Shown: positions 1 through 64,000 of the stretch, piece by piece | Layout: every line of letters starts with the position of its first letter | Numbering within the stretch: position 1 is the stretch's first letter | Assembly: GCA_944378105.1 (NCBI GenBank) | Contig: CALWGC010000023.1 | Span: forward strand, 1-64,000 | Origin: an uncultured Clostridia bacterium | GTDB lineage: Bacteria; Bacillota; Clostridia; Lachnospirales; Anaerotignaceae | Direction of reading: 5' to 3' | DNA: 64,000 nucleotides | The notes under the pieces: generated by a model | The model's database searches: none | Told to the model about the DNA's origin: nothing | The model's input: only the letters and a program-made list of their open reading frames with translations | Program-made: the position numbers and the translations under genes

Positions 1-1024
1 CATTGATTTCAATTTCAATGGCCACGGCCCCGGCCGATATCATTTCACTGCGGGCTGCTTCCAGATAGCCCAAAGCCACGTTCTGGTCCGGATAAAGGTT
101 ATACAAAGAACCGTCCACTTTGGGGAAATTATCGGAGCTTGGCCAATTTTTCCCATCGGTGGCATTGGAGATTTCCATCAAATCCAACTGATAAGACAGG
201 CCATCATGGATGGCATCAAAGCTGGCCTGGAAGGAGCCGCCGGTGGCAGGCGTTGTAGTACCGGTTTGGCTGCCGGTGGTAGTGCCTGTTTGACTGCCTT
301 GAGCCGTGCCGGATTGCGGCGTATAAACAGCACCGTTTCTCAGCACTTGGAACAGGCGCAAGGCCATGATGATACTCTGTTCTTTGGTCACAGAATCCTT
401 TGGTGCAAAGAGGTTATTGCCCACGCCGCTCATGATGCCAACGCCCACAATTTTGCTGACGCCATCTTTGGCCCAAGCGGAAATATTACCGCTATCGCTA
501 TAATTGAGGGTCACACCCGTTTGGAACCGAGGGATAGCAGCATCCAGTTTAGCCCGTGGCTCCTTGGTCAGTATGGCAAATTCATCCAGGGCATCCACCA
601 CGTTGAGCAAAATGGTGGCGGCCTGTTCTCTGGTCAAGTTTTGATTGGGACCGAAGGTACCTTCACCCAAACCGTTCATAATCCCCACACCGCACAGGTG
701 GGACACCCATTCGCTATCTTCTGCCGATACATCCTGGAACGTAGGCCAGGTGGTATCCATCAGATACCAATGGGTATAGCCGGCGCCCCCTTGATAATCA
801 CAGAATAATTCCAGCATCAGTTCCCCAAATTCCAGCCGCGTGATGGGGCTTTGATAATCCCCCTGAATGCTTTGGGGCACCAGGCCATAGCCAATGGCTT
901 CGTTGACTTGGCTTTGGGCCCAAGAGGATGGGGTATTGGAGGCAAAAGCCGCGCTGGGCAAAGCCGTCAAACACAGCGTCACTGACAACAAAAAAGCAAG
1001 ACTACAAGAAACCAGTTTTTTCAT
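1..1024 (-). CDS. S-layer homology (SLH) domain protein, C-terminus beyond the window edge
   Basis: Reading leftward from an ATG at 1024 gives 341 open codons that run off the window. Residues 1-28 are a signal peptide (MKKLVSCSLAFLLSVTLCLT, then ALPSAAFA). Three SLH-like repeats follow, at about 29-90, 100-165 and 185-240, with the usual pattern of F.D/YSD...W, GVGIMNGLGEGTFGPN and a T.EQ helix. After them comes a Thr/Gly/Gln linker with the short repeat GSQTGTT, then the start of an unrecognised extracellular domain. SLH repeats normally bind pyruvylated secondary cell-wall polymer, so this is probably a cell-surface protein. The ribosome-binding site is GGAAAGGA, 12 bases upstream. Its function beyond surface anchoring cannot be told because the effector domain is cut. 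Confidence 0.9.
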   Translation of the reverse strand, partial: MKKLVSCSLAFLLSVTLCLTALPSAAFASNTPSSWAQSQVNEAIGYGLVPQSIQGDYQSPITRLEFGELMLELFCDYQGGAGYTHWYLMDTTWPTFQDVSAEDSEWVSHLCGVGIMNGLGEGTFGPNQNLTREQAATILLNVVDALDEFAILTKEPRAKLDAAIPRFQTGVTLNYSDSGNISAWAKDGVSKIVGVGIMSGVGNNLFAPKDSVTKEQSIIMALRLFQVLRNGAVYTPQSGTAQGSQTGTTTGSQTGTTTPATGGSFQASFDAIHDGLSYQLDLMEISNATDGKNWPSSDNFPKVDGSLYNLYPDQNVALGYLEAARSEMISAGAVAIEIEIN

Positions 1025-1068
1025 ACCAATCACGTTCCTTTCCGCACAAATAAAACTTTCTTCCTTTT

Positions 1069-1097
1069 ATCTTATCAAAAGAAAACTGGAAAGTCCA
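1069..1097 (-). promoter_or_regulatory. Possible promoter of the SLH gene
   Basis: On the minus strand TGGACT, 17 bases, TAAGAT lies about 45 bases upstream of the SLH start. Both boxes are imperfect, so the call is tentative. Confidence 0.35.
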
Positions 1098-1184
1098 TCC
1101 ATGCCCCTGGCATTCTTGGGGACAAAAAGTACAAAAAAAGGCTCTTTTTTTGGGCATCATTTTTCATTATTTGAAAAAAACAAA

Positions 1185-1222
1185 AAACCCCACAAAAGAA
1201 CACTCGTTCTTTTGTGGGGTTT
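1185..1222 (-). terminator. Intrinsic terminator of nifJ
   Basis: A perfect 17-bp inverted repeat (AAACCCCACAAAAGAAC and its complement) with a 4-base loop lies 20 bases after the nifJ stop. On the minus strand it is followed by a T-rich run. Confidence 0.9.
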
Positions 1223-1241
1223 GCTTCGTTTACGCTATCGT

Positions 1242-4200
1242 TTATGCTTCTTGCTGTGCAGCCAGACGTTTGTAGTTTTCCAGTCTTTCTTTTGCATCTG
1301 CTTCACTCTTTGCAAAGAGTTCTTCTGCAATTTCAGGGAAGGTACGCAGCAGAGAGCTGTAACGTACTTCGCCACGGATGAAATCCTGGAAGGAGCCGGT
1401 AGGCTCTTTGGAGTCGAGGGTGAATGGGTTTTTGCCCTCTTTCTTCAAGTCTGGGTTGAAGCGATACATATGCCAGTAGCCACATTCCACGGCTTTTTTG
1501 ATTTCAGCCTGGGCCCCTGCCATCTTAATGCCATGGTTGATACATGGGGCATAGCCGATGATAAGGGATGGGCCGTCATATTTTTCTGCTTCCAACAACG
1601 CTTTCACCAACTGACCTTGGTTTGCGCCCATGGCCACCTGAGCCACATACACATAACCATAGCTCATGGCCATCATGCCCAAGTCTTTTTTCTTCACCCG
1701 TTTACCGGATGCAGCAAACTGGGCCACGGCTGCCGTTGGGGTTGCCTTGGAGGACTGACCGCCGGTGTTGGAATATACTTCGGTATCGAATACGAATACG
1801 TTCACATCTTCGCCGCTGGCCAGTACATGGTCCAAACCGCCGTAACCGATGTCGTAAGCCCAACCGTCGCCGCCGAAGATCCACTGGCTCTTTTTGGCCA
1901 ACTGGTCTTTGTTTTTCAGCACTTCATCGATGATGGCCTGTGCTTCGGCGTTGGAACCGTCATAGTTTTCCAACAGAGCAACCAGATTTTTCGTTGCTTC
2001 TTTGTTGGCTTCGCCATCTTTCATGGTAGCAATCCAGGCATCGATGGTTTCGGTCATCATGGTGCAGCCTTGGATTTCTTTCAAAGCTTCCAGTTTGGCT
2101 TTCAGGCCTTCTCTCATCTGGCGCACGGCGATGGCCATACCCAGACCAAATTCGGCATTATCTTCAAACAAGGAGTTTGCCCAAGCGGGGCCTTTGCCTT
2201 CTTTGTTGGTGGTGTATGGGGTGGAAGGTGCGGAACCGCCCCAGATGGAGGAGCAGCCGGTGGCGTTGGCAATATACATTCTTTCGCCAAAGAGCTGGGT
2301 AATCAGTTTGGCGTAAGGCGTTTCACCACAGCCGGCGCAAGCGCCGCTAAATTCCAGCAAAGGCTGCACAAACTGGCTGCCTTTGACGCTTTCTTTGCTC
2401 ATTACCTTTTTCTCGGAAACGTTGGAAACGGCATAATCCCAGTTTTCGATTTCTTTTTGCTGGGTAGCAGCCGGTTTCATGATGAGCGCTTTCTTTGGTG
2501 CAGGGCAAACATTGGCGCAGCTACCGCAGCCCAAGCAATCCAATGCAGAAACTTGTACTTTAAACAGCAACCCTGCCATATCTTTGCCCTTGGCAGCTAC
2601 ACCGCCAAAACCGGCTGGTGCTGCTTTTTGTTCTGCTTCGTCCAACAAATAAGGACGGATGGCAGCATGTGGGCAAACGAAGGAGCACTGGTTACACTGG
2701 ATACAGTTTTCGGCCTGCCATTCTGGCAAGTCTACAGCCACACCACGTTTTTCGTAAGCAGCGGTGCCCTGTGGGAAGGTACCGTCTTCGCGGCCTTTGA
2801 AGGCGCTGACAGGCAACTGGTCACCTTTTTGAGCATTGATTGGTTCCACCACGTCGCGGATAAAGGCAGGTACTTCTTTTTTAGCCACAGGTGCATCTTC
2901 TGCCGTTTTCCAAGCAGCAGGAATTTCCACTTTCTTGGCGCCATTGACACCTTGATCCACGGCGGCATAGTTCATATTGAGGATTTCTTCGCCTTTTTTG
3001 CCATAGCTTTTCTTGATGGCGGCTTTCATATAGTCCACGGCTTCCTCGATTGGGATGATGTTGGCCAGTTTGAAGAAAGCAGCCTGCAACACGGAGTTGA
3101 CACGGTTACCCAAACCGATTTCTTTGGCAATGGCAGTACCATTGATGGTATAGAAATTGATGTTGTTTTCTGCAAAATACCGTTTCATGGCAGCTGGCAA
3201 ATGTTGATCCAATTCTGCTTCGCTCCATTCGGTGTTCAGCAAGAAGGTGCCGCCTGGGTTCAATTCGGAATACATATCATAGAGGTTCACATATTCCTGT
3301 TTATGGCAGGCCACAAAGTCGGCCGTTTTTACCAGATAAGTGGAGCGGATTGGTTTTTTGCCAAAACGCAGGTGGCTTTGGGTGATACCGCCGCTCTTTT
3401 TGGAGTCATAGGAGAAGTAGGCCTGGGCGTACATATCCGTATGGTCCCCAATGATTTTGATGGAGTTTTTGTTGGCGCCAACGGTACCGTCGGAACCAAG
3501 GCCCCAGAATTTGCAAGCAATGGTGCCGTCGCCTTCGGTGACGTTGACTTCTTTACCCACAGGCAAAGACAGATTGGTCACGTCGTCTACGATACCAATG
3601 GTAAAGTGCTGTACTGGGTTTTCTGCTTTCAAGTTTTCGTATACGGCAATGAACTGGGCAGGGGTTACGTCCTTGGAGCCCAAGCCATAGCGTCCAGCCA
3701 CAACCATAGGCTGATCTTTGGCTTCAAACATAGCCGTGCAGACATCCTGGTACAAAGGTTCGCCCAAAGCGCCTGGTTCTTTGGTTCTGTCCAAAACGGC
3801 GATTTTTTTGGCGGTAGCCGGGATGGCGGCCAAGAGATGTTTGGCAGAGAAAGGACGATAGAGGTGTACTTTCACCAAACCAACTTTTTCGCCTTTGGCC
3901 ATCAAGTAATCGATGGTTTCTTCGATGGCTTCGCAGGCAGAGCCCATGGCAATGATGATGCGGTCTGCATCGGGAGCGCCATAGTAGTTAAAGAGTTTGT
4001 AGTCACGGCCAGTCAATTTGCTGATTTCGGCCATATATTTTTCGGTGACGCCCACGATATTTTCATAGTATGGGTTGCAGGCTTCTCTGGCCTGGAAGAA
4101 AATATCTGGGTTTTGTGCCGTACCGCGCAGCACAGGATGTTCTGGGTTCAAGGAACGACGTTTGAAGTCGTTGACTGCATCCAGATTGGTGATTTTTTTC

Positions 4201-4772
4201 AAATCGTCATAGTCCAGACATTCGATTTTCTGGATTTCATGGGACGTACGGAACCCATCAAAGAAGTGCAAAAATGGCACCCGGCCGTCAATGGCAGACA
4301 AGTGCGCCACAGCACCCAAATCCATGACTTCCTGCACACTGTTGGAAGCCAGCAGAACAAAGCCTGTCTGACGGCAAGCCATCACGTCGGAGTGGTCGCC
4401 AAAAATGGACAGGGCGTGGCTTGCCAATGCACGAGCGCTCACATGGAAGACGCAAGGCAGCAATTCCCCGGCGATTTTATACATATTGGGGATCATCAAA
4501 AGCAAGCCTTGGCTTGCGGTGTAGGTGGTGGTGAGGGCACCGGCGGCCAAAGAGCCGTGTACCGTACCAGCAGCACCAGCTTCCGATTGCATTTCTACCA
4601 CTTTTACTGGTTGGCCAAACATGTTTTTCTTGCCGTTGGCCGCCCAATCGTCCGTTTTTTCTGCCATGGGAGACGATGGGGTGATGGGGAAGATACCGGC
4701 AACTTCGGTAAAGGCATAAGAAGTATAAGCTGCAGCCTCGTTGCCGTCCATGGTCTTCATCACTTTAGACAT
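1242..4772 (-). CDS. nifJ: Pyruvate:ferredoxin (flavodoxin) oxidoreductase
   Basis: Oxidises pyruvate with CoA to acetyl-CoA and CO2, passing electrons to ferredoxin; it is a cytoplasmic hub of anaerobic fermentation. The single chain of 1176 residues matches the homodimeric enzyme. The N-terminus has the domain I signature (YTSYAFTEVAGIFPITPSSP). Two ferredoxin motifs lie near residues 687 (CIQCNQCSFVCP) and 744 (CLGCGSCANVCP). The proximal cluster cysteines (CAGCGE) are near 806 and the thiamine-diphosphate motif (GDGWAYDIGYGG) near 964. The chosen ATG is preceded by AGAGG and starts the family's usual MSKVMKTMDGNEA; an upstream in-frame extension of 47 residues is not family-like. It is monocistronic, with a strong promoter and its own terminator. 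Confidence 0.97.
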   Translation of the reverse strand: MSKVMKTMDGNEAAAYTSYAFTEVAGIFPITPSSPMAEKTDDWAANGKKNMFGQPVKVVEMQSEAGAAGTVHGSLAAGALTTTYTASQGLLLMIPNMYKIAGELLPCVFHVSARALASHALSIFGDHSDVMACRQTGFVLLASNSVQEVMDLGAVAHLSAIDGRVPFLHFFDGFRTSHEIQKIECLDYDDLKKITNLDAVNDFKRRSLNPEHPVLRGTAQNPDIFFQAREACNPYYENIVGVTEKYMAEISKLTGRDYKLFNYYGAPDADRIIIAMGSACEAIEETIDYLMAKGEKVGLVKVHLYRPFSAKHLLAAIPATAKKIAVLDRTKEPGALGEPLYQDVCTAMFEAKDQPMVVAGRYGLGSKDVTPAQFIAVYENLKAENPVQHFTIGIVDDVTNLSLPVGKEVNVTEGDGTIACKFWGLGSDGTVGANKNSIKIIGDHTDMYAQAYFSYDSKKSGGITQSHLRFGKKPIRSTYLVKTADFVACHKQEYVNLYDMYSELNPGGTFLLNTEWSEAELDQHLPAAMKRYFAENNINFYTINGTAIAKEIGLGNRVNSVLQAAFFKLANIIPIEEAVDYMKAAIKKSYGKKGEEILNMNYAAVDQGVNGAKKVEIPAAWKTAEDAPVAKKEVPAFIRDVVEPINAQKGDQLPVSAFKGREDGTFPQGTAAYEKRGVAVDLPEWQAENCIQCNQCSFVCPHAAIRPYLLDEAEQKAAPAGFGGVAAKGKDMAGLLFKVQVSALDCLGCGSCANVCPAPKKALIMKPAATQQKEIENWDYAVSNVSEKKVMSKESVKGSQFVQPLLEFSGACAGCGETPYAKLITQLFGERMYIANATGCSSIWGGSAPSTPYTTNKEGKGPAWANSLFEDNAEFGLGMAIAVRQMREGLKAKLEALKEIQGCTMMTETIDAWIATMKDGEANKEATKNLVALLENYDGSNAEAQAIIDEVLKNKDQLAKKSQWIFGGDGWAYDIGYGGLDHVLASGEDVNVFVFDTEVYSNTGGQSSKATPTAAVAQFAASGKRVKKKDLGMMAMSYGYVYVAQVAMGANQGQLVKALLEAEKYDGPSLIIGYAPCINHGIKMAGAQAEIKKAVECGYWHMYRFNPDLKKEGKNPFTLDSKEPTGSFQDFIRGEVRYSSLLRTFPEIAEELFAKSEADAKERLENYKRLAAQQEA

Positions 4773-4854
4773 ACAATAACCTCTTTTCTTTTGAAATTGA
4801 TAAACCAAAAACCGAGCCTTTTTGCCTGAAAAAAGGGACGGTTTCACTGTTTTT

Positions 4855-4883
4855 ATTATAGTACAGAAACGAAGCAGTGGCAA
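4855..4883 (-). promoter_or_regulatory. nifJ promoter
   Basis: TTGCCA, 17 bases, TATAAT on the minus strand, about 80 bases upstream of the nifJ start. The -10 box and the spacing are consensus. Confidence 0.8.
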
Positions 4884-5171
4884 CGTTAATTTGAAAAAAC
4901 ACCAGATTTGCAAAGAATGAAACTGGAAAAAATCCCCTTTTTTATGAAATTTTTTCTGGTTTTTCTACTCTTTTTTTCATTCTTTTTCCCCCTTCTTTTT
5001 CCCTGTTCTTTTGTCCATGGCCGTCGCCAAAGGCAAAGGGAACCGATCCAAAAACGGGGGCAAAGAAAAAAACGGTTCTTTTTTTCCTGCTTTGTTTCGT
5101 ATTTTATTTTCTTATGGTTTGTTCTTCCGAAAAATGATTACGAGATTTAAAACGCCATTCTAAAATTGCCC
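4884..5171 (+). other. Gene-free stretch between nifJ and the DUF3842 gene
   Basis: Pyrimidine-rich on the plus strand. The short open frames here lack ribosome-binding sites and have low-complexity Phe/Leu content. I see no gene and no clear terminator for the DUF3842 gene. Confidence 0.6.
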
Positions 5172-5615
5172 TTAGGCTTGGGAAGAGCGGTCACAACTTT
5201 GTTTTTGCCGCAGCGCATCCAACACCACATCCACCGCTTCGTCAATCATCACCGGCAAAGGATCGCCGGTCATCCCCACCACATATAAGCCACAGCGTTT
5301 CATGGGGATCAAAATTTTCATGGCGTCGCTTTCGCTGATGGCCTGGGCCATGGCCGGGGACAATTCGCCAAACATGGCATTGGCCGACAAAATACCAAGG
5401 CTACCCAAAATGATATCGGCATGGCGGGCATTATGGCAAACGGCGTTTTCCCCCGTGGCGATGTGAACGGCGCCGGCTTTCAGCATGGCCGTTGTGGCAA
5501 TGGAGTTGGTGCCCACGGCCACCAACAGGTGTTCTGGCGGCAAGAGCGGTTTCAGTTTTTCGATGATGGTTTTTCCAATGCCGCCGCCTTGGCCATCAAT
5601 GACTAAGATCCTCAT
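5172..5615 (-). CDS. DUF3842 family protein
   Basis: A 147-residue cytoplasmic protein of a family common in Clostridia with no established function. It opens with MRILVIDGQGGGIGK, a glycine-rich nucleotide-binding-like loop at residues 8-15, and continues with an alternating beta/alpha pattern (LVAVGTNSIATTAML, HADIILGSLGI). The tail, CDRSSQA, is poorly structured. The start codon lies 1 base after the stop of the upstream phosphoesterase gene, so the two are probably translationally coupled. It is the last gene of a three-gene operon beginning with a RelQ-type alarmone synthetase. The family call rests on overall resemblance; the nucleotide-binding role is inference. Confidence 0.8.
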   Translation of the reverse strand: MRILVIDGQGGGIGKTIIEKLKPLLPPEHLLVAVGTNSIATTAMLKAGAVHIATGENAVCHNARHADIILGSLGILSANAMFGELSPAMAQAISESDAMKILIPMKRCGLYVVGMTGDPLPVMIDEAVDVVLDALRQKQSCDRSSQA

Positions 5616-5616
5616 G

Positions 5617-6321
5617 TCAATCCATCCTTTCCTTTGTCCAAATCCGTTTTGGCGCAAAGCGGAGATAATCGGCAGAAACCAGATGCAGCTGCATCCCCTG
5701 CCACGTTCCTTCCACCACCTGCGCAAAATTTGCTTCCCCATGGACATGCCCAAACACCACCGTCTGGACGCCGGCTTGTTGCAGCACATCCATCATGGCC
5801 GTGTTTGTCTGTTCCGCAAGAAGGGGCGGAAAATGGAGCATGGCAATCAACTGGCCCTTTCCCAAGGCTTTGGCAAAAGACAGCGATAGCCGCAGACGCT
5901 CCACTTCCCGATGGTAAATTTTTTCGTCTTCTTTTGTGGTTTGTTCCCCCGGCAAGAGCCACCCGCGGCAGCCACAAAGGACCACATCCTCCACCAGCAG
6001 GGCATCGTTTTGGAGAAACTGTAAATCCGCATACCGGCGGCGCAGACGGGAAACGCTGCTCCACCAATAGTCGTGGTTTCCCCGCAGCAGCACTTTTTTG
6101 CCCGGCAAAGCCGCCAAAAAATCCAGATCCGCCTTGGCCTCCTCTTCCCGCATGGCCCAAGAGATGTCGCCTGGCAGTAGCACCGTGTCTTCCTCACTAA
6201 CTACGGCGCACCAATTTTTTTCTATTTTTTCTGGATGGTTTTCCCAAAGAGGGCCAAAAATATCCATGGGCTTTTCCTGTTTTCCCGGCAAATGTAAATC
6301 CGCCAGCGCAAAAATGGCCAT
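5617..6321 (-). CDS. Metallophosphoesterase (calcineurin-like)
   Basis: A 234-residue enzyme with all dinuclear-metal motifs in order: DLH (residues 8-10), GDISW (about 51-55), GNHDYWW (about 80-86), HFPP (about 163) and GHVHG (about 191-195). Such enzymes hydrolyse phosphomono- or diesters; the substrate cannot be told from sequence. It begins 4 bases after the stop of the alarmone synthetase gene and nearly abuts the DUF3842 gene. The linkage to a (p)ppGpp synthetase might suggest nucleotide metabolism, but that is inference. Confidence 0.92.
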   Translation of the reverse strand: MAIFALADLHLPGKQEKPMDIFGPLWENHPEKIEKNWCAVVSEEDTVLLPGDISWAMREEEAKADLDFLAALPGKKVLLRGNHDYWWSSVSRLRRRYADLQFLQNDALLVEDVVLCGCRGWLLPGEQTTKEDEKIYHREVERLRLSLSFAKALGKGQLIAMLHFPPLLAEQTNTAMMDVLQQAGVQTVVFGHVHGEANFAQVVEGTWQGMQLHLVSADYLRFAPKRIWTKERMD

Positions 6322-6325
6322 ATCG

Positions 6326-7123
6326 TTATACCCCGTATACTTCGGCCATTTGGGCCAGATCGGCTTTCAACTTTTTCAAATCATCCAACGAGCCGTTTTC
6401 CCAAAGCCCCACCAGTCGTTTGTTGGCCTGCTCCATCTCCTGCAGCGAGGCTACGCTATAGAGGTTTTGGATATAATCCAAAATATCGGCCATCAAACTA
6501 TCCTTCAGCTTATTATACCGCTGGGCATACATGATTTCGTTTCGAATGGTGCTCATTTCGTTATCCAAATTGAAGGCGGCCTCGGCGCAATGGATCAGCC
6601 GTTCTTTGATGTCTTCTGGGATTTGGCCGCGATATTTATATTTGAGGGAGTGCTCCGTGACGGCCCAGAAATTCATGGCCAAGGTACGAATTTGCAGCTC
6701 TGCCAATACTTCCCGATAGCCGGAAACGGTTTGAATGGGATAGCGGATGATGATGTGATAGCTGCGGTAACCGCTGGGCTTTGTGTTTGTGATATAATCC
6801 CTCTCTTCCAATATGGTCATATCCTGGCCATCTCGACGACGGATGAGCGCAATGACCTTGGGAATATCTTCCACAAATTGACAAATGATCCGCACCCCGG
6901 CAATATCTTCCACTTCTTCTTCAATTTTGTCTTCGGGAATATGTTTTTTTCTCGCTTTGTCCAAAATACTGGAAGGTTGTTTCACCCGGCCTGTAATGGC
7001 TTCCATGGGCGAATAAAGCCCCAAGCGGCGATATTCGTTCATCAAAAACTGCAATTTGGTGGTCAGTTCCGCCACGGCCTGTTCATAGGGGTATAAAAAT
7101 TCCTTCCAATTGATTACTTCCAT
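6326..7123 (-). CDS. Small alarmone synthetase, RelQ/YjbM type GTP pyrophosphokinase
   Basis: Transfers pyrophosphate from ATP to GTP or GDP to make (p)ppGpp. The protein has 265 residues and contains only the synthetase (RelA/SpoT nucleotidyltransferase) domain, with no N-terminal HD hydrolase and no TGS/ACT region. Visible motifs are the substrate loop (EEEVEDIAGVRIICQF), RDYITNTKPSGYRSYH and the ELQIRTLAMNFWAVTEHSLKYK segment with the catalytic Glu. The ATG at 7123 has AAAGGAGA upstream; a 24-residue upstream extension lacks a ribosome-binding site. First gene of a three-gene operon. Confidence 0.93.
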   Translation of the reverse strand: MEVINWKEFLYPYEQAVAELTTKLQFLMNEYRRLGLYSPMEAITGRVKQPSSILDKARKKHIPEDKIEEEVEDIAGVRIICQFVEDIPKVIALIRRRDGQDMTILEERDYITNTKPSGYRSYHIIIRYPIQTVSGYREVLAELQIRTLAMNFWAVTEHSLKYKYRGQIPEDIKERLIHCAEAAFNLDNEMSTIRNEIMYAQRYNKLKDSLMADILDYIQNLYSVASLQEMEQANKRLVGLWENGSLDDLKKLKADLAQMAEVYGV

Positions 7124-7166
7124 CTGCCTATCTCCTTTCTGCGGCAGTTTTTGCTCATACATGATT

Positions 7167-7195
7167 AGTATACACTGTTTTTTGATTGCGGGCAA
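7167..7195 (-). promoter_or_regulatory. Promoter of the relQ-type operon
   Basis: TTGCCC, 17 bases, TATACT on the minus strand, about 45 bases upstream of the start codon. Confidence 0.7.
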
Positions 7196-7308
7196 TAAAA
7201 GAAATGTGGCCAGTTTCCGATATTCTATGGACTTTGCCGCTTATTTTGTATAAAATAAAGGTTAGCAAAAAAAAACAGGTACATCCGTACCATAAAGGAG
7301 GAACCATC

Positions 7309-8493
7309 ATGCCAACATTAAGCAGCAGAACCGATACATTTACCGAATCCATGATCCGGAAAATGACACGGATTGCCATAGACCATAACGCCATCAACCT
7401 TTCTCAGGGATTTCCCGACTTTAACCCGCCAAAGGCACTGTTGGACCGGCTAAGCCAAGTGGTTTATGAAAACCATCACCAATACGAAGTGACCTGGGGA
7501 AGCCAGAAAATGCGGGAAGCATTGGCCGCAAAGCACAAACATTTCACCGGCCAAACCATCGACCCCGACAAAAACATCGTCGTTACCTGTGGCTCCACGG
7601 AGGCCATGATGGCAGCCATGATGTCCGTTTGTAATCCCGGGGACAAAGTGATTGTGTTTTCCCCTTTTTATGAAAACTATGGGGCAGACGCCATTTTGAC
7701 CAGCGCCACGCCTATTTATGTGCCGCTGAACCCACCTGCTTTCACCTTTGATGTGGACCAGCTGGAAGCGGCCTTCCACCAAAACCCCAAGGCCATCATC
7801 CTCTGCAATCCTTCCAACCCTTCCGGCCGTGTGTTCCGGATGGACGAATTGCAAGTGATTGCCGATTTTGCCCAGAAATATGACACCTTTGTCATTGTAG
7901 ACGAAGTCTATGAACATCTGGTGTATGCACCAAACAAACATATTTATTTTTCCACTTTGCCGGGCATGTTTGAACGTACCATCACCTGTAACTCCCTTTC
8001 CAAAACGTATTCCATCACCGGCTGGCGCTTGGGCTATATTGTGGCTCCGGCGCATATCATTGATGTGGCCAAAAAAGTCCATGACTTTTTGACCGTCGGC
8101 GCTGCGGCCCCGCTGCAAGAAGCCATTGTGACAGCTTTGCAGTTTGACGACAGCTATTATGACCAACTGCTTTCCATCTATGCCGAAAAACGGGAAGTAT
8201 TCATCAATGGATTAAAACGATTGCATCTGAATTTTACAGAGCCGGAAGGGGCTTATTATGTGATGGTGGATGTCAGCGAATTTGGCGTAACGGACGACAT
8301 CCGTTTTTGTGAATGGATGGCCAAGGAAGTGGGTGTGGCCGCCGTACCTGGCAGCAGCTTCTTCCATGAAAACATCCAGCATTACATCCGGTTCCATTTT
8401 GCCAAAAATGTCGATACCCTCACCGAAGCGCTTAACCGTTTGGAAACGCTGCGGCCAAAGGCATTGGCAGCCAAAAACAGCCACATTTGGTAA
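7309..8493 (+). CDS. PLP-dependent class I aminotransferase
   Basis: A 394-residue fold-type I aminotransferase. Visible are the N-terminal INLSQGFPDFNPP, the NPSNPSGRVF substrate/PLP loop, the VDEVYEHLVY Asp/Tyr pair that holds PLP, and the Schiff-base lysine in SLSKTYSITGWRLGY near residue 233. The C-terminal Arg that binds the substrate carboxylate fits HYIRFHFAKN. The pattern resembles the kynurenine/methionine (YbdL-like) aminotransferase group more than AspC, but the substrate is uncertain. The start is set by AAAGGAGG seven bases before ATG. It is divergent from the relQ operon and followed by its own terminator. Confidence 0.93.
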   Translation: MPTLSSRTDTFTESMIRKMTRIAIDHNAINLSQGFPDFNPPKALLDRLSQVVYENHHQYEVTWGSQKMREALAAKHKHFTGQTIDPDKNIVVTCGSTEAMMAAMMSVCNPGDKVIVFSPFYENYGADAILTSATPIYVPLNPPAFTFDVDQLEAAFHQNPKAIILCNPSNPSGRVFRMDELQVIADFAQKYDTFVIVDEVYEHLVYAPNKHIYFSTLPGMFERTITCNSLSKTYSITGWRLGYIVAPAHIIDVAKKVHDFLTVGAAAPLQEAIVTALQFDDSYYDQLLSIYAEKREVFINGLKRLHLNFTEPEGAYYVMVDVSEFGVTDDIRFCEWMAKEVGVAAVPGSSFFHENIQHYIRFHFAKNVDTLTEALNRLETLRPKALAAKNSHIW

Positions 8494-8499
8494 CACGCA

Positions 8500-8535
8500 C
8501 TGCCCGTTTCCTTTGGGAGGCGGGCGGTTTTTATC
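8500..8535 (+). terminator. Terminator after the aminotransferase gene
   Basis: CTGCCCG / CGGGCGG plus an inner TTTCC / GGAGG helix, followed by TTTTT. Confidence 0.8.
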
Positions 8536-8556
8536 CCAGAAAGGAGGCTTTACCTA

Positions 8557-10179
8557 TTGATTGATATTCTTTTGGTGGCATCTTTAGCCATTTTTGCCTG
8601 TGCCTTTACCAATCGCATCTCTGATAAAGTGGGGCTACCGGCCCTTTTGGTATTTATCCTGCTTGGGATGCTGTTTGGAGAAGACGGGGCGCTGCAAATC
8701 CCCTTTGAAGATTATGGCTTTGCAGAAAGCGCCTGCTCCATTGGTCTCATTTTTATCATGTTTTTTGGTGGTTTTGGCACCAAATGGCCCCAGGCCCGTT
8801 CCGTTGCCGTCAAGGCCATCTCGCTCTCCACCCTTGGGGTGCTATTGACCACTCTTTTTACTGCCTTTTTCTGCCGTATTTTGCTCCATTTCTCTGTGCT
8901 GGAAAGTTTGTTGATGGGCGCCGTATTAAGCTCCACCGACGCCGCCAGCGTCTTTAGCGTTCTCCGTAGCAAACAACTGAATTTAAAAGACAATACTGCC
9001 TCTTTGCTGGAGGTGGAAAGCGGAAGCAATGACCCCTTTGCCTATATGCTGACGGTGCTGATTTTAACCATGATGGCAGGCAGTGTCACCGTGGGGGAAA
9101 TGGGGATTTTGTTTTTCCAACAGATGGTCTTTGGCCTTGGCGTTGGTGCTTTGGTAGGCTTTCTTGCTTTGGGCGCCCTCAAACATTATGAATTTTCCAA
9201 CAGTGGCTTACAGATGGCCTTTGTCATTGGCGTGGCCGTTTTCAGCTATGCCTTTTCCTCGTTTTTGGGCGGAAACGGCTATCTATCCACCTATCTTTGC
9301 GGGATTTTATTGGGCAACAACGATTTCAAAGACCGGATTCCTTTGATCCACTTTTTTAACGGCATCACGGGACTGATGCAGATGATGATTTTCTTTTTGC
9401 TGGGGCTTTTGGCCTCGCCTTCGGCCTTTGAGGCCGTGTTATTGCCGGCCCTTGTCATCTTTTTGATTTTGACCTTTTTGGCCAGACCTTTGGCCGTATG
9501 GTTGCTTCTAACGCCGCAACACGCCTCCCTTCCCCAGCAAGGCGTCATCAACTGGTGCGGCCTGCGGGGGGCTGCCTCCATTGTGTTTGCCATTATGGCA
9601 ACGTTGGGCGAAATCCGTCCCCAAAGCGATGTGTTTCACATCACGTTTTTGGTGGTGCTTTTTTCCATTTCCCTGCAAGGCAGTTTGCTGCCTTTGATTT
9701 CCAAAAAACTGCATATGATTGATAACAGCCAAAACGTACTGACCACCTTTACCGACTATGTGGACGAAGAAGATGTGCAGTTTATGAAATTTGCCATCAC
9801 CAAAGGCCATCCTTGGCTGGGGCAATCCATCAGCGTCCTGCCTTTGCCGCCCAGAACCTTGGCGGCCGTCATCATCCGAGACGGGCAAAACATCCCGCCG
9901 GACGGAAATACCGTTTTGCAGGAAGGAGATACCCTGGTGCTGACGGCGCCCAATGTGGAAGACAATACGTTTTTGACGCTGCGAGAGCTGCCCATATTGC
10001 CGGGCAACCGCTGGATTGGAAAAACCTTGCAGCAATACGGCAAAAAACATGCCTCCCTGGTCATCATCATTCGCCGTAACGGCGAAAACATCATTCCCAA
10101 TGGGCAAACCGTCATTGAGGAAAACGATGTGCTGGTGATGAATACGGGCCGAAAAGTAAAAAAAGAAACCATGTCATAA
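8557..10179 (+). CDS. K+/H+ (CPA1) antiporter with two TrkA-C domains
   Basis: A 540-residue integral membrane cation/proton antiporter of the NhaP2/CvrA type. About twelve hydrophobic segments span residues 1-385. They include GAVLSSTDAASVFSVL and ESGSNDPFAYMLT, where the conserved Asp residues that carry ions in CPA exchangers sit. The cytoplasmic C-terminus carries two RCK_C/TrkA-C repeats, at about 410-465 (ILRDGQ-like, PPDGNTVLQEGDTLVL) and 475-535 (IIPNGQTVIEENDVLVM), which usually bind a regulatory nucleotide. Translation starts at TTG (8557), nine bases after AAAGGAGG. Probable role is K+ or Na+ extrusion and pH or osmotic balance; the ion is inferred from the family. Confidence 0.93.
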   Translation: MIDILLVASLAIFACAFTNRISDKVGLPALLVFILLGMLFGEDGALQIPFEDYGFAESACSIGLIFIMFFGGFGTKWPQARSVAVKAISLSTLGVLLTTLFTAFFCRILLHFSVLESLLMGAVLSSTDAASVFSVLRSKQLNLKDNTASLLEVESGSNDPFAYMLTVLILTMMAGSVTVGEMGILFFQQMVFGLGVGALVGFLALGALKHYEFSNSGLQMAFVIGVAVFSYAFSSFLGGNGYLSTYLCGILLGNNDFKDRIPLIHFFNGITGLMQMMIFFLLGLLASPSAFEAVLLPALVIFLILTFLARPLAVWLLLTPQHASLPQQGVINWCGLRGAASIVFAIMATLGEIRPQSDVFHITFLVVLFSISLQGSLLPLISKKLHMIDNSQNVLTTFTDYVDEEDVQFMKFAITKGHPWLGQSISVLPLPPRTLAAVIIRDGQNIPPDGNTVLQEGDTLVLTAPNVEDNTFLTLRELPILPGNRWIGKTLQQYGKKHASLVIIIRRNGENIIPNGQTVIEENDVLVMNTGRKVKKETMS

Positions 10180-10183
10180 AAAG

Positions 10184-10208
10184 AAAACGTCCTACCGGGC
10201 GTTTTTTT
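10184..10208 (+). terminator. Terminator after the antiporter gene
   Basis: AAAACGTCC-TACC-GGGCGTTTT followed by a T run, a few bases after the stop. Confidence 0.85.
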
Positions 10209-10296
10209 CTTTCCAGAAACCCTCTTCCCTACAAAGTAGTCCAATGATATAATAAAATTGTACCTGTTTCTTATTTTGATAAAAGGAGGAAAAGCT

Positions 10297-11595
10297 ATGG
10301 CCAACTATCAGTTTCGCTATGGAGACGGGACCATCCAATTTGACTACCCCGAAGAAGAGGTACTCCGCGTCCTAGAACCAAACCAAGTGGATATCCCTTT
10401 GCGCCAAGAAGACGAGATCATCCGGGATGCCATCGAACACCCCATTGGTTCTCCAAAACTGGAAGAAATCGTCACAGCCGGGCAAACAGTGTGTATTGTG
10501 GTGCCAGATGTGACGCGCCTTTGGTCCAGGCCCGCTGCCATTTGCCGGGTGCTGGTGGAAAAACTGAACAAAATCGGTGTGCCGGATGAAAACATCTTAT
10601 TCATTGCCGCCGTAGGCACCCACCGCCTGCAAGAAGAGGAAGATTTTATCCAGCTCATTGGCGAAGATCTTTACAAACGCATCAAAATTGAAAACCATCT
10701 TTGTGACGGCGATGTGGTGGAAACCGGCGTTTCGTCCTATGGAAACGTGATGCAAGTCAACGCCCATGCCATGGCCTGCGACCATCGGATTTTGGTTGGC
10801 GGCGTGGTGTTCCATTTTCTGGCCGGCTTTGGCGGCGGCAGAAAAACCGTTTTGCCTGGCATCTCCAGCCGTTCCACCATCAATTTCAACCATAAAATGT
10901 ATTTCAAACCAGGCCCCGCCGGTAGCGGTGCCGTGGAAACTTGCGCCTGCGGCATTTTTAATGACACCAACCCCCTTCACGCCGATATGAACGAAGCGGC
11001 CAAGTTTGCCAATATTTCCTTTATCGTCAATTCCGTCGTGGACAGCAACCAAAAAATTGCCGCCTGCTTTGCCGGGGACATTTTCAAAGCCCACGAAGCG
11101 GCTGCCGCTTTGGTCAAAGAAATGGACGGGGTGAAAATCGACCAACGGGCCGATTTGGTCATTGCCTCTGCCTGCGGCTATCCCAAAGACATCAATTTCT
11201 ATCAGGCCGTCAAACCGGTCTTTAACGCCATCGGCGCCATCAAGCCAAAAGAAGGGGTTTTGATTTTGGTATCGGAGTGCCGGGAAGGCTTTGGCAATCC
11301 CGATACGGAAAAGTTTGCCTTCGAGTTTGACAACATGCTGGATCGAGAAATTTATTTACGGGAAAATTATGGCATTGGCCGTTTTACCGGGTTTCGGCTC
11401 TTTGAAGTGGCCACAAAAGTCCATTTTATCCTGGTTTCCAGCATGGCACCGGAGATGTTTGCAAAAACGGACATCCACACGGCTCCTACGGTGGAAGAAG
11501 CCGTTCTGCTGGCAAAAAAACTAACGGGAAAAGAGCATCTTTCCACCTACATCATGCCTTATGCCGCAAACACCATGGCGAGCCAAGACTTATAA
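10297..11595 (+). CDS. LarA-family nickel-dependent lactate racemase-like protein
   Basis: A 432-residue LarA-family protein. In characterised LarA a nickel-pincer cofactor is attached to a lysine; here the equivalent stretch reads VVFHFLAGFGGGRKTVLPG (about residues 173-191), with His and Lys in place. AAVGTHR (about 108-114) supplies another conserved His. The family includes lactate racemase and racemases or epimerases of other 2-hydroxyacids, so the substrate is open. No larB, larC or larE cofactor genes are in the window, so the cofactor must come from elsewhere. Start at ATG after AAAAGGAGGAAA. The preceding region has TATAAT at about 10250 with a poor -35. It ends in a shared bidirectional terminator. 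Confidence 0.9.
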   Translation: MANYQFRYGDGTIQFDYPEEEVLRVLEPNQVDIPLRQEDEIIRDAIEHPIGSPKLEEIVTAGQTVCIVVPDVTRLWSRPAAICRVLVEKLNKIGVPDENILFIAAVGTHRLQEEEDFIQLIGEDLYKRIKIENHLCDGDVVETGVSSYGNVMQVNAHAMACDHRILVGGVVFHFLAGFGGGRKTVLPGISSRSTINFNHKMYFKPGPAGSGAVETCACGIFNDTNPLHADMNEAAKFANISFIVNSVVDSNQKIAACFAGDIFKAHEAAAALVKEMDGVKIDQRADLVIASACGYPKDINFYQAVKPVFNAIGAIKPKEGVLILVSECREGFGNPDTEKFAFEFDNMLDREIYLRENYGIGRFTGFRLFEVATKVHFILVSSMAPEMFAKTDIHTAPTVEEAVLLAKKLTGKEHLSTYIMPYAANTMASQDL

Positions 11596-11618
11596 CGTGA
11601 TGATTGGATCTTACATCA

Positions 11619-11653
11619 AAAAGCGCTTCCGTGTGAAACACGGAAGCGCTTTT
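11619..11653. terminator. Bidirectional terminator between the larA-like and isocitrate dehydrogenase genes
   Basis: Perfect 15-bp stem AAAAGCGCTTCCGTG with a TGAAA loop, flanked by A and T runs. It serves the two convergent genes. Confidence 0.92.
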
Positions 11654-11659
11654 CTTTTC

Positions 11660-12820
11660 TTAAAGTTGTTGGATGGTTTCGATGATATAATCGGTCAGTT
11701 GGGCATTGGTTGCGCCATCTGGGCGGCCTGTGGTGACCACTTTCCGTTCTGTCAAGGTGCAGATATCCAAGGCTTTTTCCAGTTTATTGGCTGCCTCCTG
11801 GGCGCCGATATGGCTTAAGAGCAGCACAACGGCCCGCATGATACTGCAAGGGTCGGCATACTGGGCTCTTCCTTCGGCCACCATACGAGGTGCAGAGCCG
11901 TGGATGGCTTCAAACATGGCATATTTATGGCCGATGTTGCTGCTGCCGGCGGTACCGACACCACCTTGGAATTCGGCGGCTTCGTCGGTGATGATATCGC
12001 CATAGAGGTTTGGCAGCACCATCACCTGGAATTCTTTGCGGCGGTTTTCGTCGATGAGTTTAGCCGTCATGATATCAATATACCAATCGTCGGCTTTGAT
12101 GTTAGGATATTCTTTGGCAATTTCATAGAATACTTCCAAAAATTTGCCGTCGGTGGTTTTGATGATATTGGCTTTGGTGACGGCGGTCACGCGGGTTTTG
12201 CCGTTCTTTCTGGCATATTCAAAGGCGGCGCGGATGATGCGTTCGGTGCCTTCCTGGGTCACGACGGTAAAGTCGATATTCAAATCATCGCCCACGGAGA
12301 AGCCTTTGCTGCCCAAGGTATAGGCCCCTTCGGTGTTTTCCCGGAAGAAGGTCCAATCGATGCCTTGTTCTGGCACCCGTACCGGACGCACATTGGCAAA
12401 GAGGTCCAGTTCTTTTCTCATTTTCACATTGGCGCTTTCGATGTTTGGCCAAGGATCGCCTTTTCTTGGGGTGGTGGTAGGGCCTTTTAAGATGACATGG
12501 CATTGTTTCAGTTGATCCAGCACGTCGTCTGGGATGGCCTGGTTGGCGGCCACCCGGTTTTCGATGGTCAAGCCGTCAATGTCCCGAAACTCCACTTTGC
12601 CTTCGGCCACCCAATCGGCTAACAACGCTTCCATCACCCGTTTGCCCTGGGCCGTGATGGCTGGGCCAATGCCATCGCCACCGGCGATACCGATGATGAT
12701 GGGACGAAGGGAAGCAAAGTCCAAATCTTCTTTATTGGCATTCATGGCTTCCACCCGTTTTAACTGTTCTTCCAACAGTTTTCCAAACTGTTCTTTTGCC
12801 TGTGCAATATCTAATTTCAA
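11660..12820 (-). CDS. Isocitrate/isopropylmalate-family dehydrogenase, probably isocitrate dehydrogenase
   Basis: Likely oxidises isocitrate to 2-oxoglutarate. The 386-residue protein shows GDGIGPAI, RENTEGAYTLGS, KANIIKTTDGKF, the metal-binding NLYGDIITDEAAE and the cofactor loop FEAIHGSAPRM. An N-terminal extension of about 36 residues precedes the first strand (IIIGIAGGDGIG). Translation starts at TTG (12820) with GGAGG 11 bases upstream. It is the third gene of an operon with a Re-citrate-synthase-like gene and luxS, which favours isocitrate over isopropylmalate. Cofactor preference is not decided here. No aconitase is in the window. Confidence 0.88.
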   Translation of the reverse strand: MKLDIAQAKEQFGKLLEEQLKRVEAMNANKEDLDFASLRPIIIGIAGGDGIGPAITAQGKRVMEALLADWVAEGKVEFRDIDGLTIENRVAANQAIPDDVLDQLKQCHVILKGPTTTPRKGDPWPNIESANVKMRKELDLFANVRPVRVPEQGIDWTFFRENTEGAYTLGSKGFSVGDDLNIDFTVVTQEGTERIIRAAFEYARKNGKTRVTAVTKANIIKTTDGKFLEVFYEIAKEYPNIKADDWYIDIMTAKLIDENRRKEFQVMVLPNLYGDIITDEAAEFQGGVGTAGSSNIGHKYAMFEAIHGSAPRMVAEGRAQYADPCSIMRAVVLLLSHIGAQEAANKLEKALDICTLTERKVVTTGRPDGATNAQLTDYIIETIQQL

Positions 12821-12836
12821 CGTCGATTACGCCTCC

Positions 12837-13352
12837 TTATTTCTCTTCCAGATAAACATACGAATCAAACTGGCCTCTTTGGCAGATGCCATCCACCATG
12901 GCCGCCAAATCGTCCATGGCCGGCTTTAAGGCATCCATATCGGTCAAAGAAAGATAATACCCACACTGCAGGGCATTTTTTGCCGGTACTTCTTTCATTT
13001 GTTTTAACTCCGTCATGGCCTCTTGCAAAATCTGCGAAAGAATGGGATAGATTTCTTCTTTTCTGGTGTCCAAGAAATTGACCACCAGATAAAACCCGGT
13101 TTGGCAGCCCATGGGGCCAAAATAGGCCACCGATTCCTTTTTGCGCTCGGCGCAAACATCCCGCACCGCCGTGGCAAAGCAATGCTCCATGGTGTGGAGG
13201 GTTTCGTTTGGCAAAATGGGTTCCTGATAAGGTTTTCTCATCCGAATATCCAGCGTCACCGTATCCACTTGGCCCAGGTGGTCTATTTTAGAAAGATAAA
13301 TGCCCCGGTCCAATTTGGAATGGTCTACTTGAAAGGATACACTGTCTTTCAT
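12837..13352 (-). CDS. luxS: S-ribosylhomocysteine lyase LuxS
   Basis: Cleaves S-ribosylhomocysteine to homocysteine and the autoinducer-2 precursor DPD in the activated methyl cycle. The 171-residue protein has the LuxS hallmarks: SFQVDHSKL near the start, the metal-binding HTMEH motif (about residues 53-57), and GPMGCQTGFYL (about 80-90) with the catalytic/metal Cys. It is somewhat divergent between these motifs. The start codon overlaps the stop of the upstream citrate-synthase-like gene by four bases (ATGA), and the stop is 16 bases before the dehydrogenase start, so it sits in the middle of a carbon-metabolism operon. No pfs (mtnN) gene is visible in the window. Confidence 0.92.
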   Translation of the reverse strand: MKDSVSFQVDHSKLDRGIYLSKIDHLGQVDTVTLDIRMRKPYQEPILPNETLHTMEHCFATAVRDVCAERKKESVAYFGPMGCQTGFYLVVNFLDTRKEEIYPILSQILQEAMTELKQMKEVPAKNALQCGYYLSLTDMDALKPAMDDLAAMVDGICQRGQFDSYVYLEEK

Positions 13353-14737
13353 GCTTCTGCCTTCTTTCCTTCATCCAATTCTTTTTTCGTCTGCAAGGTC
13401 AGTGCTTCCAATTCTTCATCGGTAATCATGGTCACACGGCCTTGGTTATACTGTTCATTGACCCATTGATAGATGATTTCCACCAATTCGTCGGTCTTTT
13501 TCACGGCTTCTTCCCCATCCAGATGGAAATGGGTATTGATCCAGTGGGCAATGCCGGAAGTACCAGAGGTATTGGAGATGGCAATTTTCACCGGACGGTT
13601 CAAGAGTTTATCGGTATTGAAAATATTATAGATTTCTTCGTTTTTCAACAAACCATCGGCATGGATACCGGCGCGGGTGACGTTGAAGTTTTTCCCCACA
13701 AACGGCGTCATAGGCGGGATGGGGTAATGGAGTTCTTTTTCAAAATATTCGGCAATTTCTGTGATGACCGTCGTATCCATACCATCCAGGGTACCTCTCA
13801 ACTGGGCATATTCAATGACCATGGCTTCCAGCGGCGTATTGCCGGTGCGTTCGCCAATCCCCAAAAGGGCACAGTTCACGCTGCAAGCACCATAGAGCCA
13901 AGCATAAGAAGCATTATTGACGGCGCGATAAAAATCGTTATGTCCATGCCATTCCAGCCATTCGCTGGGCACACCGGCGTGGTTCACCAAACCATAGATG
14001 ATGCCTTCTACGCTGCGGGGCAGCACGGCACCGGGATAAGTGACGCCATAGCCCATGGTGTCGCAGGCGCGGATTTTTACCGGCACGCCGGTTTCGCGGC
14101 TTAATTCCATCAAGGCCGTGGCAAACGGCACCACAAAGCCATAGAAATCTGCCCGGGTGATGTCTTCAAAATGGCAACGAGGAATGACACCCGTTTCGAT
14201 ACATTCCCGCACCACAGCCAAATAATGGTCTACGGCCTGATGACGGGTCATATGCATTTTATGGAAAATATGATAATCGGAGCAGCTGACAAGAATCCCC
14301 GTTTCTTTCAAACCAATTTCTTTGACCAATTGGAAGTCTTTTTTGGAAGCCCGAATCCAGCTGGTGATTTCCGGAAATTCATAGCCTTTTTCCAAGCATT
14401 TATAAACGGCTTCCTGATCTTTTTTCGTATAGAGGAAAAACTCGCTCATACGAACGATGCCCTTTGGCCCGGAAAGGCGATGTAATAAATCAAAAATATG
14501 GGTCATCTGTTCCACGGTGTAAGGCTGACGAGACTGTTGTCCGTCGCGGAACGTGGTGTCGGTGATCCAAAATTCCGATGGCACTTCCATGGGTACAATG
14601 CGGCGGTTGAAGACTACTTTTGGTATTTCATCATATTGAAAATAATCCCGATATAAATTTGGTTTTTTTACGGCAACCAAGGGGTAGTTTTGTTCCGTAC
14701 TTTCCAGCAGGTTGGTTTTCTTATTAAATTGATACAT
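13349..14737 (-). CDS. Re-citrate synthase-like / homocitrate synthase-family enzyme
   Basis: A 462-residue DRE-TIM (HMGL-like) metallolyase-fold synthase. Visible motifs are ITDTTFRDGQQSRQPY (about residues 57-72), the metal ligands HGHNDFYRAVNNA and the GERTGNTPLEA helix. The LeuA-type C-terminal regulatory domain is absent. Some strict anaerobes, such as Clostridium kluyveri, make citrate with a Re-face synthase of this family instead of a GltA-type enzyme. Co-transcription with isocitrate dehydrogenase makes that assignment likely, the pair feeding 2-oxoglutarate to glutamate. Homocitrate or isopropylmalate synthase are alternatives. The start is set by GAGGAGGGA upstream of ATG at 14737. 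Confidence 0.8.
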   Translation of the reverse strand: MYQFNKKTNLLESTEQNYPLVAVKKPNLYRDYFQYDEIPKVVFNRRIVPMEVPSEFWITDTTFRDGQQSRQPYTVEQMTHIFDLLHRLSGPKGIVRMSEFFLYTKKDQEAVYKCLEKGYEFPEITSWIRASKKDFQLVKEIGLKETGILVSCSDYHIFHKMHMTRHQAVDHYLAVVRECIETGVIPRCHFEDITRADFYGFVVPFATALMELSRETGVPVKIRACDTMGYGVTYPGAVLPRSVEGIIYGLVNHAGVPSEWLEWHGHNDFYRAVNNASYAWLYGACSVNCALLGIGERTGNTPLEAMVIEYAQLRGTLDGMDTTVITEIAEYFEKELHYPIPPMTPFVGKNFNVTRAGIHADGLLKNEEIYNIFNTDKLLNRPVKIAISNTSGTSGIAHWINTHFHLDGEEAVKKTDELVEIIYQWVNEQYNQGRVTMITDEELEALTLQTKKELDEGKKAEA

Positions 14738-14802
14738 GGCATTCCCTCCTCTTTCTTGCCTCTCATAAACGACAGTGACGAAAAACAAAAACCAATACGG
14801 GA

Positions 14803-14830
14803 ATAAAAAAACGGCCAGAACCGGCCGCTT
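14803..14830 (-). terminator. Terminator-like hairpin inside the citrate synthase leader (possible attenuator)
   Basis: On the minus strand AAGCGGCC-GGTTCT-GGCCGTTT followed by seven Ts lies between the promoter and the start codon, about 65-95 bases upstream of the ATG. Confidence 0.7.
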
Positions 14831-14901
14831 CTGTTCCAACAGTGGTTGATTGCATTGCGATCGTATAAGAAAATGCACTTCATTCTTATTTATTGTTCTA
14901 T

Positions 14902-14929
14902 TTTATACGAAAAGAAGCAAGAAAGTCAA
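14902..14929 (-). promoter_or_regulatory. Promoter of the citrate synthase-luxS-dehydrogenase operon
   Basis: TTGACT, 16 bases, TATAAA on the minus strand. The predicted leader is about 160 bases long. Confidence 0.75.
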
Positions 14930-15063
14930 TCTTACAGAAAAAGTTTGGCAAATACCATAAAAAACAACAATGGACAAATGTACACTACGAAAATATGCAC
15001 AAAATATCATAAATTAAATTTATAATACATATAATTGAACAACCCAAAAAGGAAGTGACCCAC

Positions 15064-15207
15064 ATGACCAGCCAAAACCGGCGGCCTCTGCCCGAAATGT
15101 TTTTACCTATTTTAGAGGAAGAAAAACAACCGGAAACAAAACCAACGCAAAATTGGATGCCTTTGTTTTATGTCCTTTGTTTTTGTATGCTGCAAAAGGG
15201 AAATTAA
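15064..15207 (+). CDS. Small orphan protein, 47 residues
   Basis: Not recognised. An ATG preceded by AAGGAAG (eight bases) opens a 47-codon frame. The first half is hydrophilic and proline/charge rich (MTSQNRRPLPEM, LEEEKQPETKPTQN). The C-terminal 17 residues (WMPLFYVLCFCMLQKGN) form a short hydrophobic segment with two cysteines, long enough to dip into or partly cross a membrane. The gene is isolated: AT-rich DNA with two TATAAT-like boxes at about 15020-15045 precedes it, and a dedicated terminator begins seven bases after the stop. The complete set of expression signals makes it likely to be real; the function is unknown. Confidence 0.6.
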   Translation: MTSQNRRPLPEMFLPILEEEKQPETKPTQNWMPLFYVLCFCMLQKGN

Positions 15208-15213
15208 AAAAAG

Positions 15214-15247
15214 ACTCTATCATTCTTTTGGGGTGATAGAGTTTTTT
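15214..15247 (+). terminator. Terminator of the 47-residue gene
   Basis: ACTCTATCA / TGATAGAGT, 9 bp with an 11-base loop, then five Ts. Confidence 0.88.
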
Positions 15248-15307
15248 CTATTTTTTTCTTTCTTCTTTTGTGGTTTTCTGCTAGGATAAGCAAAAGGAGG
15301 TTTTCGT

Positions 15308-15937
15308 ATGACCATCACCCAACAACTGACCCCAGAAGATTTCCAGGCCATGGCCAAACTGGAACAACAATATTACCCCGCCGATTATATCACACCACCG
15401 GAAGAATGCTATCGCTGGTATCTACGGTTTGCCCCTTCGGTGTTTTGCGCCAAAGACGAAGGCAAGGTGGTAGGGTTTCTCAATTTATTTCCCATTGACC
15501 AAACCATGCGAGACGCTTTGTTGGATGGCATCTATAACGACGCCGATTTTCAAGCCAAAGATATTGTTTTGCCTCAGCCAAACCAAACGCTACACCTGTT
15601 TCTTTCCTGCGCGGCTGTGGACCCGGCCTACCGAAATCGCCCGGTCATGGAAGCATTATTGCAAGCCTATTTTCTTTATTATCAAGAGTTGATGCAAACG
15701 CTGCCTTGCCAGGTGGAAGATGTCCTTTGCGACACCGTGACACCAGAAGGCGCCCACTTGGCTCGCCGTCTTGGTCTTTCTCCCTTTGTCTCTTCCAACC
15801 ATCAGTCCCAAGTATTTTTGCCTCTGGCCCCTGCTTTTTTTTTGCCCTCGAACAAGAACTTGCCAGACGAAAGGCCAAACGACAAAAAGAATAAACCACA
15901 GACAAAACAAAAGACCTATCTGCTTTCCCATTCGTAA
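15308..15937 (+). CDS. GNAT-like acetyltransferase, possibly frameshifted at its C-terminus
   Basis: A 209-residue frame with a GNAT-like layout: MTITQQLTPEDFQAMAKLEQ, VVGFLNLFPI (strand 4), LFLSCAAVDPAYRNRPVMEALL (acetyl-CoA-loop position), and EGAHLARRLGLSPFVSSNHQ (C-terminal strand). The substrate is unknown. The start is ATG after AAAGGAGG. After PLAPAFF the frame crosses a run of nine Ts (15835-15843) and ends in a low-complexity Lys/Asn/Gln tail whose stop lies inside a hairpin. One extra T would instead give ALEQELARRKAKRQKE and a stop at 15894, a more natural helical end. The C-terminus is therefore doubtful: sequencing error, slippage or true frameshift. Confidence 0.75.
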   Translation: MTITQQLTPEDFQAMAKLEQQYYPADYITPPEECYRWYLRFAPSVFCAKDEGKVVGFLNLFPIDQTMRDALLDGIYNDADFQAKDIVLPQPNQTLHLFLSCAAVDPAYRNRPVMEALLQAYFLYYQELMQTLPCQVEDVLCDTVTPEGAHLARRLGLSPFVSSNHQSQVFLPLAPAFFLPSNKNLPDERPNDKKNKPQTKQKTYLLSHS

Positions 15938-15947
15938 AACAGATAGG
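15905..15947 (-). terminator. Hairpin terminator, better placed for minus-strand transcripts
   Basis: CCTATCTG / CAGATAGG (8 bp, 17-base loop). The minus-strand exit is TCTTTTGTTTTG; the plus-strand exit is only CCTTTA. It would end a transcript from the promoter at 17044-17072 and may also stop acetyltransferase transcripts weakly. Confidence 0.6.
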
Positions 15948-17043
15948 CCTTTAAAACATTTCTGGTTCTAACACGTTCTTTTCTCCTTTATTTTTTGACT
16001 GTTCAACTATTTTTTCTCAGTCGATCAAATGTTTTTCTTTATTCAGTTGTATTTGCTTTGATTTTGAAAACATTTTTTCCATTCAGATTTCTTACTCTTT
16101 GCACCAAGTGACTTTTGGATGCCGATCTTTTTTTTGTTTCAAAATCAATGTTTGTAAAAAGTTTCAAAGTACATTGGACCCTAAGCCTCCATAAAAGTGA
16201 AACAAATTTTCTTTTTGATCTGTTTTCCTATTACAAAAACTTTTTTGATTGTCGCACAGTCCGCTTTTTCTTTGAATCTTTGTTTCAAAAAGCGATTTGG
16301 ATTTTAGATGGATTGTTTTTCTTCTTTTCTTTTTTCTTTTTTATCTCTTCTAAATTCCTGTATTTGCTTTTTGATGATTTGAACCTTTTTTTGAACCAAA
16401 GAAGGATATTTTTTTTGGAAAAGTTGGCTTCTTTTCCTTTGTTTGAAGGATTTTTTATACCAAAAACCTTTTTGTTTTTTCTTTTTTTGGAAGAAAAAAT
16501 CTCGTTTTGGTATCACTTCTGGCAGCTTTTTCTACTTTGCATAACAAAGGGGTTTTTGCCTACAACAACATTCCATTTTGGTATGTTTCCTGCGGCAGAT
16601 GCAAAATAGAAACATCTACTGCAATGGTTGACTTCTGACATCTTTTTTGGTCAATGCATTTGGTTCTTCTGGTTACAAAGGTTTTGGTTTTGTTTCGTTT
16701 TTTTGTTGACAACGATTTTTGTTGTTTTTGAAAAAGCGATTCATTTCCAACGTTTTGTAACTGATACTTGTTGCCTTTTTTGTTTTTTTGTTGCTGGTGT
16801 TACTTCGATCATTTTCTCACACTACATTCTTGTTTTAGCGGTTTCCCCCTTTTGGTTTAAATAACCGGCCATTATTTAAACGATTTATTTTAAAAAAAGT
16901 ACTTTCAAATCAGAGGAGAAACAAAATCTTCAAAATAGAGAGTTGGTTTCAATTTCTCGATTTTTATTTCTCAAAGGACTCTGCATATTTGGTTTCGAGA
17001 AAGGATTTTGTTTGTCTGATTTGTTTTCCTTTTTCTTGACTTC
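15948..17043 (-). other. A-rich 1.1-kb region downstream of a strong minus-strand promoter; no convincing gene
   Basis: The region is markedly AT-richer than its surroundings and strongly A-biased on the minus strand. All three minus frames are Lys/Asn/Gln rich and broken by stops; the longest open stretch is about 75 codons near 16300-16520 and lacks a ribosome-binding site. Near the left end AAAGGAGAAAAGAAC precedes GTG and a seven-codon frame (MLEPEMF) that ends at the terminator. A long plus frame (16115-16609) is mostly Phe/Leu and has no ribosome-binding site. The region may be a decayed gene, a noncoding RNA or spacer DNA; I cannot decide. Confidence 0.5.
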
Positions 17044-17072
17044 ATTATACGGGCGGAAAAAAGGAAAGTCAA
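17044..17072 (-). promoter_or_regulatory. Strong promoter facing the A-rich region
   Basis: TTGACT, 17 bases, TATAAT on the minus strand, only 26 bases beyond the terminator of the uracil-DNA glycosylase gene. Confidence 0.75.
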
Positions 17073-17098
17073 TAGAGTTAAAATTATTTTAGTGACTA

Positions 17099-17135
17099 AA
17101 AAAATAGCTTGCAAATAATTTGCAAGCTATTTTTT
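17099..17135 (-). terminator. Terminator of the uracil-DNA glycosylase gene
   Basis: Perfect 17-bp stem AAAAAATAGCTTGCAAA with a TAA loop, immediately after the gene's stop. Confidence 0.9.
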
Positions 17136-17139
17136 ATCG

Positions 17140-17706
17140 TTACGATTGTGCCTTCATCCACTGCAAAAGGGCAGCCAAATCGGCTTCGTAAACCGCCTTC
17201 AGGCTTTGGTTATAGATAATGGCGGCCGGATGATAGAGAGGAAACAGCGTAAAGCCAGGCATAGGCATGGCCTTTCCATGGCAGGCTCCCACCGTCAGGC
17301 CCTCTTGTCCGGAGACGGCCTGCAAGGCGACATTGCCCAGCGTCACCACCACCTGGGGCGCCACCGTTTCCAACTCTTCTTGCAGTAAGGGCAAACAAAA
17401 AGCAATCTCTTCCTTGGAAGGAGGGCGATTGACAATCCGGCCCGTTTTGGGGTTGACCTTTGTGGGACGAATTTTCACCACATTGGTCACATACAGTTGC
17501 TCCCGCGGCAGTGAAAGGGCTTCCAAAAAGCCGTTTAGGTTTTTCCCGGCCTTTCCCACAAAAGGGCGGCCGGCGGCCTCTTCCTCCCCACCTGGCGCTT
17601 CGCCCACCAAGACCACGGGGCGATCCATTTGCCCCTCCCCAAAAACAGGGGATTTTTCCGGAAACTTTTCGGCAAATTTTTGTTTCCACGCCTCCAAATT
17701 CAGCAT
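17140..17706 (-). CDS. Uracil-DNA glycosylase family protein lacking the usual iron-sulfur cysteines
   Basis: Removes uracil from DNA in base-excision repair if active. The 188-residue protein belongs to the family 4/5 group: VVLVGEAPGGEEEAAGRPFVGKAG (motif A), YVTNVVKIRP, VVTLGNVAL and YHPAAII (motif B). Family 4 enzymes hold a 4Fe-4S cluster with four cysteines, two at the N-terminus and one in KCRP. Here the N-terminus has no CxxC, KCRP reads KIRP, and only two cysteines remain in the protein. It may be a cluster-free variant or not a classic family 4 enzyme. ATG at 17706 follows GAGGAG. Confidence 0.85.
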   Translation of the reverse strand: MLNLEAWKQKFAEKFPEKSPVFGEGQMDRPVVLVGEAPGGEEEAAGRPFVGKAGKNLNGFLEALSLPREQLYVTNVVKIRPTKVNPKTGRIVNRPPSKEEIAFCLPLLQEELETVAPQVVVTLGNVALQAVSGQEGLTVGACHGKAMPMPGFTLFPLYHPAAIIYNQSLKAVYEADLAALLQWMKAQS

Positions 17707-17738
17707 GATTTTTCTCCTCCTCCCAGACGACAGAACAG

Positions 17739-18271
17739 TTATCCACAAAAGAGCGTGGTTATCCACCCAAAAATGGGGATAACTTTTTTCTTTTTGTGGT
17801 ACCCGTCCCTTATCTAGTTTTTTTCTTTTGTTTTTCTACTACATACAGGCAGTCAAACTGCACAAAGCCTATCTGTGGACAACCAAACCATTGTTACACA
17901 CAAAAGCGGTTGACAAGTGGGGACAATTTTTGCGAAGAAAACAGAAAAAAATTTCTCTTTTTCGTTCTGATTTTCTCCCAAAAAGAGAGAAAAAACCTGC
18001 ATTTTTCACAAAATTACCCCACAAAAAACACACTTGTACGCTCTGTTACGAACAGAAGGTAACATAAAGTTATGCACCTTATCCACAAACCCGTTGTGGA
18101 TAACTTGCGTTTTCTGTTTTCAAAATGGAAATTTATTCCTATTTTTTCATGAAATTTGCGGAGAAAAGCCAATTTTATGCTTCATTTTCCATTTTTTTCC
18201 TTCCTTTTCCCCACAACCATTCCAGCCCCATGCCACACAAGCATCCACCCAAATGGGCCCAGTTATCCACA
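17739..18271. promoter_or_regulatory. Cluster of DnaA boxes remote from dnaA
   Basis: Perfect TTATCCACA at 17739-17747 (+), 18079-18087 (+), 18095-18103 (-) and 18263-18271 (+, inside the rhomboid gene). Near matches are TTATCCACC 17759 (+), TTATCCCCA 17774 (-), TTGTCCACA 17874 (-), TTGTCCCCA 17918 (-) and TTATGCACC 18070 (+). The 470-base gap between the glycosylase and rhomboid genes holds nothing else I can identify. It lies about 20 kb from the dnaA region. Confidence 0.8.
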
Positions 18272-19266
18272 TCGGGAGAAACACCACCCAGGACGAGGCT
18301 GATGACGACAAACAGGGCAACGGTGGGATAATTCCATCCCTCTAACTGTCGTTTTTCTTGTCTGGAGCGGACCAAAAAAGCGCCGATGAGCCCAAATATG
18401 GCACCGGATGCGCCCAAAGCGTATACCTGGGGTGGACAAAGAAGACTGCTGACCACATTGCCCACCAGGCCAGAGAGGAAAAATGTGACAAAGAAAAATC
18501 CACGGCCTTCGTATCGTTCCAACAGCGAGCCAAAAATGTACAGGGACAAACAATTATAGCCCAAATGCAGAAAATCGGCATGGAAAAACAAAGCCGTGCC
18601 CAGCCGCCAAACCTCCCCCTGCTGCCAGACGGCAGTACCGTTATTCCAGTATTGCTGCTGCACCTGTTGGGGAACAAAGCGAAAGACGCCATAGAGCACC
18701 ACCAAAAGCAAAATCAGGGCCAAGGTGGCCGAGGCCGTAGAAAGGCGGGGCGCGATAGTCGTTTGCCGGTCCACAGCCTTAGCCGTTTCCCAAACGGTTT
18801 CACTTTCACTGCCCAGGGCATGGCTGCGCAGGCCTTGTTGGATGGCATCTTGGATATGTAACAGGCGGGTGGGGTGATCTTTGGGGGCCCAATAGCGGCC
18901 GCTGTTTTCTTCGCAAAGCCAAAACACCAAATGCTGTGTTTCTTCCAAACCCGATGGCATCCAGTCCGATGAAATCCAATTTTTCTGTTCCTCTTCTGTC
19001 ACCTTCGGCAGGCAAAGCACTGTCAGCAACACCCCTTGGCTACATCGAAAGGGTTCCATCCACCCTTTCATTTCCTTGGCATACCACGATATGCCATGGG
19101 ATACCTGTTCTTTGGTCCAGGCGGTGCCATCGATCAGTTGAACCAAATACAAGACCGGGTGATAGGGCTTTGCCAATACATAAGCGCCGCCGGCCTGGTT
19201 TGGCAACAACTGAAAATCCTGCTGCACCAGTTGTGCAATGATTTGTTTTGCACTTTGTTCAAACAT
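18175..19266 (-). CDS. Rhomboid-family intramembrane serine protease with a large N-terminal domain
   Basis: A 363-residue membrane protein. Residues 1-165 are soluble and unrecognised (MFEQSAKQIIAQLVQQDFQL, then VLYLVQLIDG). Residues 185-355 form the rhomboid core: a first membrane helix (LALILLLVVLYGVF), ALFFHADFLHLGYNCLSLYIFG with the conserved His/Asn, the catalytic Ser in ALGASGAIFGLIGA (GxSG) and the partner His in NWAHLGGCLCG. Rhomboids cleave membrane helices within the bilayer; the target is unknown. It starts 29 bases after the bofA stop, with AAAGGAG upstream, and probably shares the bofA transcript. Confidence 0.9.
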   Translation of the reverse strand: MFEQSAKQIIAQLVQQDFQLLPNQAGGAYVLAKPYHPVLYLVQLIDGTAWTKEQVSHGISWYAKEMKGWMEPFRCSQGVLLTVLCLPKVTEEEQKNWISSDWMPSGLEETQHLVFWLCEENSGRYWAPKDHPTRLLHIQDAIQQGLRSHALGSESETVWETAKAVDRQTTIAPRLSTASATLALILLLVVLYGVFRFVPQQVQQQYWNNGTAVWQQGEVWRLGTALFFHADFLHLGYNCLSLYIFGSLLERYEGRGFFFVTFFLSGLVGNVVSSLLCPPQVYALGASGAIFGLIGAFLVRSRQEKRQLEGWNYPTVALFVVISLVLGGVSPDVDNWAHLGGCLCGMGLEWLWGKGRKKMENEA

Positions 19267-19295
19267 GGCTTTTCTCCTTTTCTTTGGTATGATTT

Positions 19296-19559
19296 TTACA
19301 TCAACAGACATTGGGCCACCAACAACAGCAAAAATCCCGGCAGCCCAAAGCAAGCCACAATCCCCACCGTCCAACCATTGACTCCCAGCAAAAAAAACGA
19401 GGGAAACAACGCCGATAACCCCCAAACCGCCGCGGCCCCGGCCAATCCACGGGCCGCCAAACGGCAAAAAAAAGCAAAGGGCTTTGCCGCCACCAGCAGC
19501 AACAGCCCTATCCCTGCCACCAAAACAAACAGACTTATACCCCCCATGGTGATTGTCAT
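19296..19559 (-). CDS. bofA: BofA-family pro-sigmaK processing inhibitor
   Basis: An 87-residue protein with two or three membrane segments. In Bacillus, BofA holds the SpoIVFB protease inactive in the outer forespore membrane until the checkpoint signal. The C-terminus has the family pattern LGVNGWTVGIVACFGLPGF (N.....G..G.PG). The start overlaps the stop of the upstream YaaL-like gene by four bases (ATGA). The yaaL-bofA pairing matches Bacillus subtilis, where the two follow recR; recR is not here. Its presence implies a sporulation programme or its remnant. Confidence 0.85.
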   Translation of the reverse strand: MTITMGGISLFVLVAGIGLLLLVAAKPFAFFCRLAARGLAGAAAVWGLSALFPSFFLLGVNGWTVGIVACFGLPGFLLLLVAQCLLM

Positions 19560-19783
19560 ACCGTCTGCCGCCTCCCCTCGAAGGCCGTAAAACCGGCGTT
19601 TTTTGCCTGGCGCAGATAATACTGATATTGTTTGTAAAGAGAGGAAATTTCGTAAATACAGCTGTCGATCAAACATTCATCCACCGTCTGATTCCAGCGG
19701 CAGCGAGCGGCTTCCAGTTGGATCTCAATATCCCGCAGCCGCGCCGCATAGTCTTCCTTGGGTGCTTGTTTGGTTCGTTTCAT
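19556..19783 (-). CDS. YaaL-like DUF2508 family protein
   Basis: A 75-residue soluble protein rich in charged and aromatic residues (MKRTKQAPKEDYAARLRDIE, then WNQTVDECLIDSCIYEISSL, YKQYQYYLRQAK). The pattern of a short helical protein ending YYLRQAK is typical of DUF2508/YaaL, of unknown function. Identification is helped by the overlap with bofA, the arrangement seen in Bacillus. GGAGG lies nine bases before the ATG. Confidence 0.75.
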   Translation of the reverse strand: MKRTKQAPKEDYAARLRDIEIQLEAARCRWNQTVDECLIDSCIYEISSLYKQYQYYLRQAKNAGFTAFEGRRQTV

Positions 19784-19860
19784 TTTTTTGGCCTCCTCTT
19801 GTCTTTTCTTTTTACTATAAGCCAAAAAAAGTGAAATTATTCCTCTGGCGGCAAAAAACC

Positions 19861-20352
19861 TTACGGATGGTGTTTTTTCACATATTGCGTACAATAATGA
19901 CTGATCAAACCGATGCCAAGGCCGGTGGCCACACCGCACACCATCAAAATAGGCGCCAAAAAAAGCACCACGCTGCGCCCCAACAACAGCGCAGCCACAC
20001 ACATCTGTCCCATGTTATGGGCCACACCGCCCAACATACTGACGCCATAAATGCTCAAATGCCGGCTTTTTTTAGCCGCCATCATCACAAAAAAACTGAG
20101 CAGCGCACCGGCACAACTATACCAAAAGCTGAGAAACCCTTTAAACAGCAGCGCCGACAAAAAAACCCGCAACAGCGAAATACCAAAGGCTTCTTTTTCG
20201 CCCATGACATACAACGCCAGCACCACCACCACATTGGATAGCCCCAGCTTCACGCCCGTCGGAAACGGCAGCGGGAGCATGGCCTCCACATAACCCATCA
20301 AAATAGCCAAGGCAGCAAAGATGCCTCCATAGGCAATTTTTTTTGTATCCAC
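19861..20352 (-). CDS. Gx transporter family protein (HepS-I / ECF S-component-like)
   Basis: A 163-residue membrane protein with about five helices. It opens MDTKKIAYGGIFAALAILMG and contains FPTGVKLGLSNVVVVLALY and GGVAHNMGQMCVAALLLG, the signature of proteins annotated as heptaprenyl diphosphate synthase component I or Gx transporter. GTG at 20352 has AGGAGGAGA upstream and is preferred; a GTG 15 bases earlier overlaps the upstream stop but lacks a ribosome-binding site. It is coupled to the NusG-II gene, as in many anaerobic Bacillota. Substrate unknown. Confidence 0.85.
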   Translation of the reverse strand: MDTKKIAYGGIFAALAILMGYVEAMLPLPFPTGVKLGLSNVVVVLALYVMGEKEAFGISLLRVFLSALLFKGFLSFWYSCAGALLSFFVMMAAKKSRHLSIYGVSMLGGVAHNMGQMCVAALLLGRSVVLFLAPILMVCGVATGLGIGLISHYCTQYVKKHHP

Positions 20353-20363
20353 CGTTCTCCTCC

Positions 20364-20726
20364 TCACTGTACCACGGCATCTACGCCAGCTGTGCCGCCT
20401 TCCACTTCAATGACCATTTTATGGGGCAGACAAACAATGCTTTCTTTTTCCAGCGAAACGGGGGCATGGTCCACGCAAACGCCGTCGCGGCAATCGGCTT
20501 CTTCTACAAACACGGCGCCATCTTCCACCACAATCTCATTATATCCCTGCGTCGTCTCCAGGCGCCACTGGTCATTGACCGAAAGCGGCAGGCGATGGAC
20601 CTCTGTTCCATCTACATACACCACGGCCACAGCACCAGCTTGGCTTGGCCGCAACAGGCCAGAGCCATAGAGCACACCGGCCAAAACGAGAACTGCCACC
20701 CCCACCAGGATGTCTCCTTTTTTCAA
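20364..20726 (-). CDS. NusG domain II-containing membrane-anchored protein
   Basis: A 120-residue protein with one N-terminal membrane helix (ILVGVAVLVLAGVLYGSGL) and an extracytoplasmic NusG_II (KOW-like) domain: VVYVDGTEVHRLPL, YNEIVVEDGAVFVEEADCRD, then CLPHKMVIEVEG. The paired cysteines in CRDGVC are typical. Translation starts at TTG (20726), seven bases after GGAGG. Its usual partner, the Gx transporter, follows directly. The role is not established. Confidence 0.85.
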   Translation of the reverse strand: MKKGDILVGVAVLVLAGVLYGSGLLRPSQAGAVAVVYVDGTEVHRLPLSVNDQWRLETTQGYNEIVVEDGAVFVEEADCRDGVCVDHAPVSLEKESIVCLPHKMVIEVEGGTAGVDAVVQ

Positions 20727-20796
20727 ACGGGGGCCTCCTTTCTTTCCATACAAAAGACCGGCCGGGTTCCCCCGACCGGCCCAAACGTTGGTCTTT

Positions 20797-22161
<1,365 letters not shown>

Positions 22162-22201
22162 TCATCCAAACGAAAGCAACTGCTTTTGTTTCGATGTGTA
22201 G

Positions 22202-22241
22202 AAAGCTCCGTCTGTCGTACCCCCCTGACAGGCGGGGCTTT
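22202..22241 (-). terminator. Hairpin after the DUF4446 gene, possibly a weak terminator
   Basis: AAAGCTCCGTCTGTC pairs with GACAGGCGGGGCTTT with two mismatches. The minus-strand exit has only three Ts, so efficiency is doubtful. A second palindrome, AAACGAAAGC / GCTTTTGTTT, lies at 22168-22191. Confidence 0.4.
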
Positions 22242-22903
22242 TAAATTGTTTCATACATTTCATCCGCCACAGGGGTGGAAACGTTGCCCTCCGGCAAAAC
22301 GGCAGAGACACCGCTGACCAATTCTTTGGCCTTTTCGGTGTAGCTTTGCACCGCTTCTTCGGCTTCTTCCAACACCTGCTCTCTTTCCAGCGGCGTATAG
22401 CTATTGGCCAGGGCCAGATCCAACGCCTGCTGTTCTTCTGTGGATAAAATATATTCACTGACGCCCAGTTCAATGGGTTTTGCATAAGTAAAGGAACCGG
22501 TGCGAGAATGAATGCCGTTTAACACTACGCCATTATCCGATGCATCCAACAAGGCAATGGCATAACACAAGTTGCCGCCCACTTCATCAAAGGGGTTATA
22601 ACGAACCACACCCACTTTTTGCACACATTTGGACATCCGCGCCTGCAAATCACGGACCGATTCGTCCAGGTCTTCCCATTTTTTCTCCAGCTGTTGTGCT
22701 TCTTGATGAAACTGGGTAAATTGCAATTCCATATTATAGTCCGGCCGGCGCTTTGCACCGGTGAACAGTTCATATCTTTTTTTCAATCTACATACCGACA
22801 ACAAAGCCGTTGTGCTGACCGATAACAGCACCAGGACTAAAATTCCCAGCACCACCACAATGCTGAGCAAATTTTCATTTAAAAACACACTGAAACCACT
22901 CAT
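22241..22903 (-). CDS. DUF4446 family membrane-anchored protein
   Basis: A 220-residue protein with an N-terminal membrane helix (LLSIVVVLGILVLVLLSV), then a coiled-coil segment (QFHQEAQQLEKKWEDLDESV, QARM) and the family core VVRYNPFDEVGGNLCYAIAL, DGVVL-like NGVVLNGIHSRTG and YAKPIELGVSEYILSTEEQ. It lies directly downstream of parB, the common position in Clostridia, so it may act with chromosome segregation, but no function is established. Start uncertain: ATG at 22903 is chosen; an in-frame GTG lies 15 bases upstream. Confidence 0.85.
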   Translation of the reverse strand: MSGFSVFLNENLLSIVVVLGILVLVLLSVSTTALLSVCRLKKRYELFTGAKRRPDYNMELQFTQFHQEAQQLEKKWEDLDESVRDLQARMSKCVQKVGVVRYNPFDEVGGNLCYAIALLDASDNGVVLNGIHSRTGSFTYAKPIELGVSEYILSTEEQQALDLALANSYTPLEREQVLEEAEEAVQSYTEKAKELVSGVSAVLPEGNVSTPVADEMYETI

Positions 22904-22925
22904 GATTTCCGTTCTCACACCCTTT

Positions 22926-23822
22926 TCATGTTCTCTGGATGGTATGGAGCAAGAGCAAAAGCCGGTCTAAATCGGCAGGGGAATAAAACTCGATTTCAAT
23001 TTTTCCCTTTTTTTCGCCGCTTTTTACTTTCACTTTCGTTCCCAAAACCGACTGCATCTCCTGTTCCGCCTTTTGCAGCAACAGTTGGTCGATGGCTTGT
23101 TTTTCTGTCTTTTGGGCTTTGGGCGGCTGCTTGTCCAGTTCCAGCAGGCGTTTGACCATTTGCTCGGTGGCCCGGACGCTTAAGCCTTCTTCCAAAATAT
23201 GTTCCGCCACTTCAAACTGTTGTTTTCCTTCTTCCAGCGAAAGCAGGGCACGGGCATGACCACCACTGAGCCGTCCTTCCACAACAAATTGTTTCACCCG
23301 TTCATCCAACTGCATCAGCCGCATGGCATTGGCAATGGCAGAACGACTTTTTCCCACTTTTTTTGCAATTTCTTCTTGGCTGAGTCCAAACTCTTCTTTC
23401 AAGCGGCAATACCCTTCTGCTTCTTCCAGGGGGTTTAAATCTTCCCGCTGTAAATTTTCCACCAGTGCCAGCTGAAAGAGCGTTTCGTCTTCCACCTCTC
23501 GAATGATGGCCGGTATGGTACGCAAACCGGCAATTTTGGAGGCTCTCCACCGTCTTTCTCCGGCAATGATCAAATAGGCATCGCCTTCTTTTTTCACCAA
23601 GATGGGTTGGATGACGCCACAGGCCTTGATGGATTCGGCCAACGCTTCCAGCGCCTCTTCTTCAAAACGTTTGCGGGGCTGGCTTCGATTGGGCTCAATT
23701 TGGTTCATATCCAATTCCACCACGCGTTCGTTGGTGGAAGATAAATCATCTGCTTCTGAGTGGATCAGAGCGCCCAGGCCCAATCCTTTGGAGCCCAAAC
23801 CGCTTTTTCTTGCTGTTGCCAA
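22926..23822 (-). CDS. parB: Chromosome partitioning protein ParB (Spo0J)
   Basis: Binds parS, spreads as a CTP-dependent clamp and loads SMC. The 298-residue protein has a Gly/Lys-rich N-terminus with the ParA-contacting region (LGSKGLGLGALIHSEADD), the CTP-binding GERRWRAS motif (about residue 88) and ENLQREDLNPLEEAEGY, the helix-turn-helix LSQEEIAKKVGKSRSAIANA, and a C-terminal dimerisation segment. Starts with TTG (23822) with AAAGGAG upstream, just past the parA stop. Confidence 0.96.
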   Translation of the reverse strand: MATARKSGLGSKGLGLGALIHSEADDLSSTNERVVELDMNQIEPNRSQPRKRFEEEALEALAESIKACGVIQPILVKKEGDAYLIIAGERRWRASKIAGLRTIPAIIREVEDETLFQLALVENLQREDLNPLEEAEGYCRLKEEFGLSQEEIAKKVGKSRSAIANAMRLMQLDERVKQFVVEGRLSGGHARALLSLEEGKQQFEVAEHILEEGLSVRATEQMVKRLLELDKQPPKAQKTEKQAIDQLLLQKAEQEMQSVLGTKVKVKSGEKKGKIEIEFYSPADLDRLLLLLHTIQRT

Positions 23823-23823
23823 A

Positions 23824-24597
23824 TCAATTCCACTCCTTTTCTATCACTTCTTCCGCCAGCAGGCGGTAACTTTCTGCCCCTTTGGACTTGCTGTCGTACA
23901 AAGTGATGGGCAGTCCATGGCTGGGCGCTTCGCCCAGACGGACATTGCGGGGAATGATGGTGCGATAGATGGAGCTACCAAGCCCCTTTTTCACCTCTTC
24001 CACCACTTGCAGCGACAAGTTGGTACGGGCATCAAACATGGTAAAAACAACGCCTTCCAATTCCAAAGCATGGTTGAGCCGTTGTTTCACCAAATTGACC
24101 GTATGCAGCAACTGTTCCAAGCCTTCCATGGCAAAATATTCGCACTGGATTGGCACCAACACCGTATCGGCCGCCGTCAGTGCATTGATGGTAATCAAAT
24201 TAAGCGCCGGCGGACAATCGATGATGATAAAATCAAAGTCTTCTTTTTTTTGCTCCAGATGCCGTTTTAAAATATATTCCCTTTCTTCTACGGCAATCAA
24301 TTCAATTTCTGCACCGGATAAGTTCTTATTGGCGGGCAGCACCCACAAGCCCTCCACGCAAGTAGGCTGCATCACCTGCTCCATGGTGGCTTCCTGTAAA
24401 AACAGTTGATAGATGGTTGTGGACAGTTGGTTTTTCTCCAACCCCACACCGCTGGTTGCATTTCCCTGGGGATCGGCGTCCACCAACAACACTTTTTTTC
24501 CGGCTTCTGCCAAAGCGGCAGAAAGATTGATGGATGTGGTTGTTTTTCCGACACCGCCTTTTTGATTGGTGACGGCTATGATACGCACCTTCCCCAT
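23824..24597 (-). CDS. parA: Chromosome partitioning ATPase ParA (Soj)
   Basis: A 257-residue Walker-type ATPase that works with ParB in origin segregation and can act on DnaA. Motifs: deviant Walker A KGGVGKTTTS (residues 12-21) with the signature Lys, DADPQGNATSG (Walker A'), and FIIIDCPPALNLITINAL (Walker B). The ATG at 24597 follows AAGGAG and gives the standard MGKVRIIAVTNQKGG start. It is the first gene of parA-parB-DUF4446. The -10-like TAGAAT at about 24675 has only a poor -35. Confidence 0.96.
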   Translation of the reverse strand: MGKVRIIAVTNQKGGVGKTTTSINLSAALAEAGKKVLLVDADPQGNATSGVGLEKNQLSTTIYQLFLQEATMEQVMQPTCVEGLWVLPANKNLSGAEIELIAVEEREYILKRHLEQKKEDFDFIIIDCPPALNLITINALTAADTVLVPIQCEYFAMEGLEQLLHTVNLVKQRLNHALELEGVVFTMFDARTNLSLQVVEEVKKGLGSSIYRTIIPRNVRLGEAPSHGLPITLYDSKSKGAESYRLLAEEVIEKEWN

Positions 24598-24741
24598 GTT
24601 GCAAAACTCCTTCCGATGAATCCATTGCTTTTGTTTGCCAAACAAACGAAAAGAAAAACACTTTTGTTCTATTCTACCACAAGATGACCAAAAGGAAAAC
24701 CCTTCCTTCCATTTTTCATCGGTTTTTTTCTGGCTTTTCCC

Positions 24742-24781
24742 AAAAAAACGCATGAGATTCTGAGAATCCATGCGTTTTTTT
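24742..24781 (-). terminator. Terminator of argS
   Basis: AAAAAAACGCATG-a-GATTC-TGA-GAATC-CATGCGTTTTTTT, an 18-bp stem with one bulge; T run on either strand. Confidence 0.88.
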
Positions 24782-24795
24782 CGTTTGTATTTTTT

Positions 24796-24811
24796 TGTTT
24801 CACGTGAAACA
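24796..24811. promoter_or_regulatory. parS site, perfect match
   Basis: TGTTTCACGTGAAACA, the full 16-bp palindrome bound by ParB, in the argS-parA gap. Confidence 0.95.
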
Positions 24812-24815
24812 GGAC

Positions 24816-26510
24816 TTACATTTGTTCTGGTGCTTCCATTCCCAAAATCGCAAGACCGCAAGTCAACACAATCTGCACGGCCCGTACCACCAAAAGGCGG
24901 GCTTGTTTTACGTCTTCTTCGCTATTTAAGATGGGGTTATCATGATAGAATTTATTGAATTTCTGTGCAATGTCCATGAGGTTTCGAGACAATACAGATG
25001 GTTCATATTTGGCTGCCGCTTCTTTGATTTTTTCTGGGAAGCTATACAAGGCTTTGCAAACATCGGCCGTGGCTGGGTCCGACAGTTTGGAAAAGTCCAC
25101 CTGTTCCGGCGCCACCATCTGGGCTTTGCGCAAAATGCTGCAGGCCCGGGCATTGGTATACTGTACATAGGGACCCGTTTCCCCTTCGAAGTTCAGCATT
25201 CTTTCCCAGCTGAATACCACGTCTTTGATGCGGCTATTATAGAGGTCATTGAAAATGACAGCCCCAATACCCACCTGTTTGGCCACTTCTTCTTTGTTGG
25301 GCAGGGATGGGTTCTTTTCTTCAATGATTTTTTTCGTTTCTGCAATGGCCTGATGCAGCAAATCTTCCATCAGCACCACATGGCCTTTTCTGGTGGAAAG
25401 TTTGCCGGAATCCAAGCTGACCAAACCGAAAGGCACATGAACCAAATCTTTGCTCCAATCGTACCCCATTTTTTCAATAACTTTAAACCACTGGGCAAAA
25501 TGGAGGTTTTGATCCAAAGCGGTCAGATAGATACATTTATCAAAATCGAAGGTTTTCTTGCGATACAATGCCGCCGTAATGTCGCGGGTAGCATAGAGGG
25601 TGCCGCCATCGGTACGGATAATCAAGCAAGGAGGCATGTTTTCCTCGCTCAAATCAACGATCATGGCGCCATTGCTTTCTGTCAGCAGATTTTTTTCTTT
25701 CAGTTCGTCCACCACGGCTGCCATTTTATCATTATAGAAGCTTTCGCCGGTGTAATGATCGAAGGAAACGTGGAGCATGGCATAGACACGTTCAAATTCT
25801 TTGATGCTGATGTCATAGAACCATTTCCAAAGGCGCAGTGCTTCTTCGTCGCCATCTTGCATTTTCACAAACCAGGCCCGGGCGTCGTCTTCCAGCTCTG
25901 GTTTTTCTTCCGCCACGTCATGGAATTTGACATACAGGCGCATCAATTCCGAAATGCCCTTTTCTTCCACGTCTTTGGCATTGCCCCATAATTGATAAGC
26001 CACAATCAATTTCCCAAATTGGGTCCCCCAGTCACCCAGGTGGTTTACCCCTTCGCAATGATAGCCCAGAGTTTCATATAAATGATACAAGGCATTGCCA
26101 ATCACTGTGGAACGGAGATGGCCCACATGGAATGGTTTTGCAATGTTAGGCGAAGAATAGTCGATGACAATGGTTTTGCCGTTACCCATGGTACTTTTGC
26201 CATAGGATTCTTTCTTTTCTGCAATCTCTTCCAAAACGGCTTTGGCAAAGGTGGCTTTGTCCAAAAAGAAATTCAAATAAGCCCCTTTCACTTCCACCCG
26301 TTCTACGAAGTCTGGTTTTTCCACCTGTTGGGCCAATTCTGCTGCAATCATCGGCGGCGCCTTGCGCATGGTCTTGGCCAAACGGAAACAAGGAAACGCA
26401 TAATCTCCCATGGCGCTTTCTGGTGGCACTTCCATCCAGCTGGATACTTCTTCTGCCTCCATGCCGACCACGGCACCAATGGCTTTGCCCAATTCCAATT
26501 TAAAATCCAT
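24816..26510 (-). CDS. argS: Arginyl-tRNA synthetase
   Basis: Charges tRNA-Arg. The 564-residue class I enzyme has SPNIAKPFHVGHLRSTVIG (HIGH motif as HVGH, near residue 125), the KMSK-like loop STRKGHVVLMEDLL, and the C-terminal anticodon-binding DALR region (QYTNARACSILRKAQM, FNKFYHDNPIL). ATG at 26510 follows GAAAGGAAG. Monocistronic, with a promoter and terminator at its ends. Confidence 0.97.
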   Translation of the reverse strand: MDFKLELGKAIGAVVGMEAEEVSSWMEVPPESAMGDYAFPCFRLAKTMRKAPPMIAAELAQQVEKPDFVERVEVKGAYLNFFLDKATFAKAVLEEIAEKKESYGKSTMGNGKTIVIDYSSPNIAKPFHVGHLRSTVIGNALYHLYETLGYHCEGVNHLGDWGTQFGKLIVAYQLWGNAKDVEEKGISELMRLYVKFHDVAEEKPELEDDARAWFVKMQDGDEEALRLWKWFYDISIKEFERVYAMLHVSFDHYTGESFYNDKMAAVVDELKEKNLLTESNGAMIVDLSEENMPPCLIIRTDGGTLYATRDITAALYRKKTFDFDKCIYLTALDQNLHFAQWFKVIEKMGYDWSKDLVHVPFGLVSLDSGKLSTRKGHVVLMEDLLHQAIAETKKIIEEKNPSLPNKEEVAKQVGIGAVIFNDLYNSRIKDVVFSWERMLNFEGETGPYVQYTNARACSILRKAQMVAPEQVDFSKLSDPATADVCKALYSFPEKIKEAAAKYEPSVLSRNLMDIAQKFNKFYHDNPILNSEEDVKQARLLVVRAVQIVLTCGLAILGMEAPEQM

Positions 26511-26551
26511 AGCTTTCTTCCTTTCCAATCATGTCATTCTACATTGGCTTC

Positions 26552-26580
26552 AGTATACCATAAATTGCGTACCCAGACAA
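26552..26580 (-). promoter_or_regulatory. argS promoter
   Basis: TTGTCT, 17 bases, TATACT on the minus strand. Confidence 0.7.
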
Positions 26581-26614
26581 GACAAGGCGACGGGAGAGGG
26601 CCATTTTTTCTTGG

Positions 26615-26630
26615 TGTTCCACGTGAAACA
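26615..26630. promoter_or_regulatory. parS site
   Basis: TGTTCCACGTGAAACA, which fits TGTTNCACGTGAAACA, between the divergent argS and hydrolase genes. Confidence 0.9.
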
Positions 26631-26705
26631 AATCCAGAAAACAAGGAAAAAAAACTTTTCTTTTTGCCCGTTTTGTATCATAATAAGAAGAAAGGAGGAG
26701 TGAAC

Positions 26706-27644
26706 ATGAAGTGGAAAAACGCTGCAAAACTGGCTGCCTGCTTTGGTGCGTTGACCGCCGCAATCACCGGGGCCAACCATGCCATTTTCCGTTTGGCACG
26801 CCATCAAGATAAAGAACAGCCAGACTTGTTTTACCATTGGAGATATGGAGACGTACACTATCAAAAAGAAGGCAGCGGCCCACCTTTGCTGCTGATTCAT
26901 GGCTTGGATTTGGGATGCAGCCACAAAGAATTTGCCGATAGCATCCAAGACTTGGCCAAACGATTCACCGTTTATGCCGTTGATTTGCCCGGCTATGGCT
27001 ATTCCGAAAAACCGAAAATCACTTATACTGCCTTCACCTACACTTATTTTTTACAGGATTTCCTTTCACAAGTGGTGGGAAAACCTTGTTTTGCCATTGG
27101 CGCCAATGGCGGCGGTATGATTTTGACCATTGCGGCCAAATTGTATCCCCAATGGTTTCAAAAAATCATGCTGATTTCTCCCACAGGCATCACCGACCCT
27201 GTGGCACAAAACAGGGACATCTTCCTGCGTACCCTTTGGGAACTGCCTTTGAAAGGCACCACATTATATAACTGGGTGGCGTCTCGCCGCGCCATTGGGC
27301 GTTTTTTGCGCACCCAAGGATTTTATGCGCCGGAACGGGTTACGAAAGAACTGATCAATCGGTTCTATTTTGGCGCCCATGGCACCAACGTCAATGCCCG
27401 CTTTGCCCACGCGTCTTTCCGCACCCACTATATGAACCTTCCCATCACAGAATATTTCAAACAACTGACCATGCCGGTGATGGTGCTTTGGGGCGAAGAA
27501 AACCTGCAAAATCCAGTGGAAAACCTGGACAAGTTGGAAGCATTGCGTCCGGAGGAATCCTATTTTATTTTTGAAGAGACCAGGCTCTTCCCTCACCTGG
27601 AAAACCCTACAGAATTTGTCCGCTTAGTGCGAGAACAACTGTAA
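26706..27644 (+). CDS. Alpha/beta hydrolase-fold protein with Asn at the nucleophile position
   Basis: A 312-residue protein with an N-terminal hydrophobic anchor or signal (AAKLAACFGALTAAITGANH), then a hydrolase fold: PLLLIHGLDLGC (oxyanion region), YAVDLPGYGYSEKP, FAIGANGGGMILTIAA, MPVMVLWGEENLQNP and LFPHLENPTEF (His candidate). In active members the elbow reads GxSxG; here it is GANGG (codons GGC GCC AAT GGC GGC), so Asn replaces the catalytic Ser. It may be a non-catalytic binding protein or use unusual chemistry. The ATG follows AAAGGAGGAG. First gene of a four-gene run ending at a terminator. Confidence 0.88.
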   Translation: MKWKNAAKLAACFGALTAAITGANHAIFRLARHQDKEQPDLFYHWRYGDVHYQKEGSGPPLLLIHGLDLGCSHKEFADSIQDLAKRFTVYAVDLPGYGYSEKPKITYTAFTYTYFLQDFLSQVVGKPCFAIGANGGGMILTIAAKLYPQWFQKIMLISPTGITDPVAQNRDIFLRTLWELPLKGTTLYNWVASRRAIGRFLRTQGFYAPERVTKELINRFYFGAHGTNVNARFAHASFRTHYMNLPITEYFKQLTMPVMVLWGEENLQNPVENLDKLEALRPEESYFIFEETRLFPHLENPTEFVRLVREQL

Positions 27645-27672
27645 GACTGAAACAAATGGAGTGAAACGAAAC

Positions 27673-28176
27673 ATGGAACAGAAATTGGAACAAACCACAT
27701 TGGAACAAGAACAGGCCTTCCAGGCCGTCATTGAACACGTCATCAACTATACCAAAAGCGATCAAGGCAGCGGCATTATGAAACAGATGCAGCCCCGCTT
27801 TGTCTCTTGCAATTTAGCACAAAAAGAAATTACCATTGCCTATCAAGTGGAAGAATGGGAACTGAACCCCCAAGGCTCTATGCACGGAGGGCTACTTTGC
27901 GCCGCTTTTGACAACGCCTTTGGGATGATTACCCATTATTTTGCCGAAGACAATTTTATTACCACCGTAGACTTGGCCACCCGGTTTTTAAAACCCATCC
28001 CCATGGGGTCCGAATTGACCATTACCGTAAAGGTGCGCTCCAATGGGCGCACGTTGGTCAGCCTGACGGGCGAGGCTTATGTCAACCAAGAATTGTTGGC
28101 CGCCACCTCCAGCTCCACCTTCATGATTTTGCGTGGCAAAAAAACCCAGATCAATAACTTGAAAATCCAAAACTAA
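27673..28176 (+). CDS. PaaI-type thioesterase (hotdog fold)
   Basis: A 167-residue protein with the hotdog thioesterase core NPQGSMHGGLLCAAFDNAFG (HGG and Asp in place), TTVDLATRFLKPIPMGSELT and a C-terminal strand (TSSSTFMILRGKK). Likely hydrolyses an acyl-CoA; substrate unknown. The first 20 residues are Glu/Gln rich. Start: ATG at 27673 with GGAG 11 bases upstream; a GTG 12 bases earlier overlaps that ribosome-binding site. Confidence 0.85.
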   Translation: MEQKLEQTTLEQEQAFQAVIEHVINYTKSDQGSGIMKQMQPRFVSCNLAQKEITIAYQVEEWELNPQGSMHGGLLCAAFDNAFGMITHYFAEDNFITTVDLATRFLKPIPMGSELTITVKVRSNGRTLVSLTGEAYVNQELLAATSSSTFMILRGKKTQINNLKIQN

Positions 28177-28201
28177 AAAACCAATCCAGGAGGAGATTTG
28201 T

Positions 28202-28672
28202 TTGAGAAGAAAAGACCGAGCAATCACAGACCCAGCACGCATCCAGGAAATTTTTGATCGCTGTGATCATCTGGTTTTGACCATGGAAGACGGAGACTAT
28301 CCCTATGCCGTTCCCCTCAGCTTTGGATACAAAAAAACGGGGGACCAGTATACCCTCTATGTTCACTGTGCCCAGGAAGGCAAAAAGATGGATTTGCTGA
28401 AACAAAATCCCAACGTGGGTCTTTGCCTCGCTCGTACCGAAGCCATCCTCACCGCAGACATTGCCTGTAAATATAGCGCCCGGTTTGAAAGTGTGATTGG
28501 CACAGGAAAAGTGACCTTTCTAACGGGATTAGAAGAAAAGAAAGAAGCCCTCACCCACATCATACAAAAATATAACGACGGCGCCCCTATCACATTCCAG
28601 GAGGCCGCCGTGGAAAAAACGGCCGTGGCCGCCATTTCCTTGCTCTCCTATGAGGCGAAGGCCAATTTCTAA
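28202..28672 (+). CDS. Pyridoxamine 5'-phosphate oxidase-like flavin-binding protein
   Basis: A 156-residue split-barrel FMN-binding protein of the NimA/PPOX-like group: MRRKDRAITDPARIQEIFDR, VLTMEDGDYPYAVPLSFGY, YVHCAQEGKKMDLLKQNPNV and ARFESVIGTGKVTFL. Related proteins reduce nitro compounds or bind flavin or heme; the role here is unknown. It starts at TTG (28202), after AGGAGGAG. Part of the run with the hydrolase, thioesterase and VOC genes. Confidence 0.85.
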   Translation: MRRKDRAITDPARIQEIFDRCDHLVLTMEDGDYPYAVPLSFGYKKTGDQYTLYVHCAQEGKKMDLLKQNPNVGLCLARTEAILTADIACKYSARFESVIGTGKVTFLTGLEEKKEALTHIIQKYNDGAPITFQEAAVEKTAVAAISLLSYEAKANF

Positions 28673-28692
28673 CAATAACAAGGAGCTTTCCT

Positions 28693-29076
28693 ATGAAAAT
28701 CGAACATGTGGCCCTGGCCGTCCAGGACTTGGAACAGGCCAAAGCGTTTTTTTGCACCTATTTAGAAGCCACTTCCAACGCAGGCTACCAAAATCCCGTC
28801 ACTTCGTTCCGTTCCTATTTTCTCACCTTTGACGACGGGACACGATTGGAGCTAATCCACCAGGAAGGACAGGTGGATTGTAAAAAACCCCTTCCCCGCA
28901 CTGGCTATGTCCATATTGCCTTTTCTTTGGGCAGCAAGGAAAAGGTAGACCTGTTAACGAAGCGCCTGAAAGACGACGGATACACCATCTTCCGTGGCCC
29001 ACGAACCACCGGCGATGGGTATTATGAAAGCTGTGTGGTGGATTTCGAAGGAAATCTCATCGAACTAACCGTTTGA
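28693..29076 (+). CDS. VOC-family (glyoxalase/bleomycin-resistance) protein
   Basis: A 127-residue single VOC module pair: MKIEHVALAVQDLEQAKAFF, GTRLELIHQ, GYVHIAFSLGSKEKVD and DFEGNLIELTV. The His/Glu residues at the strand ends (EHVALAV, LELI, HIAF, LIEL) are those that bind metal in glyoxalase-like enzymes. Could be a methylglyoxal, dicarboxylyl-CoA or resistance enzyme. AAGGAG precedes the ATG. Confidence 0.88.
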   Translation: MKIEHVALAVQDLEQAKAFFCTYLEATSNAGYQNPVTSFRSYFLTFDDGTRLELIHQEGQVDCKKPLPRTGYVHIAFSLGSKEKVDLLTKRLKDDGYTIFRGPRTTGDGYYESCVVDFEGNLIELTV

Positions 29077-29162
29077 TGGTGAAGATTTTCCTGCACAAAA
29101 GAAATACGAATAAAACACAAAAGACGATGGGACATTTGGCGCAGCTTCCTAAGAAAACAAAG

Positions 29163-29208
29163 ATGGCTGCAATCCTTTGGACGTAAGGATTGCAGCCATT
29201 TTATTTTT
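29163..29208 (+). terminator. Terminator of the hydrolase-to-VOC operon
   Basis: ATGGCTGCAATCCTT / AAGGATTGCAGCCAT, perfect 15-bp stem with a 7-base loop, then TTTATTTTT. Confidence 0.92.
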
Positions 29209-29521
29209 GCTGAGGTTATTTTCTTCGAAAGACTGCTATCGCAATTTCCAAGAAGAAAAGAAGAAAAACAAAAACGATGTTTTCTTCTTGGGAAACCGCT
29301 TTCCATCGTCTTTTTCTCTTTGCGTTCCAAAATAGAACCACGAAAATGTCCCAAATTCCTTTTTTTCCTTGCTCCAAACAACAAAAAACTGCTTTTTGCC
29401 GTCGAAATAACAGCCTCCTTGTCCCAAAAAAGGGCGCGATTCTTCTTTTGCGCCAAAAGCAGGGCTGTTATACTAAAATGGAAGAAAATTCCATACATTT
29501 CCATGTAATACGGTAAGGAGC
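29209..29521 (+). other. AT-rich gap before noc
   Basis: No gene seen. It contains TATACT at about 29469-29474, a plausible noc -10 box with a weak -35, and a small hairpin ATGGAA..TTCCAT downstream of it. Confidence 0.5.
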
Positions 29522-29529
29522 GTGACAAA

Positions 29530-30369
29530 ATGGCAGATGCAATTCGTTTGACTGATTTTTTTCCAAAAAAAAGCTCTCAAACTTCTCCTCAATCTATTTT
29601 ATCCGTGCCAGTGCAACAAATTAAGCCAAGTCCCAACCAATCGCGGATGCATTATTATAGTGCCGACTTGGAAGAACTGGTGCAAAGTGTGAAAGAAATG
29701 GGCGTGTTACAGCCGGTGACGGTGCGGGCCATGGGGGAAAACCAATATGAGCTGGTCTGTGGAGACCGGCGGTTACGGGCGGCCAAGCTGGCTGGTTTGG
29801 CAGAAATTCCGGCCCTGGTACTGGAAGCCAACGACGGCAAAAGCGCCATGGTTTCTTTGACAGAAAACCTACAGCGGCGAAACCTACATTTCTTTGAAGA
29901 AGCTTCTGCCTTTCAAAGCATCATCAAAGAATATGGGTTTACCCAGGAAGAGGCAGCAAAAAAAATGGGGCGCAGCCAATCTTCCATTGCCAACAAGCTG
30001 CGTTTATTAAGGCTTAACGACGAAGTAAAACGGCTCATCATGGAGCACCAGTTGACCGAGCGCCACGCCCGGGCTTTTTTACGGATTCCCGACCCGGAGG
30101 CCTTGATGCAGGTAGTCAACCAAGTAATTGTGGATGAGCTGAACGTCAAGAAAACAGAAGAATTGGTGTCGGAAACCCTTTCTGCCCTGCGGGACAAGCT
30201 GGTGCAAAGCCACGATCAAAAAATCAAAGGCTCTTTGGGCGATATCCGTTTGATCACCAACACGGTGCGGCAAACGGTGGCGGTCATCCGGCAGGCCGGC
30301 ATTACGGCAGAATATGAGCTGGAAGAACAGGCCGACCGTTGTGAGGTAAAGATACATATTCTGCTCTAA
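29530..30369 (+). CDS. noc: Noc-like ParB paralogue (nucleoid occlusion protein)
   Basis: A 279-residue ParB-family protein distinct from the parB product above. It has SVPVQQIKPSPNQSRMHYYS, LVCGDRRLRAAKLAGL (CTP motif as GDRRLRA), ENLQRRNLHFFEEASAF, and the helix-turn-helix FTQEEAAKKMGRSQSSIANK. Noc proteins bind DNA near the origin and block septum formation over the nucleoid. The N-terminus (MADAIRLTDFFPKK) could be an amphipathic membrane-targeting segment, as in Bacillus Noc. The location between parAB and gyrA fits. I saw no ATTTCCCGGGAAAT-type Noc site in the window. Confidence 0.85.
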   Translation: MADAIRLTDFFPKKSSQTSPQSILSVPVQQIKPSPNQSRMHYYSADLEELVQSVKEMGVLQPVTVRAMGENQYELVCGDRRLRAAKLAGLAEIPALVLEANDGKSAMVSLTENLQRRNLHFFEEASAFQSIIKEYGFTQEEAAKKMGRSQSSIANKLRLLRLNDEVKRLIMEHQLTERHARAFLRIPDPEALMQVVNQVIVDELNVKKTEELVSETLSALRDKLVQSHDQKIKGSLGDIRLITNTVRQTVAVIRQAGITAEYELEEQADRCEVKIHILL

Positions 30370-30492
30370 AAGCGAATCCTTTTCTTACAACGCGCCTTCT
30401 TTCTCCTTCCTGGCTGCTATCCACTTTTTTTGCTGCCTGTTCCTTTCTTTTCCACTTCTTTTCCCTCTTGTTTTCCACTTGGTGGATCAAAA

Positions 30493-30527
30493 AGTCCCAC
30501 TGGAAATTCCAGTGGGACTAAAATTTT
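30493..30527. terminator. Bidirectional terminator between noc and gyrA
   Basis: AGTCCCACTGG-AAATT-CCAGTGGGACT flanked by A and T runs, for convergent noc and gyrA. Confidence 0.9.
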
Positions 30528-30636
30528 TGTCTTATTTTTATCGAAAAAATTCTTGTGCTTCTGATGGGGAACAATGGAGATTTTTCTAATTTTGTCTTTG
30601 AATCATAGACATTTCTGTCTTTCTATCAAAAACAAC

Positions 30637-33159
30637 TCATTCCTCTTCTTCCATCGTTTCTGCTACCATACGATCAATGTCGTCATCTGGGTGCACTTCC
30701 TCTGCCGACTCCACATCTTCTTCGTGAATCTTGGCAATGCCAACCACCTTCACGCCTTCTTCCAACTGAATCAGCTTCACACCCTGGCTATTGCGGCCGA
30801 TGGTGCTGATATCTTCGCCTCTCAAGCGGATGATGACGCCTTCGTTGGTAATCAGCATCACTTCTTCTTGATCGCTGATGACGGCGGTGGAAACGAGCGG
30901 CCCGGTTTTTTCGGTGATATGATGGATTTTTACCCCCATACCGCCTCTGTTTTGCAGGTTAAATTCATGACCCCAGGTCCGTTTGCCATAGCCATTTTCG
31001 GCCACATTCAAAATCCGGTCCGTATCGGAAATGATATCGGCGGAGATGACATAGTCGCCCTCTTTCAGCTTGATGGCGCGCACACCGGTGGCTACGCGGC
31101 CCATGGGGCGGGCGTCTTTGGCGGCAAATCGGATACCCATACCGTTACGGGTGGCCACAAAGATTTCATCGTCGTCGGTGGCCAGCAGGACACGGATCAG
31201 GCTATCGCCTTCCCGCAGGGTAACGGCATTGAGGCCGCCTTTACGGATATTGCTATAGCTCATCATATCGGTTCGTTTGATGACGCCTTCTTTGGTAATC
31301 ATAACCAGATACTGGTTCTCTTCGAATTTTTTCACCGGAATAACAGCGCTGATGGTTTCTTCCGAGGACAATTCCAAGAGGTTCACGATGGCCATGCCGC
31401 GGGCGGTCCGTCCCGCTTCTGGGATTTGATAGCCTTTTAAGCGGTAGACTTTACCCAGGTTGGTAAAGAACAAAATGGTATCGAGATTGGAAGAAACAAA
31501 CAAGTCTTTGACAAAGTCCTCTTCTCTGGTCTGCATCCCGATGATCCCTTTGCCGCCTCTATTTTGGCTCTTATAAGTATCCAGCGGCGTCCGTTTGATA
31601 TAGTTCAAATTGGAGAGGGTGAACACGTCGGTTTCTTCCTCAATCAAATCTTCGATGTCGATTTCGCCGGGGTTATTGACAATTTCGGTCCGGCGATCAT
31701 CGGCATATTTGGCCTTGATGGCCAAAATTTCTTCTTTGATGACGCCAAAGAGCATGGCTTCATCGGCCAAAATAGCTTTGAAATATTTGATTTTTTCCAA
31801 CAGTTCCCGATACTCCGTATCGATTTTTTCATGTTCCAGTCCTTGCAGACGGCGCAATTGCATTTCCAAGATGGCCTGGGCCTGGACTTCCGAAAGACCA
31901 AAGCGTTCCATCAGACGTTCTTTGGCATCGTCATAGCTTTCGCGGATGGTGCGGATGACAGCGTCGATGTTATCCAAAGCAATGCGCAAGCCTTCCAGAA
32001 TATGGGCGCGGCGTTCGGCTTTATCCAAATCAAACTGGGTACGACGGCGCACCACATCTTCTTGATGTTTCAAATAAGCTTCCAGGGCCGTTTTCAGGTT
32101 CAAAATTTCCGGTTTTCCATCCACCAAGGCCAACATAATCACGCCAAAGCTTTCTTGCAGCTGGGTATATTGATAGAGCTGGTTTAAGACCACATTGGCA
32201 TTGACGTCTTTTTTCAGGTCGATGGTCACTTTGATGCCTTCGCCGGCCGACTGGTCTACAATATCGCGGATGCCTTCGATCTTTTTATCCCGGACCAAAT
32301 CGGCAATTTTTTCCACCAAGCGGGCTTTATTGACCTGGTAAGGAATTTCGGTGATGACAATTTTTTCGCAGCCATGTTCGCCCGGTTCAATTTCTGCCCG
32401 GCCACGAACGAGGATCTTACCCCGGCCGGTTTTATAGGCGGCCCGGATGCCGCTGCGGCCCAAGATGGTGGCGCCGGTGGGGAAGTCTGGGCCGTGGATC
32501 ACATCCAGCAGTTCTTCCACTTCCGTTTCCCTGTGTTCTTGCACCTGGTTATCGATGATTTTTACCACACCATCGATGATTTCGCCCAAGTTATGGGGCG
32601 GAATATTGGTGGCCATACCAACGGCGATACCGGAAGAGCCATTGACCAACAGGTTTGGAATCCGGGCCGGCAACACCAGTGGTTCTTTTTCGTTTTCATC
32701 ATAGTTTGGACCAAAATCCACAGTATTTTTTTCAATATCGGCCAGCATTTCGGCAGAAATACGGCTTAATCTGGCTTCCGTATAACGGCTGGCGGCGGCG
32801 CCATCGCCATCGATGGAGCCAAAGTTACCGTGGCCATCCACCAAGGGATAGCGCATGGAGAAGTTTTGCGCCATACGCACCATGGCCTGGTAAATGGAGC
32901 TATCGCCATGGGGGTGGTATTTACCCATGGTATCGCCGACGATACGGGCGGATTTCCGATAGCCCTTGGATGGGTCCAAATTCATTTCGTTCATGGCGTA
33001 CAAAATCCGGCGGTGCACCGGTTTTAAACCGTCCCGCACATCGGGCAAGGCCCGGGAAACGATGACGCTCATGGCATAATCGATATAGCATTGTTTCATT
33101 TCTTCGCCAATATCGATTTCTATCATTTTATCGATCTGGTTTTCTTGCTGTTCGCTCAT
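30637..33159 (-). CDS. gyrA: DNA gyrase subunit A
   Basis: Breaks and rejoins DNA in the gyrase A2B2 complex. The 840-residue protein has [20 protein letters not shown], the quinolone-resistance region [19 protein letters not shown] with Ser and Glu/Asp-equivalent positions, the catalytic Tyr in [12 protein letters not shown], the GyrA box QNRGGKG (about residue 530) that marks gyrase rather than topoisomerase IV, six C-terminal beta-pinwheel repeats, and an acidic tail ([10 protein letters not shown]). Its ATG lies 28 bases after the gyrB stop, with GAGAGGAAG upstream. Confidence 0.98.
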
Positions 33160-33187
33160 AGTTTTGCTTCCTCTCTATCCCAAAGCC

Positions 33188-35110
<1,923 letters not shown>

Positions 35111-35121
35111 TCAATCCGATA

Positions 35122-35150
35122 CACAAAAAACGCCTGTCTGCTGTGACAGG
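35122..35150 (-). terminator. Terminator-like hairpin in the gyrB leader
   Basis: On the minus strand CCTGTC-ACAGCA-GACAGG followed by CGTTTTTTG, about 35 bases upstream of the gyrB start codon and downstream of its promoter. Confidence 0.6.
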
Positions 35151-35360
35151 ACCATTCCCCTTTGCTTTGATGCAGAAAAAAGGAATCTTTTGTTTGCTAC
35201 CATCCATAGTTTCCCAAAAAACCATAGACCTGACTTCCTGTGCGGAAAAAAGAAGGGCCGAAACCGAAAAAAGAGAGACTTTCGTAAACGGACATTTTTT
35301 CTCTTTCTTTCCACGGTGGCCTTTCTTTTGTGCTCACATGTTACGATTTTTCTCTTCTTT

Positions 35361-35389
35361 ATTATAGCATAAAAACTGGATTTTTACAA
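35361..35389 (-). promoter_or_regulatory. gyrBA promoter
   Basis: TTGTAA, 17 bases, TATAAT on the minus strand, giving a leader of about 260 bases. Confidence 0.75.
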
Positions 35390-35595
35390 GGCAAAAGACA
35401 GGATTTTCAATCTGAAAGCCTTTATTTTCTTTTGGGTATGGCTTGCTGTATCCCCACCCATAAAAAAAGAAAGTGGCTAAAAAGTGGCTTTAAAGAGAAA
35501 ATAGAAAAAGCTCGAAAAAAAGGACTTTTTTTGCTCACTTTTGACAAAGATTGGTTTCCCTTTCAAACCATCCACTGGGAGAAAACAAAACAGAA
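35390..35595. other. Gap between recF and gyrB without a gene
   Basis: Low-complexity, AT-rich DNA. No frame with a ribosome-binding site and no remB/DUF370 gene, which often sits here in related genomes. Confidence 0.6.
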
Positions 35596-35645
35596 TAAAA
35601 AAACACACACCCGGCGGCCTTTGTTTTGCCAAAACCAGGTGTGTG
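35596..35645 (-). terminator. Terminator downstream of recF
   Basis: CACACACC-tGG ... CC-GGGTGTGTG stem (10 bp, one mismatch) with a 20-base loop, followed on the minus strand by seven Ts. It ends the dnaA-dnaN-S4-recF run. Confidence 0.8.
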
Positions 35646-35761
35646 AACCTTCCCTTTTGCTCTTTTTCTTTGTGAAACAAAACACAATCTGATGGTTTAA
35701 CTGTCTTTTTACAGAGGACACGCAAAAACCATATAAATCTTCAAAATTTCGTCTGTCTTTG

Positions 35762-36865
35762 TCAAAAAGACACATTTTCTCTCTTTTCCAGTAAAATTTT
35801 TCCTTGTTTCACGTGAAAAATTCTTGCCCTTGCGGCAAAAGGTTCCACCGGTCCCTCCACGCCAGTACAAGTCAAAATGGTCTGGACACCATGGATGGTC
35901 TCCACCAAATCTTGCTGCCGCTGGTCATCCAATTCACTGAGCACATCGTCCAAGAGCAATATGGGTTTTTCTCTGGCTTCTTGTTGGATCAATGTGATTT
36001 CTGCCAACTTGGCCGAGAGGGCCGCCGTCCTTTGCTGCCCTTGGGAACCATAGAGTTTCACATCGTTGCCATTAACCAAAAAAAGCAAATCATCTTTATG
36101 GGGACCATGGGACGTATTGCCATACAAGATATCTTTTTCTAAATTTTGTTTCCATTTTTTCCGCAATTCTTCCGCGCCACAGTTGGGGCGGTACTGAATC
36201 ACCAATTCTTCTCTTCCATCGGTAATCCCATCGTGCAGCCCATGGGCAATAGCGGAAAGGGTTTCGGTAAAAGAAGAACGGCTGCGGATGACTTGGGAGG
36301 CGTACTGCTCCAACTGTTCATCCCAAACGTCCAAGGTTGCTTTCAAGTTCCGTTGCTTTTGCATGCTTTTGAGCAGTCGGTTTCTTTGTTTCAGGACTTT
36401 ATAATATTGTTGCAAATTGTGATAATAAACGCGGCTTAACTGACATAATTCCAGGTCCAAAAACCGACGGCGTTCGGCCGGCCCCTGTTTCATCAGCTGC
36501 AAATCTTCCGGCGAAAAAAGCACCGTATGAAGGGTGCCAAACAATTCGCCGCTGCGGCGGACCGAAACGCCATTGACGGCCACGCCTTTTTTTTCTTCTT
36601 TTTTGATATGCACATCAATTTTATCAATCCGCTGCCGCCGATCGACAAAGGCGCGGATATGGGCTTCTCTTTTTTCAAACTGGACCAACTGGCTATCCAG
36701 CCGGGTGCGGTGGCTGCGCCCCGTGGCGCAGACCATCACCGCTTCCAGCACATTGGTTTTTCCCTGGGCATTTTGTCCATACAACACATTCATGCCAGAA
36801 GAAAAGGAAAGATCCGCCTCCGCAATATTGCGAAAATCGGCCAGCAGCAACCGAGAAAGTATCAT
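35762..36865 (-). CDS. recF: DNA repair ATPase RecF
   Basis: Helps load RecA at gaps. The 367-residue SMC-like ATPase has Walker A GQNAQGKTNVLEAV (residues 30-43), ERRRFLDLELCQLSRVYYHN, the signature-like KLYGSQGQQRTAALS and Walker B PILLLDDVLSELD. The start ATG is 3 bases after the S4-protein stop. The last 25 codons include a parS-like sequence, so coding and binding functions overlap. Confidence 0.97.
   Translation of the reverse strand: MILSRLLLADFRNIAEADLSFSSGMNVLYGQNAQGKTNVLEAVMVCATGRSHRTRLDSQLVQFEKREAHIRAFVDRRQRIDKIDVHIKKEEKKGVAVNGVSVRRSGELFGTLHTVLFSPEDLQLMKQGPAERRRFLDLELCQLSRVYYHNLQQYYKVLKQRNRLLKSMQKQRNLKATLDVWDEQLEQYASQVIRSRSSFTETLSAIAHGLHDGITDGREELVIQYRPNCGAEELRKKWKQNLEKDILYGNTSHGPHKDDLLFLVNGNDVKLYGSQGQQRTAALSAKLAEITLIQQEAREKPILLLDDVLSELDDQRQQDLVETIHGVQTILTCTGVEGPVEPFAARARIFHVKQGKILLEKRENVSF
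35805..35820. promoter_or_regulatory. parS-like site inside recF
   Basis: TGTTTCACGTGAAAAA, one mismatch to parS, in the codons for FHVKQ near the recF 3' end. Confidence 0.75.
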
Positions 36866-36868
36866 CGC

Positions 36869-37087
36869 TTATTCCTCAATTTCCACCGTCACCTGGCCAA
36901 ATCCTTTGACTTCCACCACATCGCCGGGGTAGATTTTTTTGCCCCGTTGCAGTTCCACGTTGCCATTGACAAGAACTTCACCATTTGTGATTAATAATTT
37001 GGCATCCGATCCCTGGCCCACCAAATTGGCCAGCTTCAGCAGTTGCCCCAATTTAATAAATTCCGTATGAATGGTTACGCAATCCAT
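36869..37087 (-). CDS. S4-domain RNA-binding protein, YaaA/RlbA type
   Basis: A 72-residue S4 domain: FIKLGQLLKLANLVGQGSDA, KLLITNGEVLVNGNVELQRG, then KIYPGDVVEV. It occupies the conserved slot between dnaN and recF. Thought to bind rRNA or ribosomal intermediates. GAGGGAG precedes the ATG, 12 bases after the dnaN stop. Confidence 0.93.
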   Translation of the reverse strand: MDCVTIHTEFIKLGQLLKLANLVGQGSDAKLLITNGEVLVNGNVELQRGKKIYPGDVVEVKGFGQVTVEIEE

Positions 37088-37099
37088 TTCTTCTCCCTC

Positions 37100-38203
37100 C
37101 TACAGACGCAAAGGCAAAATCAAATATTTATACCAATTGCCTTCTTCTGCCTTGATGATGCAAGGACTTAAAGAAGAATGGAAGAAAATGGCCACTTCTT
37201 CTTCTTCCACGGCCCGCAAGGCTTCGATGCAATACCGCGGGTTAAAGGCAATTTGCAACTCATTGCCTTCGGTGGAAAGGTACAATTCTTCATGAGCAGA
37301 ACCAATTTCTGTCGAAGACAGAAGCGTCATTTTTCCATCGGTAATTTCCAGTTTTACCGGGACTTTGCGGGCATCGCGGGAAACCAATGTGGCCCGTTCC
37401 AATGCAGAGATCAAATCGGTGCGGTTGGCCACCACTTTTGTTTTATAGTCGGTGGTAAACGTTTGTTCATATTTGATATATTCGCCTTCAATCAAACGGC
37501 TGATGACTAAGTTGCCAGAAATATCGAACAATGCGTGTTTTTCTGTCAAGTAAATATGCATTTCTTCTTCACTATCACGCAAAATTTTTGCAATTTCCCG
37601 TAATGTTTTGGCGGGGATAATGGCTTTTTGGGCTTGGTCAGTGGTTTTGGCTTCGCATTTTCGATAAGAAATGCGGTAACCATCCACGGCCACCAGGCTC
37701 ATTTGCCCATTTTGAATTTCCATCAATTCCCCATTGAGCACTGGTTTACTTTCATCCATGGAAACACTGAAAATCGTTTCTGTAATCAAGGCTTTGAAAT
37801 CCTGTTCTTTGACAGAAACATAGGAAACTTGTTCCACTTGGGGCAAAGAGGGAAATTCACTACCATCTTGTCCCATCAATTGGAACTGAGAAGTCCCGCT
37901 GGTGAGGGTGATGGCATTTTTTTCTCCGGCCACCAAAGAAATTTCGTCGCCATTAACCCGGCGTACAATATCGCCAAACAGTTTGGCATCCAGTGCAATT
38001 TCGCCTTGACCTTCCACTTTGGCGTCGATCAAAGCCGTTTCGATCCCCATTTCCAAATCGTTACCGGTTAATTTAAACCCATTTTCATAGGTTTTGATGA
38101 GAATGCATTCCAAAATCGGTAATGTGGTACGGGTGCTGACTGCTTTGGAGACAATGTTAATGGCCGCCAAAAGCTGGGTACGGTCACAAGTAAATGATAA
38201 CAT
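37100..38203 (-). CDS. dnaN: DNA polymerase III beta subunit (sliding clamp)
   Basis: A 367-residue clamp that tethers the replicative polymerase. Starts MLSFTCDRTQLLAAINIVSK, with TTLPILECILI, LFGDIVRRV, SVSMDESKPVLNGELMEI (domain 2), TLREIAKILRD and the C-terminal SPCIIKAEEGNWYKYLILPL, close to the conserved LPMR end (here LPLRL). The ATG follows AAAGGAGC. A 90-residue upstream extension runs through the DnaA-box region and is not protein-like. Confidence 0.97.
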   Translation of the reverse strand: MLSFTCDRTQLLAAINIVSKAVSTRTTLPILECILIKTYENGFKLTGNDLEMGIETALIDAKVEGQGEIALDAKLFGDIVRRVNGDEISLVAGEKNAITLTSGTSQFQLMGQDGSEFPSLPQVEQVSYVSVKEQDFKALITETIFSVSMDESKPVLNGELMEIQNGQMSLVAVDGYRISYRKCEAKTTDQAQKAIIPAKTLREIAKILRDSEEEMHIYLTEKHALFDISGNLVISRLIEGEYIKYEQTFTTDYKTKVVANRTDLISALERATLVSRDARKVPVKLEITDGKMTLLSSTEIGSAHEELYLSTEGNELQIAFNPRYCIEALRAVEEEEVAIFFHSSLSPCIIKAEEGNWYKYLILPLRL

Positions 38204-38250
38204 GTGGATAGCTCCTTTCTGGATAAGTAAGATACTATATAAAGTTGATT

Positions 38251-38291
38251 GTAGTCGTAGTAGTAATAGGGGCTGTGAAGATGGTGGATAA
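38251..38291 (-). other. Basal origin unwinding element: two DnaA boxes, G/C cluster and DnaA-trios
   Basis: On the minus strand TTATCCACC (38291-38283) and ATCTTCACA (38282-38274) abut. They are followed by GCCCC and then TATTACTACTACGACTAC (38268-38251), a run of DnaA-trio repeats leading into AT-rich DNA (TTTATATAGTATC). This is the order described for the Bacillus basal unwinding system. Confidence 0.8.
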
Positions 38292-38325
38292 GTTTCGTTT
38301 GTCCAGAAAATTGGGGAAAAGGGAT

Positions 38326-38436
38326 GTGGGATAACTTTGTACACAAGTGGAGTGGAAAAAAGAAAGTTATCCACGGCATCCACAAGGGCCTTGGAGGGTC
38401 CTGGTTTGTCCACAACTTGGACACAGCACATCCACA
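38326..38436. promoter_or_regulatory. DnaA-box cluster in the dnaN-dnaA gap (oriC)
   Basis: TTATCCCAC 38326 (-), TTATCCACG 38367 (+), GCATCCACA 38376 (+), TTGTCCACA 38406 (+), ACATCCACA 38428 (+). Together with the unwinding element this is the best origin candidate. Confidence 0.8.
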
Positions 38437-38474
38437 GCGCCATGGTGGAAAAAAACAGCAAAGGAAACTGCATA

Positions 38475-38503
38475 AAAAGCCAGTCTTAGACGGGCTCTAT
38501 GCA
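38475..38503 (-). terminator. Likely terminator downstream of dnaA
   Basis: Minus strand AGCC-c-GTC-TAA-GAC-t-GGCT followed by TTTTT, embedded in a wider TGCATA / TATGCA palindrome. Another hairpin nearer dnaA (AGGCCTG / CAGGCCT, 38624-38649) lacks a T run. Confidence 0.5.
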
Positions 38504-38663
38504 GTCGAAAAATGGGTCCCCCTACCCCCGGTCTTTTTTCTGTCTTTCTAAGAAGAACAACCAAAAGACAGGACAGAAAAATGTTCTCCTTTGGCCGTAA
38601 AAAAATTACGAAATCCCAAAGAGAGGCCTGCCATCTGGGGCACAGGCCTTGGGCAGATCTGGT

Positions 38664-39974
38664 TTAGATGCCTTTGATTCTTTTTTCCAATTCCAAAATG
38701 GTTTTTTGCAAATCCGGTTCTTTTTCCATGTCTTTTTCAATTTTGTTGCAGGCATGCAAGACGGTGGTATGGTCGCGGCCGCCGAAGTCTTCGCCGATTT
38801 TGCTTAAAGCCAAATCCAGATGCTTGCGGCAAAGGTACATGGCAATTTGTCTGGGATAGGCAATGTTTTTTGGTTTTTTGTTGCCGCGGATATCGGCAGA
38901 AGAAATTTGGTAATAGTTGCAAACCACATCCATGATGAAATCGGTGGTGATTTGCTTTTGGTTTTGGTCGCCATAAATGTCTTTTAAGGCTTCTTCGGCC
39001 AGTTCCACGGTGATTTCCCGATTGGTCAGTTGGGAATAAGCAGAAATGCGGGTCAGGGCCCCTTCCAATTCTCGGATGTTGGTTTCGATGCAGCGGGCGA
39101 TATAGGCCAAGACGCTATCGCTGACAATACAATGTTCGCTTTTGGCTTTGTTGCGCAAGATGGCAATTCTCGTTTCCAGGTCTGGAGATTGGATGTCGGC
39201 AATGAGGCCGCCTTCAAAACGGCTGCGCAGACGGTCTTCCAAGGTTTTGATTTCTCTTGGTGGCCGGTCAGAGCTTAAAATGATCTGTTTTTGGGAGCCG
39301 TGGAGGGCGTTAAAGGTATGGAAAAATTCTTCTTGGGTCCGTTCTTTTTGGGCGATGAACTGAATATCGTCGATTAAGAGGACATCGATGTTACGGTATT
39401 TATTGCGGAATTCTTCGTTTTTGTTGTTACTGATGGAATTGATCAGTTCGTTGGTGAAGGTTTCACTGGTGACATAAAGGACTTTGGCCGAAGGGTTTTT
39501 GGCCAGGATGTAATGGGCAATGGAGTGCATCAAGTGGGTTTTGCCCAAACCTACGTTGCCGTATAAAAACAGCGGGTTATAGGCCTTGGCCGGCGCTTCG
39601 GCCACGGCAAGACTGGCTGCATGGGCCATGCGGTTACTGTTACCCACCACAAAGGTTTCAAAGACATACTTTGGGTTTAAGTTGGGGTCCAGCGGTGTGT
39701 TATCGGTTTGCACATGGCTGTTTTTACAAATTTCTTCGGTTACAATGCTGATGTCAAAGTCCTGGTTGGATACTTGGCGAAAGGCGTTTTTCATCAAACG
39801 CAGGTATTTGCTTTCCAGTTGTTCTTTGGCATAGTCGTTTTCCGCCATCAAAATTAAGTCGTGACCGTCGATTTTGACGGCCATGGTTGGCTCAATCCAG
39901 GTACTGTAATCGATGCTGGAGACACTGTTTTCCAGCAGTTGTTTGGTTTGTTTCCAGGTAGATTCTAAATCCAT
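38664..39974 (-). CDS. dnaA: Replication initiator DnaA
   Basis: A 436-residue initiator: domain I (LESTWKQTKQLLENSVSSID), AAA+ domain with Walker A YGNVGLGKTHLMHSI (about residue 148) and Walker B LLIDDIQFIAQKERTQEEFF, the sensor segment SSDRPPREIKTLEDRLRSRF, and domain IV with the DnaA-box recognition helix GGRDHTTVLHACNKIEK. ATG at 39974 follows GGGAGG. It is separated from dnaN by 460 bases of origin-like DNA and appears to have its own upstream promoter amid DnaA boxes, suggesting autoregulation. Confidence 0.98.
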   Translation of the reverse strand: MDLESTWKQTKQLLENSVSSIDYSTWIEPTMAVKIDGHDLILMAENDYAKEQLESKYLRLMKNAFRQVSNQDFDISIVTEEICKNSHVQTDNTPLDPNLNPKYVFETFVVGNSNRMAHAASLAVAEAPAKAYNPLFLYGNVGLGKTHLMHSIAHYILAKNPSAKVLYVTSETFTNELINSISNNKNEEFRNKYRNIDVLLIDDIQFIAQKERTQEEFFHTFNALHGSQKQIILSSDRPPREIKTLEDRLRSRFEGGLIADIQSPDLETRIAILRNKAKSEHCIVSDSVLAYIARCIETNIRELEGALTRISAYSQLTNREITVELAEEALKDIYGDQNQKQITTDFIMDVVCNYYQISSADIRGNKKPKNIAYPRQIAMYLCRKHLDLALSKIGEDFGGRDHTTVLHACNKIEKDMEKEPDLQKTILELEKRIKGI

Positions 39975-40015
39975 GGTTTCCTCCCGATGGTATGATTCGT
40001 CACATAAAAAGGTAG

Positions 40016-40217
40016 TTATCAACAATTTGTGTATAACTTGTGCATAACTGTTTTGTGAATATGTTGTAACGCCCAAAATCTTGGGGCCTATTGATATAAT
40101 ATAGCAAATTTCCGCCCATTTATCAACAGCACAAACGGGACAAATCGAAAGTTATACACCAAAAAACCACTGGATCTTGTGACCTTTTGTGGAAAGGAAT
40201 ACTAGATTTGTGGATAA
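40016..40217. promoter_or_regulatory. DnaA-box cluster upstream of dnaA
   Basis: TTATCAACA 40016 (+), TTATACACA 40028 (-), TTATGCACA 40039 (-), TTATACACC 40152 (+), TTATCCACA 40209 (-). They flank the dnaA promoter in the 408-base dnaA-rpmH gap and probably serve both autoregulation and the second half of a bipartite origin. Confidence 0.75.
40098..40126 (-). promoter_or_regulatory. dnaA promoter
   Basis: TTGATA, 17 bases, TATATT on the minus strand, about 125 bases upstream of the dnaA start. Confidence 0.75.
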
Positions 40218-40292
40218 AAAATTTCTGCTCTTTTTTTGTGGATTCTTTTCCAAAAAGGTGCCGCAAAAGGGGGAAAAAATTTGTGAAATTCC

Positions 40293-40321
40293 TTGACGAA
40301 TGAGGGTTTCTTGCATATAAT
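40293..40321 (+). promoter_or_regulatory. rpmH promoter
   Basis: TTGACG, 17 bases, TATAAT, 61 bases upstream of the rpmH start. Confidence 0.88.
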
Positions 40322-40382
40322 AAAAAAAGCGCTTATTTGCAAAAAAAGTATGCCAAACAGATGAGAAGGAGGTGCTCGACCA

Positions 40383-40517
40383 ATGAAAATGACATTCCAG
40401 CCGAAAAAAAGACAGAGATCCAAAGTACACGGCTTTAGAAAAAGAATGGCAACGGCCAACGGCAGAAAAGTTCTGGCAGCCAGAAGAAGAAAAGGCAGAA
40501 AAGTGTTGTCCGCATAA
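40383..40517 (+). CDS. rpmH: Ribosomal protein L34 (bL34)
   Basis: A 44-residue basic ribosomal protein: [20 protein letters not shown], then [20 protein letters not shown] and VLSA. Position between dnaA and rnpA is conserved across bacteria. AGGAGG lies 10 bases before the ATG. It uses AGA for most Arg codons, as highly expressed genes in this window do. Confidence 0.98.
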
Positions 40518-40633
40518 GGTGCAGCCGTAAAAAAGTAAAAAGAGAAGGGAAAAGCGGTGTTGATTTGGTTTGGAAAAAAGCACCTGCTTTTGCCTGTTTT
40601 CTGCTTTTGAAAAACGGAAAAGCAAAACATGAC

Positions 40634-40659
40634 AAAAGGGCCGCAGTTTGTGGCCTTTT
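40634..40659 (+). terminator. Hairpin between rpmH and rnpA
   Basis: AAAAGG-g-CC / GGCCTTTT with a 9-base loop. Probably a partial terminator that lowers rnpA expression relative to rpmH. Confidence 0.6.
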
Positions 40660-40685
40660 CACATTTTCAGAAAGAGGGATAAGCC

Positions 40686-41039
40686 GTGAAGTTTACCCAG
40701 TCGCTGAAGAAAAACTTTCAGTTCGGATTTGTATATAACAAAGGAAAATCGGTGGCCAACCGGTTTCTCGTTGTTTATGTAGTGAAAAACAAAAAAGATC
40801 AGACACAAAATCGTCTTGGCATTACTGTGAGCAAAAAAGTGGGCAAAAGTGTGGTCCGAAGCAGGGTTACCCGTTTGATTAAAGAAAGTTATCGCTTAAG
40901 CGAACACCGTTTGAAAAAAGGATATGATATTGTTGTGATTGCGCGGGTCAATGCCAAAGACGCGTCCTATCATGACATTGATCGGGCGTTATGTGGGCTG
41001 CTCAAAAAACAGGATTTGTTTTTGAACATAGAAAAATAG
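40686..41039 (+). CDS. rnpA: Ribonuclease P protein component
   Basis: A 117-residue protein subunit of the tRNA 5'-processing ribozyme. It has the family core NRLGITVSKKVGKSVVRSRV, then TRLIKESYR (the RNR-like motif) and GYDIVVIARVNA. Start is GTG (40686) after AGAGGGAT. Confidence 0.97.
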   Translation: MKFTQSLKKNFQFGFVYNKGKSVANRFLVVYVVKNKKDQTQNRLGITVSKKVGKSVVRSRVTRLIKESYRLSEHRLKKGYDIVVIARVNAKDASYHDIDRALCGLLKKQDLFLNIEK

Positions 41040-41072
41040 GGAGCCTAAAAAAGCAAAGGAGGAAACTTTTGG

Positions 41073-41282
41073 ATGAAGAAGGTATTTCTGCTTTGTATTC
41101 GGTTTTATCAGTTGGCAATTTCGCCCCATAAGGGGCCATGCTGCAGGTTTATCCCAACCTGTTCCCAATATGCCTATGAAGCCATTACAAAATACGGTGC
41201 CATCAAAGGCGGTTATTTGAGTATTAGAAGAATTTTGAAATGCCATCCGTTCCACGAGGGCGGTTATGACCCTGTACCATAG
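41073..41282 (+). CDS. yidD: Membrane protein insertion efficiency factor YidD
   Basis: A 69-residue protein: [59 protein letters not shown]. The three conserved cysteines are present. Lies between rnpA and yidC as usual, with AAAGGAGG upstream. Confidence 0.97.
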
Positions 41283-41308
41283 AAAAAAGTGTTTAAGGAG
41301 GCAGACCA

Positions 41309-42340
41309 TTGTTTGAGGGAATGTTGGCAGCCGGTGTCATGAGTCTTTCCACCCGTCAGCCGGGTGTGATTGTTGGCCCCATTGCCAGTTTGCTGGGCAT
41401 TATTTATAATGCCGTATTTAACGTTATCTATAGCATCATCCAAAGCAATTCTTTGGGCATTGCCATTATTGTATTTACCATTTTGGTAAAGTCTGTTTTG
41501 GTGCCGCTGGTGTACAAACAGCAGAAGGCCACCTTTGAAATGCAGAAATTGCAGCCGGAAATGGCGAAAATTCGAAAAAAATACGCGTCCAAAAAAGACC
41601 CAGAAAGTCAACAGAAAATGGCGCTGGAAATGCAAAAACTGCAAAAAGACAACAACATCAGCATGTTTGGCGGTTGCTTGCCACTGTTGGTACAGTTGCC
41701 TATTTTGTACGCATTGTTCTATATCTTCCAGCAAGCGTATTTATATATCGATGTGGTGGGCCAAAACTATGACGCCATCACCAATGTTTTGATGAGCATG
41801 CCAACCCAGTTGCGGTTGGATTTATTGACCGATGCCATCATGAACCACAAGATGACCGTGGACGTGGCCAGCAGTTCCGACGTGCTGCTTTTGGTCAATG
41901 AACTGACAAGAACGGAATGGAGCACATTGGTTTCTGCAGCCGGAGACTTTGCTTCTCAGCTGACACCGCTGTTGGAACAAAAAGCCAGCATTGAAACCTT
42001 CTTGGGAATCAGCTTGGTGAATAGTCCAGGGCTTTCCTTCCCAGGCATTTTGGTGCCCATCTGTGCCGGTTTAACCACGTATTTGTCTACGTATATTTTG
42101 ACCAGAGAATCGGCAGCTCAGCAAAGTGCCGCCGCAGGGGATGAAGACCCAACGGCAGCAGCAATGCAATCGATGAAAATGATGAACTACATGATGCCTG
42201 TTGTCATGGGTGTGATGTGTATCAATATGCCAGGCGGTCTTGGCATTTACTGGACCATCAGCAACTTAATTCAGGTGGTACAGACCATGGTACTGCACAA
42301 ACACTTCAAAAACCGTGCAGAAAGGGAGGCACAGCAATAA
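41309..42340 (+). CDS. yidC: Membrane protein insertase YidC/Oxa1/SpoIIIJ
   Basis: A 343-residue insertase with five membrane segments; the core runs LGIAIIVFTILVKSVLVPLV (with the groove Lys/Arg region), then a cytoplasmic coiled-coil hairpin (MQKLQPEMAKIRKKYASKKD) and GCLPLLVQLPILYALFYIFQ. A roughly 90-residue extracytoplasmic stretch (about 150-240) separates helices 2 and 3. Translation starts at TTG (41309), eight bases after AAGGAGG. No lipoprotein Cys is seen at the N-terminus. Confidence 0.95.
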   Translation: MFEGMLAAGVMSLSTRQPGVIVGPIASLLGIIYNAVFNVIYSIIQSNSLGIAIIVFTILVKSVLVPLVYKQQKATFEMQKLQPEMAKIRKKYASKKDPESQQKMALEMQKLQKDNNISMFGGCLPLLVQLPILYALFYIFQQAYLYIDVVGQNYDAITNVLMSMPTQLRLDLLTDAIMNHKMTVDVASSSDVLLLVNELTRTEWSTLVSAAGDFASQLTPLLEQKASIETFLGISLVNSPGLSFPGILVPICAGLTTYLSTYILTRESAAQQSAAAGDEDPTAAAMQSMKMMNYMMPVVMGVMCINMPGGLGIYWTISNLIQVVQTMVLHKHFKNRAEREAQQ

Positions 42341-42961
42341 ATGGATGCAATTGAAAAAAGCGGAAAAACCGTAGAGTTGGCTTTGGCGGCTTTGATGCAG
42401 GAGCTGAACGTGTCTTCTTTAGACAAGCTGGAATATGAAGTGATTGAAGAAGGCGCAAAAGGCTTTTTGGGCTTTGGTAGCCGCGATGCCGTGGTACGCG
42501 GGAAAGTAAAATACAATCCGGAAGAAATTGCAAAAAATTTCCTCCGGGAAATGTTTGTGGCCATGGGTATCGTGGTCAAAATTGAAACAAAGAGAAAAGA
42601 AAAACAACTCTTGATCAATTTAAGCGGAGAAGATATGGGGATTTTGATTGGTAAGCGGGGTCAAACCCTCGATTCCATCCAATACTTAGTCAACCTTGTG
42701 GTCAACAAAGGCAATTCTCCTTATCTCAGTGTCATGCTGGATACGGAAAATTATCGTCAAAGAAGAAAAGAAACCTTGGAATCTTTGGCCTACCATTTGG
42801 CCAAACGGGTGAAACAAAGCGGCCAGAAGGTGGTGCTGGAACCGATGAATCCATACGAAAGACGCATCATCCACTCCAGTTTACAAAACAACAAATACGT
42901 TACCACTTATTCCGAAGGGGAAGAACCGTTCCGCAACGTGGTAATTGACTTGAAAAAATAA
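42341..42961 (+). CDS. khpB: RNA-binding protein Jag/KhpB
   Basis: A 206-residue protein with three parts: Jag-N (residues 1-50, YEVIEEGAKGFLGFGSRDAV), a type II KH domain (INLSGEDMGILIGKRGQTLD) and R3H (YRQRRKETLESLAYHLAKRV, MNPYERRIIHSSL). Its ATG directly follows the yidC stop, so the two are coupled. KhpB proteins bind many RNAs and affect cell division or sporulation. Confidence 0.96.
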   Translation: MDAIEKSGKTVELALAALMQELNVSSLDKLEYEVIEEGAKGFLGFGSRDAVVRGKVKYNPEEIAKNFLREMFVAMGIVVKIETKRKEKQLLINLSGEDMGILIGKRGQTLDSIQYLVNLVVNKGNSPYLSVMLDTENYRQRRKETLESLAYHLAKRVKQSGQKVVLEPMNPYERRIIHSSLQNNKYVTTYSEGEEPFRNVVIDLKK

Positions 42962-42966
42962 GAGGT

Positions 42967-43000
42967 ACCGTGGGATTTTTTGCGTCCCACGGTCTTTTTT
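42967..43000 (+). terminator. Terminator after khpB
   Basis: ACCGTGGGA / TCCCACGGT, 9 bp, followed by CTTTTTT. Confidence 0.9.
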
Positions 43001-43021
43001 CCATAAGGAGGTTTGTCAAAC

Positions 43022-44407
43022 ATGAAAGGAACCAGCCTGGATGACATCATTGCGGCCATTTCCACCCCGTTGGGCCACGGCGGGATCTCCATTGTGCGCC
43101 TAAGCGGCAGCGGCTGTGTGGCCTTGGCCAATGAAGTGTTTCGTGGCGGCGATTTGACGAAAAAAGAAAGCCACACCATCCATTTTGGCCATATCGTCGA
43201 TCCGAAAACCAATAAAGACATTGACGAAGTGTTGGTGAGCATTATGCTGGCCCCACGGACGTATACGAGAGAAGATGTGGTGGAGATCAACTGCCACGGC
43301 GGCTATCAGGCGGCGGGAAAGACCTTGGAAGTGCTCCTTTCCCAAGGGGCGAGACTGGCCGAGCGGGGCGAATTTACCAAGCGGGCCTTTTTAAACGGCC
43401 GCATTGACCTTTCCCAGGCCGAGGCCGTCATCGATTTGATCGAGGCCAAAACCGACTTGGGCCGCCAGTCGGCCATCAACCAACTGGAAGGCGGGCTGAA
43501 AAAAAAGGTCTATGACATCCGCGACCGCCTGCTTTCTGTGATGGCGTCCATTGAAGTGAGCATTGATTATCCGGAACATGATGTGGAAGAAGAAACCTAT
43601 GAAAGTTTGAAAGAAAAAATTGGCGGCCTGCTGGAAGAAACCAATAGCCTGCTTTCTTCGGCCAATCAGGGCAAGATCATCCGCGATGGCATCTCTACGG
43701 TGATTTTGGGGAAACCCAATGTGGGCAAAAGCTCTCTGTTAAACTTCCTGTTGGAAGAGGAGCGGGCCATCGTCACCGACATTGCCGGAACTACGCGGGA
43801 TACGGTGGAAGAGATGATCAATATCGGCGGGGTGCCGGTGCGGTTAGCCGATACGGCAGGGATCCGCTCCACAGAAGATTTGGTGGAAAAAATCGGCGTG
43901 GAAAAATCGAAACAATATGCCAAAAATGCCGATTTGGTGCTTTTGGTCATTGATACCTCCACCCCTTTGAGTGCCGAGGACCGGGAGATTTTGTCCTGGG
44001 TAGACCGGGAAAAGGTGCTGGTGCTGCTCAATAAAATCGATTTGGGAACGGACTTTGATACCACAGAATTGGATCAGATGTTTCCAAAGGAAAATCAGAT
44101 TTCCATCTCGGCCAAGGAAGGCACCGGCATCGATGCCCTCAGCGAGCGGCTGAAAGAAATGTTTTTGGGCGGAGAAGTGGAAAGTAGCGAAGAAGTGCGC
44201 ATCAACCAAGTGCGCCATCAAACGGCCCTGCAGCAGGCCAAAGAAAGCATGGAAAAAGCCCTGCATACGGTGGAAATTCGGATGCCAGTGGACTTTGTCA
44301 GCATGGATTTGATGGAAGCCTATGAACATTATGGCGAAATCACCGGCGATAGCGTAGATGAAGCGCTCATTGACCGGATTTTCTCGGAATTTTGTCTTGG
44401 AAAATAA
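43022..44407 (+). CDS. mnmE: tRNA modification GTPase MnmE
   Basis: With MnmG, installs cmnm5 or nm5 groups on wobble uridine 34. The 461-residue protein has the folate-binding N-domain ([39 protein letters not shown]), the G domain ([34 protein letters not shown]) and the C-terminal FCLGK with the conserved Cys. ATG at 43022 lies 10 bases after AAGGAGG; an in-frame TTG at 43013 is too close to it. Confidence 0.97.
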
Positions 44408-44444
44408 GCATTGAAACAGAAAAAGAAACAACGAGAAACGTCTC

Positions 44445-44463
44445 AAACGCCAAAGGCGTTTTG
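44445..44463 (+). other. Small hairpin between mnmE and mnmG
   Basis: AAACGCC-AAA-GGCGTTTTGG. The T run is short, so it is an mRNA hairpin or weak attenuator. Confidence 0.4.
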
Positions 44464-44484
44464 GATAGAAGGAGTGTGACTTTC

Positions 44485-46380
44485 ATGTCAGGTTATTTGG
44501 CCGATACTTGCGACGTGGTGGTCGTTGGCGGGGGGCATGCCGGGTGCGAAGCGGCTTTGGCGGCGGCCCGTCTGGGGCATAAAACCATTTTGTTTTCCAT
44601 TCAGTTGGACAGCATTGCCATGATGCCCTGTAACCCGTCCATCGGCGGCAGCAGCAAGGGCCATCTGGTGCGGGAAATTGACGCACTGGGCGGCGAGATG
44701 GGAAAAAACATCGATAAAACATTCATTCAAACAAAAATGCTCAACACCGGCAAAGGACCTGCCGTTTATTCCCTGCGGGCCCAGGCCGATAAAAACCGAT
44801 ATAAAGAAGCCATGAAACAAACCCTGGAAGCGACGGAAAACCTCATCGTCCGCCAGGATGAAGTGGTGGAGATTTTGACCGACGAAACAAAAACCGTCTG
44901 CGGCATCCGCACCCAAAGCGGGGCCCAGTACAACACAAAGACCGTCATCATCGCCGCCGGGACGTACTTAAAGGCTCGCTGTCTCTATGGCGAAACCATC
45001 ATCCACAGCGGCCCCAACGGCATGATGGCCGCCAATGGGCTTTCCCAAAGCCTGCTGGACTTAGGCATTCGGCTTTTCCGGTTTAAAACCGGTACCCCTG
45101 CCCGTATTGATGGCAAAACCATTGATTACAGCAAAATGACCATCCAGCATGGGGACAAGAAAATCGTGCCTTTTTCCTTTGAAAACAAGGCCGAAGACAT
45201 TATGAGAGAACAAGTCCCCTGTTATCTCACTTATACCAACGAAAAAACCCACGAAATCATCCGGGCCAATCTCCATCGTTCGCCACTTTATTCCGGCGTC
45301 ATCGAAGGCACCGGCCCTCGCTATTGCCCTTCCATTGAAGATAAAGTGGTTCGTTTTGCCGATAAGGAGCGGCACCAGATTTTCATTGAGCCGGAAGGGG
45401 AAGGCACCAACGAAATGTATGTCCAGGGTATGAGTTCTTCTTTGCCGGAAGACGTGCAAATTGCCCTTTATCGCACCGTGCCGGGGTTAGAACATTGCCA
45501 GTTTATGCGCACGGCCTATGCCATCGAGTATGACTGTATCGATGCCACCCAGCTGAAACTGAGTCTGGAATTTAAGGCCATCCATGGGCTTTTTGGCGCC
45601 GGCCAGTTTAACGGCACCAGCGGTTATGAAGAAGCAGCAGCCCAGGGGCTGATTGCCGGCATCAATGCCGTACAGTACATCGAACAAAAAGAACCTTTGG
45701 TGCTGGACCGCTCCGAAGGGTATATCGGGGTGCTCATTGACGACATCGTTACCAAAGGCAGCAAAGAGCCTTACCGTATGATGACTTCCCGGGCAGAATA
45801 TCGTCTGCTGCTGCGCCAGGATAATGCCGATGAGCGTTTGACCAAAAAGGGATATGACATTGGTCTCATTTCCGAAGAACGGTATCAGCGGTTCTTGCAA
45901 AAAATGGCCGATGTGGAACAGGAAAAAGAACGGATTTATGCCACCGGCATCGCCCCCAAAGAAGAAGTCCAGGCCTTTTTGGAGGCCCATCATTCTACTC
46001 CGTTAAAAACCGGCGTCAAATTAGCCGATTTGCTGAAACGGCCGGAGCTGACCTATGAGGATTTGGCCGAAATCGATCCCGACCGGCCGGCCTTGCCCCA
46101 GGAAGTGTGGCAGCAGGCCGCCATTCAGATTAAATACGAAGGCTATATCCGCCAGCAAAAACAACAGGTGGAACAGTTTAAAAAATTGGAAAAACGATTG
46201 CTGCCAGAAGACATGGATTATAGCGAAGTGAAGGGGTTACGGCTGGAAGCCATGCAAAAACTCAATGTCATCAAGCCCTCTTCCATTGGCCATGCCTCCC
46301 GGATTGCCGGCGTCTCTCCCGCCGATGTTGCCGTATTATTGATTCATTTGGAACAAAAGAAAGGAAACACCCATGGTTAA
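44485..46380 (+). CDS. mnmG: tRNA uridine-5-carboxymethylaminomethyl modification enzyme MnmG
   Basis: The FAD partner of MnmE, 631 residues. It has the dinucleotide fold [20 protein letters not shown] (about residue 11), [20 protein letters not shown], the active-site region with [41 protein letters not shown] and the C-terminal [23 protein letters not shown] follows GGAGTGTG. The final codons overlap a small frame downstream. Confidence 0.97.
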
Positions 46381-46558
46381 ACCCCATTTTCATGTGAAAA
46401 TCAAAGTCATTCGTTGGGATGGCCTTCGGAAAGTGAAAGGATACCATCCAAGCGGCACCAAGGTGCTTTCCTGTAAACATTGGGCGCAAAGAAAACCGCA
46501 TTTTGTACTGCCTTTGGCAGAGAAAAAACCACCGTTAGGAGGCAGATATGGACGATAA
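46373..46558 (+). CDS. Possible small basic protein (61 residues) between mnmG and rsmG
   Basis: Not recognised. An ATG overlapping the mnmG stop by eight bases, with AAAGGAA upstream, opens a His/Lys-rich frame ([20 protein letters not shown], then [20 protein letters not shown]). Its 3' end runs 11 bases into rsmG. The overlaps and dense tryptophan/histidine content look like a real coupled gene, but 61 codons could also stay open by chance. Without homologues it is only a candidate. Confidence 0.4.
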
Positions 46559-47267
46559 GACGTTGTTGGCAGAAGCGGCAAAGCAGATGGGGTTGTCATT
46601 AAACGAAACCCAGATGGCACAGTTTTTTCAATATCGCACGCTGCTTTTGCAATGGAATGAGAAAATGAACCTGACGGCCATCACCGACCCTACGGAAGTG
46701 GTCATTAAGCATTTCATCGATTGTCTGTCACTGTTACAAAAAACAACGCTTCCCACGGGCGCTACGGTCATCGATGTGGGCACGGGGGCCGGGTTTCCGG
46801 GGCTTCCCATCAAGATTGCAAGGCCGGATTTGCAGGTGACACTTCTCGATAGCCTGCAAAAGCGGATTGGTTTTTTGGAAACGGTGGTGGAAGGGCTGGG
46901 CCTTACTGGCGTCACCTGTATCCATAGCCGGGCCGAAGACGGCGGCCAAAATCCGCAACTTCGGGAACAGTTTGACTTTTGTTTGTCCCGGGCCGTGGCT
47001 AACTTGGCTGTCTTGGCCGAGTATAGCTTGCCGTTTGTCAAAGTAGGCGGCGCTTTGATTGCTCTCAAAGGCCCCGATGGGGAACGAGAAGTGGAAGAGG
47101 GGAAAAAGGCAGTGACGCTGTTGGGCGGCGGAAAGCCTCAGATCATGGAAGTGGAGGTACCCTTTTCCGATTTGCACCATTGCTTGATTGTGATACAAAA
47201 AGAACAGGAAACACCAAAAAAATATCCGAGAAAAGCAGGCACGGCGACGAAAAAGCCGTTGCACTGA
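46548..47267 (+). CDS. rsmG: 16S rRNA (guanine-N7) methyltransferase RsmG
   Basis: Methylates G527 of 16S rRNA. The 239-residue SAM-dependent enzyme has LLLQWNEKMNLTAITDPTEV, IDVGTGAGFPGLPIKIARPD (SAM loop), LLDSLQKRIGFLE and LSRAVANLAVLAEYSLPFV. GGAGG precedes the ATG. It ends the mnmE-mnmG-rsmG run, with iorA 38 bases on. Confidence 0.96.
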   Translation: MDDKTLLAEAAKQMGLSLNETQMAQFFQYRTLLLQWNEKMNLTAITDPTEVVIKHFIDCLSLLQKTTLPTGATVIDVGTGAGFPGLPIKIARPDLQVTLLDSLQKRIGFLETVVEGLGLTGVTCIHSRAEDGGQNPQLREQFDFCLSRAVANLAVLAEYSLPFVKVGGALIALKGPDGEREVEEGKKAVTLLGGGKPQIMEVEVPFSDLHHCLIVIQKEQETPKKYPRKAGTATKKPLH

Positions 47268-47305
47268 TGCTGATTACCACCAAAGAGAGAAAGAAGGGAT
47301 TTTTT

Positions 47306-49078
47306 GTGAAAACGATCATGACCGGCGATGAGGCCATCGCCCGGGGCGCCTATGAAGCAGGGGCCTTGGTGGGCTCTGCCTATCCCGGAACCCCCAGCAC
47401 GGAAATTATGGAAAACTATGCCAAGTATGACGGCATTTATGCCGAATGGGCGGTCAATGAAAAAGTGGCTTGTGAAGTGGCCGCAGGGGCATCCACCCGT
47501 GGGGTGCGCGCCTTTGCCAGCATGAAGCATGTGGGGCTCAATGTGGCCGCCGATGCTTTCACCAGTTTTTCTTATCACCATATCAACGGCGGCTTTGTCC
47601 TCATCAGCGCCGATGAGCCGGGGATGCATTCTTCCCAGGATGAGCAGGATAACCGCCATTATGCCGTGTTGGCCAAAACGGCCATGCTGGAACCGGCCGA
47701 CAGCGCCGAATGTCTTTCGTTTATGAAAGAAGCCTTTTCCATCAGCGAAACCTATGACACGCCGGTGCTAATGCGGGTGACCACCCGTATTTGCCATTCC
47801 AAATCTTTGGTGGAAACCAGTGAACGGGAAATTCCGCCCTTTGGCACCTTTGAAAAAGACATCCGCCAGATGTTGATGGTGCCGGCCAACGCCAGATTGC
47901 GTCATCCGTTCATCGAAGAAACGAGACTGCCGGCCCTGCGGAAACTCTCCAACGAAGGCCCGTTTAATAAAATCGAATATTTCGACAAAAAAATCGGCGT
48001 CATTGCCAATGGCGTCGGCTATCAATATGCCAGAGAAGTGCTGGGCGAACAGGCCAGCTATTTAAAAATCGGCATGAGCTATCCTATGCCCGACGAACTG
48101 ATTCGCGCTTTTGCCAAAGAAGTGGATACCCTCTATGTGGTGGAAGAAGGGGATAGCTTCATGGAAGATTTCGTCAAACAGCTGGGCATTGCCTGCCATG
48201 GCAAAGACCTGTTACCTTTGTGCGGCGAATATTCTCCGGAATTGGTGCGAAACGCCATTTTGGGTCAGAGGGAACCGACTGCCTATGAAATCGAAGGCAA
48301 ACATGCCCCATCCCGTCCACCGGTGCTTTGTGCCGGTTGCCCACACCGGGGATTGTTCTTTGAATTGGGCAAATATCGGGACAAAGCATATTTCAGCGGC
48401 GATATTGGCTGTTATAGCCTGGGGGCCTTGCCGCCGCTTTCGGCCCACGACTCCCTCCTTTGCATGGGCGGCGCCATCACCATGGCCCATGGCTTTGAAA
48501 AGGCCACCAAAATCAGTGGGATCGATACGTTTACCAAAACCTTCAGCATTTTGGGCGACTCCACGTTCTTCCATTCCGGCATCACCGGTTTGGTCAACGC
48601 CGTCTATAATAAAGCCCATATCACCATGATTATCCTCGATAACCGCACCACCGGCATGACCGGGCACCAAGAAAACCCCGGCACCGGCCGCACCGTCATG
48701 GGCGAAGAAGCGCCCCAGGTGGATTTGGAAGCACTGTGCCTGGCCTGCGGCGTCAAGAGAGAAAACTTGGTGGTGTGCGATCCTTATGATTTGAAAGCCA
48801 CAGCCGAGGCATTGAAGAAAGGATATGAAGCCCAGGAGCCTTTTGTGATTATCACCAAACGGGCTTGTGCATTGCTGAAACCGGTGGTAAAAGAGCGGGC
48901 AAAATTGAAATGTAAAGTCAATGCCGATTTGTGCCGCAGTTGCAAGCTTTGCTTAAAGAGCGGCTGCCCGGCATTGCGGTTGGATGAAAAAGTATCCATC
49001 GATCCAGAAAGCTGCAACGGCTGTAACATCTGCGCCCAGATTTGTCCCTTTGGCGCCATTGAAAGGAGTGGGAACTGA
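47306..49078 (+). CDS. iorA: Indolepyruvate:ferredoxin oxidoreductase, alpha subunit
   Basis: Oxidatively decarboxylates aryl pyruvates from aromatic amino acids to aryl-acetyl-CoA, reducing ferredoxin. The 590-residue protein has the N-terminal pyrimidine-binding domain (GDEAIARGAYEAGALVGSAY, PGTPSTEI), CAGCPHRGLF and the thiamine-diphosphate site GDSTFFHSGITGLVNAVYN, then two C-terminal ferredoxin motifs (CRSCKLCLKSGCP, CNGCNICAQICP). Start is GTG (47306), after AAGGGA, giving the usual MKTIMTGDEAIARGA. Its stop overlaps the iorB start (TGATG). Confidence 0.96.
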   Translation: MKTIMTGDEAIARGAYEAGALVGSAYPGTPSTEIMENYAKYDGIYAEWAVNEKVACEVAAGASTRGVRAFASMKHVGLNVAADAFTSFSYHHINGGFVLISADEPGMHSSQDEQDNRHYAVLAKTAMLEPADSAECLSFMKEAFSISETYDTPVLMRVTTRICHSKSLVETSEREIPPFGTFEKDIRQMLMVPANARLRHPFIEETRLPALRKLSNEGPFNKIEYFDKKIGVIANGVGYQYAREVLGEQASYLKIGMSYPMPDELIRAFAKEVDTLYVVEEGDSFMEDFVKQLGIACHGKDLLPLCGEYSPELVRNAILGQREPTAYEIEGKHAPSRPPVLCAGCPHRGLFFELGKYRDKAYFSGDIGCYSLGALPPLSAHDSLLCMGGAITMAHGFEKATKISGIDTFTKTFSILGDSTFFHSGITGLVNAVYNKAHITMIILDNRTTGMTGHQENPGTGRTVMGEEAPQVDLEALCLACGVKRENLVVCDPYDLKATAEALKKGYEAQEPFVIITKRACALLKPVVKERAKLKCKVNADLCRSCKLCLKSGCPALRLDEKVSIDPESCNGCNICAQICPFGAIERSGN

Positions 49079-49650
49079 TGACGAAAAATATTTTGCTGGT
49101 GGGCGTTGGTGGTCAAGGGACCATTTTGACGTCGAAAATTCTTTCCCGCGGCTTTATGGAGCAGGGGTATGATGTGAAGATGTCGGAAATCCATGGCATG
49201 AGCCAGCGGGGCGGTACGGTGACTACCCAAATTCGCTTTGGCGAAAAGGTCTATTCTCCTGTCATTGAAACGGGTACGGCCGACATCATTGTGGCCTTTG
49301 AAAAAAGCGAAGCACTGCGGTATTTGCACTATTTGAAAAAAGACGGTATTTTGGTGGTCAATGACTATGAAATCCAGCCGGTGACGGTGGCCATTGGAGC
49401 CGAGACGTATCCTGAGGGGCTTTTGGAAAGCTACAAAGAAACGGTGGAAAAGACGTATGTCATCGATGCCTTTCACAAGGCCGAAGCGCTGGGCAGCACG
49501 AAAGCGATGAATATTGTGCTGCTTGGGGCACTGGTGCGGATGCTGGAACTGACGGACATCGATTGGAAAGCATTGGTGGCAGAAGAAGTGCCGCCAAAGG
49601 CTGTGGAGATGAACTTGAAAGCCTTTGAAGCAGGGTTTGAAGTGAAGTAA
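49078..49650 (+). CDS. iorB: Indolepyruvate:ferredoxin oxidoreductase, beta subunit
   Basis: The gamma-type catalytic-domain partner of IorA, 190 residues: NILLVGVGGQGTILTSKILS, KMSEIHGMSQRGGTVTTQIR and TKAMNIVLLGALV. It overlaps iorA by one base, so the subunits are coupled. Implies fermentation of aromatic amino acids or reverse flux into them. Confidence 0.96.
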   Translation: MTKNILLVGVGGQGTILTSKILSRGFMEQGYDVKMSEIHGMSQRGGTVTTQIRFGEKVYSPVIETGTADIIVAFEKSEALRYLHYLKKDGILVVNDYEIQPVTVAIGAETYPEGLLESYKETVEKTYVIDAFHKAEALGSTKAMNIVLLGALVRMLELTDIDWKALVAEEVPPKAVEMNLKAFEAGFEVK

Positions 49651-49715
49651 GGAGAAAGAAAATAGAAAAAGTTTTTTGATTTTTCTCTTTTGTTCTTCGG
49701 CTGGGCGTGGAAACC

Positions 49716-50016
49716 GTGGGGGAGGAAATGCTCAGAAACTAATTTTCCCTTCGGGAAAACCGTTCCTCTCGGCGGCAATCGTCGCTCACTTAGCAATCCC
49801 ATGGATTGCCCTGGTTTGCTCCTCATAAGCGCCGCCTCGCTCTACTTCTCGGTTGCGAGGCCCGCAATTCCTCCCCCACACCCCCTTCTTTTTGGGCACG
49901 CTTCGTGCAGTGGCACCCTTTCGCTTTACTGTGGCGGCGTGGTACCGCCCCTTCGGTCTTGCGGCGGCAGATGGAAGCAAAGACACTGTCGCCAAGCGCC
50001 AGTACACCGAAGGGGC
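49716..50016. ncRNA. Candidate structured RNA element in the iorB-flavin reductase gap
   Basis: The 485-base gap contains a GC-rich stretch dense in perfect inverted repeats. A long closing helix, GTGGGGGAGGAA-a-TGC (49716-49731) with GCA-a-TTCCTCCCCCAC (49864-49879), encloses TTTTCCC/GGGAAAA (49743-49759), GGCGGC/GCCGCC (49771-49836) with nested GCAATCC/GGATTGC (49793-49809), and CTCGC/GCGAG (49836-49859). To the right lie GCACG/CGTGC (49896-49908), GGCGG/CCGCC (49933-49949) and GCCCCTTCGGT/ACCGAAGGGGC (49947-50016) around GGCGGCAG/CTGTCGCC (49963-49993). No promoter, strand or known family was identified. Open frames here look non-coding. Confidence 0.5.
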
Positions 50017-50135
50017 TGGTGAAAGGAAGGAAAAGCCTTTGGTTACTGTTTGGTTGTTCACTTTTCAGCTAGAGGCGAAGGAAACAAAAAGCATCTTTTT
50101 TCATTTCTCATCATTCAGTAGAAAGGAGTCTTCCT

Positions 50136-50702
50136 ATGGAACAAAAAGACGTTTGGAAACCGGGAACGGTGCTTTATCCCGTGCCGGCCGCCATGGTTAC
50201 GGTGGGGGATATGGATGGAGAAAAAAATATCATCACCATTGCCTGGACCGGCACCATCAACTCCGATCCGGCCATGACCTATATTTCCGTGCGCCCAGAA
50301 CGCCATTCCTATGAAATGATCAAACAATCCGGCGAATTTGTCATTAATCTGACCACCAAGGACTTGGTGAAAGCCTGTGATTTTTGCGGCGTCAAAAGCG
50401 GTCGGGATTTGGACAAATTCAAAGAATGCGGCTTAACCGCCCAGCGGGCCACCAAAGTGAAGGCACCGCTCATTGCCGAAAGCCCGGTCAACATTGAATG
50501 CGTGGTCAAAGACATCATTCCTTTGGGCAGCCATCATATGTTCTTGGCCCAAGTGGTGGCCGTCAATGTCAGCAGCAAATGGATGGATGAAACGGGAAAA
50601 TTCCATTTCAACGATTCCAAGCCCATCTGCTATTCCCACGGCGAATATTTTGAAGTGGGCGAAAGCTTAGGCAAATTTGGTTTTTCTGTTCGGAAAAAAT
50701 AA
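50136..50702 (+). CDS. Flavin reductase / flavoredoxin family protein
   Basis: A 188-residue split-barrel FMN protein: YPVPAAMVTVGDMDGEKNII, TIAWTGTINSDPAMTYISVR, SGEFVINLTTKDLVKACDF, CGVKSGRDLDKF, APLIAESPVNIEC and HHMFLAQVVAVNVS. These are the hallmarks of the flavoredoxin group in anaerobes, which carry electrons or reduce flavin. AAAGGAG precedes the ATG. The physiological partner is unknown. Confidence 0.92.
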   Translation: MEQKDVWKPGTVLYPVPAAMVTVGDMDGEKNIITIAWTGTINSDPAMTYISVRPERHSYEMIKQSGEFVINLTTKDLVKACDFCGVKSGRDLDKFKECGLTAQRATKVKAPLIAESPVNIECVVKDIIPLGSHHMFLAQVVAVNVSSKWMDETGKFHFNDSKPICYSHGEYFEVGESLGKFGFSVRKK

Positions 50703-50707
50703 AAAGA

Positions 50708-50765
50708 AAAAAACCCTGTGCAACAAAAACGAGCAAAGCCCGTCTTGTTTGCCACAGGGTTTTTT
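50708..50765. terminator. Bidirectional terminator between the flavin reductase gene and spoIIQ
   Basis: AAAAAACCCTGTG / CACAGGGTTTTTT, a perfect 13-bp stem around a partly paired 32-base loop. Confidence 0.88.
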
Positions 50766-50767
50766 GT

Positions 50768-51499
50768 TTACTGTGCGCCAAGCACAGCCTTGGGGTCCAC
50801 CGGGCGGTCGTCCAGGGCCACTTGGAAATCCAGGTGGCTGCCCAACGCCACGCCATATTTGCTTGGGGTACCCACTTGGCCAATGACTTCCCCTTGGGTT
50901 ACGGTGTCACCAACGGATACAGCCACGGCTTCTGCCAACTGGCTGTATGTAGTGACCCAACCTTCTGGGTGCGTAATCACTACAGTCATACCGGTTTCTT
51001 CGTCCATTGCTACTTCTGCCACTGTGCCGTCACCGGCCGCTTCCACAGGGGTTCCTTCTTCTGCTAAGATGGCCACGGTATCATTGGTGCGATACTGTTC
51101 CAGTGTGGGGTCATACACGGTGGCCGTTTCGGCATAGTCCAGCCCAATTTCCCCTTCCAGCGGCCATTGCAAAGAAAATGCCACTTCCGTCATGCCGGCC
51201 GTTTCTCCCATTTCTGCTTGTGCCGTGATGGGTGCTTCTTCCACAGGGGCTTCTGCAAGGTCTTCCACTTCGGCCTGTGCCGTTTCGGGCACGGGTTGAT
51301 CTGTGTTGGCCGTCGTTTTCGATGGCGCGTTTTGATTCACATCCACCGGGGCCGTTTCCTCTACGACGACGGACGGTTTTTCCGCAGTCTGGGGCACAGG
51401 TTCTGTTTGATTGATGGCAGAAAGACCAAATCCGGCAGCTGCCACCAGAACAAAACCGGTGCCGACAGCCGCCCATTGGTTGCGGGTTAATTTTCTCAC
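50768..51499 (-). CDS. spoIIQ: SpoIIQ-like M23 (LytM) domain protein
   Basis: A 243-residue forespore-type membrane protein: one N-terminal helix (WAAVGTGFVLVAAAGFGLSA), a Pro/Glu/Val-rich linker to about residue 105, then a LytM domain (LQWPLEGEIGLDY, YDPTLEQYRTNDTVAILAEE, ITHPEGWVTTYSQLAEAV, GSHLDFQV). Of the zinc ligands expected in the HxxxD and HxH motifs, the first reads NDTVA and the second HLD, so peptidase activity is probably lost. In Bacillus, SpoIIQ is likewise non-enzymatic and scaffolds the SpoIIQ-SpoIIIAH channel. It follows spoIID, as in Clostridioides. Start GTG after GGAGG. Confidence 0.82.
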   Translation of the reverse strand: MRKLTRNQWAAVGTGFVLVAAAGFGLSAINQTEPVPQTAEKPSVVVEETAPVDVNQNAPSKTTANTDQPVPETAQAEVEDLAEAPVEEAPITAQAEMGETAGMTEVAFSLQWPLEGEIGLDYAETATVYDPTLEQYRTNDTVAILAEEGTPVEAAGDGTVAEVAMDEETGMTVVITHPEGWVTTYSQLAEAVAVSVGDTVTQGEVIGQVGTPSKYGVALGSHLDFQVALDDRPVDPKAVLGAQ

Positions 51500-51542
51500 C
51501 TTTCAACACCTCCGCTCGTAGTATGGACCAAGGTGAGAAAGG

Positions 51543-52499
51543 TTATTCCATTTTTTTTAGAGAAACATCGGTATAATAATAGTGCAAAATGTCATCATAA
51601 GAATAGCCCTCCAAAGCCAGGGCATTGGCGCCATATTGGCTCATGCCGGCGCCATGGCCATAGCCATAGGTGGTAAATGTGATTTCGTTGCCGTTTTCTT
51701 CGACGGTAAAGTCGGTGCTGCGCAGCCCTAAGGCCGTGCGGATTTGTTGGCCGGTATAGGTACGGTTTCCGATTTGGATGGACTGAATATAACCGGCATC
51801 GGAGCGGGATAATACTTGCATCTGTTCTTTGAGGCTCCCGCTTGCCAGCACCAGTTGCGGATCGGCCTGTTGCAGCAGGGCCGCCGCTTCTTCCAAAGAA
51901 AAAGTATGTTGGTAGGTATATTCCAAGGAAGTTTCATCTTGGGGGCTAGCCACCGATTGCAAATAAGGCAGGTCTTGTCCACCCCAAAGGTTTTCGGCGC
52001 TTTCCGTTTCGCCGCTGCTGATGGCGTGGAAGACGGCCAAAATCGGTTCTTCTTCATAGACCAAAATCTCTCCGGCGGTCTCCTCTACGGCCGTGCGGAT
52101 TCTGGACTCATAGGTGGAAAACGATTCCCCCCAGTTTTCCTGCCGCTCGGCCAGGCTTTGATAGCTTTGTCCGCCATTTTCCATCAGGTCATCCACCGTG
52201 ATGCCTTGGCTTTCCATTTGATAGACGGCATAGGTACGGGCGGCCACGGCCTGGGCCTTTAAGGCCTCTTCTTCAAAAAGCGCCGGCATTTCTGCCGCCA
52301 CCACACCCACCAAGTATTCTTCTAACGGTGCGTCGGACCAAACGGTCTCTTCCGTTTGGGTTTCGCTCTCCGCCGCTTGGGTTGTGGTCTGAGGCACCAC
52401 CGCCTCCTCCTGCTTGGCCTGCAGGGAGGAAAGCCCCACCGGCAAAATCAACAGGACAAATAAAGCATAAGTCATAAAAATTTCGAATCCTTTTCGCAT
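51543..52499 (-). CDS. spoIID: Stage II sporulation protein D (SpoIID)
   Basis: Peptidoglycan lytic transglycosylase of the engulfment DMP complex. 318 residues: a membrane anchor (IFMTYALFVLLILPVGLSSL), then APLEEYLVGVVAAEMPALFE, EALKAQAVAARTYAVYQME, FHAISSGETESAENLWGG, LPYLQSVASPQDE and GYGHGAGMSQYGANALALEG. Start: ATG at 52499 with GGGTGATTGG upstream is preferred; another in-frame ATG lies 12 bases before it. Transcribed with spoIIQ. I cannot confirm a sigma-E promoter. Confidence 0.92.
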   Translation of the reverse strand: MRKGFEIFMTYALFVLLILPVGLSSLQAKQEEAVVPQTTTQAAESETQTEETVWSDAPLEEYLVGVVAAEMPALFEEEALKAQAVAARTYAVYQMESQGITVDDLMENGGQSYQSLAERQENWGESFSTYESRIRTAVEETAGEILVYEEEPILAVFHAISSGETESAENLWGGQDLPYLQSVASPQDETSLEYTYQHTFSLEEAAALLQQADPQLVLASGSLKEQMQVLSRSDAGYIQSIQIGNRTYTGQQIRTALGLRSTDFTVEENGNEITFTTYGYGHGAGMSQYGANALALEGYSYDDILHYYYTDVSLKKME

Positions 52500-52542
52500 C
52501 CAATCACCCATAAAAGTATATGGCTAAAAGAGAAAATAAATG

Positions 52543-52570
52543 TTGACAAAATAGAAAAAAGTAGTATAAT
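52543..52570 (+). promoter_or_regulatory. Rubrerythrin promoter
   Basis: TTGACA, 16 bases, TATAAT, 54 bases before the start codon; both boxes perfect. Confidence 0.9.
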
Positions 52571-52574
52571 CTAA

Positions 52575-52595
52575 TTAAGAATAATTATTATTTAA
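52575..52595 (+). promoter_or_regulatory. AT-rich imperfect palindrome at the rubrerythrin start site (possible operator)
   Basis: TTAAGAATAATTATTATTTAA with the perfect core AATAATTATT lies just after the -10 box, a position suited to a repressor. It resembles but does not match PerR or Fur boxes. Confidence 0.35.
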
Positions 52596-52623
52596 TAAAA
52601 AATCAACCAAAGGAGGCAATCTG

Positions 52624-53166
52624 ATGAAAGACTTGAAAGGCACCAAAACAGAAGCAAACCTGTGGGCAGCATTTGCAGGGGAATCTCAAGCAAGAAACAA
52701 ATACACCTATTATGCTTCCAAAGCAAAAAAAGATGGCTATGAACAAATCGCAGCCATTTTTGAAGAAACAGCAGCCAATGAAAAAGAACATGCAAAAATC
52801 TGGTTCAAACTGCTGCATGGCGGTGACATCCCATGCACCATGGATAACTTGGTCGATGCAGCAGCCGGCGAAAACTATGAATGGACCGATATGTATGCTA
52901 CTTTTGCAAAAGAAGCAAGAGAAGAAGGTTTCGACGAAATTGCAAAATTGTTTGGCGGCGTTGGCGCCATTGAAAATGCACATGAAGAAAGATATCTGAA
53001 ACTGCTGGAAAACATCAAAGGCGATTTGGTATTCTCCCGCGATGGCGACTGTGTATGGCAGTGCAGAAACTGTGGCCATATTGTGATCGGCAAAAAAGCA
53101 CCAGAAGTTTGCCCTGTATGTGCACATCCAAAGGCATTTTTCCAGATCAAACCAGAAAACTACTAA
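52624..53166 (+). CDS. rbr: Rubrerythrin
   Basis: Reduces hydrogen peroxide in anaerobes. The 180-residue protein joins a di-iron ferritin-like domain ([57 protein letters not shown]) to a C-terminal rubredoxin module ([29 protein letters not shown]) with CxxC pairs. AAAGGAGG precedes the ATG. Own strong promoter and terminator; Ala GCA and Arg AGA codons dominate, pointing to high expression. Confidence 0.97.
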
Positions 53167-53174
53167 GCACCAGC

Positions 53175-53201
53175 AAGCGTCCCGAAAGGGACGCTTTTTT
53201 T
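53175..53201 (+). terminator. Terminator of rbr
   Basis: AAGCGTCCC-GAAA-GGGACGCTT followed by Ts; a GNRA-type loop. Confidence 0.93.
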
Positions 53202-53314
53202 GTGAAAAAACAGAGGGGTTCTTTTTGTTTACCGCCCCGGCAGGCCGTCGTTTGCCTTGAAAACTTGACCGTTTTCGGGTAAGATAAAACGAGAGAAAAA
53301 GGAGGTTTTTGGCG

Positions 53315-54670
53315 ATGGCATTGCCGGTGGTATTTTTGGAGGAAATGAAAGAACGGCTGGGAGAGGAATGGACGGCCTATGAAGCGGCTTTAAACGAAAA
53401 GCCATGGTATGGGCTGCGGGTGAATACGGCAAAAGTGGAGGTGGAGGCGTTTTTGGCCTTGCGTAAACTGCCTCTTTTTCCGGTGGATTGGTGCAAGGAA
53501 GGGTTTTCCTTTGACGCGGCCCTCCGTCCGGCCAAACACCCCCATTACCACGCCGGGCTTTACTATCTGCAAGAGCCAAGCGCCATGTCCCCGGCGGCCC
53601 TTTTGCCTTTGGAAACGGGGGACAAAGTGCTGGACCTATGCGCGGCCCCCGGCGGAAAAACGACACAGCTTGCCGCCCGCATGAAGGGAAACGGCATTCT
53701 TTTTTCCAACGACATCAGCGCCGGACGGACGAAAGCGGTGGTGAAAAACGTGGAGCAGCTGGGCTTTCGCAATGTCATCATCACCAGCGAAACGCCAAAA
53801 AAATTGGCAGAAAAATTGGGCGGTTTTTTTGATAAAATCTTGGTGGATGCCCCTTGCAGCGGCGAAGGGATGTTTCGCAAGGAGCCGGATGTGGCCAAAA
53901 GCTGGAACGAGGAGATGCGCATCTTTTGCGAAAACAGCCAGCGGGAGATTTTGACCGAGGCAGCCAAGTTATTAAAAGACGGCGGGATGCTCCTTTATTC
54001 CACCTGTACCTTTTCTCCGGCGGAGGACGAGGGAATGATCCAATGGTTTTTGGATACCCACCCAGAATTTTCCCTGCGTCCTTTGGGTTGTGACGCACTG
54101 TCGCCGGGGCGGCCAGATTGGGTGGAAGATGGACGGGCAGAATTATCTCTTTGCGGCCGTCTTTGGCCCCATAAGCACCATGGGGAAGGCCATTTTTTGG
54201 CCCTGTTAGAAAAACGGGGAAAAACGGAAGAAACGGCCCTGCCCCCCTCCTTACGCCTGCCCAAAACCTTGGCCGACTATCGCCAATGGGAAGCAGAAAA
54301 CTTGACGGTACAGCTGGACGGGCTTTGGATGGAAGTGGACGGCAATTTATACTGTATGCCGGAAGAAACGCCAAGTTTGGCCGGTCTTCGTGTGATGCGC
54401 AGCGGGCTTTTGGTGGGCAGCGTGGAAAAGGGACGGTTTGCCCCAAGCCAGGCCTTGGCCATGGCCTTAAGGATGGCAGAAGCCAAAGAGGCCATTTCTT
54501 TGCCGGCAGAAGACGAGCGAGTGGTGCGCTATCTCAAAGGCGAGACCATCCAACTGGAAGGGGAAAATGGTTGGTGCCTCTTCGGCGTGGACGGGTTTCC
54601 CTTGGGCTGGGGCAAGATGCAAAACGGAAGGCTGAAAAACAAATACGCCAAAGGATGGCGGATGGAATAG
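53315..54670 (+). CDS. RsmF-like rRNA (cytosine-C5) methyltransferase
   Basis: A 451-residue NOL1/NOP2/Sun-family enzyme: [23 protein letters not shown] loop [39 protein letters not shown], the catalytic PCSGEGMF (Cys of motif IV) and [17 protein letters not shown] (Cys of motif VI). A C-terminal RNA-binding part of about 150 residues ([40 protein letters not shown]) is like that of RsmF. ATG at 53315 is nine bases after GGAGG. Confidence 0.93.
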
Positions 54671-54683
54671 AAAAGAGGGCAAC

Positions 54684-56639
54684 ATGGCATTTTTACCTGT
54701 AACAAGAAAAGAAATGGAAGAGCGGGGATGGAAAGAGCCGGATTTTGTCTATATCAGCGGCGACGCCTATGTGGACCACCCCTCCTTTGGGGCGGCCATC
54801 ATCACCCGGGTGCTGGAAAACGCCGGGTTTACGGTCTGTATGGTGGCCCAGCCCGACTGGAAAAGCACCGAGGACTTTTGCCGCTTTGGAAAGCCGCGTC
54901 TGGCCTTTCTTGTCAGCAGCGGCAACATTGACAGCATGGTCAACCACTATACCGTGGCCAAAAAGCGGCGCAGCACCGACGCCTATTCCCCCGGCGGCCA
55001 AGGGGGCCTGCGCCCCGACCGGGCGGTCATTGTCTATTGCAATAAAATTCGAGAGGCTTATAAAGACGCTACCATCATCATCGGCGGCATCGAAGCCAGT
55101 TTGCGGCGGCTTTCCCATTATGACTATTGGGACAACAAGGTGCGCCGCAGCATTTTGTTAGACAGCAGCGCCGATTTGCTGCTTTATGGTATGGGGGAAC
55201 ATCAGATTGTGGAGATGGCCGAGGCGTTGGACAGCGGTTTGCCGGTGGAGGAGTTGACCTATTTACGGGGGTCTGTCTTTAAAACGAAAGACCCTTCCCG
55301 GGCTTATGACGCCATCACGCTGCCCCCTTTTCGGGCGGTGAAGGAGCAAAAAAGCGCCTATGCCGAAAGTTTTATGCTGCAATATCAAAATACCGACGCC
55401 GTAACGGCCAAGGCGTTGTTGGAAGAATATGACGAGTATTTTGTGGTGCAAAACCCGCCATCTCCCCCATTGACGACGGAGGAGATGGACCATACCTATG
55501 CCCTGCCCTATGAGCGGACGTACCACCCCATGTATGAAGCAGCCGGCGGGATTCCGGCCATCGAGGAAGTGAAATTCAGCCTCACCAGTAACCGGGGCTG
55601 TTTTGGTAGCTGTAATTTCTGTGCCCTCACCTTCCACCAAGGCCGGGTGATTTCTGCCCGCAGCCATGCGTCGTTGGTGGCCGAAGCGGAGCAGATGACG
55701 AAAGAAAAGGATTTTAAGGGCTATATCCACGACGTGGGCGGCCCGACAGCCAATTTCCGCCAGCCGGCCTGCAAAAAACAGCGGAAGTTTGGGGCTTGCA
55801 AAGACAGACAATGTCTTTTCCCCACCGCTTGCAGCCAGTTGAGGGTGGACCACAAGGACTATGTGGCCTTGCTTCGGAAGTTACGGGCCATCCCCAAGGT
55901 GAAAAAGGTATTCATTCGGTCGGGGATTCGGTATGATTATTTGATTTATGATAAGGACGATACCTTTTTCCGGGAACTTTGCCAATATCATATCAGCGGC
56001 CAGCTGAAAGTGGCGCCGGAGCATGTGTCTCCCCGGGTGCTGGAAAAGATGGGAAAACCGGGGCGGGATGTTTATGACCGGTTTGTAGAAAAATATCACA
56101 AGGTCAATGAAAAACTGGGCATGAAGCAGTTTCTCGTGCCCTATCTGATGAGTAGCCACCCGGGCAGTGATTTGAGGGCCGCCATCGAATTGGCGGAATA
56201 TCTACGGGATCTGCACCACATGCCAGAGCAGGTGCAGGATTTTTACCCCACCCCCGGCACCTTGTCCACGGCCATGTATTATCTGGAATTTGACCCCCGC
56301 ACCGGCGAAAAGGTCTATGTGCCAAAATCGCCTCACGAAAAGGCCATGCAGCGGGCCTTGATGCAATATGCCATGCCCCGCAATTATGACTTGGTGAAAG
56401 AAGCCTTGCTGAAGGCTCATCGCGCCGACCTCATCGGTTATGGCCGCCATTGCCTGATTCCACCGCAAAAACCGGAAGAAAAGCCTTCCTTTGGGAAAGC
56501 AGGCGGCAAAGGCAATGGAAAGCCAAGCGGCAAGGGCAACCCCAAAGGCGATAACCGGCAAAAAAGTGCGGCAAAACAAAAAGAAAGTAGTAAAAAAACC
56601 ATACGAAATGTGCACAAAAAGAAACGGGATGTCCATTGA
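54684..56639 (+). CDS. YgiQ-family radical SAM protein
   Basis: A 651-residue protein with an N-terminal UPF0313 domain ([40 protein letters not shown]), the radical SAM cluster motif [10 protein letters not shown] (about residue 310), a cysteine-rich insert ([21 protein letters not shown]), [10 protein letters not shown] and [17 protein letters not shown], and a Gly/Lys-rich tail from about 590 that looks RNA-binding. Function unknown. Starts 13 bases after the methyltransferase stop, so co-transcribed. Confidence 0.94.
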
Positions 56640-56664
56640 CAAAGTTGGCAGATAATGTGAAAAT
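56636..56664 (+). promoter_or_regulatory. Possible thrC promoter
   Basis: TTGACA overlapping the YgiQ stop codon, 17 bases, GAAAAT. The -10 is poor. Confidence 0.4.
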
Positions 56665-56707
56665 AGAAGTATCGGATCGAAAAACAAAGAATGTTGAGGG
56701 ATGAACG

Positions 56708-58171
56708 ATGAACTATATTGGAACGAGAAACAAAGACATTTGCGCCACGGCTTCCAAGGCCATTTTACAGGGGATTTGTGAAGACGGTGGTCTGTTTTTG
56801 CCGGAAGAAATGCCGGTGATGAAAAAACCATTGAGCGAACTGGTGCAGCTGGACTACCGGGCGCTGGCCTATGAAATTTTAAGCTTATTTTTGACCGATT
56901 TTACGGAAGAAGAACTGAAGGCCTGCATCAACGGCGCCTATGACGAAAAGTTTGACGTGCCGGAGATTGTGCCGGTGGTGAAAGCCGGGGATGTTTCCAT
57001 TTTGGAATTGTTCCACGGCAAAACCATTGCTTTTAAGGACATGGCCCTGTCCATTTTGCCTTATTTGATGAAAACGGCAGCAAAGAAAAACGGGCTGGAC
57101 AAAGAAATTGTCATTTTGACTGCCACCTCCGGTGACACGGGCAAGGCTGCCTTGGAAGGCTTTGCCGGCGTGGAAGGGGTCAAAATCATTGTCTTTTTCC
57201 CAGAAGATGGCGTAAGCCCCGTGCAAAAACTGCAAATGGTGACCCAAGAAGGCGATAACACCTGTGTGGTGGGCATCAAAGGCAACTTTGACGACGCCCA
57301 AACGGCGGTCAAAACCATTTTTACCGATGCCGTTTTGCAGCAGGAATTGGCAGAAAAAGGCTTTGTGTTCTCCTCGGCCAACTCCATCAACATTGGCCGC
57401 TTGGTGCCACAGGTGGTGTACTATTTCTGGGGCTATCTGCAAATGGCAAAACAGGGAGAAATTGCCCTGGGCGAGGAAATCAATGTGACCGTACCTACTG
57501 GAAACTTTGGCAACATTTTGGCCGGTTATTTTGCAAAACAAATGGGTCTGCCGGTGAAAACTTTTCTCTGTGCTTCCAACGACAACAAGGTGCTCTATGA
57601 TTTCTTTACCACGGGGACTTATGACAAAAACCGTCCGTTTATGGTGACCACGTCGCCTTCCATGGATATTTTGATTTCCAGCAATCTGGAACGCCTCCTT
57701 TGCCTTCTGACCAATCAGGAAACTTGTAAAAAACGGATGGAAGAATTGAAAACGACCGGCAAATATACCCTGGATGTAAAAGCCAAAGACATCGTGGGTC
57801 AGTGGGCCGACGAAGCCAAAACGGCAGCGGCCATCCGCACCATGTTTGAAGAAAACGGCTATGTTTTAGACACCCATACGGCCGTGGCCTATGCTTCTTA
57901 TGAAACCTACAAAAAGGAAACCGGTGATGCAACACCAACGCTGATCGTTTCCACGGCAAGTCCTTATAAATTTACCAAAGACGTGATGACGGCCATCGAT
58001 GAGAAGTATGCCCAAGAAGATTTCTTTGTACTGATGGACAAAATGGCAGCGCTTTCCGGCGTGGCTATTCCTGCCCCGATCCGCGGCATTCAAGACCGCC
58101 CCGTGCGCCACAAAACCGTCATCGAAAAAGACAACATCAAAGCCTTTGTGGCTGATTATTTAACCAAATAA
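56708..58171 (+). CDS. thrC: Threonine synthase
   Basis: Converts O-phosphohomoserine to threonine with PLP. The 487-residue type has the N-terminal YIGTRNKDICATASKAILQG, the Schiff-base Lys in TIAFKDMALSILPYLM (about residue 108), ATSGDTGKAALEGF, the PLP phosphate loop PTGNFGNILAGYFAKQMGLP and C-terminal STASPYKF. GAGGGATGA precedes the ATG. Confidence 0.96.
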   Translation: MNYIGTRNKDICATASKAILQGICEDGGLFLPEEMPVMKKPLSELVQLDYRALAYEILSLFLTDFTEEELKACINGAYDEKFDVPEIVPVVKAGDVSILELFHGKTIAFKDMALSILPYLMKTAAKKNGLDKEIVILTATSGDTGKAALEGFAGVEGVKIIVFFPEDGVSPVQKLQMVTQEGDNTCVVGIKGNFDDAQTAVKTIFTDAVLQQELAEKGFVFSSANSINIGRLVPQVVYYFWGYLQMAKQGEIALGEEINVTVPTGNFGNILAGYFAKQMGLPVKTFLCASNDNKVLYDFFTTGTYDKNRPFMVTTSPSMDILISSNLERLLCLLTNQETCKKRMEELKTTGKYTLDVKAKDIVGQWADEAKTAAAIRTMFEENGYVLDTHTAVAYASYETYKKETGDATPTLIVSTASPYKFTKDVMTAIDEKYAQEDFFVLMDKMAALSGVAIPAPIRGIQDRPVRHKTVIEKDNIKAFVADYLTK

Positions 58172-58205
58172 CAATCCGTTTTAGGAAGGGAGAAGAACAA
58201 CAATC

Positions 58206-60185
58206 ATGGATGTTTCTCAGCTTACCATCAACACCATCAAATTTTTGAGCGTCGATGCCATTCAAAAGGCAAAAAGCGGTCATCCCGGCCTGCCCATGGG
58301 GGCAGCGCCTGCCGCCTATACCCTTTGGGCCAAAGAAATGAACTTTGATCCCAAAAAACCACAATGGCCAAACCGCGACCGGTTTGTGCTTTCGGCTGGT
58401 CATGGCTCTGCTATGCTCTATTCGTTATTGCATCTCTTTGGCTATGGCACCACATTGGAAGATTTGAAACAATTCCGTCAGCTGGATTCCAAAACACCGG
58501 GACACCCAGAATATGGTGTGGCAGCAGGCATTGAAACCACCACCGGCCCCTTGGGACAAGGCATTGCCAATGCCGTGGGCTTTGCCCTGGCAGAAAGCCA
58601 TTTGGCTGCTATGTTTAACCGGGAAGGCTATCCCGTTTATGACCATTATACCTATGCCCTTTGCGGCGATGGCTGTCTGATGGAAGGCGTCAGCGCCGAA
58701 GCCTGCTCTTTGGCTGGTACTTTGGGACTGGGCAAACTGATTGTATTATATGATTCCAATAACATTTCCATCGAAGGCGATACTGCCACGGCCTTTGGCG
58801 AAAACGTGCGCCAGAGATTTGATGCCTATGGCTGGCAGACCATTTTGGTGGAAGACGGCAAGGATGTGGCCGCCATTGACGAAGCCATCCGGGCCGCAAA
58901 AGCTGACACCAGCCGTCCATCCCTCATTGAAATCAAAACAAAAATCGGCGCCGGTTCTCCCAACAAAGAAGGCAAGGCCTCGGCCCACGGCGAACCTTTG
59001 GGGGCAGAAGAAATTGCTGCCACGAAAGAAGCTGCCGGCTGGAACTATGGCGAAGATTTCTATGTACCAGAAGAAGTGAAAGCACATCTGGCCCAAGTAG
59101 TGGCCGAAAAAGAAGCCGTTTGCGCCGCTTGGGAAGAGATGTTTGCTGCTTACCGCAAGGCTTACCCCGATTTGGCCAAACTGTGGGATGACTGCCACGG
59201 CGACAAATTGCCAGTGGACTTGCTCCACAATGAAGAATTTTGGCATATGGAAGGCAATTTGGCCACTCGCGCCGCTTCGGAAAAAGTATTGCAAAAACTT
59301 TCTCCGTTGGTGCCAAACCTCTTTGGTGGCTCCGCCGACTTGGGTCCATCCAATAAATCGGTGATGAAAGACCGTCCTTACTATTCCAAAGAAACACCAG
59401 AAGGCAGCAATATCCATTTTGGTGTGCGGGAATTTGCCATGACGGCCATGGCCAACGGCTTGGCACTTCACGGCGGTTTACGTCCTTATATTGCTGGATT
59501 CTTTGTATTTAGCGATTATATGAAAGCCGGGATGCGGCTTTCGGCTTTGATGAATCTGCCGGTCATCAGCATTCTGACCCACGATTCCATCGGTGTAGGC
59601 GAAGACGGCCCAACGCACCAGCCCATTGAACACCTGGCCGCACTGCGCAGCATGAAAAACTATACGGTAATCCGTCCTTGCGATGGCAATGAAACGGTGG
59701 CCGCTTGGTATCTGGCCTTGACCAGAAAGAGCCCAACGGGTATCGTCCTTTCCAGACAAAACCTGGAACTGCTGCCTACCACCGGCAAAGGCGCCCTCAA
59801 AGGCGGCTATATTGTCAAAGACTGTGAAGGTACGCCGGATGTATTGCTGTTGGCTACCGGTTCGGAAGTTCAGCTGGCAGTGAAAGCCTGCGATTTGTTG
59901 GCGGCACAGGGCGTGAAAGCCAGAGCCGTTTCCATGATGAGCTTTGAAGTCTTTGAAGAACAAGACGAAGCTTACAAAGAAAGTGTATTGCCAAAGGCCA
60001 TCCGCAAGAGAGTGGCCGTGGAAGCCGCCTGCGACTTTGGCTGGCACAAATATGTGGGGTTGGATGGCAAAGTGATTGCCATGGAAGACTATGGCGCTTC
60101 CGCCCCGGCCGATCAGCTGTTTACCAAGTTTGGTTTCACGGCAGAGCACGTGGCTGAGACGGCCATGGCTTTGGTAAAAGAATAA
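58206..60185 (+). CDS. tkt: Transketolase
   Basis: A full-length 659-residue transketolase of the pentose phosphate pathway: [58 protein letters not shown], thiamine-diphosphate motif [34 protein letters not shown] and [14 protein letters not shown] lies upstream of the ATG, 34 bases after thrC. Followed by a terminator. Confidence 0.97.
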
Positions 60186-60224
60186 CACGGCTGTGTTTTT
60201 GTCACATTTTGTTACTGTTTTTTC

Positions 60225-60253
60225 AAGGGTTCCCTCCGGGTGAACCCTTTTTC
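60225..60253 (+). terminator. Terminator of tkt
   Basis: AAGGGTTC / GAACCCTT, 8 bp, 9-base loop, then TTTT. Confidence 0.88.
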
Positions 60254-60328
60254 ATTCCTATTTGGAATGGTTCGCATGCAAAATAATTGTCGTTTTATTC
60301 ACAAACTGACCGAAAAAGGGGGATTTTT

Positions 60329-60877
60329 ATGCGGATGTTTTTGGCAATCGAGCTGGAAGAAGCGTGGAAAGAACAACTGTCTCTTTTGCAGCAAGAGGTG
60401 GGGAAAAGATGCCAAGGAGGGCATTTTACTGAAAAAAATAACCTACATTTGACGGTGAAATTCATTGGAGAAGTCAAAAGAGACGAGTTGGACGCTTTGG
60501 TGGCGGCCACGGCAGAAGCAGGGGGCGCCACACGGGCATTTTCCATGGAAATCGCCCGTCTAGGCTACTTTTCACGGGGAAAACGGGCCATTTTATGGGC
60601 AGGCATTGGGGCAAACCCTGCTCTTGTGCGATTACACCAAAATGTGGAACGTGCCATGCAAAAACAGGGCTTTGCCCGGGACCGTGCCAAGTATACCCCA
60701 CATATCACGTTGGGCCGGGAACTGGCGTTTTTAGCGCCTTTCGAGCAAATGCAAAAAGAAGCGGCCATCGACATTGCGCCTATGGCGGTTACTCGTCTTT
60801 CTCTCATGGAAAGTCGGCGGGAAGGACCTCGATTGATTTATCGACCGGTTTTTGTGCAAAATCTTCGGGGAAAATGA
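60329..60877 (+). CDS. thpR: RNA 2',3'-cyclic phosphodiesterase (ThpR, 2H family)
   Basis: A 182-residue protein with both catalytic HxTx motifs: HLTVKFIGE (about residues 36-44) and HITLGRE (about 127-133). It opens MRMFLAIELEEAWKEQLSLL and ends SRREGPRLIYRPVF. Family members hydrolyse 2',3'-cyclic phosphates on RNA or ligate tRNA halves in vitro. ATG at 60329 follows AAAAAGGGGGA; a 14-residue upstream extension has no ribosome-binding site. Confidence 0.93.
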   Translation: MRMFLAIELEEAWKEQLSLLQQEVGKRCQGGHFTEKNNLHLTVKFIGEVKRDELDALVAATAEAGGATRAFSMEIARLGYFSRGKRAILWAGIGANPALVRLHQNVERAMQKQGFARDRAKYTPHITLGRELAFLAPFEQMQKEAAIDIAPMAVTRLSLMESRREGPRLIYRPVFVQNLRGK

Positions 60878-61296
60878 GAAAAAATGGTTTTTTTAGACTG
60901 AAATTTAGCAGTTGTGAACAAAAAAAGAGTGCAATATCAGATTGCATAAAACAAAAAGTGTTTATTTGTGTATTTTTATTGTAAACTCCTAACATGTTCC
61001 AGTCTTTCCAGTGGTTTGTATGTGCAAAAAAGCTTGACAATTCTATGACAACTAAGGTAACATAGGGGATAGGGAATTGGCAAAACAACAATGAACTACG
61101 AAAGCGAAAATCGAGAAAAAGTTTGCAAAGAGCAGAAGGGCTTTTTTCGGCCCCAGGACATCGGTCTTGACTGCGCCCATACTTTTTCTGCTTTTTGCAA
61201 AGCACACAGACCAGTCTCCCCAAATAAACCAGAAAAAAGTCTCGTCCCGGGCAAAAACAGGACAACGGTTGATTGGATGATAAGGAGGAAAGTTGA
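60878..61296 (+). promoter_or_regulatory. Long upstream region and probable promoter of the bcd-etfBA operon
   Basis: No gene. TTGACA (61034-61039), 18 bases, TAACAT (61058-61063) would give a leader of about 225 bases. A small hairpin TGCAAT/ATTGCA sits near 60933. The leader holds an open frame without a ribosome-binding site. Confidence 0.55.
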
Positions 61297-62439
61297 ATGG
61301 ATTTTACATTGTCTAAGGAACATAAGTTATTACAGGAAATGTACAGAAAATTTGCCGAAAACGAAGTAAAACCTTTGGCAGAAGAAGTGGATGAAGAAGA
61401 AAGAGTGCCTTATGAAACCGTAGAAAAACTGAAACGGTATGGCATGCTGGGCATTCCATTTCCAAAGGAATACGGCGGCCAAGGCGGCGACGTGCTGGCC
61501 TATGTAATGTGTGTAGAAGAAATGGCAAAAGTTTGCGGTACCACCGCCGTTATCATCTCCGCTCACACCTCTCTTTGCGCTACCCCAATTTATGAATTCG
61601 GTACGGAAGAACAAAAACAAAAATACTTGGTTCCTCTGGCAAAAGGCGAAAAAATCGGTGCATTTGGTTTGACCGAACCAGGCGCTGGTACCGATGCCGC
61701 AGGCCAGCAGACCAAAGCCGTACTGGAAGGCGACCACTATGTATTAAACGGTTCCAAAATCTTTATCACCAACGCTGGCTTTGCTGACATTTTCATCATC
61801 TTTGCCATGACCGATAAATCCAAAGGCACCAGAGGCATTTCTGCTTTCATCGTAGAAAAAGACTTCCCTGGCTTCTCCGTTGGCAAACACGAAAAGAAAA
61901 TGGGTATCAAAGGTTCTTCCACCTGCGAACTGATCATGGAAAACTGCATCGTGCCAAAAGAAAACCTGCTGGGCCAAGAAGGCAAAGGCTTTGGCATTGC
62001 CATGAAGACACTGGATGGCGGCCGTATTGGTATCGCTTCTCAGGCTTTGGGTATTGGCGAAGGCGCTTTGGATGAAACCATCAAGTACGTGAAAGAAAGA
62101 AAACAGTTTGGCAAGAGAATTTCTCAGTTCCAGAACACCCAGTTTGAAATTGCTTCCATGAAAGCAGATTTGGATGCTGCACAGTTGCTGGTTTACCGTG
62201 CTGCTTGTGCAAAACAGAACAAAGAACCATATGGCCACATGGCTGCCATGGCAAAATTGTTTGCTTCCAACACCGCAAGCGACGTAACCAGAAGATGCGT
62301 ACAGCTGCACGGCGGTTATGGCTACACCAGAGAATATCCGGTGGAAAGAATGATGAGAGACGCCAAGATTACCGAAATCTACGAAGGTACGTCTGAAGTA
62401 CAAAAGATGGTGATTGCCTCTTATCTGAAAGTGAACTAA
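61297..62439 (+). CDS. Acyl-CoA dehydrogenase, probably butyryl-CoA dehydrogenase
   Basis: A 380-residue flavoprotein: MDFTLSKEHKLLQEMYRKFA, FGLTEPGAGTDAAGQQTKA, VLNGSKIFITNAGFADIFII, GIKGSSTCELIMENCIVPKE, RKQFGKRISQFQNTQFEIAS, QLHGGYGYTREYPVERMMRD and the catalytic Glu in IYEGTSEVQ. Together with EtfBA directly downstream, it would reduce crotonyl-CoA to butyryl-CoA, possibly bifurcating electrons to ferredoxin. Strong AGA/GCA codon preference suggests abundant expression. AAGGAGGAAA precedes the ATG. Confidence 0.93.
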   Translation: MDFTLSKEHKLLQEMYRKFAENEVKPLAEEVDEEERVPYETVEKLKRYGMLGIPFPKEYGGQGGDVLAYVMCVEEMAKVCGTTAVIISAHTSLCATPIYEFGTEEQKQKYLVPLAKGEKIGAFGLTEPGAGTDAAGQQTKAVLEGDHYVLNGSKIFITNAGFADIFIIFAMTDKSKGTRGISAFIVEKDFPGFSVGKHEKKMGIKGSSTCELIMENCIVPKENLLGQEGKGFGIAMKTLDGGRIGIASQALGIGEGALDETIKYVKERKQFGKRISQFQNTQFEIASMKADLDAAQLLVYRAACAKQNKEPYGHMAAMAKLFASNTASDVTRRCVQLHGGYGYTREYPVERMMRDAKITEIYEGTSEVQKMVIASYLKVN

Positions 62440-62461
62440 TCTGGAAGGGAGATAATACAGT

Positions 62462-63262
62462 ATGAAAATTGTGGTATGCGTAAAGCAAGTTCCTGATACA
62501 ACGGAAGTGAAACTGGATCCCGTAACCAATACTTTGATTCGTGACGGCGTGCCAAGTATCATCAACCCAGACGATAAAGCAGGGATTGAAGCTGCTTTGC
62601 AGTTGAAAGAAAAATTGAACGACGGTTCCACCGTAACCATCGTTTCCATGGGCCCTCCTCAGGCTGATGTGGCACTGAGAGAAGCGCTGGCCATGGGTGC
62701 AGACGAAGCTTATTTGCTCAGCGACCGTGCATTTGGTGGTTCTGACACCTTTGCAACTTCCACCATCATTGCAGCTGGCCTGAAAAAAATCGGTTTTGAC
62801 CTGGTCATCACCGGTCGTCAGGCCATCGACGGCGACACCGCACAGGTTGGCCCACAGATTGCAGAACACTTGGGTATCCCTCAGGTAAGCTATGCAGAAG
62901 ATGTACAGATTGAAAATGGCGATACTGTTGTGGTAAAACGTCAGTTTGAAGACAGATATCACATTTTGGAAATGAAAACCCCTTGCCTGTTGACTGCTTT
63001 GGCAGAATTGGCAGAACCAAGATATATGTCTGTTGGCGGCTGCTTTGACGCTTACAGAGAAAAAGAAGTAAAAGTTTTGGGCTTTGAAGACCTGAAAGAT
63101 ATGTTCAACCCAGAACACATCGGCCTGAAAGGCTCTCCTACCAACGTATTTAAGTCCTTCACCAAACAGGCCAAAGGCGCTGGTACCGTTTACAAAGACA
63201 TCTCCGCAGAAGATGCTGTAGCGGCCATCGTTGCCAAACTGGAAGAAAGACACATTATCTAA
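62462..63262 (+). CDS. etfB: Electron transfer flavoprotein, beta subunit
   Basis: A 266-residue subunit: MKIVVCVKQVPDTTEVKLDP, NPDDKAGIEAALQLKE, SMGPPQADVALREALAMGAD, TSTIIAAGLKK, ITGRQAIDGDTAQVGPQIAE and the C-terminal FTKQAKGAGTVYKD. The AMP/FAD-binding loop DGDTAQVGPQ is intact. In bifurcating EtfAB this subunit holds the bifurcating FAD. Lies 22 bases after the dehydrogenase gene. Confidence 0.96.
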   Translation: MKIVVCVKQVPDTTEVKLDPVTNTLIRDGVPSIINPDDKAGIEAALQLKEKLNDGSTVTIVSMGPPQADVALREALAMGADEAYLLSDRAFGGSDTFATSTIIAAGLKKIGFDLVITGRQAIDGDTAQVGPQIAEHLGIPQVSYAEDVQIENGDTVVVKRQFEDRYHILEMKTPCLLTALAELAEPRYMSVGGCFDAYREKEVKVLGFEDLKDMFNPEHIGLKGSPTNVFKSFTKQAKGAGTVYKDISAEDAVAAIVAKLEERHII

Positions 63263-63283
63263 GGAGAAGGAGGAGAACCGGAC

Positions 63284-64000
63284 ATGAGTAAAGATGTATT
63301 TGTATTGATGGAACAAAGAGATGGCGAGCTGCAGAAAGTCGGCATTGAATTGCTGGGCGAAGCAACGAAGCTGGCCAAAGATTTGGATGAAAAAGTAGTT
63401 GCCGTATTGCTTGGCTGTGACATCAAAGAAAAAGCACAGACCTGTATTGCTTACGGTGCAGATAAAGTTATCGTGGTAGACGATCCAGAATTGAAAGAAT
63501 ATTTGACCGAGCCTTATGCACTGGCTTTGACTCAGATCATCAAAGAAGAAGAACCGGAAATCCTGCTTTATGGCGCAAGCTCCATCGGCCGTGACCTGGC
63601 TCCTAGAGTATCGGCCAGAGTACACACCGGTTTGACCGCAGACTGCACCGGCCTTGCCATTGCAGAAGACACCAAACTGCTGATGATGACCCGTCCTGCT
63701 TTCGGCGGCAACATCATGGCAACCATCCTTTGCAAAAACCATCGTCCACAGATGGCAACCGTTCGTCCAGGCGTAATGAAAGCCCTGGAAAGAGACAACA
63801 CCAGAACGGGCGAAGTTGTGGAAAAAACCGTAGACTTCTCCAAAGACACCCATGGTGTAAAAATCAGAGAAGTCATCAAAGAAGGCAAAAAAGCGGTGGA
63901 TATCACCGAAGCCAAATATTTGGTTTCTGGCGGCCGTGGCATTGGCAGCCCAGAATTCTTTGGCACTTTGCAGGAATTGGCTGACGTTTTGGGCGGCGAA
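63284..64000 (+). CDS. etfA: Electron transfer flavoprotein, alpha subunit (3' end outside the window)
   Basis: 239 codons from ATG at 63284 (AAGGAGAAGGAGG upstream) to the window edge; a full EtfA has about 330-400 residues. It shows MSKDVFVLMEQRDGELQKVG, LLGEATKLAKDLDEKVVAVL, LYGASSIGRDLAPRVSARVH, TGLTADCTGLAI and the start of the C-terminal FAD domain (VSGGRGIGSPEFFGTLQELA). The remaining FAD site lies beyond the edge. No N-terminal ferredoxin domain is fused, unlike some clostridial EtfA. Confidence 0.95.
   Translation, partial: MSKDVFVLMEQRDGELQKVGIELLGEATKLAKDLDEKVVAVLLGCDIKEKAQTCIAYGADKVIVVDDPELKEYLTEPYALALTQIIKEEEPEILLYGASSIGRDLAPRVSARVHTGLTADCTGLAIAEDTKLLMMTRPAFGGNIMATILCKNHRPQMATVRPGVMKALERDNTRTGEVVEKTVDFSKDTHGVKIREVIKEGKKAVDITEAKYLVSGGRGIGSPEFFGTLQELADVLGGE

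Follow-up and report, generated by a model that had tools for sequence, protein, structure and literature searches.

What kind of element is the GC-rich, highly folded sequence that separates two metabolic genes in the genome of an uncultured Clostridia bacterium? The preliminary description of this locus, positions 49716-50016 of the 64,000-nucleotide stretch of DNA analysed here (the window), treated it as one structured noncoding element, possibly a riboswitch-like leader or a dispersed repeat, whose strand was left open and which matched no familiar family. It also proposed a search of the whole genome and of related genomes, and the outcome of that search shapes the answer given below.

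Folding and gene content of the stretch

The stretch lies in a gap of 485 bases between a POR-domain (iorB-like) gene ending at 49650 and a flavin-reductase-like gene starting at 50136, both on the plus strand, in agreement with the neighbours named earlier as iorB and flavin reductase. Its GC content (0.55-0.64) exceeds that of the rest of the gap (0.35-0.44), as had been noticed. The view that it holds no credible gene is also upheld: open reading frames across the stretch have no Pfam match above the cut-off and no recognisable gene was found. Rfam 15, applied to the stretch with strict and relaxed settings, gave chance matches only, with nothing above the gathering cut-off, and so supplied no family either; on the window and on the loci of the two elements A and B introduced below, it reported just rRNA, tRNA and one unrelated T-box. 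The stretch matched nothing in plasmid and phage collections. Three candidate resemblances were set aside: a T-box-like GTGGTACCGCC near 49938, which Rfam did not confirm; a match in genome G004 to 49950-49974, which falls inside a coding gene with an FGLAAADG motif and was taken as chance; and a match at G000:C1:2831, which is a lone hairpin.

The predicted folding energy is -131.5 kcal/mol on the plus strand (z -5.3) and -131.7 kcal/mol on the minus strand (z -4.1), and none of 200 dinucleotide shuffles was as low on either. The helices named in the preliminary description are present, including that between GTGGGGGAGGAA (49716-49727) and TTCCTCCCCCAC (49868-49879), which one mismatch extends to GTGGGGGAGGAAATGC and GCAATTCCTCCCCCAC. 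A slightly wider segment, 49700-50040, gave z scores of -3.6 and -2.8. Among 32 background windows of 300 nt, each compared with just 15 shuffles, the mean z was -0.88 (sd 1.5) and one window reached -6.4. Since these background windows weaken the argument from folding, the folding of the stretch taken alone is only suggestive, and it is covariation among relatives that makes the structure of A and B firm.

Elsewhere in the window, the flavin reductase gene and a convergent M23 peptidase gene are separated by a likely two-way terminator at 50707-50766, AAAAAACCCTGTG...CACAGGGTTTTTT, an inverted repeat that looks perfect and includes runs of A and of T.

A composite of nested repeats

When the window's own genome and 60 relatives were searched, different parts of the stretch were found to match at different places. 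The stretch is thus a composite of repeats in a fast-changing gap and not one RNA. The earlier suggestion of a dispersed repeat is borne out, with further copies of B in the window's genome and of both A and B in relatives; the structured noncoding nature of the sequence stands, whilst the single element resolves into two repeat families, one nested in the other, and a separate hairpin. The parts are as follows.

49695-49736, plus strand: left part of element A, comprising the head CTTCGGCTGGGCGTGGAAACC, the stem arm GTGGGGGAGGAA (49716-49727) and the start of the conserved loop ATGCTCAGA; assigned by homology to A copies in G001 and by stem covariation over 16 copies.
About 49737-49850 (outer limits estimated), minus strand: element B, in the loop of A; model match 49740-49840.
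49743-49759, minus strand: hairpin 2 of B, TTTTCCCTTCGGGAAAA, kept in alignments A5 and A6.
49771-49836, minus strand: hairpin 1 of B, with the outer stem GGCGGC (49771-49776) / GCCGCC (49831-49836).
49778-49791 with 49811-49827, minus strand: purine-rich internal loop of hairpin 1, enclosing the inner hairpin 49793-49799 / 49803-49809.
49851-49917, plus strand: right part of element A, comprising GGTTGCGAGGCCCGCAA, the stem arm TTCCTCCCCCAC (49868-49879) and then CACCCCC...TTGGGCACGC...GTGGCACC.
49947-50016, strand unassigned: hairpin C, assigned by folding, with 11-bp arms GCCCCTTCGGT (49947-49957) and ACCGAAGGGGC (50006-50016) around an inner stem.

The nesting is evident from two comparisons. 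On contig C61 of the sister genome G001 (30264-30370), the counterparts of 49697-49736 and 49854-49917 are only two bases apart and the middle, some 110 bases, is absent; the right part of A is 92% identical to this contig over 65 bases. The middle of the stretch, in turn, matches two tandem copies in the window's own genome, on contig C33, just 3' of a 23S rRNA gene. Because A is contiguous in G001 and the middle occurs elsewhere beside 23S, B sits inside the loop of A, although the position of the A-B junction is not fixed at the level of single bases. The window copy of B scores 98.7 bits against model R2, which includes that copy, and 76.3 bits against R3. Hairpin C has no known relative, and no second copy was found in the window's own genome.

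The same gap in G001 contains A in inverted orientation and lacks B, whilst the flanking genes are 90-92% identical in DNA. This shows a gap that evolves by rearrangement, unlike a conserved leader.

Element A

A covariance model built from seven copies of A identified five copies in G001 and six in G002. The window's genome has a single known A, the interrupted copy, which the model does not recognise in full. Copies were also found in G328, in G014, which belongs to another genus of the family and carries A among phage head genes, and in G276, from another family of the order, where two copies in opposite orientation lie between argJ-like and argB-like genes (these gene names, like that of the phage head genes, were read from the sequences). 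The range of A takes in the sister species and two further genera, and an initial restriction to one genus, based on a loop pattern that gave single hits elsewhere, was dropped once the model had revealed real copies in G014, G276 and G328. Hits in G122, G211 and G335 were doubtful or negative.

In an alignment of 16 copies, each of the 10 stem pairs shows changes on both sides and 96% of cells pair; the covariation score is 0.760, as against 0.15-0.22 with the partner slid. The loop GCTCRRWGTTGCGAWG is nearly constant whilst the stem varies. A module CCCCC...TTGGSCACGC follows 3' of the stem in most copies, and its CCCCC...GGSCACGC portion is common to G014, G276 and G328. The core is about 45-50 bases long and occurs at most 5-6 times per genome. 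Two loci of A, one after a Nudix gene and one after a stalk-domain gene, are common to G001 and G002; the stalk-domain locus of the window's genome lacks A. That A exists elsewhere without B, as an independent repeat, is the opposite of what would speak against nesting. The A loci of G276 and G328 matched nothing in plasmid and phage collections, a scan of viral contigs with the A pattern gave one match that model R1 did not report, and a literature search for the letters of the loop returned nothing relevant.

Some further features of A loci deserve mention. The head of A, in the window (49695-49727) and in the G001 copies, contains a possible hairpin, CCTTGCGG...CCGCAAGG, which has bases in common with the A stem, so that the two are mutually exclusive; changes in its arms appear matched across copies. 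At locus L119 of G014 (1489-1532), A lies in the phage head gene cluster, between a connector-like gene and the next, and A may move into phages as B does. The locus downstream of the stalk-domain gene on G000:C11 (L142) and locus L007 hold several small palindromes, GTTGCGAAACGCAACAAG, which recur in the counterpart gap of G001 and form another short repeat family.

Fold, covariation and strand of element B

B measures about 110 bases. In its own sense, which in the window corresponds to the minus strand, it folds into two hairpins, the first of which is built from a variable outer stem, an internal loop and an inner hairpin. In three copies, 10 of 10 outer-stem pairs already differ on both sides. 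When 39 distinct copies are compared, changes on both sides occur at 32 of 33 pairs, with 382 such cells as against 119 in shuffles, and the covariation score is 0.702 compared with 0.10-0.15 when slid; the alignment was fitted to its own model, which inflates the pair counts, but the gap to the controls is still very large. Compensatory changes thus preserve the helices of both A and B, in keeping with the structured character first proposed. The fold of B is strongly conserved yet matches no known RNA family in Rfam.

As read from the sequences, pairing of TATGAGGAACGAACC with AAGTGAGTGACGAA across the internal loop would allow three tandem G.A/A.G steps, with Watson-Crick pairs between them; some copies have Watson-Crick pairs in place of the middle G.A step. 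For 41 of 43 distinct copies the B strand folds more stably than the complementary strand, by a mean of 7.1 kcal/mol, and G.U oppositions outnumber A.C oppositions by 52 to 22, although fitting to the model favours G.U somewhat. Strand stability and the excess of G.U together point to selection acting on one single strand of B, be it RNA or single-stranded DNA. The question of strand is thereby answered for B: in the window the structure belongs to the minus strand, and B runs antisense to the two neighbouring genes.

Distribution and mobility of element B

A three-copy model of B was used to search 392 genomes under strict filters, with which copies can be missed, and many of these genomes are draft or metagenome assemblies, so that absence is weak evidence where they are incomplete. 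Matches were obtained in 10 further genomes of the family, spanning five genera; none was found in the sister genomes G001 and G002. Hits of 58 bases in another family (L158, L159) lack the core and were taken as chance. The loci of named Clostridia retrieved by way of iorB were without B. Viral contigs scanned with A and B patterns gave no match in three cases, and 17 matches to the G012-type end were all without B.

The richest locus is a 6.5-kb contig of G012, C93, where 13 copies score above 50 bits and two more score lower, with both orientations represented. C93 is a prophage, its portal gene resembling phage records and uncultured phage contigs. Related phage contigs are contiguous where C93 has B, and B is absent from these relatives; at j9, the cleanest junction, the relative shows a gap of zero and C93 is longer by 119 bases. 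Since the C93 copies occupy sites that are uninterrupted in related phages, the sequences show that B moves. Two C93 copies in opposite orientations (locus L179, approximately 3790-3960 and 5430-5640) carry a segment richer in GC (ACCGCCCAAGAAAGGGCGGACTGCC...) in place of the inner hairpin or as an extension of it, which is probably another repeat lying within B.

The ends of B in G012 read ATTAGTGnA... and ...GAAAAAA(A)TTTC or ...GAAAAAATAAC, and copies in other genomes begin with a sequence like (A/G)TYAGYGA. Terminal inverted repeats of 15-30 bp were not found, the ends being ATTAGTGnATATTTTT... and ...GAAAAAAATTTC. There is no target duplication at j9, and two bases or an ambiguous number at the other junctions. 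Head-to-tail arrays occur, with six copies at a period near 119 on G012:C44 and pairs in G000 and G294. Copies are also found, in either orientation, between ordinary, unrelated genes. At locus L171 (G265:C5, 1501-1596 and 1662-1892), B is found between a T-box leader and the gene that the leader should control, on the opposite strand.

Element B and the rRNA genes

In G245 and G234, B precedes a 16S rRNA gene. The same flanks surround the copies in G030 and G278, where the G030 contig extends into the beginning of 16S, and ACAACCCATAGTCAATTC is an unvarying flank in all four. The position of B ahead of 16S is conserved in two genera other than that of the window. Farther upstream of the pre-16S copies lies a TTGAAAAC motif, which resembles the boxA of Firmicutes rRNA operons. 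The tandem pair located after 23S in the window's genome is followed by tRNA-Thr and tRNA-Met; this region matched plasmid and phage collections through the 23S gene only. A transcript of the structured strand is implied only for copies inside rRNA operons.

It could be argued from these positions that B is at root a functional element of pre-rRNA, concerned with antitermination, processing or assembly, that spread secondarily and left a stray copy in the window. The shared position and invariant flank before 16S, the tandem pair after 23S in the window's own genome, and the strand preference of B with its excess of G.U over A.C all favour this. Against it, copies in other genera are mostly placed between ordinary genes, in one orientation or the other, some are in prophage genes, and no B was found in the sister genomes G001 and G002. 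We regard a pre-rRNA origin as rather unlikely.

Y1 transposases as a possible mobiliser

A second explanation is that A and B are classical REP elements moved on single-stranded DNA by a Y1 (RAYT) transposase. Hairpins, intergenic and nested placement, tandem and inverted arrangements and the lack of a clear target duplication are all consistent with such a system, and Y1 genes are numerous in the B-rich G012. No linkage between the two was found, however. Y1 genes are absent from the window's genome (98.5% complete) and were not found in three other genomes with B (82-85% complete), and B does not adjoin any of 21 Y1-bearing loci examined in relatives. G030 has 59 Y1 transposase matches, many cut by contig ends, but a single B; its Y1 set is an expanded IS200-like element without link to B. 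The Y1 locus of G001, the only one read for A, lacks it. B, at some 110 bases, is moreover far longer than REPs of 20-40 bases (PMC3733652). Mobilisation by a Y1 transposase is accordingly judged unlikely.

Proposed explanation: a mobile repeat within a palindromic repeat

In our assessment B is most probably a mobile repeat of the non-autonomous kind that selection maintains as a folded single strand, and its window copy, inserted in a REP-like A, is probably passive. This reading draws on what was observed, namely homology, the nesting of B in A, covariation, B insertions where related phages are uninterrupted, and the pre-16S position in two genera. A is, on this view, a low-copy palindromic repeat of REP/BIME type, whose variable, covarying, GC-rich stem presents a conserved loop, and this loop most likely served as a landing site for B. 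B would have spread through the bacterial family, prophage genes included, and stayed in some rRNA operons. Selection in B would maintain the covarying outer stem, the purine-rich internal loop capable of tandem G.A pairs and the second hairpin, and the folded strand would be recognised by an enzyme. Copies in rRNA operons may be kept for a role in pre-rRNA, whilst the window copy is presumably passive and the composite probably without effect on its neighbours.

A bolder version, in which B is a mobile structured RNA and a bacterial counterpart of SINEs, with a tandem G.A core, a part in pre-rRNA in some genera and enzymatic copying into new sites including phage genes and repeat loops, seems decidedly improbable. 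The riboswitch-like leader of the preliminary description fares worse. A cis-regulatory RNA (riboswitch, attenuator or leader) for the flavin reductase gene would suit the upstream position, the strong structure and the head helix that excludes the stem of A, but A is reversed in the sister species, other copies of the elements lie by unrelated genes, B is antisense and Rfam offers no match, all of which make it very improbable. That the structure is a meaningless by-product of GC-rich sequence is barely credible, for although one of the 32 background windows, with few shuffles, also had a very low z, double changes have preserved the helices of A and B in different genera; for hairpin C alone this reading could still hold.

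Two repeat families now have working covariance models. B joins features that are rarely combined, namely covariation of the strength seen in functional RNAs, mobility documented by insertions in phage genes, and a conserved place by rRNA genes. Should the copies at rRNA genes prove to have a role, B would be a domesticated mobile element in the cell's most essential operon; should they have none, it would offer an unambiguous example of a transposable element whose defining feature is single-strand structure. There is also a warning for annotation, that intergenic structure should not be called regulatory RNA on strong covariation alone.

Comparison with known systems

REP/BIME sequences, and REPINs with RAYT (PMC3733652, PMC3116915, PMC2817692), are palindromic, dispersed, intergenic and arranged in inverted or tandem fashion, as are A and B, and it is these that A resembles most. 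REPs inserted within palindromes of another kind are also on record (PMC3733652). By contrast with REP/RAYT systems, A and B have few copies per genome and no linked Y1 gene, and no GTAG or CGTC tag was seen by eye in the copies read. A differs further in combining a conserved loop with a variable stem and in having a core of 45-50 bases without high copy number, and B in its much greater length and RNA-like core. Bacterial MITEs such as RUP, NEMIS, ERIC, Bcr1 and EFAR (PMC3733652) share with B a length within 70-300 bases, noncoding and dispersed character, folding and mobility, but B lacks their terminal inverted repeats of 15-30 bp and a clear target duplication.

Two broader surveys, each compared by description only, show further parallels. 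The candidate structured RNAs of the human microbiome (PMC8040213) were likewise discovered comparatively in gut bacteria and some are palindromic; A or B might be among those 3161 models, unrecognised as mobile. The stem-loop repeat families of 40 bacterial genomes (PMC2267715) are, like A and B, repeated, intergenic and united by a common predicted structure, whilst the strong covariation of B and its placement in rRNA leaders are specific to the present work.
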